Assembly (NCBI GenBank): GCA_013203465.1
Contig: JABMNR010000188.1
Span: 1 to 50,195, forward strand
DNA length: 50,195 bases
Source of the DNA: Alphaproteobacteria bacterium
Lineage (GTDB): Bacteria; Pseudomonadota; Alphaproteobacteria; Thalassobaculales; Thalassobaculaceae
Direction of reading: 5' to 3'
This document shows, piece by piece, positions 1 through 50,195 of the stretch. A program made the position numbers and the translations under genes. Position 1 is the first letter of the stretch. Every line of letters starts with the position of its first letter. The notes beneath the pieces were generated by a model. That model saw only the letters and a program-made list of their open reading frames with translations, was not told the origin of the DNA and did no database searches.

Positions 1-153
1 GACGGCAACTTCTCCGCCGCCCTCGGTGTGCCGACCCTGGATGGGCTGGGCGCCGACGGCAAGGGCCCCCACACCCTGGAGGAGCAGATTTATGTCTCGT
101 CCCTGGAGCCGCGTGCCCGGATGTGGGTGAACCTGCTGGAAACCCTGGAATGA
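1..153 (+). CDS. M20-family metallopeptidase, C-terminal end only (partial)
   Basis: The window opens inside this gene; 50 codons and a TGA stop are visible. The residues read [17 protein letters not shown], followed by [12 protein letters not shown], the usual end of M20 zinc peptidases of the carboxypeptidase G2/ArgE/DapE type. In such enzymes a His at this place is a zinc ligand. The substrate cannot be told from this fragment. The TGA overlaps the hisI ATG (ATGA), so the two are probably translated from one mRNA. The family call is fairly safe; the exact enzyme is not. Confidence 0.8.
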
Positions 154-596
154 CCGTGGCGTTCGCCCCGCGCGGCGATGCCGCCACGATCGAGCAGGGC
201 ACGGCGCTGGCGCCGAAATTCGACGCCGATGGCCTGATCCCGGCGATCGCCGCCGACGCCGCCAGCGGGGCCGTGCTGATGATGGCCTGGATGAACGCCG
301 AGGCGCTGTCGGCCACCATCGAGAGCGGCGAGGCGCATTACTGGTCGCGCTCGCGCGCCGAGCTTTGGCACAAGGGCGCGACCAGCGGCCACGTGCAGGT
401 GGTGCGGGACATCCGGCTCGACTGTGACCAAGACACCGTGCTGCTGCTGGTCGAGCAGAAGGGGCCGGGCGCCTGCCACGTCGGCTATGCGAGCTGTTTC
501 TATCGCCGGGTGGTGCCGTCGGACGACGGGCCGGTGCTGGAAACCGTGGCGGCCAAGACCTACGATCCCGGCGCGGTGTATCGGGGCGGAGCATGA
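150..596 (+). CDS. hisI: Phosphoribosyl-AMP cyclohydrolase
   Basis: Opens the purine ring of phosphoribosyl-AMP in the third step of histidine synthesis (cytoplasmic). The 148-residue product is the stand-alone HisI form, without a fused HisE pyrophosphatase. Visible signatures are WMNAEAL, the YWSRSR segment, [17 protein letters not shown] and [13 protein letters not shown]; the Asp and Cys residues of the last two hold the Mg and Zn in known HisI. I chose the ATG at 150 because it overlaps the stop of the upstream peptidase gene (ATGA); a longer in-frame start at 123 would add residues read from that gene. The stop overlaps cdd in the same way. The gene is away from any other his gene in this window. 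Confidence 0.95.
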
Positions 597-1141
597 GTAC
601 GCCCGCCACCATCATGCTGCCGGCGGTCGATCGGGCGGCGGCGGTCACCGAAACCCCGCTGGGCCGGCTGACCGTGCCGGCGCAGGTTCTCCCCGAACGC
701 CGGGTGACCGTCGATCTGACAACACTGCTGGCGTTGCGCGACGCGGCGCGGTCGGCGGCGGCGAACGCCCACGCCCCCTATTCCCGGTTCACGGTCGGGG
801 CGGCGGCGATCATGGCCGACGATCCGCAACGGCGGATGATCATCGGCGCCAACGTCGAGAACGCGACTTATGGCGCCACCATCTGCGCCGAACGCACCGC
901 GCTGGCCCAGGCGGCGGCGCTGGGCTTCCGCCGGGTGGAGCTGTTGGCGGTGAGCTGCACCCAGGCGCTGGACGCGCCGCTGGCCGACCGCTCGCCTTGC
1001 GGCATCTGCCGCCAGACCATCGCCGAGTTCGCCAGCGACGATCCGCCGACCCTGGTGTTGGTCGACGGCGGTGGGGCCGATGCGATCGGCGATCTGCTCG
1101 ACATCGACCGGTTGCTGCCGCACGGGTTCCGGCTGCGGTAG
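593..1141 (+). CDS. cdd: Cytidine deaminase with an N-terminal extension
   Basis: Zinc enzyme that deaminates cytidine and deoxycytidine to uridine and deoxyuridine in pyrimidine salvage. Family motifs are [18 protein letters not shown] (zinc Cys and catalytic Glu) and SPCGICRQ (two zinc Cys). The product is 182 residues, against about 130 for typical homotetrameric enzymes; the canonical fold starts near residue 41 ([13 protein letters not shown]), so about 40 residues are extra. The ATG at 593 is favoured by its ATGA overlap with hisI, but an in-frame GTG near 707 would give the usual length and cannot be excluded. It ends 27 bases from the convergent kinase gene, with a small CCGCC/GGCGG hairpin between. 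Confidence 0.93.
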
Positions 1142-1168
1142 GCCGCGTTTGCCCCGCCGAACGGCGGA

Positions 1169-4012
1169 TCAACCATGCACGGTGTCGTGGATCTCTTCGG
1201 TGGCGGGCGCCTTGGCCTTGGGGCCGTCCAACGGAAGAATGACCGTGACGGTCGTGCCGTGGTCGACACGGCTTTCCAGGGTCAGGTCACCGCCATGCAT
1301 CCGGGCCAGCATGCGGCCAATTCTTAGCCCCATGCCCATCCTGCCGCCCTCCCGGGCGATATAGGCGTCATCCTGACGCAACACCTCGAAGATACGGCTC
1401 ATGCGTCCGGGCGGTATTCCCCGCCCGGTGTCCGTCACCCGGATGGTCACCGACCGGTCCATGCTCAACATGGTCTCGATGGAAATCGAGCCGCCGGCCG
1501 GCGTGAACTGGATGTTGTTTGACAGCAGATTACCCAAAACGCGCCGGATCGCCGTGCGGTCGATGGTGGCGCGAATGGCGCGGTTGACCCGGCTTGTGTC
1601 GACGCTGACGCCCGCCTTGGCGGCGTCGTGCGTCATGACGCTCACCACCTCGCCGATCACCTCTTGCAACGGCATTTCCTGAAGCGCGAGGGCATATTTG
1701 CCGTCCTCGATTTGCGACAGGTCGAACAGCTCGTCGATGATTCCGCGCAGATGCGTGGCGCTGTCGTGTATGTTGCCGGCGTACTCCACATAGGCGGGCA
1801 CACCCACCGGTCCGAGCAATTCGGCTTTAATCAGCTCCGAGAAACCCAGGACGGCGTTGAGCGGCGTGCGCAACTCGTGGCTCATGTTCGCCAGGAACTG
1901 TGACTTGGCCTCGTTCGCGGCTTTGATCAGGTCGAGTTCGTGACGGGCGGCGGTGATCTCGGCCTGGGCGTCGATCTGGGCGGTGATATCGCGAATGGTG
2001 CCGCGAAATCCCTGGTACGCGCCATTCTCGCCATAGCATGGTTTGCCGCTGAGCATCAGGTGGGCTTTGCCGTGAACCGGGTGGTCGCGGCTGATCGGCA
2101 GGTCCATGAAGGTTCCCCGCCGCTTTATCTTCTCGAACAACCGCTGCATGCCGGCAGGGTCGAACCCGCGTTCCAGCATGATCTGGCCGATCGATTTCCC
2201 GGGCTCCACCTCCGGCACGTTCCGCAAATAGCCGTGGAAGAACGTCAGGTTCATGTCGGGGTCGAGTTCGACCATGAAGTGGGACGCGGCCTCGGCCAGG
2301 TCACGGAACCGCTGCTCGTTCAGGGCCTTCTCGGCTTCAAGCTTCTTGCGTTCGGTTCGGTCGATCACGGTCGACTGCACCGCCAGCTTACCCTCCCACA
2401 TGATCGGCCGCGAGCGGGTTTCCAGCTCGATCGGGGTGCCGTCCTTGCGAACGCCGCCGAATTCGTACACCACCGGGGCCGGTTTCTGGCGCAAGCGGCT
2501 CATGCGGTAGCGTTTGATCCGGGCGAGATCCTGGGGTTGATAAAGCGAGTCCAGGGTCGGTAGCGACAGAATCTCGTCGGGACTGTCGCAACCGAAGATC
2601 TCGGCATAGGCCTGGTTAACAAACAATGGTTTGCCGGCGCGGTCGATCACCACGCCCATGACGGAACCTTCGAGCAGGGCGCGATGATCGGCTTCGCTTT
2701 GTCGCAGCGCTTCCTCGACCCGTCGACGCTCGGACAAATCGTAGTTGATCGTGCCCAGCCCGATGATCTCATGGGAATCGGAGAAGACCGGAAAGCGCGT
2801 GCTGACGACGTGCCGCGTGTGGCCGTCGGGATACGCCAGATCGATCTCGCGCGCGACGATGCTGCCGTGGTCGATCGCCTCACGGTCCAGGGCCTCGAAC
2901 TGGGACGCCTGATCGGCATCGTAAATATCGTGCACGGTCTTGCCGATGACGTCCTGGCGGTTGATCTGGACCCATTCCTCGAACCGTTTATTAGCGAACT
3001 GGAACCGGCCATCCACGTCCTTTAGGCTGATGAATGCCGGCAGGTTGTCGGCCAAGGCCTCCAGGATTTTTTGGTTCTGCCGGAGCTCGCGGATGGCGCG
3101 CTTTTGTTCGCTGATGTCGATGATGGTGTTCTGCACGGCCGACTTGCCGTTCCAGTCGACGGAATGAGCCGACCGCAGCAGGTCGACCACCGAGCCGTCC
3201 TTGCGTAACCCCTGATACTCGAAGGACGCGGGAAGCTCGTCACCCCGGAGCCGCCGCTTACGCCGCTCGCGCACGCGGACCCGGTCATGCGGCGCGATCA
3301 GCAATTCGATCGAGCCGAGCGCCAGCATCTCCTCCGGGCTGTCGTAGCCCAGAATGTCGGCGAGCCGTTGATTGGCGAAGACCAGTTTCTGGCCGTCGTG
3401 GATGTGAACACCTTGCAACGAGCCCTCGGCGAGATTGCCGAAGCGTAGCTCGCTCGCCCGCGCCTCCTCTTCGAGGCGGTTGCGCTCCGCCAGCTCGCGC
3501 CGTGCCTCGATCCCGGCCTTTCGCAGTTCCAGTTGATCGACAATGATTCGGGAGAAATCGGCGAGGAAACGGGCGTGCTCGGCGCTCAAGGATCGCGGTT
3601 TCGAATCGATGACGCAGAGGGTTCCAAGACGCTGGCCGTCCCGGGTAATCAACGGCGCGCCGGCGTAGAATCGGATGCGGGGCTCCCCGGTGACCAATGG
3701 GTTGTCGGCGAAGCGCGGGTCGCGGGAGGCGTCGGGCACCTCCATGATCCCGTCGGATTGGATCGCGTGGGCGCAGAACGCGTCGGACAGCGGCGTCTCC
3801 GTTGCGTCGAGACCATGCCGTGACTTGAACCATTGCCGGCTGTCGTCGATCAGGGATACCAGGGCGATTGGGGTGCCGATGATCGAGGCGGTGAGCCGGG
3901 TGACGCGGTCGAACGGCTCTTCGGCGGGGGTGTCAAGAATGTCGTAGCGGCGCAGAGCGGCCAGCCGATCGGCTTCGCGTCTGTCGGCGTCCATATCCTT
4001 AGGCCTGGTCAT
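1169..4012 (-). CDS. GAF/multi-PAS sensor histidine kinase
   Basis: A 947-residue kinase with no membrane segment, so probably a cytoplasmic sensor. Domains in order: GAF about 25-165 (of the kind that follows the RLAALRRYDILDTPAEEPFD opening), four PAS domains near 190-300, 315-430, 440-555 and 565-685, HisKA about 703-770 with the phospho-acceptor His712 in SHELRTPLNA, and a HATPase_c domain about 810-930 with N-box NLLSNN and G1 box DTGRGIP. There is no receiver domain and no adjacent response regulator, so it is an orphan kinase whose partner and ligand are unknown. PAS1 and PAS3 resemble each other (GYDSPEEM versus GCDSPDEI), suggesting internal duplication. The upstream region carries a CtrA-type site. 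Confidence 0.93.
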   Translation of the reverse strand: MTRPKDMDADRREADRLAALRRYDILDTPAEEPFDRVTRLTASIIGTPIALVSLIDDSRQWFKSRHGLDATETPLSDAFCAHAIQSDGIMEVPDASRDPRFADNPLVTGEPRIRFYAGAPLITRDGQRLGTLCVIDSKPRSLSAEHARFLADFSRIIVDQLELRKAGIEARRELAERNRLEEEARASELRFGNLAEGSLQGVHIHDGQKLVFANQRLADILGYDSPEEMLALGSIELLIAPHDRVRVRERRKRRLRGDELPASFEYQGLRKDGSVVDLLRSAHSVDWNGKSAVQNTIIDISEQKRAIRELRQNQKILEALADNLPAFISLKDVDGRFQFANKRFEEWVQINRQDVIGKTVHDIYDADQASQFEALDREAIDHGSIVAREIDLAYPDGHTRHVVSTRFPVFSDSHEIIGLGTINYDLSERRRVEEALRQSEADHRALLEGSVMGVVIDRAGKPLFVNQAYAEIFGCDSPDEILSLPTLDSLYQPQDLARIKRYRMSRLRQKPAPVVYEFGGVRKDGTPIELETRSRPIMWEGKLAVQSTVIDRTERKKLEAEKALNEQRFRDLAEAASHFMVELDPDMNLTFFHGYLRNVPEVEPGKSIGQIMLERGFDPAGMQRLFEKIKRRGTFMDLPISRDHPVHGKAHLMLSGKPCYGENGAYQGFRGTIRDITAQIDAQAEITAARHELDLIKAANEAKSQFLANMSHELRTPLNAVLGFSELIKAELLGPVGVPAYVEYAGNIHDSATHLRGIIDELFDLSQIEDGKYALALQEMPLQEVIGEVVSVMTHDAAKAGVSVDTSRVNRAIRATIDRTAIRRVLGNLLSNNIQFTPAGGSISIETMLSMDRSVTIRVTDTGRGIPPGRMSRIFEVLRQDDAYIAREGGRMGMGLRIGRMLARMHGGDLTLESRVDHGTTVTVILPLDGPKAKAPATEEIHDTVHG

Positions 4013-4139
4013 GTTCGTTCCCCCGGGGTGTGTGGGGTAACTGGTGATCCATTGGCGGAACCCTCAGCCCTCCCACAGCCGTTCTGGCTGGTTGTCGACG
4101 CCGTCTTGGACGGTGTGAGCCCGCTTTCGCAAGCCCGCG

Positions 4140-4262
4140 CCGGAGATATTCGAAAGTATTTAAATAAAAGTTAACTGTAATTTTTCAGGATATTTATAAG
4201 ACTATGCCAGGAGCAGAATACATGGAATTTCCCCACAGCCGATGCGGATATTTATAAAGATT
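4140..4262. other. AT-rich intergenic island with 12-bp direct repeats
   Basis: The 292-base gap between trmL and the kinase gene has a core far richer in A+T than its surroundings. The 12-mer GGATATTTATAA occurs twice, at 4188-4199 and 4246-4257, 58 bases apart, and CCCACAGCCG occurs at 4072 and 4223. No gene is seen. The island lies 130-250 bases upstream of the kinase start on its own strand, so it probably holds the kinase promoter and regulatory sites. Confidence 0.6.
4160..4175. promoter_or_regulatory. CtrA-type binding site TTAA-N7-TTAAC
   Basis: TTAA at 4160-4163, seven bases, then TTAAC at 4171-4175 match the full consensus for the alphaproteobacterial cell-cycle and motility regulator CtrA. 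It lies about 150 bases upstream of the kinase start codon. TTAA is rare in this high-GC sequence, but the local AT richness raises the chance of a random match. Binding is inferred. Confidence 0.5.
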
Positions 4263-4304
4263 CTCGATCAGCGCCCTCGATCGGCATCGGCGCCAATGAG
4301 CACA

Positions 4305-4784
4305 CTATTCCGCGTCGGCGTCGGCCCGTGTGTCCAGGGGCCAGCCGTTCGTTTGCCGCAAGGCTTCCGCCAGCACGATGCCCGCCGTGACCGCCACGTT
4401 GAGCGACCGGGCGTCGGCGGCCATCGGAATCCGCACCCTCGCATCGGCCGCGTCGTGAACCATGTCGGGGACCCCGGCGCTCTCGCGCCCCAGGATCAGG
4501 TGATCATCGGCCGCGAATCGCGCGTCCGGCAGCGGTGTGGCGCCGCCGGTGGTGGCGAGCACGAGCCGTCCGGGGCCGCGCGCGGCCAGGAATGCGGCCC
4601 ACGAGGCGTGGCGGGTAACGGCGGCGAATTCCAGGTAATCCATCCCGGCCCGCCGCATGCGCGGTTCCGACCACACGAAGCCGGTGGGCTCCACCACGTC
4701 GACCGCCACCCCAAGGCAACGGGCGAGCCGCAGGATGGTTCCGGCGTTCTGAGGGATGTCGGGTTGGTACAGCACGAGCCGCAT
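4305..4784 (-). CDS. trmL: tRNA (cytidine(34)-2'-O)-methyltransferase, SpoU class
   Basis: Methylates the ribose of the wobble base in tRNA-Leu isoacceptors using S-adenosylmethionine. The 159-residue product is a minimal trefoil-knot SPOUT enzyme without an RNA-binding extension, the size of TrmL. It begins MRLVLYQPDIPQNAGTILR, the TrmL opening, and has the knot motifs LILGRESAGVP and the LNVAVTAGIVLAEAL SAM-binding end. It diverges from petA, a common alphaproteobacterial arrangement. The short acidic tail (DTRADADAE) is unremarkable. Confidence 0.94.
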   Translation of the reverse strand: MRLVLYQPDIPQNAGTILRLARCLGVAVDVVEPTGFVWSEPRMRRAGMDYLEFAAVTRHASWAAFLAARGPGRLVLATTGGATPLPDARFAADDHLILGRESAGVPDMVHDAADARVRIPMAADARSLNVAVTAGIVLAEALRQTNGWPLDTRADADAE

Positions 4785-4886
4785 GGCAATCTTCTAACCC
4801 CTACCGATGCTTTGCAAAAGCCGGAGCGCTGCGGTATAGCGGTGGCGGCTCGGGTTGGGGCACCGAGGCTTGCGACAGCGCGTCGC

Positions 4887-4915
4887 GTTTCATGCCGTGT
4901 GTCCTCCCGTATATT
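4887..4915 (+). promoter_or_regulatory. Possible petABC promoter
   Basis: The divergent gap between trmL and petA holds TATATT at 4910-4915 as a possible -10 element, with the weak GTTTCA 17 bases upstream. The placement is tentative. A good Shine-Dalgarno GGAGG stands just before the petA ATG. Confidence 0.3.
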
Positions 4916-4961
4916 TCAAGACCGGTCGCCCTGACGCGGCCCGGATGAGGCTTGGAGGACT

Positions 4962-5492
4962 ATGGCTGAAACCCAGCAAGGCGAGACCCGCCGCGACTTC
5001 CTCTACATCGCCACCGCCGCCGTCGGCGCGGTCGGCGCCGGCAGTGCGATCTGGCCGCTTATCGACCAGATGAATCCGGCCGCCGACGTGCTGGCGTTGT
5101 CGTCGATCGAGTTCGATTTGTCGACCGTCGAGCCCGGCATGGCGGTAACCGTGAAATGGCGCGGCAAGCCGGTGTTCGTGCGCTACCGGACGCCGGAGGA
5201 GATAACCTCGGCCGAGGCGGTACCGCTCGACGAGCTGCCGGACCCGCAAACCGATGCGTCCCGTGTTCAGGAGGCGAAGTACCTGATCCTGGTCGGGGTG
5301 TGCACGCATTTGGGCTGTGTCCCGCTCGGTCAGAAGGCGTCGGATCCCAGAGGGGATTACGGCGGTTGGTTCTGTCCGTGCCACGGCTCGCACTACGACA
5401 CCTCGGGTCGTATCCGTAAGGGGCCGGCGCCCCTCAATCTGTTCGTTCCGGCGTACGAGTTCGTGTCTGACACGACCGTACGGATCGGCTGA
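4962..5492 (+). CDS. petA: Ubiquinol-cytochrome c reductase, Rieske iron-sulfur subunit
   Basis: Carries electrons from ubiquinol to cytochrome c1 in the bc1 complex, with its 2Fe-2S domain in the periplasm. The 176 residues begin with a twin-arginine signal-anchor ([20 protein letters not shown], Arg10-Arg11), consistent with Tat export and an uncleaved membrane anchor. Cluster ligands are in CTHLGC (Cys114, His116) and CPCHGSHYD (Cys138, His141), with the disulfide cysteines Cys119 and Cys140. First gene of petABC; the next start is 17 bases downstream. Sometimes named fbcF. Confidence 0.98.
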
Positions 5493-5509
5493 GGAAGGAT
5501 CGTCGACCG

Positions 5510-6766
5510 ATGGCTGCGAAATTTGACAATGCGATCGTGCGCTGGATCGATCACCGGCTGCCGATTTTCAGCTTCATGCACCACGAATTGCATGAGTATC
5601 CGACACCGAAGAACCTGAGTTACTGGTGGAATTTCGGCTCGCTCGCCGGCATCGCGCTGGTGATCATGATCGTCACCGGTATCACGCTCGCCATGCACTA
5701 CACGCCGCATGTCGATTACGCGTTCGACTCGGTTGAGCGGATCATGCGCGACGTGAATTACGGCTGGCTGATCCGCTACCTCCACACGAACGGCGGCAGC
5801 TTCTTCTTCATCGTCGTCTACATTCACATCTTCCGGGGCATGTACTACGGCTCGTATAAGGCGCCGCGTGAGCTTCTGTGGATGCTGGGCGTGGTCATCT
5901 TGCTGTTGATGATGGCGACCGCGTTCATGGGCTACGTGCTGCCCTGGGGCCAGATGAGCTTCTGGGGCGCCACGGTGATCACCAACCTGTTCTCGGCCAT
6001 CCCGGTGGTCGGCCAGTCGATCGTCACCTGGCTGTGGGGCGGCTTCTCGGTCGATAACGCGACCCTGAACCGGTTCTACTCACTGCATTATCTGCTGCCG
6101 TTCGTGATCGTCGGCGTCGTGATTCTGCACATGGTGGCGCTGCACCGCTTCGGCTCGAACAATCCGCTCGGCGTCGACGTGAAGAGCGCCAAGGACCAGA
6201 TTCCGTTCCATCCGTACTACACGATCAAGGATGCGTTCGGCCTTGGGGTGTTCCTGATCTTCTTCTCGGCCTTCGTGTTTTTCGCGCCGAATTATCTGGG
6301 TCACCCGGACAACTACATCCAGGCCAACCCGCTGGTCACGCCGGCCCACATCGTGCCGGAGTGGTACTTCCTGCCGTTCTACGCGGTCCTGCGGGCGGTG
6401 CCGGACAAGCTCGGCGGCGTGCTGCTGATGTTCGGCTCGATCGCCGTTCTATTCATCCTGCCGTGGCTTGACCGCTCTCCGGTGCGCAGCGGCCAGTTCC
6501 GGCCGATCTTCAAGATCTTCTTCTGGATCATCGTGCTCGACTCGGTGCTGTTGACCTATCTCGGCGGCAAGCCGGCGGAGGGGGGCTACGTCATCGCGGC
6601 GCGTTTCGCGACCGCCTACTACTTCATGCACTTCCTCATCATCCTGCCGGCGCTGTCGATCTTCGAGACACCGAAACCGCTGCCGAAATCGATCAGCGAA
6701 CCGGTGATCGGCGGCGGTGGGGGATTTGCCGGGGCAACCGCCGCTCCGAAGGAGAACGTCCGATGA
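5510..6766 (+). CDS. petB: Cytochrome b subunit of the bc1 complex
   Basis: Membrane subunit that oxidises ubiquinol at Qo and reduces ubiquinone at Qi through two b hemes. At 418 residues it is the full-length fused form (not split into b6 and subunit IV), with about eight membrane helices. The heme-ligand helices are visible ([50 protein letters not shown]), as is the Qo-site [14 protein letters not shown] Gly-rich, probably cytoplasmic tail ends the protein. The stop overlaps petC by four bases (ATGA). Confidence 0.98.
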
Positions 6767-7545
6767 TCGCGCGCCTGAAGACGTTGGCGGCGGCGGCTGT
6801 GTTGGCGGCCGCCTTGGGGATCGGTGGCGGTGCCGGAAATGCCGTGGCGGCGACCGGCTCGGCCGAGATTCCGAGCCGCGACTGGTCGTTCGACGGGGTG
6901 TTCGGCGCCTTCGATCGGGCGGCGCTGCAGCGTGGCTTCCAGGTTTACCAGGAGGTCTGTGCGAGCTGCCACGCGCTGAGCTACGTGGCCTACCGCCACC
7001 TCGACGCGCTCGGCTACAACGAGGCCGAGATCAAGGCGATCGCGGCGGCGGCCGAGGTTGAGGACGGTCCGAACGACGAAGGTGAGATGTTCATGCGCCC
7101 GGGCAAACCGTCCGACCGGTTCGTCAGCCCGTTCCCGAACGAGCAGGCGGCGCGGGCCGCCAACGGCGGGGCCTATCCACCCGACTTGGCGTTGATCGTC
7201 AAGGCGCGGGCGAACGGCGCCAATTACGCCCATGCGCTGTTGGTTGGCTATGTGGACGCGCCGGCCGATGTCAAGATTCCGGACGGGATGTACTACAACG
7301 CTTCTTTCCCCGGTCACCAGATCGCCATGCCGCAACCGCTCAACGCGGACGGCGTCGAATATGGCGACGGCACGCCGGCCAGCATCGCTCAGCAGGCCGA
7401 GGATGTGGTGACTTTCCTCGCGTGGGCGTCGGAGCCGGAGATGGAAGAACGCAAGACCGCCGGCGTGATGGTCATCCTGTTTCTGCTGGTCTTCACGGGG
7501 TTGCTCTACGCCAGCAAGCGGAAAATCTGGGCCGACGTGCACTGA
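6763..7545 (+). CDS. petC: Cytochrome c1 subunit of the bc1 complex
   Basis: Periplasmic c-type heme subunit that passes electrons from the Rieske protein to soluble or membrane cytochrome c. The 260-residue precursor has a Sec signal peptide (about residues 1-31), one heme-binding CASCH (Cys66, Cys69, His70), the [18 protein letters not shown] segment that includes the likely axial Met region, and a C-terminal membrane anchor ([15 protein letters not shown]) followed by positive residues. It is the last gene of petABC, followed by a strong hairpin. Confidence 0.98.
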
Positions 7546-7570
7546 CCGTTCGGCCTTGGGATTGGGCGTG

Positions 7571-7599
7571 AAGGCCGCGGCTCGTCCGCGGCCTTTGGC
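7571..7599 (+). terminator. Hairpin terminator after petABC
   Basis: A perfect 10-bp stem AAGGCCGCGG/CCGCGGCCTT with a 5-base loop (7571-7595) begins 25 bases after the petC stop. The downstream T-run is short and interrupted (TTTGGCGTTT), so termination may be partial. Confidence 0.65.
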
Positions 7600-7686
7600 G
7601 TTTGGCGACGGTGACCCTTCGCGCGTGGGTACGGACGCGGTATAGCTGTGTTGTTGGCTGCGGGATTGGATGCTGGGAGGCGCGTG

Positions 7687-8571
7687 GTGGGGTCGAGCAG
7701 AGAGGCCGTGATCGGCGTGATTGGTGGCAGCGGCGTCTACGCGATGGACGGGCTGGAGAACACGCGGTGGGAAACCGTCGATTCGTCGTTCGGCGCACCG
7801 TCCGACCAGTTGTTCTTTGGCGAGCTGGACGGTCAGAGGCTGGTGTTCCTGCCGCGTCATGGGCGCGGGCATCGGCTCAGCCCGTCCGACATCAACTACC
7901 GCGCCAACATCGACGCCATGAAGCGTGCCGGCGTGACCGATATTCTGTCGGTGTCGGCGGTCGGCTCGCTCAAGGCGGAGTATGCGCCGGGGACCTTCGT
8001 GCTGATCGACCAGTTCATCGATCGCACCTTCGCCCGACAGAAGAGTTTCTTCGGCACCGGCTGCGTCGCCCATGTGTCGATGGCGCACCCGGTCAGCGAC
8101 CGTTTGCGCGCCGCCTTGGCCGAGGCCTGTGACGAACTGAAGCTCGTCTATGCCGACGGCGGCACCTATCTGGTGATGGAGGGCCCGCAATTCTCCAGCC
8201 AGGCGGAGTCGGAACTGTATCGCTCCTGGGGCTGCGACGTGATCGGCATGACCAACATGCCGGAGGCCAAATTGGCCCGAGAGGCGGAAATCCCCTACGC
8301 CACGATCGCCATGGTCACCGATTATGATTGCTGGCACCCGGACCACGACCATGTGACGGTCGAGGCGGTGGTGAAGGTGCTGTTGGACAACGCCGAGCAT
8401 GCCCGGGCGCTGGTCCGGGCGGTGGCGCCGAAGCTGCGGCAACGGCCCAAGGTGGACCAGCAAGGCGGCGACCGGGCGCTCGACTACGCGCTGATTACCC
8501 ATGCCGAGGCCCGCGATCCGGATCTGGTCGCCAAGCTCGATGCGGTCGCCGGCCGCGTCCTGTCGGGCTGA
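7687..8571 (+). CDS. mtnP: S-methyl-5'-thioadenosine phosphorylase
   Basis: Cleaves methylthioadenosine with phosphate into adenine and methylthioribose-1-phosphate, salvaging the by-product of polyamine synthesis. Family motifs: GVIGGSGVYAMDGL near the start, LPRHGRGHRLSPSDINYRAN (phosphate and base binding), SVSAVGSL and MEGPQFSSQAESELYRSWG with GMTNMPEAKLAREAE. I chose the GTG at 7687 because GGGAGG lies six bases before it; in-frame GTGs at 7648, 7684 and 7711 are alternatives. At 294 residues it has the usual family length. Confidence 0.93.
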   Translation: MGSSREAVIGVIGGSGVYAMDGLENTRWETVDSSFGAPSDQLFFGELDGQRLVFLPRHGRGHRLSPSDINYRANIDAMKRAGVTDILSVSAVGSLKAEYAPGTFVLIDQFIDRTFARQKSFFGTGCVAHVSMAHPVSDRLRAALAEACDELKLVYADGGTYLVMEGPQFSSQAESELYRSWGCDVIGMTNMPEAKLAREAEIPYATIAMVTDYDCWHPDHDHVTVEAVVKVLLDNAEHARALVRAVAPKLRQRPKVDQQGGDRALDYALITHAEARDPDLVAKLDAVAGRVLSG

Positions 8572-8584
8572 GGCGGCGCGGCGC

Positions 8585-9025
8585 GTGCGTGGTCCACCCG
8601 GCACTGGAGCGGGACCTGTTGGCACCGAGGGTCTCGGTCGGCTGGAGGGTTTGTACAACAAGGTCACGGCCGACCGTCCGGACGACGCGCGCTCGCTGAA
8701 CGTGAAATCGGTCATGGCGCTGGACAACGACCGGCCGGCCGAAGCCGCCGAGCTGATTGGCCGCGCGTTGGCGCTGGAGCCGGCCGAACGCGCCTACCTG
8801 TTCCACATGGCCAAGGTGTGCGCCCGCGCCGGCTGGTGGTCGGAGGCGGCCACCGCGCTGCGCCGGGCGATCTACGTCGCGCCCCGCGACGCTGAAAGCT
8901 GGTACGGGCTTGGCATCGCCTTCGAACAGCTCGGCATGAGCGACGACGCCGTCACCTGCTGGCGGCAATGCGTGGCGCTGGAGCCGGGCCACATCGGCGC
9001 GACGGCGGCGTTTGGGCGGCTATGA
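8585..9025 (+). CDS. TPR-repeat protein of unknown function
   Basis: The residues after about position 22 form three or so tetratricopeptide units: ARSLNVKSVMALDNDRPAEA, then AYLFHMAKVCARAGWWSEA and SWYGLGIAFEQLGMSDDA, each ending in ALEP- or VAP-type turns. TPRs mediate protein binding; nothing points to a partner. The start is uncertain: the GTG at 8585 is the first in-frame start after mtnP, and a TTG near 8651 follows GGAGGG closely. It begins 13 bases after mtnP and may be cotranscribed with it. Confidence 0.7.
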   Translation: MRGPPGTGAGPVGTEGLGRLEGLYNKVTADRPDDARSLNVKSVMALDNDRPAEAAELIGRALALEPAERAYLFHMAKVCARAGWWSEAATALRRAIYVAPRDAESWYGLGIAFEQLGMSDDAVTCWRQCVALEPGHIGATAAFGRL

Positions 9026-9158
9026 CTGAGCGGCCTGCACACTGTCCGACTTGAGGCGCCGGTCGCAAGGCGTCAAGATCAACGAGAAGAAAAGCGCGAC
9101 GGCGACCGCCGACAGATGCCGACGATCCCGACGCCTTACATCAAGGCCGCCGGATACG

Positions 9159-10862
9159 ATGAACACCCACCAACCTGACGAGCATCCGGCGTCCAGACCA
9201 CAGTTTGTCGAGCTGTTCACACCGAAGCTGATCACGGTGTTGCGGGAAGGCTACGGCTTGACGCACCTCCGCTCGGACGCCATCGCCGGCCTAACGGTGG
9301 CCATTGTCGCCTTACCGCTCTCGATGGCGATTGCGATCGCCTCGGGCGCCTCGCCGGCCCAAGGGCTCTATACCGCGATCATCGGTGGCTTTCTTGTCTC
9401 GGCCCTCGGCGGCAGCCGGTTTCAGGTCGGCGGACCGGCCGGCGCGTTTATCGTGCTCGTGGCGGCGACCGTTCAGGCCCACGGCATGGACGGCTTGTTC
9501 CTCGCCACCCTGATGTCGGGGGTGATGCTGGTCGGGCTCGGGCTTCTACAGCTCGGCACCTACATCAAGTTCATTCCCTATCCGGTGACGGTCGGTTTTA
9601 CGGCCGGGATCGCGATGATCATTGGCGCCAGCCAGATCAAGGAGCTTCTCGGGCTGACCTTGGGTGGCCCGGAGCCGGGACCGCTGCTGGAGAAATTGCC
9701 GGTTCTTTGGAACAGCCTCCAGACGTTTGGCCTTGTCACGGTCGCGCTGTCGCTGTCGACAATCCTGGCGATCACCGGCCTGAAAAGGTTGCGGCCGGGC
9801 TGGCCGGGCATGCTGATCGCGGTGACGGGGGCCGCCGTGGCGACCGCCGTGCTCGACCTTCCGGTCACCACCATCGGCACGGCGTTCGGCGGTATTCCCA
9901 GCCATTTTCCGATGCCGTCCTTGCCGGCGTTCACGATGGAGAAAGTCCAGGCGGTCCTGCCCAGCGCTGTGGCCTTCACGCTGCTCGGCTCGATCGAATC
10001 GCTGCTCTCCGCCGTGGTGGCCGACGGAATGACCGGGCGCCGCCACCGTTCGAACTGCGAGTTGGTTGCCCAAGGCATCGCCAACGTCGCCTCCAGTCTT
10101 TTCGGCGGTATCTGCGTGACCGGCACGATCGCCCGGACCGCGACGAATGTGCGCGCTGGCGCGCATGGACCCGTTGCCGGCATGCTTCACGCGGTCTTTC
10201 TGCTGGTGTTCTTTTTGGTTGCCGCTCCGTTGGCGCGGTTTATTCCTCTGGCCAGCCTTGCGGGCGTGCTGGTCATTGTCGCTTGGAGCATGATCGAGAA
10301 GCACGCCTTCGTGACGTTGCTGCGGGCGTCGCGCGGCGACGCGGCGGTGCTGATGGCGACGTTCCTGCTGACGATCTTCCGCGACCTTACGGAGGCGATC
10401 GTGGTCGGCTTCGCGCTCGGCTCGGTGTTGTTCATTCACCGCATGTCGCACACGACGTTTGTTGCCGAAGACAAGGCGGATGACGCCAATGGCGGCCGCA
10501 CCCCCTACGACGAGACCATCGCCGCGGATCCGAGTGTGGTTGTCTACCGGATATCAGGCGCGTTCTTCTTCGGCGCGGCGGCGACCATCGGCTCGGTGCT
10601 CGACCGTATTGCCGATACCCACCGCGCTCTGATCATCGATTTCGCGGCGGTGCCGTTCCTCGACTCCACCGCCGCCCGCATGCTCGAAAGCCTCGCCCAC
10701 AAGGCGGCGCGGCGCGGCGTGACGGTCATGATCACCGGCACCTCCCACGAGGTCCGCAGGGAGCTGTTCGTTCACGGGCTCAAGCCGCCGCTGGTCGGCT
10801 ACCACGTGTCCATCGACAAGGCGGTGCAAATGGCCCACCGCACACAGGCAGCCGCCTTATAG
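9159..10862 (+). CDS. SulP-family anion transporter with C-terminal STAS domain
   Basis: A 567-residue inner-membrane transporter of the SLC26/SulP family, which moves sulfate, bicarbonate or other anions. The membrane core shows the family's Pro-rich opening (LTVAIVALPLSMAIAIASG, then ASPAQGLYTAIIGGF), FQVGGPAGAFIVLV, and LLGSIESLLSAVVADGMTG, a conserved SulP stretch. A STAS domain follows from about residue 455 (VVYRISGAFFFGAA, IIDFAAVPFLDSTAARML). The Ser in DSTA matches the position phosphorylated in related anti-sigma antagonists. The ATG at 9159 is preferred; upstream in-frame codons from 9051 look non-coding. The substrate is not deducible. Confidence 0.93.
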   Translation: MNTHQPDEHPASRPQFVELFTPKLITVLREGYGLTHLRSDAIAGLTVAIVALPLSMAIAIASGASPAQGLYTAIIGGFLVSALGGSRFQVGGPAGAFIVLVAATVQAHGMDGLFLATLMSGVMLVGLGLLQLGTYIKFIPYPVTVGFTAGIAMIIGASQIKELLGLTLGGPEPGPLLEKLPVLWNSLQTFGLVTVALSLSTILAITGLKRLRPGWPGMLIAVTGAAVATAVLDLPVTTIGTAFGGIPSHFPMPSLPAFTMEKVQAVLPSAVAFTLLGSIESLLSAVVADGMTGRRHRSNCELVAQGIANVASSLFGGICVTGTIARTATNVRAGAHGPVAGMLHAVFLLVFFLVAAPLARFIPLASLAGVLVIVAWSMIEKHAFVTLLRASRGDAAVLMATFLLTIFRDLTEAIVVGFALGSVLFIHRMSHTTFVAEDKADDANGGRTPYDETIAADPSVVVYRISGAFFFGAAATIGSVLDRIADTHRALIIDFAAVPFLDSTAARMLESLAHKAARRGVTVMITGTSHEVRRELFVHGLKPPLVGYHVSIDKAVQMAHRTQAAAL

Positions 10863-10868
10863 CCGCTG

Positions 10869-11537
10869 TTAGCCGAGTTTGTCGGCGAAGAACGCCAGCG
10901 TCCGTTCGCGAGCGATCTCGGCGCTCTTCGGCTCGTAACTGCCGCGTTGCTCGCAGTTGAAACCGTGGCCGGCCGGATAGGTGTGCACCGGCAGCTCCGG
11001 GTGCGCCGCCTTCAGCGCGTCGACCTCGGTCATCGGGATCGCGTGGTCCTGCTCGCCGAAATGGAAGATCACCGGGCAATGCGGCGTCTCGGTCGCCAGG
11101 TTGCCGATGCCGCCGCCATAGTAGGAGGCCACCGCCGCGAGGCCCTGGAGTTGCGTCGCCGACAGCCAGGCCAGGGTACCGCCCCAGCAGTAGCCGACAA
11201 CCGCCACTTGTCCGGCCGAACGGACGGCGGCGGCGGCGGCGGCGATGTCCTTCAGCGCGTCGCTATTATCGACTTGGCCACGGATCTCGCGGCCCTCGGT
11301 CACGTCGTCCTCGGTATAGCCGAGCTCGATGCCCGGCCGCACCCGGTCGAACAGCGCCGGCGCGATCGCCAGATAGCCTTGTTTGGCGTAGTCGTCGGCG
11401 ACCGACCGAACGTGGTTGTTGACGCCGAAGATCTCCTGGATCACCACCAGACCGGCCTTGGGCCGGCCCTCGGGTTGGGCGATGTAGGCGCCGCATTCGT
11501 GCCCGTCGGCGGCGGTCAGAGTGAGTGTGTCGGCCAT
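10869..11537 (-). CDS. Dienelactone hydrolase family protein
   Basis: A 222-residue alpha/beta hydrolase related to carboxymethylenebutenolidase. The nucleophile elbow is GYCWGG with Cys in place of Ser, typical of this family; the acid and base residues lie in FGEQDHAIPM and YPAGHGFN. It starts MADTLTLTAADGHECGAYIAQPEG and has IQEIFGVNNHVRSVADDYA, a family hallmark. Members act on varied esters and lactones, so the natural substrate is unknown. It ends six bases from the convergent sulP gene with no terminator visible between them. Confidence 0.92.
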   Translation of the reverse strand: MADTLTLTAADGHECGAYIAQPEGRPKAGLVVIQEIFGVNNHVRSVADDYAKQGYLAIAPALFDRVRPGIELGYTEDDVTEGREIRGQVDNSDALKDIAAAAAAVRSAGQVAVVGYCWGGTLAWLSATQLQGLAAVASYYGGGIGNLATETPHCPVIFHFGEQDHAIPMTEVDALKAAHPELPVHTYPAGHGFNCEQRGSYEPKSAEIARERTLAFFADKLG

Positions 11538-11575
11538 GGTGTTTCCCCCGGGAGTTGGATCGGTGTGCGGTGTCG

Positions 11576-12679
11576 TCAGACGTTGAAGCGGAAATGGAAC
11601 ACGTCGCCATCCTGCACCACGTAATCGGCGCCTTCCACCCGCATCTTGCCGGCGTCCTTGGCCCCTTGTTCGCCGCCGGTGGCGACGTAATCGTCATAGG
11701 CGATGGTTTCGGCGCGGATGAAGCCGTGTTGAAAATCGGTATGGATGACGCCCGCCGCCTCCGGTGCCTTGGCGCCTCGCCGCACGGTCCAGGCCCGTGC
11801 CTCCTTGGGGCCGACGGTGAAAAAGGTCAGCAGGTCCAGCAGCCGGAAGCCGGCGCGGATCAGTTTTGCCAACCCGGCTTCCTTGAGGCCAAGGGAATCG
11901 AGAAATTCCTGCTTCTCCCCGGGGTCGGACAGTTGCGCCACCTCGGCCTCGATCGCGGCGGCGATCACCACGACCTCGGCGCCTTGGGCGACGGCCATCG
12001 CCGCCACCGCCTCGGACAACGCGTTGCCGGTGCCGGCGCTGTCTTCCTCGACGTTGCAGACATAGAGCACCGGCTTGGCGGTCAACAGCTGCATTTGCCG
12101 CAAGCGGCGGGCCTCGTCGGCGTCCAGCGCCGGCAGCAGGCTGCGTGCCGGAAACCCTTGCCGCAGAACCTCCGCCACCCGCTCCATGAACGGCAGCAGC
12201 GCCTTGGCTTCCTTGTCCTGGCCGCGGGCCTTTTTCTCCAACGCGGGGATGCGCTTCTCCAAGCTTTCCAGGTCGGCCAGCATCAGTTCGGTCTCGACGG
12301 TTTCGGCGTCGCGGACCGGATCGACCGAGCCTTCCACATGGGTGACGTCGCCCTCGAAGCAGCGCAGCACGTGCACCACCGCGTCGACCTCGCGGATGTT
12401 GGCCAGGAACTTGTTGCCCAGACCCTCGCCCTTGCTGGCGCCTCGCACCAGCCCGGCGATGTCGACGAACTCGATCTGGGTCGGCAGGATCTTGGCCGAC
12501 TTGCCCAGCCGCGCCAACGTGTCCAACCGCGGATCGGGCACGGTTACCCGGCCGGTGTTCGGCTCGATGGTGCAGAAGGGATAGTTCGCCGCTTCGGCCG
12601 CCGCGGTGGCGGTCAGCGCGTTGAACAACGTGGACTTGCCGACATTCGGCAGCCCGACGATGCCGCAGTTGAAGCCCAT
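11576..12679 (-). CDS. ychF: Redox-regulated ATPase/GTPase YchF (Obg family)
   Basis: Universal ribosome-associated P-loop NTPase that prefers ATP and is linked to oxidative-stress responses. The 367 residues contain G1 GLPNVGKSTLFNAL, G3 DIAGLVRGASKGEGLGN and the altered G4 CNVEE, which replaces NKxD and explains the ATP preference known for YchF. The C-terminus is a TGS domain (TFFTVGPKEARAWTVRRG, then AAGVIHTDFQHGFIRAET, up to GDVFHFRFNV). It sits four bases downstream of pth, the widespread bacterial pairing. Confidence 0.97.
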   Translation of the reverse strand: MGFNCGIVGLPNVGKSTLFNALTATAAAEAANYPFCTIEPNTGRVTVPDPRLDTLARLGKSAKILPTQIEFVDIAGLVRGASKGEGLGNKFLANIREVDAVVHVLRCFEGDVTHVEGSVDPVRDAETVETELMLADLESLEKRIPALEKKARGQDKEAKALLPFMERVAEVLRQGFPARSLLPALDADEARRLRQMQLLTAKPVLYVCNVEEDSAGTGNALSEAVAAMAVAQGAEVVVIAAAIEAEVAQLSDPGEKQEFLDSLGLKEAGLAKLIRAGFRLLDLLTFFTVGPKEARAWTVRRGAKAPEAAGVIHTDFQHGFIRAETIAYDDYVATGGEQGAKDAGKMRVEGADYVVQDGDVFHFRFNV

Positions 12680-12683
12680 GGGC

Positions 12684-13346
12684 TCATGCTCCGTCGGAGG
12701 AAGGGGGGTCGGAAGCCGGGGTCTCCGCAGAGGGGAGCTCGGGTGACGGGGCGGGTTTAACGGGTTTGGGCGGTGGGGGGAACACCCGGTGCGCGACCCG
12801 GCTCATGAAGCGGCCGTCATCGTCCTCGGCCAACGCGTCGACCTCGCGAGCGATGGCCTCGACGGCTGTCTCGACCCAGGACGTCCGCTCGATCTTCGGG
12901 AAGTCGGACAGCACGTAGTCGTGCACCCGGTTCTTGTCGCCGGGGTGGCCGATGCCGATCCGTACCCGGCGGTAGTCCGTGCCGATGTGCGCGTCGATGC
13001 TGCGGATGCCGTTATGGCCGCCGGCGCCGCCGCCGGTCTTCACCCGGGTTTTGCCGGGCAGCAGATCCAACTCGTCATAGAACACGGTGACCGCGTCGCT
13101 CGACAGTTTGAAAAACCGCGCCGCCTCGCCGACCGATCGGCCGCTTTCGTTCATGTAGGTCATCGGCTTCAGCGCCAGCACCTTGCGCCCGGCGATCGTG
13201 CCCTCGGCCGCCAGACCCTGGAAGCGGGCGCGCCACGGCCCGAAGCCGTGCACCCGAGCCAACGCCTCGATCACCATGAACCCGATGTTGTGGCGATTGT
13301 TTTCGTATTTGGGGCCGGGATTGCCGAGACCGACGAACAGCAACAT
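12684..13346 (-). CDS. pth: Peptidyl-tRNA hydrolase
   Basis: Frees tRNA from peptidyl-tRNAs released prematurely by ribosomes. The start [20 protein letters not shown] is canonical and contains the catalytic His in RHNIGF; other conserved parts are [17 protein letters not shown], the catalytic Asp in [11 protein letters not shown], and [12 protein letters not shown]. An in-frame extension to 13520 is rejected as non-homologous. The 220 residues include a Pro-rich tail of about 30 residues ([20 protein letters not shown]) beyond the usual end. It lies between rplY and ychF on one strand. Confidence 0.97.
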
Positions 13347-13389
13347 GGCGGGCTCCCGAGGATCGGTGGACACGCGGCTTGATGCGAGA

Positions 13390-13415
13390 ACGGCCGCCCC
13401 GGTTGGGGCGGCCGT
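13390..13415 (-). terminator. Perfect hairpin between rplY and pth
   Basis: An 11-bp perfect stem ACGGCCGCCCC/GGGGCGGCCGT with a GGTT loop lies 32 bases after the rplY stop and 44 bases before the pth start. In the direction of transcription it is followed by TTCTCGC, not a strong T-run. It may be a weak terminator or an mRNA-processing or attenuation element that lowers pth expression. Confidence 0.55.
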
Positions 13416-13446
13416 CCGGTCGATGGGTGGGGCGAGCGAGTGGGGG

Positions 13447-14112
13447 CTAATCTTCTTCGCTCTCGCTCTCGTCCTTATCGTCTTCATCCTCGGCTTCCAC
13501 TTGAGCGTCCGCCGCGGCATTGGCCTCGGCCTGCTCGTCGGAAACGACGGTCGGCGCGGCGATCGTGGCGATGGTGAAGTCGCGATCGTCGATCGTCGGC
13601 TTTACGCCGTCTGGCAGGCTGACCATCGAGATGTGCACCGAATCGCCGATTTCGAGACCGGTTAGATCGACCTCGAACTTCTCGGGGATCGAGTCGGCGC
13701 GGCAGGTGACCTCGACCGAGTGACGCACCACGTTCAGCACACCGCCGCGCTTCAATCCTGGTGACGCCTCATCGTTGATGAACTCGACCGGGATATCGAC
13801 CTTCAGCGCGCTGGACGCCGACACCCGCAGGAAGTCGACATGCCAGGCGAAATCGCTGACCGGATGTTGCTGCAGATCGCGCGGCAGCACGCGATGCTTG
13901 GTGCCGTCGACCTCGATGTCGAGCAGTTGCGAGAAGAAACTGCCGGTGTTGAGCAATTTGTCGAGCTCGCGGCGCGCGACAACGACGGTTACCGGGTCTT
14001 GCTTGTCGCCGTAGATCACGGCGGGAACGAGCCCCTCGCGGCGTGCGGCCCGGGCGGACCCCTTACCAACCCGGTCGCGCGCGCGGGCGCTTAGTGTCGA
14101 AACGTCCGACAT
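13447..14112 (-). CDS. rplY: 50S ribosomal protein L25 (long CTC/TL5 form)
   Basis: Binds 5S rRNA in the large ribosomal subunit. The 221 residues comprise the L25 RNA-binding domain ([20 protein letters not shown] through [16 protein letters not shown]) and the C-terminal CTC domain ([12 protein letters not shown] through [19 protein letters not shown]), ending in an acidic tail ([16 protein letters not shown]). This is the two-domain form usual in alphaproteobacteria. It lies between prs and pth in a conserved order. Confidence 0.97.
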
Positions 14113-14134
14113 GCGCTGTCTCCTATGACAAAAT

Positions 14135-14156
14135 CCCGGCCTCCAGGGGTGCCGGG
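14135..14156 (-). terminator. Possible attenuator or terminator between prs and rplY
   Basis: In the transcribed direction, CCCGGC and GCCGGG form a 6-bp stem followed by ATTTTGTC, 23 bases before the rplY start. It could end some prs transcripts or act as a leader structure for L25. The stem is short, so confidence is low. The rest of the 108-base gap shows nothing clear. Confidence 0.35.
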
Positions 14157-14220
14157 CGAAGGCGCGCGTTCTATCTCGAATCGCGGTGCGATGCCACCCT
14201 TTTCCGCGCGGGCGCGATGC

Positions 14221-15168
<948 letters not shown>

Positions 15169-15259
15169 CGGCGGTCGGCGTGATTGCGGCGGGCCGTGCT
15201 CGACGGCGGGCGGAAGGTAACGGCCGTGGCCGATGCCCGCAAGACGGAAGTCGTATTGC

Positions 15260-15874
15260 CTAGGTGTCCGCCGGCCGGCCGCGCCGCCGGGTACCCGGCA
15301 GCAGGCTGTTCGCCATCTCCTCGGCACGGGCGAGGTTCTGGTCGAGCGCCTTCATCGTCGCCGCCATGTCGTCGCTGTCGTCACCCAGCCAAACCCGCAG
15401 GGTGGCGAGCCACACCACCGCCAGGCCCTTGATCTTGAGCGGGCCGAACGGCGGCTTCGCGGATTGTCCGATGGCGTCGAGAACCCGTGCCATGGACCGG
15501 CCGAGGGCGGGAGCGGCGGCGATTGCGCTCAGCGGATCGCGGGGCAGGCCACGCAGGATGGCGCGCACGCCGTCGCGCTGCGCGGCCAGCGCGTCGAGCC
15601 GGGCCATCAAGGCCTCAAACAACCGGTCGCGAACCGAGATATCCGGGTCGCGGGCGTCGGCGTCGAGCGATTCCAGCATGGCCGCGTCCACCCGCTCGGT
15701 CAGCCGCACCAGCAGCTCGGCGCGGCCACGGGCAATCCGGCGGGCGGCCTGCGGCTCGATCCCGGCCCGTTCGGCGGCGGCGGCGATGCTGACGGCGGAC
15801 CACCCGCTTTCCGCCGCCATATCCAAGGCGGCATCCAACAGCGCGTCACGTGGAGCGGTATCGGTGTCTTTCAT
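15260..15874 (-). CDS. COQ9-family protein (TetR-like fold)
   Basis: A 204-residue protein with an N-terminal TetR-like helix-turn-helix region ([30 protein letters not shown]) and a C-terminal part ending [28 protein letters not shown], the signature of the COQ9 family. Eukaryotic COQ9 has a TetR fold but binds lipids and helps COQ7 in ubiquinone synthesis; the bacterial role is less certain and many entries are called TetR regulators. The ATG at 15874 is chosen because the upstream extension overlaps proC. It follows proC by 52 bases. Confidence 0.75.
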
Positions 15875-15926
15875 ACCGCTGATATGTCGTCGGAACCGTG
15901 AAAGGTCCAGGGGACTCGTGGACCCG

Positions 15927-16751
15927 CTACCCCGCCAGCTCCTTTGAGCGCGCCGTGGCCGCGGCGATGGCTTTGTCGAAAATCGGCTGGATGCCGGTGG
16001 TTTCATCCATCAGCACGCGCAGCGCTTCGGCGGTGGTGCCGCCGGGGCTGGTGACGTTGATGCGCAGTTGCGAGGCCGGCTCCGAGGCTTGCCGCGCCAA
16101 CTCGCCGGACCCCGAGACGGTGGCCCGCGCCAGCTTCATGGCGAAGTCGGCCGGCAGCCCGGCCTTCTCTCCGGCGGCGGCCAGGGTCTCGATCAAAAGG
16201 AACACATAGGCCGGCCCACCGCCGGACAGCGCCGTCACCGGGTCGAGCCAGTCTTCGCGCTCGGCCTCGATCACCTCGCCCACCGATTCCAACAGGCCAT
16301 GGGCATGGGTTTTCTGGGCGGGGGTCACGTGGGCGTTGGCGACATAGGCGGTGATGCCCCGGCCAACGGCGGCGGGGGTGTTCGGCATGGCGCGCACGAT
16401 CGCCGCACCCGCACCCAGATGGGTCTCGAAATAGCCGATGGTCTTACCGGCGGCGATCGAAAGAAAGCAGGTGCTTGGAGCGACGAACCGGGCCAGCGGC
16501 GCCAGCGCCTCATCCATCGATTGCGGCTTGACCGCCAGGACCACCACGCTCGGGGCGAGGTCGGCTGGCACGGCATCGGCGGTGGCATGAACCGTGACGT
16601 CGGATCGCGCGGCGAGCGCGCCCATCGCCTCGGCATGAGGTTCCACCACATGGACGCCGCCCGCCGCCTGACCCCCGTTGAGCCAGCCGGCCAGCATGGC
16701 GCCGCCCATCTTGCCACAGCCGATCAACAGCAGGGGGGCCGCGTGGGTCAT
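15927..16751 (-). CDS. proC: Pyrroline-5-carboxylate reductase
   Basis: Reduces pyrroline-5-carboxylate to proline with NAD(P)H, the last step of proline synthesis. The 274 residues show the N-terminal dinucleotide fold (LLLIGCGKMGGAMLAGWL), VVLAVKPQSMDEAL, the IVRAMPNTPAAVGRGITAY substrate region and the C-terminal dimerisation domain with DPVTALSGGGPAYVFLLIE and SPGGTTAEAL, all standard for ProC. It lies between ybjN and the COQ9-family gene with four bases to the former, so these form one unit. Confidence 0.97.
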   Translation of the reverse strand: MTHAAPLLLIGCGKMGGAMLAGWLNGGQAAGGVHVVEPHAEAMGALAARSDVTVHATADAVPADLAPSVVVLAVKPQSMDEALAPLARFVAPSTCFLSIAAGKTIGYFETHLGAGAAIVRAMPNTPAAVGRGITAYVANAHVTPAQKTHAHGLLESVGEVIEAEREDWLDPVTALSGGGPAYVFLLIETLAAAGEKAGLPADFAMKLARATVSGSGELARQASEPASQLRINVTSPGGTTAEALRVLMDETTGIQPIFDKAIAAATARSKELAG

Positions 16752-16755
16752 GGCG

Positions 16756-17259
16756 TCACGCCTCGCCGACGACGTCGAGCAACGATGACGCCACCGCCTC
16801 CTCGGCCGACTTGCCGCCCCAGATGACGAACTGGAAGGCGGGGAAGAACCGCTCGGTCTCGCTCAGCGCCACCTCGACGAGATCTTCCATTTGCTCGACC
16901 GAGACGCCGCCGGCGCCACGGACCAGCAGGGTGTGGCGGAACATCGGCGTGCCGTCCTCGGACGACAGGTCGAAATGGCCGAGCCACATCTTCTCGTTGA
17001 CCAAGGCCAGCAGCAAGCTGACCTCGCGGCGTTTCTCGATCGGCACCCGACTTTCCAGCAGGCAGGAGAAATGCAACGCGCCAAGATCCTCCTGCCAGAG
17101 GAAGTACAGCCGGTAGTCGCACCAGCGTCCGGTGATCTCGACCGCGAGCTCATCGCTGCTGGCCCGATCGAAGGCCCAGTCATTCGCCCCGACAATCTCT
17201 TCAAGCAGGTCGAGTGGGTTCTGATGAACGACCGCGGTGTCGACGTAGGTGAGCGACAT
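16756..17259 (-). CDS. YbjN domain-containing protein
   Basis: A 167-residue protein of the YbjN family, which has a fold like type III secretion chaperones and whose role is not settled. Visible family features are LDLLEEIVGANDWAFDRAS, the WCDYRLYFLWQEDLGALHFSC beta-rich core, and LALVNEKMWLGHFDLSSEDG with FRHTLLVRG. The start ATG at 17259 has GGGGGAG nine bases upstream; a longer reading to 17310 lacks such support. The conserved YbjN-proC pairing in alphaproteobacteria supports the call. First gene of a three-gene unit with proC and the COQ9-family gene. Confidence 0.88.
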   Translation of the reverse strand: MSLTYVDTAVVHQNPLDLLEEIVGANDWAFDRASSDELAVEITGRWCDYRLYFLWQEDLGALHFSCLLESRVPIEKRREVSLLLALVNEKMWLGHFDLSSEDGTPMFRHTLLVRGAGGVSVEQMEDLVEVALSETERFFPAFQFVIWGGKSAEEAVASSLLDVVGEA

Positions 17260-17572
17260 ATCGGAAAGCTCCCCCTTCAGGCGCGCGGGCCGGCGCGTCG
17301 GGACGGCCACGTGGGGTCTAGAGATTAAGCCGATCGGTCAAGGTGTCGGCCACATCTTGTGGTGTAAGCCGCCGCGTCACCACGAGCAATAGAGTTTCAA
17401 AGTCCGAATCCCGATTCAACACAAGATTTTGCGGCCAAAGAAAGATTCACAGGCAAATGTAGCGGGTCACCCGAAGATGTTGATTTCAGGGCATGTATTC
17501 GGACCGCCTCGGACCCGTGCCTTGGATTCGTACCGAGTCGCTCACACGGCCGGATCGGCCGAAACCGGCGAA
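17260..17572. promoter_or_regulatory. Intergenic region upstream of ybjN with a GANTC cluster
   Basis: These 313 bases separate ubiK from ybjN (both minus strand) and hold no convincing gene. Six GANTC sites, the target of the cell-cycle methylase CcrM, occur at 17406, 17413, 17444, 17525, 17535 and 17570 (the last runs two bases into the ubiK end). The ybjN-proC promoter should lie here; I could not place it confidently. Confidence 0.5.
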
Positions 17573-17950
17573 TCACTCTTTTTTCGGTGGTGTTTCGTCA
17601 ATCTTGCGGGTTCGAGCGGTCACCCGTCTCGGGGCGCCGGCGTGTCGCCGGTCGGCGGCCGTGGCAGGGCTCGCGCGCTTGGCTTTGGGCGATGCCTTCT
17701 TGGTGTCGGCCAGTTGCGCCTCCAAGGCGGCGACGCGGACAGCCAGCGCCTCCTGCTGGGCGCGTGCCTTGGCGGCCATGGCCTCAACCGCGTCGAATTC
17801 CTCGCGGGTGACCAGATCCCGGTCGGCGAGGAACCGCTCAAGCTGTTGGCGGATCAACTGCTCAATCTCAGCCCGCACACCGGCGGCCGCACTGAGCGCA
17901 CCATTGGCCACGCGGGCAAGGTCGTCGAAGATACGGCTTCGAGTCTGCAT
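17573..17950 (-). CDS. ubiK: Accessory factor UbiK family protein (BMFP domain)
   Basis: UbiK assists the late hydroxylation steps of ubiquinone synthesis by binding UbiJ and lipids. The 125 residues begin MQTRSRIFDDLARVANGALS, the UbiK/BMFP opening, followed by an amphipathic helix, REEFDAVEAMAAKARAQQEA and a C-terminal coiled coil (ALAVRVAALEAQLADTKK). About 40 Lys/Arg-rich residues (SPKAKRASPATAADRRHAG onward) extend past the usual end. The ATG at 17950 is preceded by AAGGAGGA. The open frame continues far upstream, but that part has no family support. Divergent from the HD-domain gene. Confidence 0.85.
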   Translation of the reverse strand: MQTRSRIFDDLARVANGALSAAAGVRAEIEQLIRQQLERFLADRDLVTREEFDAVEAMAAKARAQQEALAVRVAALEAQLADTKKASPKAKRASPATAADRRHAGAPRRVTARTRKIDETPPKKE

Positions 17951-18035
17951 GATCAGTCCTCCTTGCCGTCGATATGGCATGCCGACACGGTGTCGACAAC
18001 AGGTCCCAAACATCTCGTGACTCAGCCCACTAGGG

Positions 18036-18064
18036 TTGGGTTGGTCGGTGCGGCGGTGTAGGCT
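18036..18064 (+). promoter_or_regulatory. Possible sigma70-type promoter for the HD-hldD unit
   Basis: TTGGGT at 18036-18041 and TAGGCT at 18059-18064 are separated by 17 bases in the divergent gap between ubiK and the HD-domain gene. Both match the consensus only in part, so the call is tentative. Confidence 0.4.
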
Positions 18065-18136
18065 CCGCGCCGTCTGAGTCGCGGCCCGGATGCACGGCGC
18101 GCGTTCGCGGCTGAATCCGGTGACGGAGGTGGGATC

Positions 18137-18721
18137 ATGGTCACGCTCAAGGATCACGTAAGCTTTACCGATTTGAAGCTCGCCTCGCCGGAGGATATCC
18201 GGCTGTTGGCCCGGAACGAGGCGGAGATCCAGCGCACCGAGATGGCGGATCATGTGCTCAGCAGTTTGCGGCTGATGGGCGGCGCCACGGCCGGTTTTCA
18301 GGTCGACCGCCTGCAGCATTCCCTGCAGACCGCGACCCTGGCGTATCAGGACAACCCCGGCGACGAGGACATGATCATCTGCTCGCTGCTGCACGACATC
18401 GGCGAGCTGATGGCGCCGGTCGATCATCCGTCCTTCGCCGCCTCGATCGTCCGGCCCTATGTCAGCGAGGAAAACACCTGGATGGTGCTGATGCACGGTG
18501 TGTTCCAGGGCTATTACTATTGGCAGCACCTGGGCCGCGATCACACCCAGCGCGAGACGTATCGCGGCCACCCGGCGTTCGAACGGACGGTGCTGTTCTG
18601 CGAGCGGTATGACGCGCCGGCGTTCGACCCGACCGCCCACACCATGCCGCTGGAAGCGTTCGAGCCGATGGTCCGGCGGATCTTCGCCCGCCCGGCGACG
18701 TTCCGCGCGCCCGCCGGCTGA
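18137..18721 (+). CDS. HD-domain protein of the PhnZ/diiron-oxygenase type
   Basis: A 194-residue HD-fold protein. Histidine and Asp residues fall at His61 (LQHSLQTATLAY), His86-Asp87 (LLHDIGEL), His97 (DHPSF), His120 (LMHGVFQGYYYW) and Asp159/164 (CERYDAPAFDP). This is more ligands than a mononuclear HD enzyme needs, and the QHSLQTATLA helix resembles PhnZ, a mixed-valent diiron oxygenase that cleaves a hydroxyphosphonate. No phosphonate genes are nearby, so the substrate is open. It may instead be a phosphohydrolase. It precedes hldD by 24 bases. Confidence 0.75.
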   Translation: MVTLKDHVSFTDLKLASPEDIRLLARNEAEIQRTEMADHVLSSLRLMGGATAGFQVDRLQHSLQTATLAYQDNPGDEDMIICSLLHDIGELMAPVDHPSFAASIVRPYVSEENTWMVLMHGVFQGYYYWQHLGRDHTQRETYRGHPAFERTVLFCERYDAPAFDPTAHTMPLEAFEPMVRRIFARPATFRAPAG

Positions 18722-18745
18722 CACGTTTCGCGTCGGAGGTCACCC

Positions 18746-19738
18746 ATGATCATCGTCACCGGCGGCGCCGGATTCATCGGCTCCAACCTGGTTGCCGGGC
18801 TGGAGCGGCGGTTGGGTCCCGATGGCCCGGATCTGGTGGTGGTGGATCGGCTCGGCTCGGACGAGAAATGGCGCAACATCGCCAAGCGTGACCTGGCGGC
18901 GATCATCCCGCCCGAGGATTTTTTCGACTTTTTGGAAGACAACCGTGGCGCCGTCGAGGCGATCTTCCATATGGGTGCGATCTCCTCGACGACGGAGCGC
19001 GACGCCGATCGGATCGTGCGCGAGAACGTCGCCCTGCCGCTGCGGCTCTGGCAGTGGTGCGCGCGGCATGACACCCGGCTGATCTACGCGTCGTCGGCGG
19101 CGACTTACGGCGATGGGGCGCAGGGGTTCGACGACGATGGGAGTCCGGAGGCGCAGGCGACGCTGCGGCCGTTGAACGCCTATGGCTGGTCGAAGCACCT
19201 GTTCGACCGCCGGGCGGTCAAGCTGGCGGCGCGTAAGCCGCACCCACCGCAATGGGTCGGGTTGAAGTTCTTCAACGTCTACGGCCCCAACGAGTACCAC
19301 AAGGGCGGAATGAGAAGCGTGGTCGCCCACATCACCCCCAAGATCCAGGCGGGGGAGGGGGCGACGCTGTTCAAATCTCATCGTCCGGATTACGAGGATG
19401 GCGGGCAGACGCGCGATTTCATCCATGTCGATGACGTGGTGGATGTGATGCTGTGGCTGTACGGCGCGCTGGCCGTCAACGGCATTTTCAACCTCGGCAC
19501 CGGTGCCGCCCGCAGCTTCGCCGATCTGGCCCGCGCGGTGTTCGCCGCCCTTGGCCAGAAGGAGCGGATTACCTATATCGACACCCCCGAGGCGATCCGC
19601 GACAGGTATCAATACTTCACCCAGGCCCGTATGGAGCGGTTGCGCGACGCCGGGTATCCCGGGCAGTTCACCAGCCTGGAAGAGGGGGTGCGGCGTTACG
19701 TCCAGGACTATCTGACCCAGGAAGACCCATACCGATAG
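18746..19738 (+). CDS. hldD: ADP-L-glycero-D-manno-heptose 6-epimerase
   Basis: Inverts C6 of ADP-D-glycero-heptose to give ADP-L-glycero-D-manno-heptose for the LPS inner core. An extended short-chain dehydrogenase of 330 residues, with the NADP-binding VTGGAGFIGSNLVAGLE, HMGAISSTTERD, the catalytic YASSAATYG and YGWSKHLFDRRA (Tyr-x3-Lys), and FFNVYGPNEYHKGGMRSVV, which is diagnostic of HldD. Together with lpxC it shows the organism makes a heptose-containing LPS. A GGAGGTC Shine-Dalgarno precedes the ATG. Confidence 0.95.
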   Translation: MIIVTGGAGFIGSNLVAGLERRLGPDGPDLVVVDRLGSDEKWRNIAKRDLAAIIPPEDFFDFLEDNRGAVEAIFHMGAISSTTERDADRIVRENVALPLRLWQWCARHDTRLIYASSAATYGDGAQGFDDDGSPEAQATLRPLNAYGWSKHLFDRRAVKLAARKPHPPQWVGLKFFNVYGPNEYHKGGMRSVVAHITPKIQAGEGATLFKSHRPDYEDGGQTRDFIHVDDVVDVMLWLYGALAVNGIFNLGTGAARSFADLARAVFAALGQKERITYIDTPEAIRDRYQYFTQARMERLRDAGYPGQFTSLEEGVRRYVQDYLTQEDPYR

Positions 19739-19775
19739 GGTTACGGTCCCTCACCCCACAGGAGCAGTTGTCCGC

Positions 19776-20594
19776 ATGATCACCCTCGCCATCCCGTTTC
19801 CGGTGATCGATCCGATCGCGGTCGCCATTGGGCCGTTCGCGATCCGCTGGTACGCGCTGGCCTATATCGCCGGCATCATGATCGGCTGGCGCTACGCGCT
19901 GTGGCTGGCGGCGCGGCCGCCGGCGTATTTCACCCCCAAATTGCTCGACGACTTCGTGCTGTACGCCACCTTGGGCGTCGTGCTCGGCGGCCGGGCGGGT
20001 TACGTGCTGTTCTACAATCCGGCTTATTTCCTGCAGAATCCGCTGGAGATATTCATGGTGTGGAACGGCGGCATGTCGTTCCACGGCGGCATGCTGGGCG
20101 TGGTGGCGGCGATCGTGCTGTTCGCCCGCCAGACCAAGGCGCCGATCCTGGCGATCGGCGACATCGTGGCGGCGGCGGCGCCGATCGGCTTGTTCTTCGG
20201 CCGCATCGCCAACTTCATCAACGGCGAGCTGTTCGGCCGCGCCGCCGGTGACGTGCCGTGGGCCATGGTGTTCCCACGCGGCGGGCCGGAGCCGCGCCAT
20301 CCCTCGCAATTGTACGAGGCGGCGCTGGAGGGTGGGGTGCTGTTCGTCATCCTGCTGGTGCTGGCCCGCCGTCCGGGGGTCCGCGCACGGCCCGGGATCG
20401 TCGTCGGCGCGTTCCTGATCGGCTACGGCGTGTTCCGCTCGACGGTCGAGTTCTTCCGCGAGCCCGACGCCCATCTCGGCTTCGTGTTCGCCCTCGTGAC
20501 CATGGGGCAGGTGCTGTCGCTGCCGATGATCCTGTTCGGCGTGTTCCTGATCTGGTGGGCGATCTCGCGGCCGGCAACGACCATCAAGGGATGA
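19776..20594 (+). CDS. lgt: Prolipoprotein diacylglyceryl transferase
   Basis: Inner-membrane enzyme that moves diacylglycerol from phosphatidylglycerol to the lipobox Cys of prolipoproteins, the first step of lipoprotein maturation. The 272 residues have about seven membrane helices. Conserved parts: AIRWYALAYIAGIMIGWRYA, WNGGMSFHGGMLG (essential His), the signature GRIANFINGELFGR, and PRHPSQLYEAALEG. AGGAG stands nine bases before the ATG. First of the lgt-midA-pgeF order; a lipoprotein gene follows 3 kb downstream. Confidence 0.97.
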   Translation: MITLAIPFPVIDPIAVAIGPFAIRWYALAYIAGIMIGWRYALWLAARPPAYFTPKLLDDFVLYATLGVVLGGRAGYVLFYNPAYFLQNPLEIFMVWNGGMSFHGGMLGVVAAIVLFARQTKAPILAIGDIVAAAAPIGLFFGRIANFINGELFGRAAGDVPWAMVFPRGGPEPRHPSQLYEAALEGGVLFVILLVLARRPGVRARPGIVVGAFLIGYGVFRSTVEFFREPDAHLGFVFALVTMGQVLSLPMILFGVFLIWWAISRPATTIKG

Positions 20595-20618
20595 TCGTCC
20601 CCTGATGAGCGGCCCCCG

Positions 20619-21710
20619 TTGAAGCTCGCGACCCATCTCGTCCGGCGCATCGCGGCGGAGGGACCGCTGCCGCTGCTCGACGTGATGGCCGATGCCTTGA
20701 TGCATCCCGACCACGGCTACTATGCCACCCGCGACCCGTTCGGCCGGGACGGCGATTTCGTCACCGCCCCCGAGATCAGCCAGATGTTCGGCGAGTTGAT
20801 CGGGTTGTGGGCGGCGGTGGTCTGGCAAAATCTGGGCGCGCCGGGGACGATCCATCTGGTGGAGCTGGGTCCCGGGCGCGGCACGCTGATGAGCGACGCC
20901 CTGCGCGCCGCCCGCCAGATGCCGGGCTTTCGCGAGTCGCTTACCCCGCATCTGGTCGAGATGAGCCCGGTGCTCCGCGCCCGGCAGCAACAGCGGCTGG
21001 CCGGCGAGGCGGCGGTTTGGCACACGGACCTCGCGACCGTGCCCGACGGCCCCGCCATCGTCATCGCCAACGAGTTTTTCGACGCGCTGCCGATCGCGCA
21101 GCTGGTGCGTGATGGCGGGCTGTGGCGGGAGCGGCGGGTCGCCCTTGATCCGGACAGCGGCGGGTTGGTCTGGACCCTGACCCCCGGCCCGTCCCCCCAT
21201 GCCGCCCTGCTGGCGCCGGATGTTGCGCGCGCAGCGCCGGATGACGCGGTGGCCGAGGTGTCGCCGCCGTCGCTGGGCGTGGCGCGGTCGATCGCCGACC
21301 GGGTGATGGCAAGCGGCGGCGCGGCGCTGGTGATCGACTATGGCCACGAGGCGAGCGCGGCCGGCGATAGCTTGCAAGCGGTGAAAGACCACGCCTACGC
21401 CGATGTGCTTGGCACCCTGGGCGAGGCCGATCTGACCGCACACGTCGATTTCGCCGCTTTGGCCCGCGTGGTCACCGAGGCGGGGGCGGTGGCGCATGGA
21501 CCGGTCGATCAGGGTGTGTTCCTGCGGCGGTTGGGAATCGAAGCCCGCGCCGAGCGTTTGATGCGCGATGCCGACACCGCGACGCGAGGGGATGTGCGCG
21601 CCGCCCTGCGCCGCTTGATCGAACCCGGGGAAATGGGCACCTTGTTCAAGGTGGTGGCGTGGACCGCGCCGGGCGATCCGGTGCCCCCCGGTCTTGAGCC
21701 CCGGTCTTGA
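20619..21710 (+). CDS. SAM-dependent methyltransferase, MidA/NDUFAF7 family
   Basis: A 363-residue class I methyltransferase of the DUF185 family; mitochondrial NDUFAF7/MidA methylates an Arg of a complex I subunit. Family marks are HPDHGYYATRDPFGRDGDFVTAPEISQMFGE (20744-20836), the SAM loop LVELGPGRGTLM, IANEFFDALPIAQ and ALVIDYGHEAS. The start is TTG at 20619, since no ATG or GTG precedes the conserved region in frame after lgt. The last residues (GLEPRS) and stop are written by a 13-bp tandem repeat: with one repeat copy the frame would instead read GLKVGRRAVRR. Cotranscribed with lgt and pgeF by context. Confidence 0.9.
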   Translation: MKLATHLVRRIAAEGPLPLLDVMADALMHPDHGYYATRDPFGRDGDFVTAPEISQMFGELIGLWAAVVWQNLGAPGTIHLVELGPGRGTLMSDALRAARQMPGFRESLTPHLVEMSPVLRARQQQRLAGEAAVWHTDLATVPDGPAIVIANEFFDALPIAQLVRDGGLWRERRVALDPDSGGLVWTLTPGPSPHAALLAPDVARAAPDDAVAEVSPPSLGVARSIADRVMASGGAALVIDYGHEASAAGDSLQAVKDHAYADVLGTLGEADLTAHVDFAALARVVTEAGAVAHGPVDQGVFLRRLGIEARAERLMRDADTATRGDVRAALRRLIEPGEMGTLFKVVAWTAPGDPVPPGLEPRS

Positions 21711-21737
21711 GCCCCGGTCTTGAGCCCCGGTCTTAAG
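21686..21737. repeat. 13-bp tandem repeat, four copies, across the midA stop
   Basis: CCCCGGTCTTGAG occurs at 21686-21698, 21699-21711 and 21712-21724, and as CCCCGGTCTTAAG at 21725-21737. The midA stop TGA (21708-21710) lies in the second copy. Since 13 is not a multiple of three, each copy shifts frame. The array adds 39 bases between midA and pgeF compared with a single copy. Confidence 0.9.
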
Positions 21738-21780
21738 GTCGGGCGACGGGCGGTTCGTCGTTGAAAGCGAGGGTGAGGCG

Positions 21781-22545
21781 GTGATCCAGATCGACGGGTT
21801 CGACGCCGGGCGGGTACGGCACGCCTTCTTCACCCGGCGCGGCGGCGTCAGCCGGGGGATTTATACCTCGCTGAACTGCGGCCGTGGGTCGGGCGACGAT
21901 CGCGCGGCGGTGGACGCGAACCGGGCGCGGGCGATGGCGGCGATGGATTTGCCGGCCGGGGTGTTGTTCACCAATCACCAGGTGCACTCCGCCACCGTGA
22001 TCACGGTGGACGAGGGGGCCGACCCCGACGTCCGGCGTGAAGCCGATGCATTCGTCACCAGTCAGCCCGGCATCGCGTTGGGGGTGTTGGCGGCTGATTG
22101 CGCGCCGGTGTTGTTCGCCTCGCCGGCCGACGGGGTGATCGGCGCCGCGCACGCCGGGTGGCGCGGCGCGCTCGGTGGGGTGTGCGAGGCCACGGTTGAC
22201 GCCATGATCGAGTTGGGCGCCCGCGCCGATAACATCCGTGCCGCCGTCGGCCCGTGCATCGGCGTCACCTCCTATGAAGTCGGCCCGGAGTTCCCCGCCC
22301 CGTTCCAGGACCAGGACAGCGCCAACGGCCGGTTCTTCGAGCCGGCCGAGAAGCCGGGGCATTTCCTGTTCGATCTGTCCGGCTATCTGGTCAGCCGGCT
22401 GTCCAAGATGGGCCTTGGCGAGATGTTCCGCCTCGATTGTGACACCTGCCGGGATGAAGCCAACTTCTTCAGCTACCGCCGCTCGCGCCATCGCGACGAG
22501 CCGGATTACGGACGGCAGCTGTCGACCATCACCCTGGGGGAGTGA
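21781..22545 (+). CDS. pgeF: Peptidoglycan editing factor / YfiH-type purine nucleoside phosphorylase
   Basis: A 254-residue single-domain multicopper-like fold (DUF152). Members act as purine nucleoside phosphorylases/deaminases, and PgeF in E. coli removes misincorporated serine from peptidoglycan precursors. Conserved parts: HAFFTRRGGVSRGIYTSLNC, FTNHQVHSATVITV, ADCAPVLFA, GAAHAGWRGALGG and AVGPCIGVTSYEVG, with the His/Cys metal ligands, and the RLDCDTCRDEANFFSYRRSR end. The start is a GTG at 21781 preceded by GAGGGTGAGG. Its place next to lgt and midA is common in alphaproteobacteria. Confidence 0.92.
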   Translation: MIQIDGFDAGRVRHAFFTRRGGVSRGIYTSLNCGRGSGDDRAAVDANRARAMAAMDLPAGVLFTNHQVHSATVITVDEGADPDVRREADAFVTSQPGIALGVLAADCAPVLFASPADGVIGAAHAGWRGALGGVCEATVDAMIELGARADNIRAAVGPCIGVTSYEVGPEFPAPFQDQDSANGRFFEPAEKPGHFLFDLSGYLVSRLSKMGLGEMFRLDCDTCRDEANFFSYRRSRHRDEPDYGRQLSTITLGE

Positions 22546-22549
22546 GAGC

Positions 22550-23701
22550 ATGGCGTTGCATTTCGAGCGCGCGGAATACGCCGACCGTCAGCGCCAAGCC
22601 TGCGCCGCCCTGCAAGCCGGCGGGCTGGACGGGCTGCTGATGTTCCGCCAGGAGAGCATGTATTGGCTCACCGGGTACGACACGTTCGGCTTCTGTTTTT
22701 TCCAATGCCTCTATCTGTCCCAGGATGGCCGGATCGTGCTGTTGACCCGTGCCCCGGATTTGCGCCAGGCGCGGAACACCAGCGTGATCGAGGACATCCG
22801 CATCTGGGTCGACCGCGACGGCGCGTCCCCGGCCGACGATCTGAAGGACATGCTGGACGGGCTGGGCGCGCGCGGCCACCGGCTGGGCGTCGAGTACGAC
22901 GCATACGGTCTCAACGCCCGCAACGGCAAGCGGCTGGACGCGGCACTCGATGGCTTCGCCACGTTGCTGGACATCTCCGAGCTGATCTCCACCTTGCGCC
23001 TGATCAAGTCACCGGCCGAGCTGGCTTATGTGCACCGCGCCGCCGAGCTGGCCGACGACGCGCTGCGCGCGGCGCACGCGCTGACCGGGCCGGGGGCGGA
23101 TGAGGGCGATATCCTGGCCGCCATGCAGGGCGCGGTGTTTCGTGGCGGCGGCGACTACGCCGGTAACGAGTTCATCATCGGTTCCGGCCCGGACGCCTTG
23201 TTGTGCCGGTACTTCTCGGGGCGCCGGGTACTGGATGCCCGGGACCAACTGACTTTGGAGTTTGCCGGGGCTTACCGGCACTACCACGCGTGTCTGATGC
23301 GCACGATCCCGATCGGGCCGGTCTCCGATCACCAGCGTCATATGTTCGACGCCTGCGTCGAGGCGTTGGCGGCGTGCAAGCTGGCGCTGCGGCCCGGACG
23401 GCCGATCGGCGAGGTGTTCGACGCCCATGCCCGGGTGATGGATGCGCACGGCCTGCGGCACGCGCGGCTGAACGCCTGCGGTTACTCCCTGGGAGCGGTG
23501 TTCGCGCCGATCTGGATGGATTACCCGATGTTCTATCACGGCAACCCGGTGGAGGCGGCGCCGGACATGGTGTTCTTCCTGCATATGATCCTGATGGACA
23601 GCGAGGCGGGACAGGCCATGACCCTGGGCGAGACGGTGATCGTCACCGACGGCGCGCCGGAGCGGTTGTCGGCCATGCCGCTGGAACTCGTTGCCAAGTA
23701 G
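22550..23701 (+). CDS. M24-family hydrolase, creatinase/ectoine-hydrolase subgroup
   Basis: A 383-residue pita-bread protein: N-terminal creatinase domain (about 1-145) and a catalytic domain from about 155. The residues that bind two metals in aminopeptidase P are replaced: the first Asp is Glu237 in LTLEFAG, the second is Cys248 in YHACLMRT, and the metal His region reads GYSLG. The string EFAGAYRHYHACLMRT resembles ectoine hydrolase DoeA, so a metal-independent amidino- or C-N hydrolase is more likely than an Xaa-Pro peptidase. The ATG at 22550 lies four bases after pgeF. No ectoine genes are in the window. Confidence 0.82.
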   Translation: MALHFERAEYADRQRQACAALQAGGLDGLLMFRQESMYWLTGYDTFGFCFFQCLYLSQDGRIVLLTRAPDLRQARNTSVIEDIRIWVDRDGASPADDLKDMLDGLGARGHRLGVEYDAYGLNARNGKRLDAALDGFATLLDISELISTLRLIKSPAELAYVHRAAELADDALRAAHALTGPGADEGDILAAMQGAVFRGGGDYAGNEFIIGSGPDALLCRYFSGRRVLDARDQLTLEFAGAYRHYHACLMRTIPIGPVSDHQRHMFDACVEALAACKLALRPGRPIGEVFDAHARVMDAHGLRHARLNACGYSLGAVFAPIWMDYPMFYHGNPVEAAPDMVFFLHMILMDSEAGQAMTLGETVIVTDGAPERLSAMPLELVAK

Positions 23702-23726
23702 TGCCGGTGGAGGCATATCCACATCC

Positions 23727-23792
23727 ATGCCGCATCTTTGGATCTTTTTGAGCGTGCTGATCCTCGGGCTGATGGTGAGCTGTATCCTGTGA
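23727..23792 (+). CDS. Putative 21-residue hydrophobic peptide (lipobox-like)
   Basis: The reading MPHLWIFLSVLILGLMVSC followed by two residues (Ile-Leu) is one hydrophobic helix with a lipobox-like MVSC, so lipidation and cleavage would leave only three residues. Its TGA overlaps the GTG start of the lipoprotein gene (GTGA at 23789-23792), the pattern of coupled translation. GGTGGAGG lies upstream but 13 bases from the ATG, longer than ideal. It may be a leader peptide that drives translation of the next gene. It is not a recognised family. Confidence 0.45.
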   Translation: MPHLWIFLSVLILGLMVSCIL

Positions 23793-24667
23793 GCCAGAGG
23801 ATTTCCCTGCCGCTCCGTCTCCGGCTGTCGATCGCGGTCGCGGCGCTGCCGTGGGCGGTCGCCGCCTGTGGGTCGGTGCCGCAGCCCTTCGCCAAGGACG
23901 CGCCGGTGTTGGCTCGCGCCTCGGAGCTGATCGCACCCGCCACCGAGGGGGTGTCGGTGCTGCCGGTCGAGGGCGTGGCCGATGCGACCGGCCGGCTGAT
24001 CGCGGCGCTGACCGCCGAGGCGTTGCAGGATCATGGGATCGCCGCCACCGACAAGGCGAGCAATCGGGCCAGCCTTTTCCTGGCGAGCGTTGGCGCCCGC
24101 CAGCCCGATGGCGCGCTCGCCATTACCTGGACCTTGGCTCGGCCGGATGGGGTGGTGCTTGGGGAACGGACCGATGCCATCGCGTCGGACGAGGCGTTGG
24201 CCGCATCACTTGCCTCGGTCGCCGATTGGATCATGCCGTATCGCGCCACGGCGGACAGCGAAGCGAGTGGCCGGCCGGCGATCGCGGTCTATCCCGTTTC
24301 CGGCGCGCCGGGTGATGGCAACGGCCTGCTGCGCCGGGCCATGGGACTGGCGCTCGGTCAAGGGCCGGCGGAGGTCACCGCCGACGTTGTTCCCGGCGGC
24401 TATGTGGTGCAGGCCGACGTGAGCCTGACCCGGCTGAAGGACGGCCGTGATCGCGTGGCGGTCTCCTGGGCGGTGATGGATTCCCGCGGGCGCGAGATCG
24501 GCACGGTCGACCAGGAAAATGTGGTGCCGGGCGGCAGTCTGGACCGCCGGTGGGGGGCGGTCGCGGCCCCGATCGCGGAGTCCGCGGTCGACGGCGTGCT
24601 GGCCTTGATCCGTCGCTCGGCGGCGGCGCGCGGTGAGCTTGGCCGAGGGCGCGCCGCGCGGCCGTGA
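23789..24667 (+). CDS. Putative lipoprotein of unknown function
   Basis: The 292-residue product starts MSQRISLPLRLRLSIAVAAL and has a lipobox VAAC with Cys27, so it should be lipidated and membrane-attached after export. The mature part has repeated patterns such as GVSVLPVEGVADATGRLIAAL and IAVYPVSGAPGDGNGLLRRAM, two similar beta-alpha units, suggesting two related halves. I do not recognise the family. The GTG start is chosen from the signal peptide and the GTGA overlap with the preceding small ORF; a longer frame from 23738 would spoil the signal peptide. Confidence 0.75.
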   Translation: MSQRISLPLRLRLSIAVAALPWAVAACGSVPQPFAKDAPVLARASELIAPATEGVSVLPVEGVADATGRLIAALTAEALQDHGIAATDKASNRASLFLASVGARQPDGALAITWTLARPDGVVLGERTDAIASDEALAASLASVADWIMPYRATADSEASGRPAIAVYPVSGAPGDGNGLLRRAMGLALGQGPAEVTADVVPGGYVVQADVSLTRLKDGRDRVAVSWAVMDSRGREIGTVDQENVVPGGSLDRRWGAVAAPIAESAVDGVLALIRRSAAARGELGRGRAARP

Positions 24668-24719
24668 GATCGATGTCAATAAAAATTGCTGCACTGCACA
24701 ATTTTTATTGACATCGATC
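24668..24719. repeat. 21-bp perfect inverted repeat (hairpin) after the lipoprotein gene
   Basis: The arms 24668-24688 and 24699-24719 are perfect reverse complements, beginning GATCGATGTCAATAAAAATT, with a 10-base loop CTGCACTGCA. It starts directly after the lipoprotein stop codon. As RNA it could end the upstream operon, although no T-run follows. As DNA each arm holds a TTGACA hexamer, one per strand, and the loop is a PhaR-like site. Confidence 0.85.
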
Positions 24720-24759
24720 CAACTCAAGACCATGTACCAGTCGTCATTTTGCGGTGCAG
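24689..24759 (+). promoter_or_regulatory. phaP promoter region with two PhaR-like operators
   Basis: CTGCACTGCA (24689-24698) and, on the other strand, CTGCACCGCA (24750-24759) both fit CTGC-N3-GCA, seven of eight fixed bases of the CTGC-N3-GCAG motif bound by the polyhydroxybutyrate regulator PhaR. Between them are TTGACA (24708-24713) and, after 17 bases, CATGTA (24731-24736) as a possible promoter. PhaR is known to repress phasin genes, which fits the gene downstream. No phaR gene is in the window. Confidence 0.6.
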
Positions 24760-24817
24760 CATTTTCCGGTTCATGCCGCCTAAGCAGCACCGCCCACCAA
24801 GACGACAGGAGAGACCG

Positions 24818-25255
24818 ATGACCGAGTTCAAGAATCCATTCACCGATTTCGACCCCAAGCAGTTCATGGGCGAGTTCAAGATTCCCAATTTCGACGCCGA
24901 CGCCATGATGGCCGCCAGCAAGAAGAACTTCGAGGCGTTGGCCCAGGCCAATCAGATCATGATCGAATCCATGCAGGCGGTCGCCCAGCGTCAGGCCCAG
25001 ATCATGCGCGAGGCTGCCGAACAGGCAAGCGCCGCGATCCAGGACATGACCAAGACCGGTGCGCCGGAGCAGAAGCTTGCCCAGCAGGCCGACATGGTGA
25101 AGTCGGCGATGGAGAAGGCGATGTCCAACGCCCGCGAGCTGGCCGAGTTGGCGACCAAGTCGAACCAGGAGGCGGTCGACGTGATCAACAAGCGTGTCAC
25201 CGAGAGCCTGGACGAGTTGCGTGAGGTCGCGGTTAAGGCCGGCGCGAAGAAGTAA
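24818..25255 (+). CDS. phaP: Phasin family protein (PHA granule-associated)
   Basis: Phasins coat polyhydroxyalkanoate granules and control their number and size. The 145-residue product is Ala-, Gln- and Met-rich and almost wholly helical. It has the phasin core FEALAQANQIMIESMQAVAQ with RQAQIMREAAEQASAAIQDM, and AELATKSNQEAVDVINKRV. The start ATG at 24818 has CAGGAGAG nine bases upstream. The N-terminus TEFKNPFTDFDPKQFMGEFK is typical of Rhodospirillales phasins. It appears to be a single-gene unit with its own promoter and a strong terminator. Confidence 0.95.
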   Translation: MTEFKNPFTDFDPKQFMGEFKIPNFDADAMMAASKKNFEALAQANQIMIESMQAVAQRQAQIMREAAEQASAAIQDMTKTGAPEQKLAQQADMVKSAMEKAMSNARELAELATKSNQEAVDVINKRVTESLDELREVAVKAGAKK

Positions 25256-25280
25256 GCCTCCGTCGCACGACGGACCGGCG

Positions 25281-25312
25281 AAAGGCCGCTCGGCACCCCG
25301 GGCGGCCTTTTT
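25281..25312 (+). terminator. Intrinsic terminator after phaP
   Basis: A 9-bp stem AAAGGCCGC/GCGGCCTTT (25281-25289 with 25302-25310) ends in TTTTT, 25 bases after the phaP stop. It has the form of a Rho-independent terminator. Confidence 0.85.
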
Positions 25313-25398
25313 CATGTCTGCCGTTTGTGTCTGCCGCTTGTGCTCGCGCGCGCCCATGTGTTAGGCGCCAAGCGCGCATCACACCGGGGGACGCAGGG

Positions 25399-25764
25399 AT
25401 GAACCAGACCACTCAATCCACCGTGACTCCGATCATCGCGTTCGACGATTTTCTCGCGGTCGACATCCGGGTCGGTACGGTGACCGATGTCCAGGACTTC
25501 CCCGAGGCGCGCAAGCCGGCCTACAAGCTGTGGATCGATTTCGGCCCGGAGATCGGCGTCAAGAAAACCTCGGCCCAGATCACCGATCTGTACACGCCGG
25601 CGGCCCTGTTGGGCCGGCAAGTGGCGGCGGTGGTCAATTTCCCGCCGCGGCAGATCGGCCCGTTCATGAGCGAGGTGCTGACCCTCGGGTTCCCCGACGC
25701 CGACGGCAAGGTGGTGTTGATCCAGCCGTCGCACCCGGTGCCGAACGGCGGCCGTCTGCACTAA
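25399..25764 (+). CDS. csaA: tRNA-binding protein CsaA-like
   Basis: A 121-residue stand-alone tRNA-binding (EMAP II/Arc1p-like) OB-fold protein. In Bacillus, CsaA has chaperone-like activity linked to protein export; the proteobacterial role is not settled. Conserved residues run from FDDFLAVDIRVGTVTDVQDF through PAYKLWIDFGPEIGVKKTSAQ to VAAVVNFPPRQIGPFMSEVL. The ATG at 25399 follows GCAGGG. The gene stands alone between the phaP terminator and a convergent kinase gene. Confidence 0.92.
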   Translation: MNQTTQSTVTPIIAFDDFLAVDIRVGTVTDVQDFPEARKPAYKLWIDFGPEIGVKKTSAQITDLYTPAALLGRQVAAVVNFPPRQIGPFMSEVLTLGFPDADGKVVLIQPSHPVPNGGRLH

Positions 25765-25775
25765 TTCAATTTCCG

Positions 25776-27191
25776 CTACACCGGAAGCTGGATCCGCGCG
25801 CGCAGACCACCTGTTGGCGCGTCCTCCAGGGTGAGCTCGCCACCGTGACCGCGCACCACGTCGCGGGCGATGGTGAGGCCCAGACCGGTGCCGCCGGTCG
25901 CGGGGTTGCGCGAGGGCTCCAGCCGCACGAAGGGCTGGAAGGCGGTCTCGCGTTCGTCGGCGGGGATGCCGGGGCCGTCGTCATCGATGGTGATCTCGAC
26001 CACGTCAGCGGCGCGCACGACGGCGACCCGCACGGCGCTGCCATAGCGTTTGGCGTTCTGGATCAGGTTGGCGACCGCGCGTTTCAGCGCGTTCGGCCGA
26101 ACCGGCAGCGCGGCGGCGCCATCGTCCGGCCGCTCGTAGGTGATCGGCGGTCCTTCGCGCCGTTCGTTCTGCACCACATCCGCCACCAGCGTGCCGACGT
26201 CGCAGCCGATCGGGGTTTCGCTGCCTTCGCCGCGCACGAAGGCGAGGTAGCCCTCGACCATGCGTTCCATCTCGGTGATGTCGGTGCGCAGCTCGGCGAT
26301 CTCGGCGTCGTCGCCCAGCATGGCGAGCTGCAGTTTCATCCGCGTAAGCGGGGTCCGCAGGTCGTGACTGACCCCGGCCAGCATTTCGGTGCGCTGGGTA
26401 AGTTGGCGGTTGATCCGCCCCTTCATCTGCAGGAAGGCGATCGAGGCCTGGCGTACTTCGGTGGCGCCTTCCGGCTTGAAGCCAGTGACCTCGCGGCCAA
26501 GGCCGAAGGCGCGGGCGGCGATCGCCAACCGACGGATCGGCCGGATCTGATTGCGCATGAAGACGATGGCGATGGCGAACAACACCAGCGAGGTGCCGAT
26601 CATCCACAGGATGAAGATGTAGGTGCTGGAGCTGTACAGCCGTTTTTTATGTGTCCGCACCTGCAGCACACCGTCGGGCAGCTGGACCAGGATCTCAAGC
26701 TGGCGGTCGGTGGCTTCGGTGAACATGACGTACGGTCGGCGCACCTTCGCCATCATGGCCTCGCGCATGGCGGTTTCGGTCTCGGCGAACAGCGGGATCG
26801 CTGGCTGGTTCGGCAGAATGGCACCGGGCCGCCAACCAAGATGGATGCCGAAATGCCGGCCGGCGCGGTCGGACAGCCTGGCGACGGCCTCGTCGGTGAT
26901 CGGTGGTTGCAGTTCCTCGATAAGGAAGGCGATGTCGCCGGCCAGGCTGTGCACCAGCCGCCGGGTCATGATGTCCCAGTGCCGGTCGTAGAACACATAC
27001 GCCGAGATCGCCTGCATCAGCACCAGCGGTGTCACGATAATCACCAGAGTCCGGCCGAACAGGGTCTTGGGCAGAAAGCGCTTGATCCAACGGTCGAGCT
27101 TGAACCGGCGGGTGCCACCCTTTGTTTGGGTGCCGCGGGCGAAACTCGGCTCGTCGGTGCGGGTCGCGTCGGCTCGGAGTGTGTCGACCAT
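25776..27191 (-). CDS. EnvZ-like membrane sensor histidine kinase
   Basis: A 471-residue inner-membrane kinase: TM1 about 45-67, periplasmic sensor 68-190, TM2 about 191-212, HAMP about 213-265, HisKA with His276 in GVSHDLRTPLTRMKLQL, and HATPase_c with N-box Asn375 (NLIQNA), G1 DDDGPGIP and G2 GGTGLGLTIA. The GVSHDLRTPLTR form is that of EnvZ/RstB-type kinases paired with OmpR-type regulators. The regulator gene is 17 bases upstream, so the pair is cognate by context. The signal is not known. Confidence 0.95.
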   Translation of the reverse strand: MVDTLRADATRTDEPSFARGTQTKGGTRRFKLDRWIKRFLPKTLFGRTLVIIVTPLVLMQAISAYVFYDRHWDIMTRRLVHSLAGDIAFLIEELQPPITDEAVARLSDRAGRHFGIHLGWRPGAILPNQPAIPLFAETETAMREAMMAKVRRPYVMFTEATDRQLEILVQLPDGVLQVRTHKKRLYSSSTYIFILWMIGTSLVLFAIAIVFMRNQIRPIRRLAIAARAFGLGREVTGFKPEGATEVRQASIAFLQMKGRINRQLTQRTEMLAGVSHDLRTPLTRMKLQLAMLGDDAEIAELRTDITEMERMVEGYLAFVRGEGSETPIGCDVGTLVADVVQNERREGPPITYERPDDGAAALPVRPNALKRAVANLIQNAKRYGSAVRVAVVRAADVVEITIDDDGPGIPADERETAFQPFVRLEPSRNPATGGTGLGLTIARDVVRGHGGELTLEDAPTGGLRARIQLPV

Positions 27192-27208
27192 CGGCGCCCT
27201 CCTGGTGA

Positions 27209-27940
27209 TTAGGAGTCCACGCGCAGCACGTAACCTTTTCCGCGCACCGTCTGCAAGAAGCGCGGAAACTTCGGATCGTCCTCGATCTTACGCCGTAAGC
27301 GGGTGATCTGCACGTCGACCGTGCGCTCGCCGCCGTTGACCGCGTTGCGTGCCACCAAATCCTCGCGACTGAAGGTGATGCCGGGTGCGGCGGCAAAGGC
27401 GCGCAGCAGCGTGATCTCGGCCTCGGTCAAGCGCACCGGCTGGTCATTCCGGAACAGCATGTTGGCGGTGTCGTCGAACCGGAACGGCCCGAACCGGACC
27501 GCGTCGCCGCTGGCGCTTGGCGCTGACGCCGCCCGGTCGCCGACCCGCCGCAGGATGGTGCGGATGCGTAGCAGCAGCTCGCGTGGCTCGAACGGTTTGG
27601 GCAGATAGTCGTCGGCGCCGCTTTCAAGGCCGGTAATTCGGTCCTCGGCCTCGCCCATGGCGGTCAACATCAGGATCGGCACGTCGTTGCTGGCGCGCAA
27701 CGCGCGGGTCAACTCCAGCCCGCTCTCGCCGGGCATCATCACATCGAGCACGATCAGGTCGAACAGCAATCCGTTCAGGCGCGACCGCGCGTCGGCGGCG
27801 GTCGCCGCGGTCGATACGCGAAAGTCGTTGTCGACCAGGAACCGGCGCAACAGGCGGCGCAAGCGCTCGTCGTCGTCGACCACCAGGATGTGCGGCGGCT
27901 CGCCGGTCACGGTGCCGGCGCTGGTTGCCTCGTCGGTCAT
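27209..27940 (-). CDS. OmpR/PhoB-type response regulator (PetR-like)
   Basis: A 243-residue two-domain regulator: receiver 16-130 with acidic pocket Asp22-24, phospho-acceptor Asp66 (DLIVLDVMMP), Thr93 and Lys115, and a C-terminal winged helix (NGGERTVDVQITRLRRKIED, TVRGKGYVLR). The order MarR gene then OmpR-type regulator recalls petP-petR of Rhodobacter capsulatus, needed there for cytochrome bc1 formation and growth. Here petABC is more than 20 kb away. The PetR relation is an inference from context. Confidence 0.93.
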   Translation of the reverse strand: MTDEATSAGTVTGEPPHILVVDDDERLRRLLRRFLVDNDFRVSTAATAADARSRLNGLLFDLIVLDVMMPGESGLELTRALRASNDVPILMLTAMGEAEDRITGLESGADDYLPKPFEPRELLLRIRTILRRVGDRAASAPSASGDAVRFGPFRFDDTANMLFRNDQPVRLTEAEITLLRAFAAAPGITFSREDLVARNAVNGGERTVDVQITRLRRKIEDDPKFPRFLQTVRGKGYVLRVDS

Positions 27941-27964
27941 CCGATCACGCGCCTCCCACTAGGC

Positions 27965-28495
27965 TCAGCGGTGGCCGGCGGCCGTCCGCGTCGGCGGCAT
28001 CCCGGGCTTGCTCCGGCCGATATCGAAACGCCGCCGGTCCTCCGGATCGATAATGCCGTGCAGCACCAGCCGGAAACCCTGGACCGCGTCGGCGCCGGCG
28101 GTACGGAAGGCGGCGGCGATCCGCTCGCGCTGGTTGGCGGTCAGCCGGTGCTCCAGCTCCACCCCCTTGTCGGTCAACGATAACAGCCGCTGGCGGCGGT
28201 CGCGGTCGCCCGGGCGCTGATTGATGTAGCCCTCGCTAACCAAGTGGCTCAACACCCGGCTCAGGCTCTGCTTGGTGATCTTCAGAATGTTCAGCAACTC
28301 CGAGACGGTGATCCCCGGGTTGCGGCCGACGAAATAGATCACCCGGTGGTGTGCCCGGCCCAACCCCAGCTCCGCCAACATGGAGTCCGGCTCGCCGGTG
28401 AAATCCCGGTAGGCGAAGAACAGCATCTCGATCGCCTGACGGAGTTCCTCCTCACGCAGGAACAGCGGATTGGCTACGGCCTTTACGTCAACCAT
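27965..28495 (-). CDS. MarR-family transcriptional regulator (PetP-like)
   Basis: A 176-residue winged-helix dimeric regulator. The DNA-binding region is visible as HRVIYFVGRNPGITVSELLNI, KITKQSLSRVLSHLVSEGYI, and the wing NQRPGDRDRRQRLLSLTDKG. It is first of a unit with the OmpR-type regulator (24 bases downstream) and the kinase. A GTCAAC-CAT-GTTGAC palindrome spans its own start codon, suggesting autoregulation. The neighbour relation matches petP of R. capsulatus. The ligand is unknown. Confidence 0.92.
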   Translation of the reverse strand: MVDVKAVANPLFLREEELRQAIEMLFFAYRDFTGEPDSMLAELGLGRAHHRVIYFVGRNPGITVSELLNILKITKQSLSRVLSHLVSEGYINQRPGDRDRRQRLLSLTDKGVELEHRLTANQRERIAAAFRTAGADAVQGFRLVLHGIIDPEDRRRFDIGRSKPGMPPTRTAAGHR

Positions 28496-28501
28496 GTTGA
28501 C
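28487..28501. promoter_or_regulatory. Palindrome GTCAACcatGTTGAC at the MarR start codon
   Basis: A perfect 6+6 inverted repeat centred on the start codon of the MarR gene. Its right arm also supplies the -35 region of the likely ilvE promoter. A dimeric regulator bound here could control both divergent genes. Confidence 0.5.
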
Positions 28502-28525
28502 TTACTTTCTTGCGAATGTTATGCG
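28497..28525 (+). promoter_or_regulatory. Possible ilvE promoter
   Basis: TTGACT at 28497-28502 and TATGCG at 28520-28525 are 17 bases apart, about 100 bases upstream of the ilvE ATG. The -35 is good, the -10 only partial. Confidence 0.45.
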
Positions 28526-28624
28526 GGTCTCTCAATGGACGTAACAAAAGTACTCCGGGCGATAGGCTGAAGATCATTTCGAACCGAATCGCCGAAACGG
28601 GGTAGCCAGGTAGGAAACGACATC

Positions 28625-29527
28625 ATGTCCTTGATTCCCTTCGACGACCGCGACGGCGTTATTTGGTTCGACGGCAACCTCGCGCCGTGGCGCGAGGCCA
28701 ATGTGCATGTGCTTACCCACGGTCTGCATTATGCCAGTTCCGTGTTCGAGGGCGAACGCGTTTATGGCGGCCATATTTTCCGCACCGTCGAGCATACCGA
28801 GCGCCTGCACCGCTCGGCCGCCGCGCTGGATTTCGAGATTCCTTATTCGGTCGCCGAGATCGAGGCGGCCAAGCGCCAGGTGCTGGACGCGATGGGCATC
28901 GCCGACGGCTACGTGCGGCCGGTCGCTTGGCGCGGCAGCGAGATGATGGGGGTGTCGGCGCAGCAGAACGCCATCCATCTGGCGATCGCCGCCTGGGAGT
29001 GGCCGTCCTACTTCGACCCCGAGGCGAAGATGAAGGGCATCCGGCTGGTGCTGTCCGACTGGCGCCGCCCGGCGCCGGAGACCGCGCCGGTCCACGCCAA
29101 GGCGGCGGGGCTGTACATGATCTGCACCCTGTCCAAGCATAAGGCGGAGAAAGCCGGATTCCACGACGCCCTGATGCTCGACTATCGCGGTCTGGTGGCC
29201 GAGGCGACGGGGGCCAACGTGTTCTTCCTGATGAAGGACGGCCGGTTGCACACGCCGACGCCGGACTGCTTCCTCGACGGCATTACCCGACGCACGGTGA
29301 TCGGGCTGGCGCGGGCGCGCGGCATCGAGGTGGTGGAACGGCAAATCCGGCCGGAGGACATGGCCGAGGCCGAGGAATGCTTCCTGACCGGCACCGCCGC
29401 CGAGGTCACCCCGGTCGGTGAGATCGGGGCCTACCGCTTCACCCCCGGCGAGGTCACGCGGATGATGGTCGAGGATTACGACGCCTTGGTCCGCACGGCC
29501 CCGCGTGCCGCGCAGGCCGCCGAATAA
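28625..29527 (+). CDS. ilvE: Branched-chain amino acid aminotransferase
   Basis: PLP enzyme that transfers the amino group from glutamate to the keto acids of Leu, Ile and Val. The fold-type IV protein has 300 residues. Visible: HVLTHGLHYASSVFEGERVYGG at the start (28709-28771 region), VRPVAWRGSEMMGV, KAAGLYMICTLSKHKAEKAG with the catalytic Lys, DALMLDYRGLVAEATGANVF and FLTGTAAEVTPVGEIG. The ATG at 28625 follows AGGAAACGACATC. It is divergent from the MarR-regulator operon and followed by a bidirectional terminator. Confidence 0.96.
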   Translation: MSLIPFDDRDGVIWFDGNLAPWREANVHVLTHGLHYASSVFEGERVYGGHIFRTVEHTERLHRSAAALDFEIPYSVAEIEAAKRQVLDAMGIADGYVRPVAWRGSEMMGVSAQQNAIHLAIAAWEWPSYFDPEAKMKGIRLVLSDWRRPAPETAPVHAKAAGLYMICTLSKHKAEKAGFHDALMLDYRGLVAEATGANVFFLMKDGRLHTPTPDCFLDGITRRTVIGLARARGIEVVERQIRPEDMAEAEECFLTGTAAEVTPVGEIGAYRFTPGEVTRMMVEDYDALVRTAPRAAQAAE

Positions 29528-29551
29528 CCGGCCGCGTCGCGCCGAAACACG

Positions 29552-29583
29552 AAAGCCCCGGTCGTTCGGCCGGGGCTTTTTCA
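29552..29583. terminator. Bidirectional terminator between ilvE and lpxC
   Basis: A 10-bp stem AAAGCCCCGG/CCGGGGCTTT (29552-29561 with 29570-29579), then TTTT on the plus strand. It lies between two convergent genes; on the minus strand the stem ends in CTTTCG, a weaker run. It probably ends both ilvE and the lpxC end of the division cluster. Confidence 0.85.
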
Positions 29584-29605
29584 TGTGTGGTGCACGTCGG
29601 ATCGC

Positions 29606-30562
29606 TCACGCCGTGGCGGCTACCGCCTCGTAGGCGTCGTCGCCGGCCGTCATCATCGCGTCGTCCATCTCGACCATGGCATAGGCGCTCGGGTCGGCGA
29701 ACAGGGCGTGCAGCACCGCGTTATTGAGCTGGTGGCCGGCCTTGACCGCTGAAACCCGGCCGATCAGCGGCGCTCCGGCGAGGTAGAGATCGCCGATGCA
29801 GTCCAGCACCTTGTGGCGCACGAACTCGTCCTCGAACCGCAACCCTTCCTCGTTCAGCACCTTGTCGCCGTCGAGGACGATGGCGTTTTCCAGCGAGCCG
29901 CCGCGGGCCAAGCCCATGCCGCGCAGCATCTCGACCTCTTCCAGGAAGCCGAAGGTGCGGGCGCTGGCCAGCTCGTGCTTGAAGGTGCCGTTGACCAGAT
30001 GCACGTCCAGCTCCGAGCGCTGGATCACCGGGTTGTCGAAGTCGATCGTGAAATTGATCTCATACCGCCGCGCCGGGCTCAGCGTCACGCGTCTGCTGCC
30101 GGCCTCGACGGTGATCGGCTTGCGGATTTCGATGGCGTGGCGCGGCGCGTCGAGCGCGACCGTGCCGGCGCAGTCGACCAGAAACACGAACGGCTCCGAC
30201 GAGCCGTCCATGATCGGCACCTCGGGTCCGTCGAGCGTGATCAGGGCATTGTCGATGCCGCAGCCGGCCAAGGCGGCCATCAGATGCTCGACCGTGCCGA
30301 CGGTCACGCCGTCATCGTTGCCGATCATGGTGCAGAGCCGGGTGTCGACCACGCGGTCGAACCGGGCCGGGATGATCGGGTCACGGTCGGTCACATCGGT
30401 GCGGTGGAACACGATGCCATGGTCGGCCGGGGCCGGCACCAGCGTCATCGCCACCAGCGCCCCGGAATGCAGACCGACGCCACGGCACGGGATCGGTGCC
30501 TTCAGCGTCCGTTGCCGGACCACTGTCGCGCCGAGCGGCTGTGATCGTGTCACGATCGCCAT
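29606..30562 (-). CDS. lpxC: UDP-3-O-acyl-N-acetylglucosamine deacetylase
   Basis: Zinc amidase for the committed step of lipid A synthesis. The 318 residues show RTLKAPIPCRGVGLHSGALV, the zinc motif VEHLMAALAGCGIDNALI, ITLDGPEVPIMDGSSEPF, HKVLDCIGDLYLAG (second zinc His and Asp) and GHQLNNAVLHAL with the catalytic His. The start ATG at 30562 (MAIVTRSQPLG) has AGGGGCCAGG just upstream; a longer frame to 30628 is not supported. It ends the division cluster, as in many proteobacteria. Two stacked hairpins stand between ftsZ and this gene. Confidence 0.97.
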   Translation of the reverse strand: MAIVTRSQPLGATVVRQRTLKAPIPCRGVGLHSGALVAMTLVPAPADHGIVFHRTDVTDRDPIIPARFDRVVDTRLCTMIGNDDGVTVGTVEHLMAALAGCGIDNALITLDGPEVPIMDGSSEPFVFLVDCAGTVALDAPRHAIEIRKPITVEAGSRRVTLSPARRYEINFTIDFDNPVIQRSELDVHLVNGTFKHELASARTFGFLEEVEMLRGMGLARGGSLENAIVLDGDKVLNEEGLRFEDEFVRHKVLDCIGDLYLAGAPLIGRVSAVKAGHQLNNAVLHALFADPSAYAMVEMDDAMMTAGDDAYEAVAATA

Positions 30563-30589
30563 AACCTGGCCCCTGTGATGCCCCAAATG

Positions 30590-30667
30590 ATTGCTTTGAT
30601 AGGGGGAGCGAACAGCCGCGCCGATCAAAGCAATACCCCGGTAGGTGTATCAAGACCCACCGGGGTA
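30590..30667 (-). promoter_or_regulatory. Two adjacent hairpins in the ftsZ-lpxC spacer
   Basis: TACCCCGGT (30634-30642) pairs with ACCGGGGTA (30659-30667), 9 bp. ATTGCTTTGAT (30590-30600) pairs with ATCAAAGCAAT (30624-30634), 11 bp. In the mRNA they lie end to end, about 28 bases before the lpxC start codon. Neither is followed by a long T-run. They may separate lpxC expression from the division cluster by attenuation, processing or stabilisation. The rest of the 170-base gap shows no gene. Confidence 0.6.
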
Positions 30668-30732
30668 CCCAAATCACTCTTTGTTACCGACTGTTACGGA
30701 AAAACCTTCGGAGAATCCGAGGGTTGAGCCGT

Positions 30733-32424
30733 TCAGTTGGCCTGCCGACGGAGGAACGCCGGGATATCCAGCATATCGTCCTCCGCCTGGGTCGGCCGCA
30801 CCCGGTCGGTCGGGCTCAGCGCGCCTAGGCGCGGCTGCTCGGCCGGCGTCGGCGTGGGGGTCGGTTTCGCGGCGGCCGGCACCGGCGTCTCGTCCGGTGT
30901 CTCGTCCGTCGCGTCGACCTTGCGGCCGAGCCCGGTGATCTGCCGGAACAGGCTGGTGCCGCTGTTCTTGCGCGGTTCGGCCTTGGGGCCGGCGTTCACC
31001 AGATCGCTGGCCCGGAAGGTATCGGCCGAGGCGCTCGCGGGCTCCGGCCGGCGCGGCGGCAGGGTCGGAGCCGGGGCGATGAACGGCTGCTCTTCGAGCT
31101 TGGCGGTCGCCGGCGTCGCGGGATCGAAGGCGGGTGGCTGACCCGGCGTGCCGACCGCGTCGTCGGTGCCGGTGGCGGCCGCCTGCTGCGCCATGTCCGC
31201 CATGGCGTCATCCAGCAACAGGGCCGACTCCTCGGCTTCGGCCGCGGCTGTTTCGGTCCATGGTTCGGTGGCCGCCGGTGCCGTTGGCATGATCAGCTCA
31301 CCGATCCCCGCCTCGGCTTGCCGTGAGATGTCGAGGCTCGACATGGTGGTCGCCATCGCCGCCGCCTCCGCCGGAGCGTCAGCGCCGGACTTGGCGGCGT
31401 TCTTGGCCTGGGCCCGGACCAGCGACAGTTGCGGGCGCGGTTTGATGATCTGGCCCTCGGCGGCAATGCCGGTCGACACCACCGAGACCCGCATCATGCC
31501 GTCCATTTTCTCGTCGAAGGTTGAGCCGAAGATGATGTTGGCCTCGGCGTCGACCTCCTCGCGGATCCGGTTGGCCGCCTCGTCGACCTCGAACAGGGTC
31601 ATGTCGAAACCGCCGGTGATGTTGATCAGAACACCCTTGGCCCCCTTCATCGAGCTGTCTTCGAGCAACGGGTTGTTGATCGCGGATTCGGCGGCATCGA
31701 CCGCGCGCTTCTCGCCCGACGCCTCGCCGGTGCCCATCATTGCCTTGCCCATCTCGCTCATCACCGTGCGGATGTCGGCGAAATCGAGGTTGATCAGGCC
31801 CGGCATGATCATCAGGTCGGTGACGCCGCGCACACCGGAATGCAGCACGTCGTCGGCCATGTTGAAGGCGTCGGCGAAGGTGGTCTTCTCGTTGGCGACC
31901 CGGAACAGGTTCTGGTTCGGGATGATGATCAGGGTGTCGACGTACTGGGTTAGCTCCTCAATCCCGGCCTCGGCCAGCTTCATGCGGTGCTGGCCCTCGA
32001 AGTGGAACGGCTTGGTCACCACGCCGACGGTTAGGATACCGCGCTCGCGCGCGAGCTGGGCGATCACCGGGGCCGCGCCCGTGCCGGTGCCGCCACCCAT
32101 GCCGGCGGTGATGAAGCACATGTTGCTGTCGCCGAGATTCTCCAGAATCGCGTCGATCGACTCCTCGGCCGCCGCGCGGCCGACATCGGGCCGCGAGCCG
32201 GCGCCGAGGCCTTGAGTGACGTTCGCGCCGAGTTGCAGGCGGCGGTCGGCCAGCGATTGCTTGAGCGCCTGGGCGTCGGTGTTGGTGGCGATGAACTCGA
32301 CCCCCTCCAGATTGGAGCGGATCATGTTGTTGACCGCGTTGCAGCCGGCGCCGCCGACGCCGATCACGGTGATGCGCGGAGTCAGGTCGTTGTCCTCATT
32401 GGGGACGGAGATGTTGATCGTCAT
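30733..32424 (-). CDS. ftsZ: Cell division protein FtsZ
   Basis: Tubulin-like GTPase that forms the Z ring. The 563 residues begin [20 protein letters not shown]; the tubulin signature [11 protein letters not shown] is at about 110-119, with [11 protein letters not shown] in the T7 loop. The globular part ends near residue 320, followed by a long Ala/Pro-rich linker of about 225 residues, usual for alphaproteobacteria, and the conserved C-terminal peptide [14 protein letters not shown] that binds FtsA and ZipA-like partners. CGGAGG precedes the ATG, which overlaps the stop of the small ORF upstream (ATGA). Confidence 0.98.
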
Positions 32425-32681
32425 GCGGGCCTCCGGGGTTTGGTCGTGTCACGTTGGGTGGGAGTGCGGCTTTCGCCGTGAGAATGGGTGTTGGCCTCGG
32501 GTTGTCGGGCCTCGGGTTGCTGCCGGGCCTGGGGTTGCTGCCGGGCCTGGGGTTGCCGCCGGGCCTGGGGCGAGGCGGCGGGATTCACGCAGGGCGTCGG
32601 GGCGGTGACGCTCACCTCCTGCCGCCGCCAGCAGGCGCCGTTCGCCGCGACCACGGGTTGGATGATCAGTGCTCGTCGCAT
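32421..32681 (-). CDS. Unrecognised 86-residue repeat protein between ftsA and ftsZ
   Basis: This frame begins in a TGATG overlap with the ftsA stop and ends in an ATGA overlap with the ftsZ start, so it fills the ftsA-ftsZ interval exactly. GGGAG lies a suitable distance before its ATG. Third codon positions are mostly G or C, as in neighbours. The product starts [20 protein letters not shown], then has hexapeptide repeats ([25 protein letters not shown]) and a hydrophilic basic tail. No signal peptide, membrane helix or known domain is seen. It may be a functional small protein or merely a translated spacer that keeps ribosomes coupled to ftsZ. Confidence 0.6.
32493..32572. repeat. 18-bp tandem repeat inside the ftsA-ftsZ small ORF
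   Basis: Units of GGCCTGGGGTTGCTGCCG or close variants lie at 32493-32507 (15 bases), 32508-32525, 32526-32543, 32544-32561 and a partial unit from 32562. Units differ by whole codons, so the frame is kept; each full unit encodes six residues. Confidence 0.85.
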
Positions 32682-33976
32682 CAGAAGTGCTCCCTGAGCC
32701 AGGAACCAACGCGGCCCGCCAGGCCGGCCGGCTCGGATTGCGGAACCGGCGCCAGCCGTGGGGCGTCGAGTTGCGGGTTGGCCGCGTAGACCAAGAGACC
32801 GGCGCAGGTCGCGAAGGCCGGGCCGCCGGCGGCCTCGGCAAGCCCCTGAACCCGGATCGGACGGCCCATGCGGACCTGCTTGTCGAGAACCAGCTGAGCG
32901 AGTTCACGCACGCCGGGCAGTTGGCTGGCGCCACCGGTCAGGACCACGCGGCGGCCGGCGATCTTGTCGAAGCCGCTGGCCTCCAGGCGGGAGCGGACCA
33001 GCTCAAAGGTCTCCTCGATCCGGGGCCGGATCACGCCGACCAGCAGGGATTTGGAGACGTGGTTGGGCTGCGCGCTGTCCTCCTCGCCGACGATCGGGAC
33101 GTCGATGGTCTCCTGGTCGTCGAGCGGCGAGGGGATGGCGCTGCCGTACAGCGTCTTGATCCGTTCGGCGGCCAGGATCGGCGTGGAGAGGCCGCGGGCG
33201 ATGTCGTTGGTCACGTGTTGGCCGCCGACCGGCACGCAGTCGCTGTAGATCACGTTGCCGTCGAAGAACACGCCGAAGCTGGTGGTGCCGCCGCCCATGT
33301 CGATCACGGTGACGCCGAGGTCCATCTCGTCGTCGACCAAGGTGGCGAGGCCGGAGGCATAGGGCGCGACCACCAGGGCGTCGATGTCCAGATGACAGCG
33401 CTGGATCACGGTCCCCAGGGTCTTGACCGCGCCCGCCGTGGCGGTGACCACATGCATGTGCGCGCCGAGGTTCTGGCCGAACATGCCGCGCGGGTCGCGG
33501 ATGCCGTTGGCGCCGTCGATGGTGAAGCCGACCGGGATCGAGTGGATCAGCTCGCGGTCGCCCAAGCCTTCCAGATGCCGCCATTGGTCGAGCACCCGCC
33601 GCAGGTCGGCCTCGCCGACCTCATGACCGGCGATCGACACCTCGACGCCGACCGTCTGCGAGGCCGGCCAACCGCCCGAGATATTGACGATGACCGACCG
33701 CAGGGTCTCGCCCGCCATCTTCTCGGCGGCGTGCACCGCGTTCAGGATCGACGCCTCCAGCAGATCGATGTCGACGATCTGGCCGGATTTCACGCCGCGC
33801 GAGATCTGATGGCCGATTCCCGCCACCCGGATCGACCCCGCCGGCACGCCGGATCGCGGCAGCAGCGGGTTCGACTCGGGATCGCCGATCCGCGCCACGA
33901 AACAGCACACCTTGCTCGACCCGATGTCGAGGGCGGCGACGAGGCCGCTTCGTATCTTGCCGAGGGGTTTCTTCAC
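32681..33976 (-). CDS. ftsA: Cell division protein FtsA
   Basis: Actin-like ATPase that tethers FtsZ to the membrane. The 431 residues show the phosphate-1 loop LVAALDIGSSKVCCFVARIG, the SHS2-type 1C domain (VNISGGWPASQTVGVEV), phosphate-2 MDLGVTVIDMGGGTTSFGVF and GRRVVLTGGASQLPGV, and a C-terminal amphipathic helix (GLAGRVGSWLREHF). The start is uncertain: the GTG at 33976 follows AAAGGA and gives the usual N-terminus 28 bases after ftsQ; a GTG at 34048 would add 24 Pro/Arg-rich residues overlapping ftsQ. Confidence 0.96.
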   Translation of the reverse strand: MKKPLGKIRSGLVAALDIGSSKVCCFVARIGDPESNPLLPRSGVPAGSIRVAGIGHQISRGVKSGQIVDIDLLEASILNAVHAAEKMAGETLRSVIVNISGGWPASQTVGVEVSIAGHEVGEADLRRVLDQWRHLEGLGDRELIHSIPVGFTIDGANGIRDPRGMFGQNLGAHMHVVTATAGAVKTLGTVIQRCHLDIDALVVAPYASGLATLVDDEMDLGVTVIDMGGGTTSFGVFFDGNVIYSDCVPVGGQHVTNDIARGLSTPILAAERIKTLYGSAIPSPLDDQETIDVPIVGEEDSAQPNHVSKSLLVGVIRPRIEETFELVRSRLEASGFDKIAGRRVVLTGGASQLPGVRELAQLVLDKQVRMGRPIRVQGLAEAAGGPAFATCAGLLVYAANPQLDAPRLAPVPQSEPAGLAGRVGSWLREHF

Positions 33977-34004
33977 GGTCGGTCCTTTGTGTCTCGGTGT
34001 CGGA

Positions 34005-34877
34005 TCAGGTGTTCTTGCCCGGGGCGATGGCGCGTTCCTCGGCGCCACCAGGAACCCGGACGATCAGTTGGTCGGGAATGCGCAAATCGATGGTCATGAC
34101 CTCGCGGCCCAGCACACCGTGATCGCGCTCCAAGGCGGCGAGGTGCGCCCAAGCCGAGGCGGCGTCACCTTCCGGCAGTTGCACGTCGATGCTGACACCG
34201 CCCCCAGCGTCCAGCCGTATCGTCCAGCGCCGGCCGCCGACCCAGGTCAACGCCCGAACCCGGGTGCGCAGGTCGGGCTCGCCGGACAGCATGGCCAAGG
34301 CCGCGGCCGCCCGCGCCGGAGCGTCATCGCCGATCAGCACCGGCAAGGCGCCGAACCGTCGAATGTTGCTCTCCGGGATGACCGTGCCCTCGGCGTCGAC
34401 CAGCGACAGCTTGCCGTTGCGCTGCCAAAGGCCGATTGGCCGGCGTTCCTCGATCGCGACGTAGAGGGTGTCGGGCAGCCGGCGTTCGACCCGCACCGTC
34501 TTGATCCAGGGCAAGGCGGCCACCCGGTCGCGCAGGGCGGTCAAGTCGAGAGCGAGGATCGGCATGCCCCGCCGCACATCCAAGGCGGCGAGCAGATCGT
34601 CGGCCGCGGTCTCGCCCCGGCCGGTGACCAGCACGTCGTTGACCGCCAAGCCCTGCTCGGCGGCGATCGTGTGCACACCGGCGACCGTCGAGGACCAGAC
34701 CCGTTGCACCGTCCCGGATTGCCAGGCCCAGCCGATGCCGCTGCCACACGCCACGGCGAACGCGCCGATCGCGGTGATCCGCAGGGCCGGGCGCAGCCAG
34801 CTCGGCTTCGGCCGCCGGCGGACGACACGGCGGGTGGCCTTGCGGGGGGTGGAGCGCGTGCGCATCAGGAATCGCAT
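34005..34877 (-). CDS. ftsQ: Cell division protein FtsQ
   Basis: Bitopic divisome protein that links FtsA-FtsZ to FtsL and FtsI. The 290 residues have a very basic cytoplasmic N-terminus (RTRSTPRKATRRVVRRRPKP), one membrane helix (about 33-52), a POTRA domain (LAVNDVLVTGRGETAADDLL through PWIKTVRVERRLPDTLYVAI, then EERRPIGLWQ) and the FtsQ beta domain. The ATG at 34877 has GGAGG seven bases upstream; an internal ATG at 34865 forms TGATG with the ddl stop, so both may be used. Confidence 0.94.
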   Translation of the reverse strand: MRFLMRTRSTPRKATRRVVRRRPKPSWLRPALRITAIGAFAVACGSGIGWAWQSGTVQRVWSSTVAGVHTIAAEQGLAVNDVLVTGRGETAADDLLAALDVRRGMPILALDLTALRDRVAALPWIKTVRVERRLPDTLYVAIEERRPIGLWQRNGKLSLVDAEGTVIPESNIRRFGALPVLIGDDAPARAAAALAMLSGEPDLRTRVRALTWVGGRRWTIRLDAGGGVSIDVQLPEGDAASAWAHLAALERDHGVLGREVMTIDLRIPDQLIVRVPGGAEERAIAPGKNT

Positions 34878-35785
34878 CGGGCTTCCTCCACCAATCGGGC
34901 GACCAGCTCCGGGAACGGTATGCCGCGATGGGCCGCCTGCTCCGGAACCAGGGACGTCGGGGTCATGCCGGGTTGGGTGTTGACCTCCAGCAGGTACAGG
35001 GTTCCGGGCTGGGCGGCGGTGTCATCGTAGCGGAAGTCCGCCCGGCTCACGCCACGACAGCCGAGCGCGAGATGGGCGGTTCGCGCCGCGCCCAAGGCTT
35101 CGTCGCGCACGCAGTCGGGAACCGGCGCCGGCAGCAGGTGAACCGATCCGCCCTCGGTGTATTTGGCGTCGTAATCGTAGAAGCCCCGCTCCGAGGTGAT
35201 TTCGGTGACGGCCAGCGCCTCGTCATCCATCACCGCCACCGAGAGCTCGCGGCCGTCGATGAACCGCTCGACGAGTACCGCCTGGCCAAAGCTCCAGGTA
35301 TCGGCCGTGGGGCTGAAGTTGCAGCCGTCGCGCATGATGTGAACGCCGACGCTGGAGCCTTGATCGATCGGCTTGATCACATAGGGCCGCGGCATCGGAT
35401 CGCCGTCGGCGAAGTCGTCGAGGCTGACGACCCTGCCCTCGGGGCAGCGCAGACCGTGCCGCGCGAACACGTCCTTGGCGGTCGGCTTGTCCATGGCGAC
35501 CGAGGAGGCCCGCACGCCGGAATGGGTATAGGGGATGCCGAGGATGTTCAGCAGGCCCTGGATGTTGCCGTCCTCGCCGATCGGACCGTGCAGGGCGTTG
35601 AAACAAATGTCCGGCTTCAGCTCTTGCAGCCGGTTGGCGATCGAGCGGTCGACGTCGATCTCGCTAACCCGGAAGCCGGCGGTGCGAAGCGCGGCGGCGC
35701 ACTCGCGGCCGGTGACCAGCGAGACCTCCCGCTCGGCCGACCAGCCGCCCTTCAGGACCACGACATGGGTGTTCGCGCGCGTCAT
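34865..35785 (-). CDS. ddl: D-alanine--D-alanine ligase
   Basis: ATP-grasp enzyme that makes the D-Ala-D-Ala dipeptide for MurF. The 306 residues include VLKGGWSAEREVSLVTG, CFNALHGPIGEDGNIQGLLN, the ATP-grasp segment YVIKPIDQGSSVGVHI, RFIDGRELSVAVMDDEAL, and the C-terminal CRGVSRADFRYDD with LYLLEVNTQPGMTPTSL. The ATG at 35785 overlaps the murB stop (ATGA); the upstream in-frame residues belong to murB sequence. The stop overlaps ftsQ. Confidence 0.97.
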   Translation of the reverse strand: MTRANTHVVVLKGGWSAEREVSLVTGRECAAALRTAGFRVSEIDVDRSIANRLQELKPDICFNALHGPIGEDGNIQGLLNILGIPYTHSGVRASSVAMDKPTAKDVFARHGLRCPEGRVVSLDDFADGDPMPRPYVIKPIDQGSSVGVHIMRDGCNFSPTADTWSFGQAVLVERFIDGRELSVAVMDDEALAVTEITSERGFYDYDAKYTEGGSVHLLPAPVPDCVRDEALGAARTAHLALGCRGVSRADFRYDDTAAQPGTLYLLEVNTQPGMTPTSLVPEQAAHRGIPFPELVARLVEEARCDS

Positions 35786-36726
35786 GCCGTCTCTCCCCGC
35801 AGACCGATCCGGCGAATTTCCCACCGCAGATCGATCCCGCTGGTCTCACGCACCCGGCGGCGCACCTCCTCGCCTAGCCGCTCGATGTCGGCGGCGGTCG
35901 CAGTGCCGAGATTGAGCAGGAAGTTGCAGTGCTTCTCCGACACCTGGGCGCCGCCGATGGTCAGACCCCGGCAGCCGGCGGCGTCGATCAGCTCCCACGC
36001 CTTGCCGCCCGGCGGGTTGGCGAAGGTCGACCCGCCGGTGCGGACGCGCCGGGGCTGGGTGTCCTCGCGGGCGTCGCGGATGTCGTCCATGGCTTGGCGG
36101 ATGGTGGCGGGATCGCCCGACCGCGCCTGGAAGATGGCACTGGTGAACACCCAATCCTCCGGCACGCCGCAATGCCGGTAGCCTAGGCCCATGTCGTCGA
36201 CCGCCAACGTGTGGATGTGGCCCAACGGATCGACCGCCCGGGCCGAAATCAGCACCTCCTTGAACTCCGAGCCGTAGGCGCCGGCGTTCATCCGCAAACC
36301 GCCGCCGATCGACCCGGGGATGCCCGACATGAATTCGAGCCCGGTCAGCCCGGCACGCTGCGCGGTGGCGGCGACGGTGACGTCGAGCGCGGCGGCACCG
36401 GCGGCCACCCGGTCGTCCTCTATGGTGACTTGCGCGAACGGCTTGGCCAATCGCACCACGACCCCAGGCACCCCGCCATCGCGCACCAGCAGATTGGAGC
36501 CGATGCCGACGACGATGACCGGCACGTCGCCGGGCCGGTCGGCGAGGAAATTCATCAGATCGGCCTCGTCGGCCGGACGAAACAGCACTTCGGCCGGTCC
36601 GCCGACCCGGAACCAGGTCATCGGCGCCAACGTGGCGTTCTCGCGGTACTCGCCGCGCACCGATGGCAGGCGGTCGATCAGTTTTGTCATGGCTCGGCGG
36701 TGTCGTGGTGGGGCGAGGGTGATCAC
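35782..36726 (-). CDS. murB: UDP-N-acetylmuramate dehydrogenase
   Basis: FAD enzyme that reduces UDP-GlcNAc-enolpyruvate to UDP-MurNAc with NADPH. The 314 residues show [60 protein letters not shown] (flavin loop and catalytic Ser region), and [20 protein letters not shown]. The GTG at 36726 overlaps the murC stop (GTGA) and is kept as the start; an ATG 12 codons later (MTKLIDRLP) also gives a full-length enzyme. murA is not in this cluster. Confidence 0.96.
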
Positions 36727-38252
36727 GCGGCACCTCCCCCGCCGGGCGGCCGGCGGATCGGGAAGGGAACCGGGGCGCGAGACGTGGCTGGAGCGGTCTC
36801 GGCCGGAGTGGTCTCGGCTGGAGCGGCCTCTGCCGGTCCGTCGCCCAGGATGTGACGCAGCTGATCGGGCAGGGCCTGGGCCCAGGCGGTGATGTTGCCG
36901 GCGCCCATGCAGACCACCATGTCGCCCGGCTTGGCCAGATCGACCACGGTGGCGGCCAGCTCGACCGGATCGCCCAGCGCCACCACATGGCGGTGACCAC
37001 GGGCGATCAATCCGTTGACCAGCGCGTCGCGGTGGATGCCCGGGATCGGCGCCTCGCCGGCGGGGTAGACCTCGGCGACGATCACCGCGTCGGCGTCGTT
37101 GAAGCAGTGACAGAAATCCTCGAACAGATCACGCAGCCGGGTGTAGCGGTGCGGCTGCACCACCGCGATCACCTTGCCGCCGCCGCAGGCCGCGCGCGCC
37201 GCGCTGAGCACCGCCGAGATTTCCACCGGATGGTGGCCGTAGTCATCGATCACCGTGATGCCGCCGGCTTTGCCGGTCTTGGTGAAACGCCGCTTGACCC
37301 CGGCGAACGCTTCCAACCCTTGGCGCACCACCGAGTCGGGCAGGCCCATCTCCGCCGCCACCGCGATGGCGGCCAGCGCGTTCTGCACATTGTGCCGGCC
37401 ATACATCGGCAGCAGCACGGTCTCGATCCGCCGTTCCTCGCCCGAGGTCCGGTCGGTGATCACCGCCGTGAAGCGCGAGCCGGCCGGGGTTATCTCGACG
37501 TCGACGCCGCGCACGTCGGCCTGCGGACCGAAGCCGTAGGTGACGATCCGCCGGTCGGCCACCCGGGGAATTAGCGCCTGCACCGTCGGATGGTCGAGGC
37601 ACATGGCGGCGAAGCCGTAGAACGGGATGTTCTGCACGAACGACTCGAAGGCATCCTGCAGCTTCTCGAAGGTGCCATGGAAGTCGAGATGCTCGGGGTC
37701 GATGTTGGTGACCACGGCGATGGTCGCGGGCAGCTTGACGAAGCTGCCGTCGCTCTCGTCGCTCTCGACCACCATCCACTCGCTGTCGCCGAGCCGGGCG
37801 TTGGTGCCGTAGGCGTTGATGATGCCGCCGTTGATGATCGTCGGGTCGAGCCCGGCGCTGTCGAGCACGGCGGCGATCAGCGAGGTGGTGGTGGTCTTGC
37901 CATGGGTGCCGGCGACCGCGATCGACCATTTCAGCCGCATCAGCTCGCCCAGCATCTCGGCCCGGTGCACCACCGGGATCATGCGCTGGCGGGCGGCCAG
38001 CAGTTCCGGGTTGTCGGGCGAGATGGCGGTCGAGACGACGATGATCGCGGCGTCGTCGACATGAGCCGCGTCGTGGCCGATGAACACGGTGATGCCCTGC
38101 GTCTTCAGCCGCTTGACGTTCGGGTTCTCGGCGATGTCGCTGCCCTGCACCGTGTAGCCGAGGTTGTGCAGGATCTCGGCGATGCCGCTCATGCCAATGC
38201 CGCCGATACCGACGAAATGCAGCGTGCCGATGGAGAGCGGGATGGTTCTCAT
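36723..38252 (-). CDS. murC: UDP-N-acetylmuramate--L-alanine ligase
   Basis: Adds L-Ala to UDP-MurNAc, the first Mur ligase step. Of 509 residues, the first part is a Rossmann domain ([20 protein letters not shown]), followed by the ATP loop [16 protein letters not shown], the [16 protein letters not shown] central domain, and [16 protein letters not shown]. The product is some 30 residues longer than usual, with an Ala/Thr/Glu-Pro tail ([16 protein letters not shown]) that looks like a low-complexity extension. ATGA overlaps murG; the stop overlaps murB. Confidence 0.97.
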
Positions 38253-39427
38253 GCGGCCACGCTCCGGATGGTCATGGTCGAGGCACGGTCGGCCGCGCGT
38301 GCGCTCTCCCCATTGGGCAGTCGGGCAGTGCGCAGCACCAACTCAACCAGGCGGTGATCAGCGTCGGGAATGCCGGCCGCGCGGGCGGCGGCGGCCATGG
38401 CGGCGAGGCGGTCGGGATCGCCCAGCACACTCTCAAGCGTCCGGGCCAGGGTCTCCGGTGTCGCGTCGGCCTGCGGTAGCACGAGAGCACCGCCGGCGGC
38501 CTCGATGGCACGGGCGTTGGCCATCTGATGGTCGTCGATGGCGTGCGGGTAGGGGATCAGCACGGCCGGCCGGCCGGCGGCGGTGTTCTCGGCCACGGTC
38601 GAGGCGCCGGAGCGGCAGATCAGCAACCGGGCCGTGGCCAGCCGCTCGGGCATGTCGTCGAAGAAGCGCCGGACGTCAGCCTCGACCCCAAGCGCGCGAT
38701 AGGCGGCGGTCACATCGTCCAAGTCGACCTCGCGCGCCTGTTGCGCGATTCGCAGGCGGACACGCAACGCCACCGGCAGGCAGGCGACGGCGGCGGGCAT
38801 CACCTCGGCGAACACGCTGGCCCCCTGGCTGCCGCCGGTGATCAGCAGATCGATCGGGCCGTCCGGGCTCAGCGGCGGCGAGAGGCTGTCGCGCAGGGCG
38901 ACGATCGCCGCGCGCACCGGATTGCCGGTCAGCACCAGCTTGTCGCGGTGGTCCGGGCGCAGCTTGCCGACCTCGGCGAAGCAGGTGGCGATGGCGTCGG
39001 CGCGGGACGCCAGCAGCCGGTTGGCCCGGCCCAGCACGGCGTTCTGTTCGTGCAGCACCACCCTGACACCGCGCGCCGAGGCGGCCAGCACCGTCGGCAC
39101 GCTGGCATAACCGCCGAACCCGACCACCACGTCCGGCCGCAGCCGGCGGATCAACGCCCGTGCCTCCAGATAGCCAAGCAGCAGGTCACCCACCGCCGTC
39201 AGCTTGGCCAGCGGCCCGCGCCCGGCGATGCCGGCGGCGCGGATGCGGTGGATCTTCAAACCGTCGCGGGCGGTCTCGAAGGCGGTGCCGCGCCGGTCGG
39301 TGACCAGCTCGACGCGCAGCCCGCGCGCCAGCAACGCCTCGGCCAGCGCCTTGGCCGGGAACACATGACCGCCGGTGCCACCGGCGGCGAGGAGAACGAG
39401 GCCGGATTTCGCCTGCCCGGGGGTCAT
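38249..39427 (-). CDS. murG: UDP-GlcNAc:lipid I GlcNAc transferase
   Basis: GT28 enzyme at the inner face of the inner membrane that turns lipid I into lipid II. The 392 residues include the G-loops [20 protein letters not shown] and [35 protein letters not shown], the central [18 protein letters not shown], and the UDP-binding [20 protein letters not shown] with [14 protein letters not shown]. It overlaps ftsW upstream and murC downstream by ATGA. Confidence 0.97.
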
Positions 39428-40551
39428 GGCAAATCCTCCTCGGCGCCGGCATGCCGGCGGGTCAGCGCCAACGCCATGCCCATGCCGATGCCGAGCGCCA
39501 GCAGTGAGGAGCCGCCATAGGAGACGAAGGGCAAGGTCATGCCCTTGGCCGGCATCAGGCTGACCGCCGAGGCCATGTGGATCAGCGCCTGCAACGCGAA
39601 CTGGGTCAGCAGGCCGGTCGCCGCCAACACCACGAACAGGCTGTTGCGCGACATCAGTAGGGCATAGCCACGCAGCACCACGAAGGCGTAGAGCGCGATG
39701 ATGACCAGACAGGCGATGCCGCCGAATTCCTCACCCGCCACCGAGAAGATGAAATCGGCGTGGGCGTCCGGCAGATTGGCTTTCACCGTGCCCTCGCCGG
39801 GGCCGGTGCCGAACAACCCGCCGTTCATGAAGGCTTCCAGCGAGCGGTCGACCTGAAAGCTGTCGCCGGAGGCCGGGTCGAGGAACCGGTCGATCCGGCT
39901 GGAGACGTGCGGAAACAGGAAATACGCGCCGATCAGCCCGCCGATGCCGAGCCCGATCAGTGAGACGACCAGGATCATCGGTAGTCCGGCCAGGAAGAAC
40001 TGCCCGAACCAGATGACCGAGACCACCACCGTCATGCCCAGATCGGGTTGCGCCAGCAGCATCAGCATCAACAGCAGATAGAGGCCGATCGCCACCAGAT
40101 GGCCGGGGAACTCGGCATCCTTGCGCCATTCGGCGAACATCCAGGCCGAGACCACCGCGAAGAACGGCTTGGCGAACTCGCTTGGCTGCACCGACAAACC
40201 GCCGAGGCTGATCCAGCGGGTCGCTCCCTTGACCTCGCTGCCGAACAGCGGCACCGCCGCCAGCAGTATCAGGCTCCCCAGGAACCCGACGACCGCGAGC
40301 CGGCGAATCTGCACCGGCGACAGCAGCGACACCCCGAACATGACCATGAGCGCGACCGGCAGGATCATGAATTGCCGGCGCACGAAGTGGTAGCCGTCGA
40401 GGTTGATGCGCTCGGCGACCGAGGGGCTGGCGGCCAGGATCAGCATGGCGCCGATCAGCACCAGCAGCGCCAAGGCGCCGAGGGTCCAGCGGTCCACGGT
40501 CCACCACCAACGGCCGATGATGCTGCGATCGGTGCGGGCAATCGCGCTCAT
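39424..40551 (-). CDS. ftsW: Peptidoglycan glycosyltransferase FtsW (SEDS)
   Basis: Polytopic SEDS glycosyltransferase that polymerises septal glycan with FtsI. The 375 residues have about ten membrane helices. Conserved SEDS parts: RWISLGGLSVQPSEFAKPFF, AQPDLGMTVVVSVIWFGQFF (with the catalytic Asp in the following large loop region), QVDRSLEAFMNGGLFGTGPG with EGTVKANLPDAHADFIFSV, and GMTLPFVSYGGSSLLALGIG. The ATG overlaps the murD stop. Confidence 0.96.
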   Translation of the reverse strand: MSAIARTDRSIIGRWWWTVDRWTLGALALLVLIGAMLILAASPSVAERINLDGYHFVRRQFMILPVALMVMFGVSLLSPVQIRRLAVVGFLGSLILLAAVPLFGSEVKGATRWISLGGLSVQPSEFAKPFFAVVSAWMFAEWRKDAEFPGHLVAIGLYLLLMLMLLAQPDLGMTVVVSVIWFGQFFLAGLPMILVVSLIGLGIGGLIGAYFLFPHVSSRIDRFLDPASGDSFQVDRSLEAFMNGGLFGTGPGEGTVKANLPDAHADFIFSVAGEEFGGIACLVIIALYAFVVLRGYALLMSRNSLFVVLAATGLLTQFALQALIHMASAVSLMPAKGMTLPFVSYGGSSLLALGIGMGMALALTRRHAGAEEDLP

Positions 40552-41963
40552 GAGGCCCGCCTTTCGGCGCTGGCATCGGCGTTGCCGTTGCCGAGCAGCT
40601 CATGCACCAGGGCGCGGAACCGGTCGCCCCGGGCCTCGAAATTGGGAAACTGATCGAATGACGCCGCCGCCGGCGACAACAGCACGGTGGCACCCGCGCG
40701 GCCGTCGGCGCGGGCGTCGAGATGGGCTTGATGAACCGCGCGGTCCAGCGTCCGGCACACGGCGACGGGGCAGCCGTCGCCGATTTGCTTGACGAATTCG
40801 GCGGCGGCCTCGCCGATCACATAGGCCCGGGCGATGCGGTCGAAATACGGGGCGAGGGCCGCGACGCCGCCTTCCTTGCCGCGCCCGCCGGCGATCCAGA
40901 AGATCGGCTGGTAGCAGGACAGCGCGCGGGCGGCGGCGGCGGCGTTGGTCGCCTTGCTGTCGTTGACGTAGAGCACGCCATCGGCCAGGGCGACCCGCTC
41001 TTGACGGTGGGCGAGGCCGGGAAAGCGCCGGATCGCATCCGTGATCGTCGCCGTGTCGATGCCGAGGGCGGCGCAGGCCGCGAAGGCGGCGGCGGCGTTC
41101 TGAGCGTTGTGCTCGCCGGGCAGGGTAGGGACGTCGGCCAGATCGACAATGATCTCGGGGCGGCCGGAGCGGGCGTCGATCAGCACGCCGTCTTCGGCAT
41201 AGACACCACCGACCACCGGCGTGTGGCCGGAGATGCCCATGACCTTGCGTCCGGCGCGCCGCAGATCCTCGCCGACCTGCTCGGACAGGTCGTCGTCGGC
41301 GCCCACCACCGCCAGGCTATCCGGTCCCTGATGCGCGAAGATGCGCAGCTTGGCGCCAACGTAGCCGGCGATCGTGCCGTGCCGGTCGATGTGATCGGGC
41401 GTCAGGTTGAGCCAGACCGCCACGGTGGGCCTCAACGACGGGGTCAGCTCAAGCTGATACGAGCTGAACTCCAGCACCAGCGCGCCGTCGGGACCCGGAT
41501 CGTCGAAGTCGAGCGCCGGGCGGCCGAGATTGCCGCCGATCTCGACCGGCATGCCGGCGGCGGCCAGCACGTGGCCGATCAGCGCCGTGGTGGTCGATTT
41601 GCCGTTGGTTCCGGTGATGGCGATCATCCGGCGGTCGGGCAGGGCGCGCAGCAGCAGCTCGATGTCGCCGATGATCGGCACCGATGCCGCCTTGGCGGCG
41701 GCGGCGGCCGGATGCGGGGTGGGGTGGGTGTGGGGGATGCCGGGCGAGAGCACCAGCGCGTCCACACCGTCGAGCGATTGCCTAGACAGCTCGACGATCT
41801 CGACGCCGGGAATGGCCTGAACGCCGGATCGGCGGTCTTCGCTATCGTCCCAGGCGAGAACCCGGGCACCGGCACCGGCCAAGGCACGCGCCGCCGAGGC
41901 GCCCGAGCGGCCAAGCCCCATCACGGCGTAGGTGCGATCCGTCGCGAAGTTGAGGGTCAGCAT
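40548..41963 (-). CDS. murD: UDP-MurNAc-L-alanine--D-glutamate ligase
   Basis: Second Mur ligase, adds D-Glu. The 471 residues show an N-terminal Rossmann part (YAVMGLGRSGASAARALAGA), the ATP loop AITGTNGKSTTTALIGHVL, the NLTPDHIDRHGTIAGYVGAK region, GEHNAQNAAAAFAACAALG and VLYVNDSKATNAAAAARAL typical of MurD. It starts four bases after mraY and overlaps ftsW by ATGA. Confidence 0.97.
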   Translation of the reverse strand: MLTLNFATDRTYAVMGLGRSGASAARALAGAGARVLAWDDSEDRRSGVQAIPGVEIVELSRQSLDGVDALVLSPGIPHTHPTPHPAAAAAKAASVPIIGDIELLLRALPDRRMIAITGTNGKSTTTALIGHVLAAAGMPVEIGGNLGRPALDFDDPGPDGALVLEFSSYQLELTPSLRPTVAVWLNLTPDHIDRHGTIAGYVGAKLRIFAHQGPDSLAVVGADDDLSEQVGEDLRRAGRKVMGISGHTPVVGGVYAEDGVLIDARSGRPEIIVDLADVPTLPGEHNAQNAAAAFAACAALGIDTATITDAIRRFPGLAHRQERVALADGVLYVNDSKATNAAAAARALSCYQPIFWIAGGRGKEGGVAALAPYFDRIARAYVIGEAAAEFVKQIGDGCPVAVCRTLDRAVHQAHLDARADGRAGATVLLSPAAASFDQFPNFEARGDRFRALVHELLGNGNADASAERRAS

Positions 41964-41967
41964 CGCC

Positions 41968-43056
41968 TCACCTCAGCTTCAACGTGGACAGGCCGATCAG
42001 CGCCAGGATGATGGCGATGATCCAGAACCGGATGACGATGGTTGGCTCGTGCCAGCCTTTCTTCTCGAAGTGATGGTGCAGCGGCGCCATGCGGAACACC
42101 CGCTTGCCGGTCAGCTTGAACGAGGTGACCTGGACGATGACCGACACCGTCTCCAGCACGAACAGCCCGCCGACGATGGCCAGCACCAGCTCGTGCTTGG
42201 TGATCACGCTGATCGCGCCCAAGGCGCCGCCGAGCGACAACGAGCCGGTGTCGCCCATGAACACCATGGCCGGCGGGGCGTTGAACCACAGAAAGCCCAA
42301 CCCGGCGCCGATCAACGCGCCGCAGAACACCGCCAGCTCGCCGGTGCCCGGCACATGGTGGATTTGCAGGTAGTTGGCGAACACCGCGTTGCCGGTCAGG
42401 TAGGCGATCAGCGCGAACACCATGCCGGCGATCATCACCGGCACGATGGCCAAGCCGTCGAGCCCATCAGTCAGGTTGACCGCGTTCGATGCCCCCACCA
42501 TCACGAACACCGCGAACGGCACGAAGAACCAGCCGAGCTGCAGCAGCACGTCCTTGAAGAACGGAATGGTCAGGCCGAAGGTCAGCGGCTCGCGCATGGT
42601 GGAAACCACCGCCAGCGTGGCGGCGACGGCGATCGCGACCTGGAAGGTCAGCTTCACCTTTCCCGGCAGACCCTTGGAGTTCCGTCGGGTCAGCTTGAGC
42701 CAATCGTCGCCGAAACCGACCGCCCCGAAGCCGATGGTGACCAGCAGCACCGCCCAGACATAGGGGTTCGCCAGATTGGCCCACAACAGGGTCGACACCG
42801 CCAGGGCGATCAGGATCAGCAGCCCGCCCATGGTGGGCGTGCCCTTCTTGGTCAGCAGGTGGCTTTCCGGGCCGTCCTCGCGGATCGGCTGGCCGCCGCG
42901 CTGCTTGCTCTTCAGCCACCGGATCAGGGCGGGGCCGAGCACGAAGGCGATCAGCAGCGCGGTCATGGTCGCGCCGCCGGTGCGGAAGGTCAGATAGCGG
43001 AACAGATTGAACAGCTGATAATCGTCGGCCAGCGGAACCAGGAGGTTGTGCAGCAT
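41968..43056 (-). CDS. mraY: Phospho-N-acetylmuramoyl-pentapeptide transferase
   Basis: Integral membrane enzyme that moves phospho-MurNAc-pentapeptide onto undecaprenyl phosphate, giving lipid I. The 362 residues have about ten helices. Signatures: [37 protein letters not shown] (the Asp-Asp of the active site), [39 protein letters not shown], and [17 protein letters not shown]. It lies four bases after murF. Confidence 0.98.
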
Positions 43057-43060
43057 CGCC

Positions 43061-44485
43061 CTACCTCCCGTTCACGACACGTTTCGGGGTGGCGGTGCCG
43101 AGGGTTTCCAGGACCTCGACGACGGCCTTCATCGCCATGCCCAGCGATCCCTTGACCAGCACCACATCGCCGGGACCAACCGCCTCGGCTACGGCGCCGG
43201 CGAGATCGACCGACCGCTCGGCGTGACCCGCCACCAGGGCCGACGGCAGGGCGGCACGCAGGGCGGCCATCTCCGGGCCAACCAGAAATACGTGATCCGG
43301 TGCCGCGGCCTTCACCGCGTCGGCCAGACCGCGATGCGCGGCCGTGGCCGAGGATCCCAGTTCCAGCATGTCGCCGAGCACCAGTATCCGCTGACCGCCC
43401 GGCCCGGTCGGGGCATCGGCGAACACCGTCAGCGCCGCGCGCACCGCCGGCGGGCTGGCGTTGTAGCTTTCGTCGATCAGGGTGAACCGCCCGTCGGCGA
43501 CCGGCAGCCGGACCTGCCCGCCCCGCCCACGCAGCGCCGAGACGCCCTTCAACGCCGGCAAGGCGGTGTCGAGGTCGACGCCCAGGGCGTGCAGCGTGGC
43601 CGCCACGCCCAAGCTGTTGATCGCCCAGTGCCGGCCGATGCCGCCCACCGACCAGCGGTGTCGGGCGCCGGCGATCTCGGCGGTGACCGTGGTGCCGCCG
43701 CTCTGTCCGACGGCGAGCAGGCGAGCGTCGCACTCGTCGGCCGAGCCGAAGGTGACGATCCGCCCCACCCCGAGACGTTCGGCATGGGCTCGCAGGCGTT
43801 CGAAATGCGGGTTGTCGCGGTTCAGCACCGCCGTGCCGCCCGGCTCCAGCCCTTCTAGAATCTCGGCCTTGGCGTCGGCGATCGCCTCGACGCTGTCGAA
43901 GTATCCGGCGTGCACCGGCTCGACATTGGTGATCAGCGCCACATGCGGCCGTACCATCCGGGCCAGCGGCCGAATTTCGTTCGCGTGGTTCATGCCAAGC
44001 TCGAACACCGCGAAGGCGGCGTCGGCCGGCAGCCGGGCCAGCGACAGCGGCGCGCCGATGTGGTTGTTCAGGTTTCCGGCCGAGCGGTGGGTCGGGCCGA
44101 GTACCGTCAGGGCGGCGGTGAGCATCTCCTTCGAGCCGGTCTTGCCGACACTGCCGGTGATGGCGGCGATGCGCGCGGTGGCGCGGGCGCGGGCCGCCCG
44201 CCCGAGATCGGCGAGCGCGGTCAGCACATCCTCGACGATCAGCAACGGCGCGTTCTCAACGCCGGCTGGAACCCGGCTCACCAGCGCCGCGACGGCGCCG
44301 GCCCGCAGCGCGGCCGTCACATAGTCGTGGCCGTCGACCCGGTCTCCGGGCAGGGCGACGAACAGATCGCCGCGTGCGATCCGGCGGCTGTCGATCACCA
44401 CGCCGCGCGCCGTCCATTTGGCGCCCTGCGCCCGGCCACCGGTGGCGGCCGCGGCATCGGCTCGAGTCCAGAGGACGGGGTTCAT
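43061..44485 (-). CDS. murF: UDP-MurNAc-tripeptide--D-Ala-D-Ala ligase
   Basis: Adds the D-Ala-D-Ala dipeptide made by Ddl. The 474 residues contain the N-terminal [19 protein letters not shown], the ATP loop [18 protein letters not shown] (SVGKTGSK, where many MurF have GSNGKTTTK), [34 protein letters not shown] and [17 protein letters not shown]. The ATG overlaps the murE stop. Confidence 0.96.
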
Positions 44486-45954
44486 GACGACGCTCCCTCG
44501 AACGCGGTGGCGGCGTCGCGCGCGACGCTGGCGTCGTCGAACGGATGCAGGGTGCCGCCGATCTCCTGGCCCTGCTCGTGCCCTTTGCCGGCGATCACCA
44601 GCACGTCGCCGGGGCCAAGCCGGCGGATCGTCGTCGCGATCGCCTCGGCCCGGCCGCCGATCTCTTCCCCGCCCGGACAGGCGGCGAGCGCGACGGCGCG
44701 GATGGCGGCGGGGTTCTCCGACCGCGGATTGTCGTCGGTGACGATCGGCCGGTCGGCGGCGTCGGCCACCGCCTTACCCATCATCGGCCGCTTGCCGGGG
44801 TCGCGGTCGCCGCCACAGCCGAACACACACCACAGCGCGCCCTCGGTATGCGGCCGAACCGCCCGCAGCATGGTGGTCAGTGCGTCCGGGGTATGGGCGA
44901 AGTCGACATAGATCGCCGCCCCGTTGGCCAGGGTGGCGACCCGTTCCATCCGTCCACGCACGCCAACAAGCGCGTCCAGCGCCTGCAACGCCTCGGCGAC
45001 CGGCGTGCCGGTGGCGATCACCAGGCCAAGAGCCGCCAGCGCGTTCCACGCCTGGAAATCGCCGATCAACGGCACCTCGACGGTGCGGGCGCGGTTGAGC
45101 GCGATGACGTCGATTACCTGGCCCCCCGGCCGGGCATGGCGGGCGGCCAGCCGCAGCTCCGCGCCGGCCTTTTGGCCGTAACCCAGAATGCGCAACCCCT
45201 TGCCGGCGGCGGCGGTGGCGAAGGCCGGACAGTCGGCCGCATCCAGGTTCAGCACCGCCGTGCCGTCGGCCGCGACCCGGTCGAACAGCCGCAGCTTGGC
45301 GGCGCGGTAGGCCTCGACCGTGCCGTGATAGTCCAGATGGTCGCGGCTGAGATTGGTGAAGGCGGCGGCTTGTACGGTCACCCCGTCGAGCCGCGCCTGA
45401 TCGAGGCCGTGGCTCGACGCCTCGATAACCGCGTGATCGACACCGTTCCGCGCCAGATCGCGCAAGGCGGTGTGCAGCCGCACCGGATCGGGGGTGGTCA
45501 GGCTGGGGCCTTCGGTACCGGTCGCGCGGGTGACGCCGAGGGTGCCGAGGCTGGCGGCCTCGTGTCCCAGCGTGGCCCACATCTGGCGGGTGAACTCGGC
45601 GACCGAGGTCTTGCCGTTGGTGCCGGTGACGGCGGCGAGGGTTTTGGGCTGCGGGGTGTAGAACGCGGCCGCCATGCGGGCCAAGCCATGGCGCGGGTCG
45701 GCCTCGGCCAGCAGCGGCACGCGGCCGTGCACCCGCGCCTCGGCGCCCGGCGTGGTCAGCACCGCCACCGCCCCCCGGGCCAGCGCGTCATCGATATAGG
45801 CGCGGCCGTCCAGCCGGGTGCCGGGAATGGCGGCGAACAGCCACCCCGGACGTACGTCGCGGCTGTCGGCGGTCAGGCCCATGATGTCCGGGTCGCCCGA
45901 CGCAAGAAGCGCCGGCGGCATGGTTCGGCCACCGATGAGCTCAGAAAGACGCAA
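44482..45954 (-). CDS. murE: UDP-MurNAc-tripeptide synthetase (meso-DAP-adding)
   Basis: Third Mur ligase. The ATP loop is VTGTNGKTSVAEFTRQMW; ASSHGLDQARLDGV and NLSRDHLDYHGTVEAYRAAK follow. DNPRSENP is the motif that selects meso-diaminopimelate over lysine, so the peptidoglycan should be the DAP type. VYVDFAHTPDAL-like residues (IYVDFAHTPDALTTML) are present. The product is 490 residues; its start lies 14 bases inside the end of ftsI, and its stop overlaps murF. Confidence 0.97.
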   Translation of the reverse strand: MRLSELIGGRTMPPALLASGDPDIMGLTADSRDVRPGWLFAAIPGTRLDGRAYIDDALARGAVAVLTTPGAEARVHGRVPLLAEADPRHGLARMAAAFYTPQPKTLAAVTGTNGKTSVAEFTRQMWATLGHEAASLGTLGVTRATGTEGPSLTTPDPVRLHTALRDLARNGVDHAVIEASSHGLDQARLDGVTVQAAAFTNLSRDHLDYHGTVEAYRAAKLRLFDRVAADGTAVLNLDAADCPAFATAAAGKGLRILGYGQKAGAELRLAARHARPGGQVIDVIALNRARTVEVPLIGDFQAWNALAALGLVIATGTPVAEALQALDALVGVRGRMERVATLANGAAIYVDFAHTPDALTTMLRAVRPHTEGALWCVFGCGGDRDPGKRPMMGKAVADAADRPIVTDDNPRSENPAAIRAVALAACPGGEEIGGRAEAIATTIRRLGPGDVLVIAGKGHEQGQEIGGTLHPFDDASVARDAATAFEGASS

Positions 45955-47638
45955 GACGTTTACCTCCGATGCCCGGCATTTCGATCATCAATTCGCGGCG
46001 AATCTCGGGCGACTTTGGGTCAACCGGTGCCACACCAAGGAGCGGTGCCGCCCGCTCGACGATGCGTTTGACGGCGGGCGCGGCGACCCAGCCGCCCGTG
46101 GCATATCCCTGGGAGTGCTTTTGGCCCTTCGGCTCGTCGACCATGACCAGCACCACATAGCGCGGCGCGTGCATCGGGAAGGCGGCGACAAAGGACGACA
46201 GCAGCGCCTTGCGCTTGTAGCCGCCGCGGCCGCCGGATTTCTCGGCGGTGCCGGTCTTGCCGCCGACCAGATAGCCCTCGGCGCTCGCCTTGCGGCCAGT
46301 GCCGTTCTCCACCACCAGCCGCATCAGCCGGCGCATGTCCTTGGAGGTGCTGGCCTTCAGCACCCGCGCGCCCGCCGCCGGCACGTCGGCGGCCAGCAGC
46401 GTCACCGGCCGGCGGATGCCGCCGTTCACCACGGTAGCCACACCGCTGGCCAGATGCATCGGGCTGATCGCCAAGCCGTGGCCGAAGGCGATGGTCATGG
46501 TGTTGATCGGCCGCCACGGCGAGGGCACCATCGGCTGGCCGAGTTCCGGAAGTTCAAGCGCGGTCAGGGTCAGAAACCCGATCTTGCCCATGAAGGCGCG
46601 CTGACGTTCGGTGCCGACGTCCATCGCCATCTTCACCGAGCCGATGTTCGAGGAGTACATGAAGATCTCGGGCACCGACAGCCAGCGCCGCTTGGCGTGG
46701 AAGTCGTTGATGGTGAACCGCGCCACCCGGATCGGATCGGTCGCGTCGTAACCATCGCGCAAGGTGGTGGTGCCGGCGTCGAGCGCCATGGCCGTGTTGA
46801 AGATCTTGAAGGTGGAGCCCATCTCGTAGACCCCGAGCGTGGCCCGGTTGAACCGCGCGTCCGGTTCCATCCGGCCCGCCACATTGGGGTCGAAATCCGG
46901 CAGCGACACCATGGCGACGGTCTCGCCGGTACGCACGTCGAGCACCACGCCGGTGCCGCCGATCGCCTCGAAGGCTTCGATCTGGCGGGCAACCTCGTCG
47001 CGGACGATGTGCTGCACCCGCAGGTCCAGCGCCAGACGCAGCGGCTCCTGGCCGCCGCGCAGCGCGTCGTCGAAACTCTTCTCGATCCCGGCGATACCGC
47101 GATCGTCGGCGTCGGTGAAACCGACGGCGTGGGCGGTCAGCGCGCCCTGCGGGTAGACCCGCTTCCATTCGTCCATGAAATACAGGCCCGGAATGCCAAG
47201 CCGGTTGACGGCGTGCTGTTCGCGCGGGGTCAGGCTGCGTTTCAGCCAGACGAAACGGCGCTTGGCGCGGAGGTTGGCGACGATTTCCGCCGGCGCCAGA
47301 CCGGTCAGCACCTGGGCCAGGGTGGCGGCGGCTTCCTCGGCGTCCAGAACTTCCGTCGGATCGGCGTAGAGCGAGGGCGTGCGCAGCGAGGTCGCCAGCA
47401 ACAGGCCGTTGCGGTCGACGATATCGGCCCGGCCGGTCTGCAAGGCCGCGTCGGCCGTGGTGTTGGATGTGGTCGGCTCGTTGTGGTCGCGGAACGCCGA
47501 CAGCTCGATCACCCGGGCGCCGACGGCGACGAAGGCCAGCGCCACCAGGCAACCGGCCAGCAGCAACCGGTTGCGCCCGGTTTCCAGCGCTTGTTTCGCG
47601 ACGCCTTCCAGATGAACGGTTTTAGCCCGGCGGTTCAT
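45941..47638 (-). CDS. ftsI: Peptidoglycan D,D-transpeptidase FtsI (PBP3)
   Basis: Class B penicillin-binding protein that cross-links septal peptidoglycan. The 565 residues have a short cytoplasmic part, one membrane helix (LLLAGCLVALAFVAVGARVI), a pedestal domain, and a transpeptidase domain with the active-site Ser in GSTFKIFNTAMAL, SSN in FMYSSNIGSVKMAM, and KTG in VGGKTGTAEKSGG. The ATG at 47638 (MNRRAKTVHLEG) overlaps the ftsL stop (ATGA). A longer frame to 47674 runs into ftsL and is not preferred. Confidence 0.97.
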   Translation of the reverse strand: MNRRAKTVHLEGVAKQALETGRNRLLLAGCLVALAFVAVGARVIELSAFRDHNEPTTSNTTADAALQTGRADIVDRNGLLLATSLRTPSLYADPTEVLDAEEAAATLAQVLTGLAPAEIVANLRAKRRFVWLKRSLTPREQHAVNRLGIPGLYFMDEWKRVYPQGALTAHAVGFTDADDRGIAGIEKSFDDALRGGQEPLRLALDLRVQHIVRDEVARQIEAFEAIGGTGVVLDVRTGETVAMVSLPDFDPNVAGRMEPDARFNRATLGVYEMGSTFKIFNTAMALDAGTTTLRDGYDATDPIRVARFTINDFHAKRRWLSVPEIFMYSSNIGSVKMAMDVGTERQRAFMGKIGFLTLTALELPELGQPMVPSPWRPINTMTIAFGHGLAISPMHLASGVATVVNGGIRRPVTLLAADVPAAGARVLKASTSKDMRRLMRLVVENGTGRKASAEGYLVGGKTGTAEKSGGRGGYKRKALLSSFVAAFPMHAPRYVVLVMVDEPKGQKHSQGYATGGWVAAPAVKRIVERAAPLLGVAPVDPKSPEIRRELMIEMPGIGGKRLASF

Positions 47639-48066
47639 TCGGTGACCCGCTTGATCACCCGGATCGGGAGCCACAGCGGCCGTCCGACCGGCAGCGGCGG
47701 TGTGCTGAGCGCGGCGATCGATGGGCGCGGCGCCAGGGCGATGGCCTCGATCGTCACCATGGGATCGGTGTCGGGTCCCGGCACCGGCATGGGCAGACGC
47801 ATGGGTAGCTGCTCAAGCTGGCCGACACGGCGTTTGTCCATCGGCACCAGATCCAGGTGCCGGCGCACCAGGCTTTCCAGGCGATCCGGGCGGTTGAGAT
47901 AGCTCCACTCCGCCTCCAGCACATGCAAGGCTTCCTGGTTTTCCAGAATATCGCGGTGCAGCTCGGCCAGTTGCTCCTCGCGGCTCTGGACCTCGTACTT
48001 CACCAGGAACAGCGCGACCCCCAAACAGGCCGCCACCAGGAACCACAGGATCGTCGAGCGGCGCAT
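47635..48066 (-). CDS. ftsL: Cell division protein FtsL
   Basis: Small bitopic divisome protein that, with FtsB and FtsQ, activates FtsW-FtsI. The 143 residues begin MRRSTILWFLVAACLGVALF (membrane helix), then a periplasmic coiled coil (REEQLAELHRDILENQEALH), the WSYLNRPDRLESLVRRHL segment typical of alphaproteobacterial FtsL, and a Pro-rich tail of about 60 residues. The ATG at 48066 forms TGATG with the rsmH stop. Identification rests partly on position, since FtsL sequences diverge strongly. Confidence 0.93.
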   Translation of the reverse strand: MRRSTILWFLVAACLGVALFLVKYEVQSREEQLAELHRDILENQEALHVLEAEWSYLNRPDRLESLVRRHLDLVPMDKRRVGQLEQLPMRLPMPVPGPDTDPMVTIEAIALAPRPSIAALSTPPLPVGRPLWLPIRVIKRVTE

Positions 48067-49043
48067 CAGGCGGCCTCCTCGATTGGCCAAGCGGGCGCGT
48101 CGGTGCGTTCGCCCACGCGCAACCGGGCCGAGCGGGCGCGCGGGTTACGGGCGGTCTCGTCGTTGGACGGGACAATTGGACGCCTGGTGATCACCTTGAA
48201 GGTTGGACGCGGCCCGCGGTTCGGATCGGCGATGGCGGCGGGGTCATGGCGCGACGGGCCGGCGGCGCGACCGGAGCGGTGGCGCAGGAAGGTCTTCACC
48301 CGCCGGTCCTCAAGCGAATGAAAGGAGACCACGGCCAGCCGTCCGCCCGGGGAGAGCAGCCGTTCGGCGGCTTCCAGGCCGTGGTCGAGTTCCTCGAGTT
48401 CCCGGTTGACGTGAATCCGCAGGCCCTGAAACGTGCGGGTCGCGGGATCGATGGCGTCGCGCGGAGCGGGCGGCACCACCCGACGAACCAGCTCGGCAAG
48501 CTCGCGTGTCCGTTGGATGGCGCCGCGCGTCCGTGCCACGACGATCGCCTTGGCGATGCGGCGGGCATACCGCTCCTCGCCCAGGTGAAAGATGATGTCC
48601 GCCAGCTCACGCTCGCTGGCGGTGTTAACGACGTCGGTGGCACTGGCGCCGGATTTCTCCATCCGCATGTCCAGCGGGCCGTCGTGGCGGAACGAGAAGC
48701 CGCGCCCGGCGTCATCGATCTGCGGCGAGGAGACGCCGAGGTCGAGGGCGATGCCGTCGACGCGGTCGGCGCCGGCGGCGCGGACCAGGCGGTCAAGCTC
48801 GCCGAACCGGCCGGCGACCGGGATCAGGCGGCCCTGGTACTCGGTGGCCAGGGCGGTGGCGCGGTCGATCGCCTCGGGATCGCGGTCGATGGCGTAGACG
48901 ACGCAATCGGCCGTCGCAAGGATCGCGCGGGTGTAGCCGCCGACCCCGAAGGTGCCGTCGACGTAGCGCTTGCCGTCGGCCGGCGCCAAGGCCTCCAGCA
49001 CCGGGCCGAGCAGCACCGGAATGTGGCGGGCGGCCGCGCTCAT
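48066..49043 (-). CDS. rsmH: 16S rRNA (cytosine(1402)-N4)-methyltransferase
   Basis: Methylates N4 of C1402 in the ribosomal P site with SAM. The 325 residues begin MSAAARHIPVLLGPVLEAL and show the SAM site YVDGTFGVGGYTRAIL, IALDLGVSSPQIDDAGRGFS, FRHDGPLDMRM, and GGRLAVVSFHSLEDRRVKTF. The ATG at 49043 overlaps the mraZ stop (ATGA); the frame continuing upstream to 49163 lies in mraZ and is not homologous. Also called mraW. Confidence 0.97.
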   Translation of the reverse strand: MSAAARHIPVLLGPVLEALAPADGKRYVDGTFGVGGYTRAILATADCVVYAIDRDPEAIDRATALATEYQGRLIPVAGRFGELDRLVRAAGADRVDGIALDLGVSSPQIDDAGRGFSFRHDGPLDMRMEKSGASATDVVNTASERELADIIFHLGEERYARRIAKAIVVARTRGAIQRTRELAELVRRVVPPAPRDAIDPATRTFQGLRIHVNRELEELDHGLEAAERLLSPGGRLAVVSFHSLEDRRVKTFLRHRSGRAAGPSRHDPAAIADPNRGPRPTFKVITRRPIVPSNDETARNPRARSARLRVGERTDAPAWPIEEAA

Positions 49044-49522
49044 CGCCGTCCTCCCTCGGGCCCGCCGGTGTAGTCCTTCTTGACGAGGTGCAGGGTGGCG
49101 CCCGACTCCCGGGCGCGGTCGCGAGCCGACCGGCGGTGATCCTCGAACGCCGCCGGCTCCCACAGCTGGAAGCCGCGCCCCAGGCCGACGAACATCGCGG
49201 TGTCGGTGATCGCGGCGAACTGGGCCAGCGGCTCCGGCAGCATGATGCGGCCGTCACCGTCGACGCTCAGGCGGACCGAATCCGCCAGAATGGTTTGCAG
49301 GTTCTCGGCTTGCTCGGAGAAGGCGTCGAGCGCGTCGATCGACTCGACGATCTGCTCGATCCGCTCGTCGCCGCAGCCTTCGAGGCAGGGCAGCTTGAAC
49401 GACGGGTAGAGAATGACCCCGGACGACCGCTCCTTATCGAGGGCGGCGCGAAAGGTCGCCGGGACGGAAACCCGTCCCTTCTTATCGACCTTATTCGCGA
49501 ATGCGGACAGAAACACCGCCAC
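49040..49522 (-). CDS. mraZ: Transcriptional regulator MraZ
   Basis: AbrB-like DNA-binding ring protein that represses its own dcw promoter in E. coli by binding TGGGN repeats. The two MraZ domains are visible as FLSAFANKVDKKGRVSVPAT with FRAAL, and SVRLSVDGDGRIMLPEPLAQ with FAAI, each with the DxxGR motif. The GTG at 49522 (MAVFLSAF after recoding) has GAGGG a few bases upstream and gives 160 residues; a longer frame to 49561 adds a non-homologous end. First gene of the dcw cluster. Confidence 0.95.
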   Translation of the reverse strand: MAVFLSAFANKVDKKGRVSVPATFRAALDKERSSGVILYPSFKLPCLEGCGDERIEQIVESIDALDAFSEQAENLQTILADSVRLSVDGDGRIMLPEPLAQFAAITDTAMFVGLGRGFQLWEPAAFEDHRRSARDRARESGATLHLVKKDYTGGPEGGRR

Positions 49523-49658
49523 CGTTGCCCTCGCGTGCCGGCTTGCCGGCCAGTTGTCCAAGACCCGTCGACCCGATCGACCTCCGTGACCCGTGTCCGA
49601 TGCCGGGCGGACCCCGACACCGGTGACCGGACACGCCTGGGACGGCGGTATCCGCTCA

Positions 49659-49723
49659 TGGGACAGTATGGGATATCATGGGATATTATGGGCGTCAACG
49701 GAATCACGCCGTTTCTCTTGGGC
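49659..49723. promoter_or_regulatory. Phased TGGGN boxes, probable MraZ operator
   Basis: TGGGA at 49659, 49669 and 49679 and TGGGC at 49689 repeat with an exact 10-base period (box plus five bases). Another TGGGC is at 49719, 30 bases on and in phase, and TGGGA at 49638. Three TGGGN boxes spaced by five bases form the known MraZ site. Here they read on the strand opposite to mraZ, about 137-200 bases before its start. Confidence 0.8.
49670..49698 (-). promoter_or_regulatory. Possible mraZ/dcw promoter
   Basis: On the minus strand TTGACG (49698-49693) is followed after 17 bases by TATCCC (49675-49670). The -35 is good, the -10 poor. The TGGGN boxes cover both spacer and -10, which fits repression by MraZ. 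The leader would be about 140 bases. Confidence 0.45.
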
Positions 49724-49836
49724 TTCGATGGTGGAAACCGCCCATTGTGTGGTGATGGCGAAGTCTTGGTAAATGGCGGGAGTCACAGCGAAAGCAGACG
49801 ACACCGTCCGGTGCAAACGAGGCGGCCGGTATTACT

Positions 49837-49851
49837 GTTCATGAAATGTTC
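49837..49851. promoter_or_regulatory. LexA-type site GTTC-N7-GTTC
   Basis: GTTC at 49837-49840 and GTTC at 49848-49851 match the alphaproteobacterial SOS box. It lies about 315 bases upstream of mraZ and 70 bases after rnpB. An imperfect palindrome (GTTC to GAAC, 49848-49865) overlaps it. Chance matches of this short motif are expected about once per 50 kb. Confidence 0.3.
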
Positions 49852-49919
49852 TCGTGCGCGGGAACAGCGATAACCGACCCCGGATCAGACCGCCAGGGGT
49901 CCGAAAAGACCATGAAAAA

Positions 49920-50195
49920 CAAAGGCTCAGACGGTCTGTAAGCCGGGTTCTGTTCCCGGCGCGATGTCCACGCCGAGACGTGGACCGGCCGCCGGGAGAC
50001 GGCCATTCCTCTGGGACGGTCGTTGCCGACCGCCTCGCGCGACCTACCCGGGCGACAACGCGGGAACGCGTTCACCGCCATCACGAGCGAACCCGTGACG
50101 CGATCGGCCGCCCCTATTCGGTCTTGCTCCCGGTGGGGTTTACCATGCCGGTCCCGTCGCCGGGCCCGCGGTGCGCTCTTACCGCACCCTTTCAC
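49920..50195 (-). ncRNA. rnpB: RNase P RNA, class A (3' part; 5' end outside window)
   Basis: RNA subunit of RNase P, which cuts the 5' leader from tRNA precursors. On the minus strand the sequence enters the window at GTGAAAGGGTGCGGTAAGAG, continues with CGCACCGC, GGTAAACCCCACCGGGAGCA, AGACCGAATAGGGG, CCCGGGTAGG, AGAGGAATGGCCGTC and ACAGAACCCGGCTTACAGAC, all conserved landmarks of bacterial class A RNase P RNA. About 275 bases are visible of an expected 380-420. The 3' end is set near the TTTGTTTTTC run at about 49914-49923. A protein frame over the same bases is spurious. Confidence 0.97.

Follow-up and report, generated by a model that had tools for sequence, protein, structure and literature searches.

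Predicted PhaR operators at the phaP promoter

Two-site PhaR control of phasin genes is described in kind from Ralstonia eutropha (Cupriavidus necator), where the available text of PMC12849132 reports two DNase I-footprinted sites at phaP1, with the palindrome YTKNTGCRNYGCANMAR: BS1 adjoins the -35 element on its upstream side, and BS2 lies around the start site. The authors regard this layout as typical of steric-hindrance repression and liken it to the lac operators. The Sinorhizobium meliloti PhaR (AniA) consensus is WNWDDNYGCRNYGCRNHHWNW, reported with gel shifts of mutated palindromes, and a PhaR motif also stands before ppa in that species, binding to which is not evaluated in the available text of the same study (PMC12542648). 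In Bradyrhizobium diazoefficiens, a footprinted pair, TGCRNYGCASMA, lies 6 bp either side of the -35 element of phaP1, and ppc is both PhaR-repressed and motif-bearing (PMC6201568).

The window, that is, the whole stretch of 50,195 nucleotides analysed here, carries a phaP gene preceded by the following features:

23738-24667, plus strand: upstream gene with no family assigned, an open reading frame of at most 309 aa whose stop codon adjoins the hairpin
24668-24688, plus strand: left arm of a perfect inverted repeat; this arm is probably derived, a copy of the other
24684-24704 (core 24690-24698), plus strand: predicted operator O1, 21-mer AATTGCTGCACTGCACAATTT, with 9/9 core positions and in agreement with the S. 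meliloti PhaR consensus at 21/21 positions
24689-24698, plus strand: hairpin loop CTGCACTGCA, 10 nt, holding the O1 core
24699-24719, plus strand: right arm of the inverted repeat, probably ancestral, bearing the -35 element
24708-24713, plus strand: -35 element TTGACA
24731-24736, plus strand: presumed -10 element CATGTA, a weak match
24744-24764 (core 24750-24758), minus strand: operator O2, core TGCACCGCA on the minus strand, matching 9/9 core positions and 21/21 consensus positions in the better orientation
24807-24813, plus strand: ribosome-binding site AGGAGAG, read off the sequence
24818-25255, plus strand: phaP, a phasin of 145 aa (TIGR01841, 61.6 bits against a cut-off of 30.2; PF09361, 70.4 bits against a cut-off of 24.9)

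The locus is very probably a PhaR-repressed phaP promoter set between two operators, at which a long hairpin, most likely template-switch-derived and probably neutral, forms a separate feature. O1 and O2 lie 60 bp apart from centre to centre, with TTGACA beginning 14 bp past the O1 centre and 46 bp short of the O2 centre, and a scan of the whole window for core pairs around TTGAC returned exactly one, at phaP. The flanking arrangement of the Ralstonia type is found here, relative to a presumed transcription start, and the two-site layouts are alike, whereas in Ralstonia a third site is predicted inside the gene; the available text of PMC12849132 makes no mention of the word 'hairpin'. Both operators match the S. 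meliloti consensus at 21/21 positions, but the copies at S. meliloti phaP1 and phaP2 bracket only the -35 element, with starts 18 or 28 bp apart, whereas those of the window bracket the whole promoter at 60 bp (PMC12542648). Against the B. diazoefficiens motif, O1 (TGCACTGCACAA) fits and O2 (TGCACCGCAAAA) has one mismatch (PMC6201568).

A first-pass annotation of this DNA had described a perfect 21-bp inverted repeat with a 10-base loop, an inverted near-copy of that loop 61 bases on (CTGCACCGCA, minus strand, 24750-24759) and a TTGACA in the right arm, all of which are confirmed. It had also given CTGC-N3-GCAG-like sites as those that PhaR binds. O1 reads CTGC-ACT-GCAC and O2 reads CTGC-ACC-GCAA, neither being exactly CTGC-N3-GCAG, and the published YGCRNYGCR with A/T-rich arms fits both better.

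The presumed -10 element aligns with CATCTA, CATTTA and GATATA of relatives at a spacing of 17. The best match to TATAAT at spacings of 16-19 from the -35 element is 3/6, and a consensus-promoter scan made no call at the phaP promoter. The upstream gene gave no match in NCBIfam and Pfam searches at the thresholds used, and its residues ~44-291 share 45-63% identity with the gene at the equivalent place in 7 of the 8 relatives' loci searched.

In the proposed mechanism, the promoter would be sandwiched between O1, just upstream of the -35 element, and O2, past the -10 element near the transcription start. By analogy with the PhaR literature, PhaR on both sites would block RNA polymerase when polymer is absent, possibly by bridging, and would be drawn to the granule surface once PHA granules form, so that phaP is switched on. 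The accepted view of PhaR is left unchanged.

Recurrence of the layout and putative PhaR targets

The layout was scored at phasin loci of relatives by a sandwich rule, which asks for an O1 with a perfect core, for TTGAC on its right side and for another site (core at least 8/9) a further 56-77 bp on. The sandwich is present at 23 of 30 phasin loci including the window (22 of the 29 others), and within the window's own family at 20 of 21, L026 being the sole miss. A promoter-flanking pair of the Ralstonia phaP1 type recurs, in other words, at most phasin loci examined. L028 has O1 only, and L024, L025, L026, L027, L029 and L030 have no pair within 300 bp, the contig of L026 beginning there. In a 24-locus table transferred by hand from the 30-locus scan, each of the 24 loci with O1 has TTGAC beginning 13-17 bp to the right of the O1 centre, and O2 lies 42-62 bp beyond the TTGAC start in the 23 loci that have O2. 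A stricter-rule scan, from which 11 loci duplicating other loci were excluded, lost L016, where the O2 core is 8/9. Outside the 30-locus set, L031 has two good sites 48 bp apart, a spacing beyond the sandwich rule, and L056-L058, which are weaker phasin matches, have a strong pair each, with one weaker extra pair each in L057 and L058. A phasin search of additional genome contigs gave one locus, from Skermanella.

PhaR is encoded in this genome on contig C63 (TIGR01848, 146.5 bits against a cut-off of 109.45; PF07879 and PF05233 above their cut-offs). Its neighbours are a thiolase above the general TIGR01930 cut-off and below the NCBI PhaA equivalog cut-off, an acetoacetyl-CoA reductase above the TIGR01829 cut-off and below the NCBI PhaB equivalog cut-off, and a PhaC-like alpha/beta hydrolase below the PhaC cut-offs; the names phaA and phaB are assigned from context. 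The first-pass annotation had proposed that PhaR controls phaP through the two operators, and a PhaR homologue in the genome and conservation of the sites at relatives' phasin genes had been set beforehand as tests; with the homologue present and the operator sites kept upstream of phasin genes at 22 of 29 other loci, the proposal stands as a prediction from sequence.

A motif model was built from 33 of 47 listed operator sites, all from other genomes and mostly from the same family; the two window sites were omitted on purpose, and 12 further sites were removed manually, most of them near-duplicates or O2 copies of lower quality, with both L021 sites included in the 12. A scan of the 4.48-Mb genome, with scores given to the best 150 out of 1,930 first-look candidates, returned 11 rows. 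Among these best 150 candidates, the site before the phaA-like thiolase ranks first (E 0.005) and phaP O1 second (E 0.034), followed by a site between a MaoC-like hydratase and a divergent biotin-ligase-like gene, a site before a second phasin, and, in joint fifth place, phaP O2 (E 0.125) and a site before a fatty-acid desaturase. The next rows, from the same best 150 of 1,930, are ppa (inorganic pyrophosphatase) and then ppc (PEP carboxylase), the ppc site falling within the longest reading frame and ~7 bases before a likelier ATG; of the remaining three, two repeat the hydratase and phasin sites on the opposite strand and one is without a clear target. The E-values are weak individually, and the weight rests on the gene list.

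Control of phaP by PhaR through the operator pair is strongly supported as a prediction, because phaR is present, both sites fit the consensus and the motif model ranks both high. The result is a clear map of predicted PhaR operators for this genome. The sites at ppa, ppc, the MaoC-like hydratase and the desaturase suggest a possible wider PhaR regulon, in which the hydratase might, at a guess, be a PhaJ candidate.

Two exact copies of the 12-mer TGCTGCACTGCA exist in the genome, one at the phaP site and the other upstream of the phaA-like gene, at a distance of 3.1 kb from the PhaR domain; its one-mismatch matches (15+16) are no commoner than those of a reversed control (14+13). The phaA-like promoter region (L055, G000:C63, ~5547-5640, minus strand) has the genome's best-scoring PhaR site 13 bases before the ATG. 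A weaker TGC palindrome lies farther from the gene on the same side, and a promoter between these two TGC sites could not be placed. The second phasin (L083 1440-1580, G000:C104) has the O1/TTGAC/O2 layout at 59 bp from centre to centre and lacks the long hairpin. The remaining PhaR-like sites lie at L086 1501-1520 (ppa), L087 1501-1516 (ppc), L082 1501-1519 (MaoC-like hydratase) and L085 1501-1518 (desaturase). Upstream of phaR itself lies a perfect 7+1+7 palindrome, TTGGTGCAGCACCAA (L055 ~8575-8589), with a spacing unlike that of the operators; it was set aside as an autoregulatory candidate, being found in 1 of the 21 phaR loci scanned and absent from the other 20, and may be such a site or due to chance.

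Structure and probable origin of the long inverted repeat

The two 21-nt arms of the hairpin (24668-24688 and 24699-24719) are 100% complementary (21/21). Under a single-base model of the window's composition, ~2e-6 perfect repeats with arms of at least 21 and a loop of 0-20 are expected by chance per 50 kb, and the runner-up short-loop perfect repeat within the window has arms of 11 bp.

The first-pass annotation had read the hairpin as an upstream terminator merged with the operator and promoter. Such a terminator would end transcription of the upstream gene and insulate phaP, with the operator as its loop; this reading is unlikely. The hairpin does begin right after the upstream stop codon, the operator is flanked by an A-run and a U-run, and the RNA fold of 24660-24735 is strong (-33.8 kcal/mol, z -8.5 against shuffles), but the U-run is part of the stem, whereas in an intrinsic terminator it would follow a G+C-rich stem. 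In a simple model with a 9-nt hybrid, the free structure at the time when the U-run is in the RNA-DNA hybrid is weak (~-6.7 kcal/mol) and is not the operator stem, which starts to form with the polymerase at ~24714, and the full stem can form by ~24728, past the U-run; the stem left of the U-run alone reaches -2.4 to -5.7 kcal/mol. L003 and L004, moreover, have the operator and lack a U-run at that place. A terminator scan made no call, which counts for little, as no bulge was allowed, 0.8 calls were expected by chance and the phaP promoter likewise went uncalled. With the long dyad in none of the other loci examined, the U-run in the stem and the fold forming late, the merged terminator is unsupported.

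The hairpin is a feature separate from the operator pair and, among the genomes examined, is seen here only. Perfect arms at O1 extend for 21 bp in the window, against 8 and 6 bp in two close relatives, L004 and L003 respectively. Counting the window copy, the 16-mer TTGCTGCACTGCACAA occurs in 18 of the 385 genomes sampled from the class, and the arms at its 17 other copies, for which the status as PhaR sites is established for part at most, are 3-6 bp long. Eight of these 17 loci share the operator layout (L090, L091, L092, L094, L095, L096, L101 and L102); L101 is the L007 promoter again. Beyond TTG/CAA, the dyad extends for 18 bp in the window, 5 bp in L004, 3 bp in L003 and 0-3 bp at the 17 other 16-mers. 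A reading of the hairpin as the operator palindrome in a longer, conserved form was rejected on this last count and since the hairpin axis (24693.5) is half a base off that of O1 (24694); the 21-bp dyad is absent from every other locus examined.

All 24 loci with O1 have TTGAC on its right side, and in 1 of 24, the window alone, it is mirrored on the left; therefore the left arm was probably copied by a template switch and the right arm is ancestral, the relatives compared being from other genera only. Template-switch (quasipalindrome) mutation is described as a single event that writes a reverse-complement copy and yields a perfect stem (PMC8794818, PMC7202029). The stem of the window is likewise perfect, while its origin is deduced here from relatives of other genera and would have been nucleated at a repressor operator. 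In such an event, the short O1 dyad, TTG...CAA, would prime a template switch during replication, and the spacer left of O1 would be rewritten as the reverse complement of the right flank, the -35 element included. The copy places a mirrored TTGACA at 24674-24679 in the left arm, as the first-pass annotation had noted. By eye, nothing -10-like follows it on the minus strand, where it is succeeded by TCGATCTCACGGCCGCGCGGCGC, and a bidirectional promoter was rejected.

Because O1, the -35 element and the distance between them are as in relatives, the hairpin is probably neutral for phaP control, although the perfect arms could be kept by selection. The hairpin is a natural example of a perfect palindrome built around an operator with the promoter unmoved. 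It is decidedly improbable that the dyad is functional, hiding O1 and the -35 element by extrusion and so giving phaP an input from DNA topology, or that PhaR operators are recurrent nucleation points for template switching. If true, operator-nucleated template switching, with arms of 8 bp in L004 and 21 bp here, would give promoters a way to acquire mirrored parts.

A mobile or repeated hairpin element was considered and rejected: a second copy was not found in this genome or in 60 relatives, with the best 13 candidates searched in each. The 191-bp stretch around the hairpin matches itself alone in its own genome (13 of 38 first-look candidates scored) and has no match at E <= 0.001 in the 60 relatives (best 13 candidates per genome).

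Regulator identity, possible DNA extrusion and assembly

It is very unlikely that the operators serve some other regulator whose TGC palindrome is similar, PhaR being incidental. Such a regulator would account for G035 (97% complete) and G023 (81%), which have the sandwich and in which a PhaR search gave no match; in G035, the phasin with both operators is at L005. Across the order, however, PhaR is present in 21 of 36 genomes and a phasin in 22 of 36, and the two agree in 33 (20 with both and 13 with neither), the exceptions being G023 and G035, with a phasin and without PhaR, and G022, with PhaR and without a phasin. The consensus, too, derives from sites tested as PhaR sites by gel shift and footprint, and the predicted sites adjoin the phaA-like gene, both phasins, ppa and ppc, the last two of which carry PhaR motifs in other species. 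Neither a phasin nor PhaR is present in G011 and G020, two 1.5-Mb genomes placed in genus g12, whose other members in the sample are 4.7-5.6 Mb.

A supercoiling-sensitive cruciform, in which the extruded dyad would put O1 in the loop and the -35 element in the stem and make PhaR binding and initiation depend on topology, is extremely unlikely. The dyad contains both elements, its perfect arms are A/T-rich with a 10-nt loop, and the single-strand DNA fold of 24668-24719 is stable (-22.3 kcal/mol, z -10.9 against shuffles), but this one-strand energy leaves out the cost of melting the duplex, and none of the other loci examined has the long dyad. That the dyad is an assembly or sequencing artefact of this draft genome of 238 contigs is hardly credible, as it lies mid-contig, the order of the upstream gene and phaP is kept in 7 of 8 relatives' loci, and the 191-bp stretch matches itself alone among the 13 of 38 candidates scored.

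Long perfect repeats are uncommon, yet they are known in other loci. Across 250 kb of other, partly overlapping loci, seven perfect repeats with arms of 14-29 bp were found, six of them directly 3' of a phasin gene, where a terminator would sit. In relatives' loci, a long perfect inverted repeat is present at L034 940-1017 (29-bp arms), and those at L006 1356-1394 (18-bp arms) and L012 1943-1976 (17-bp arms) lie just 3' of the phasin gene and are terminator-like.
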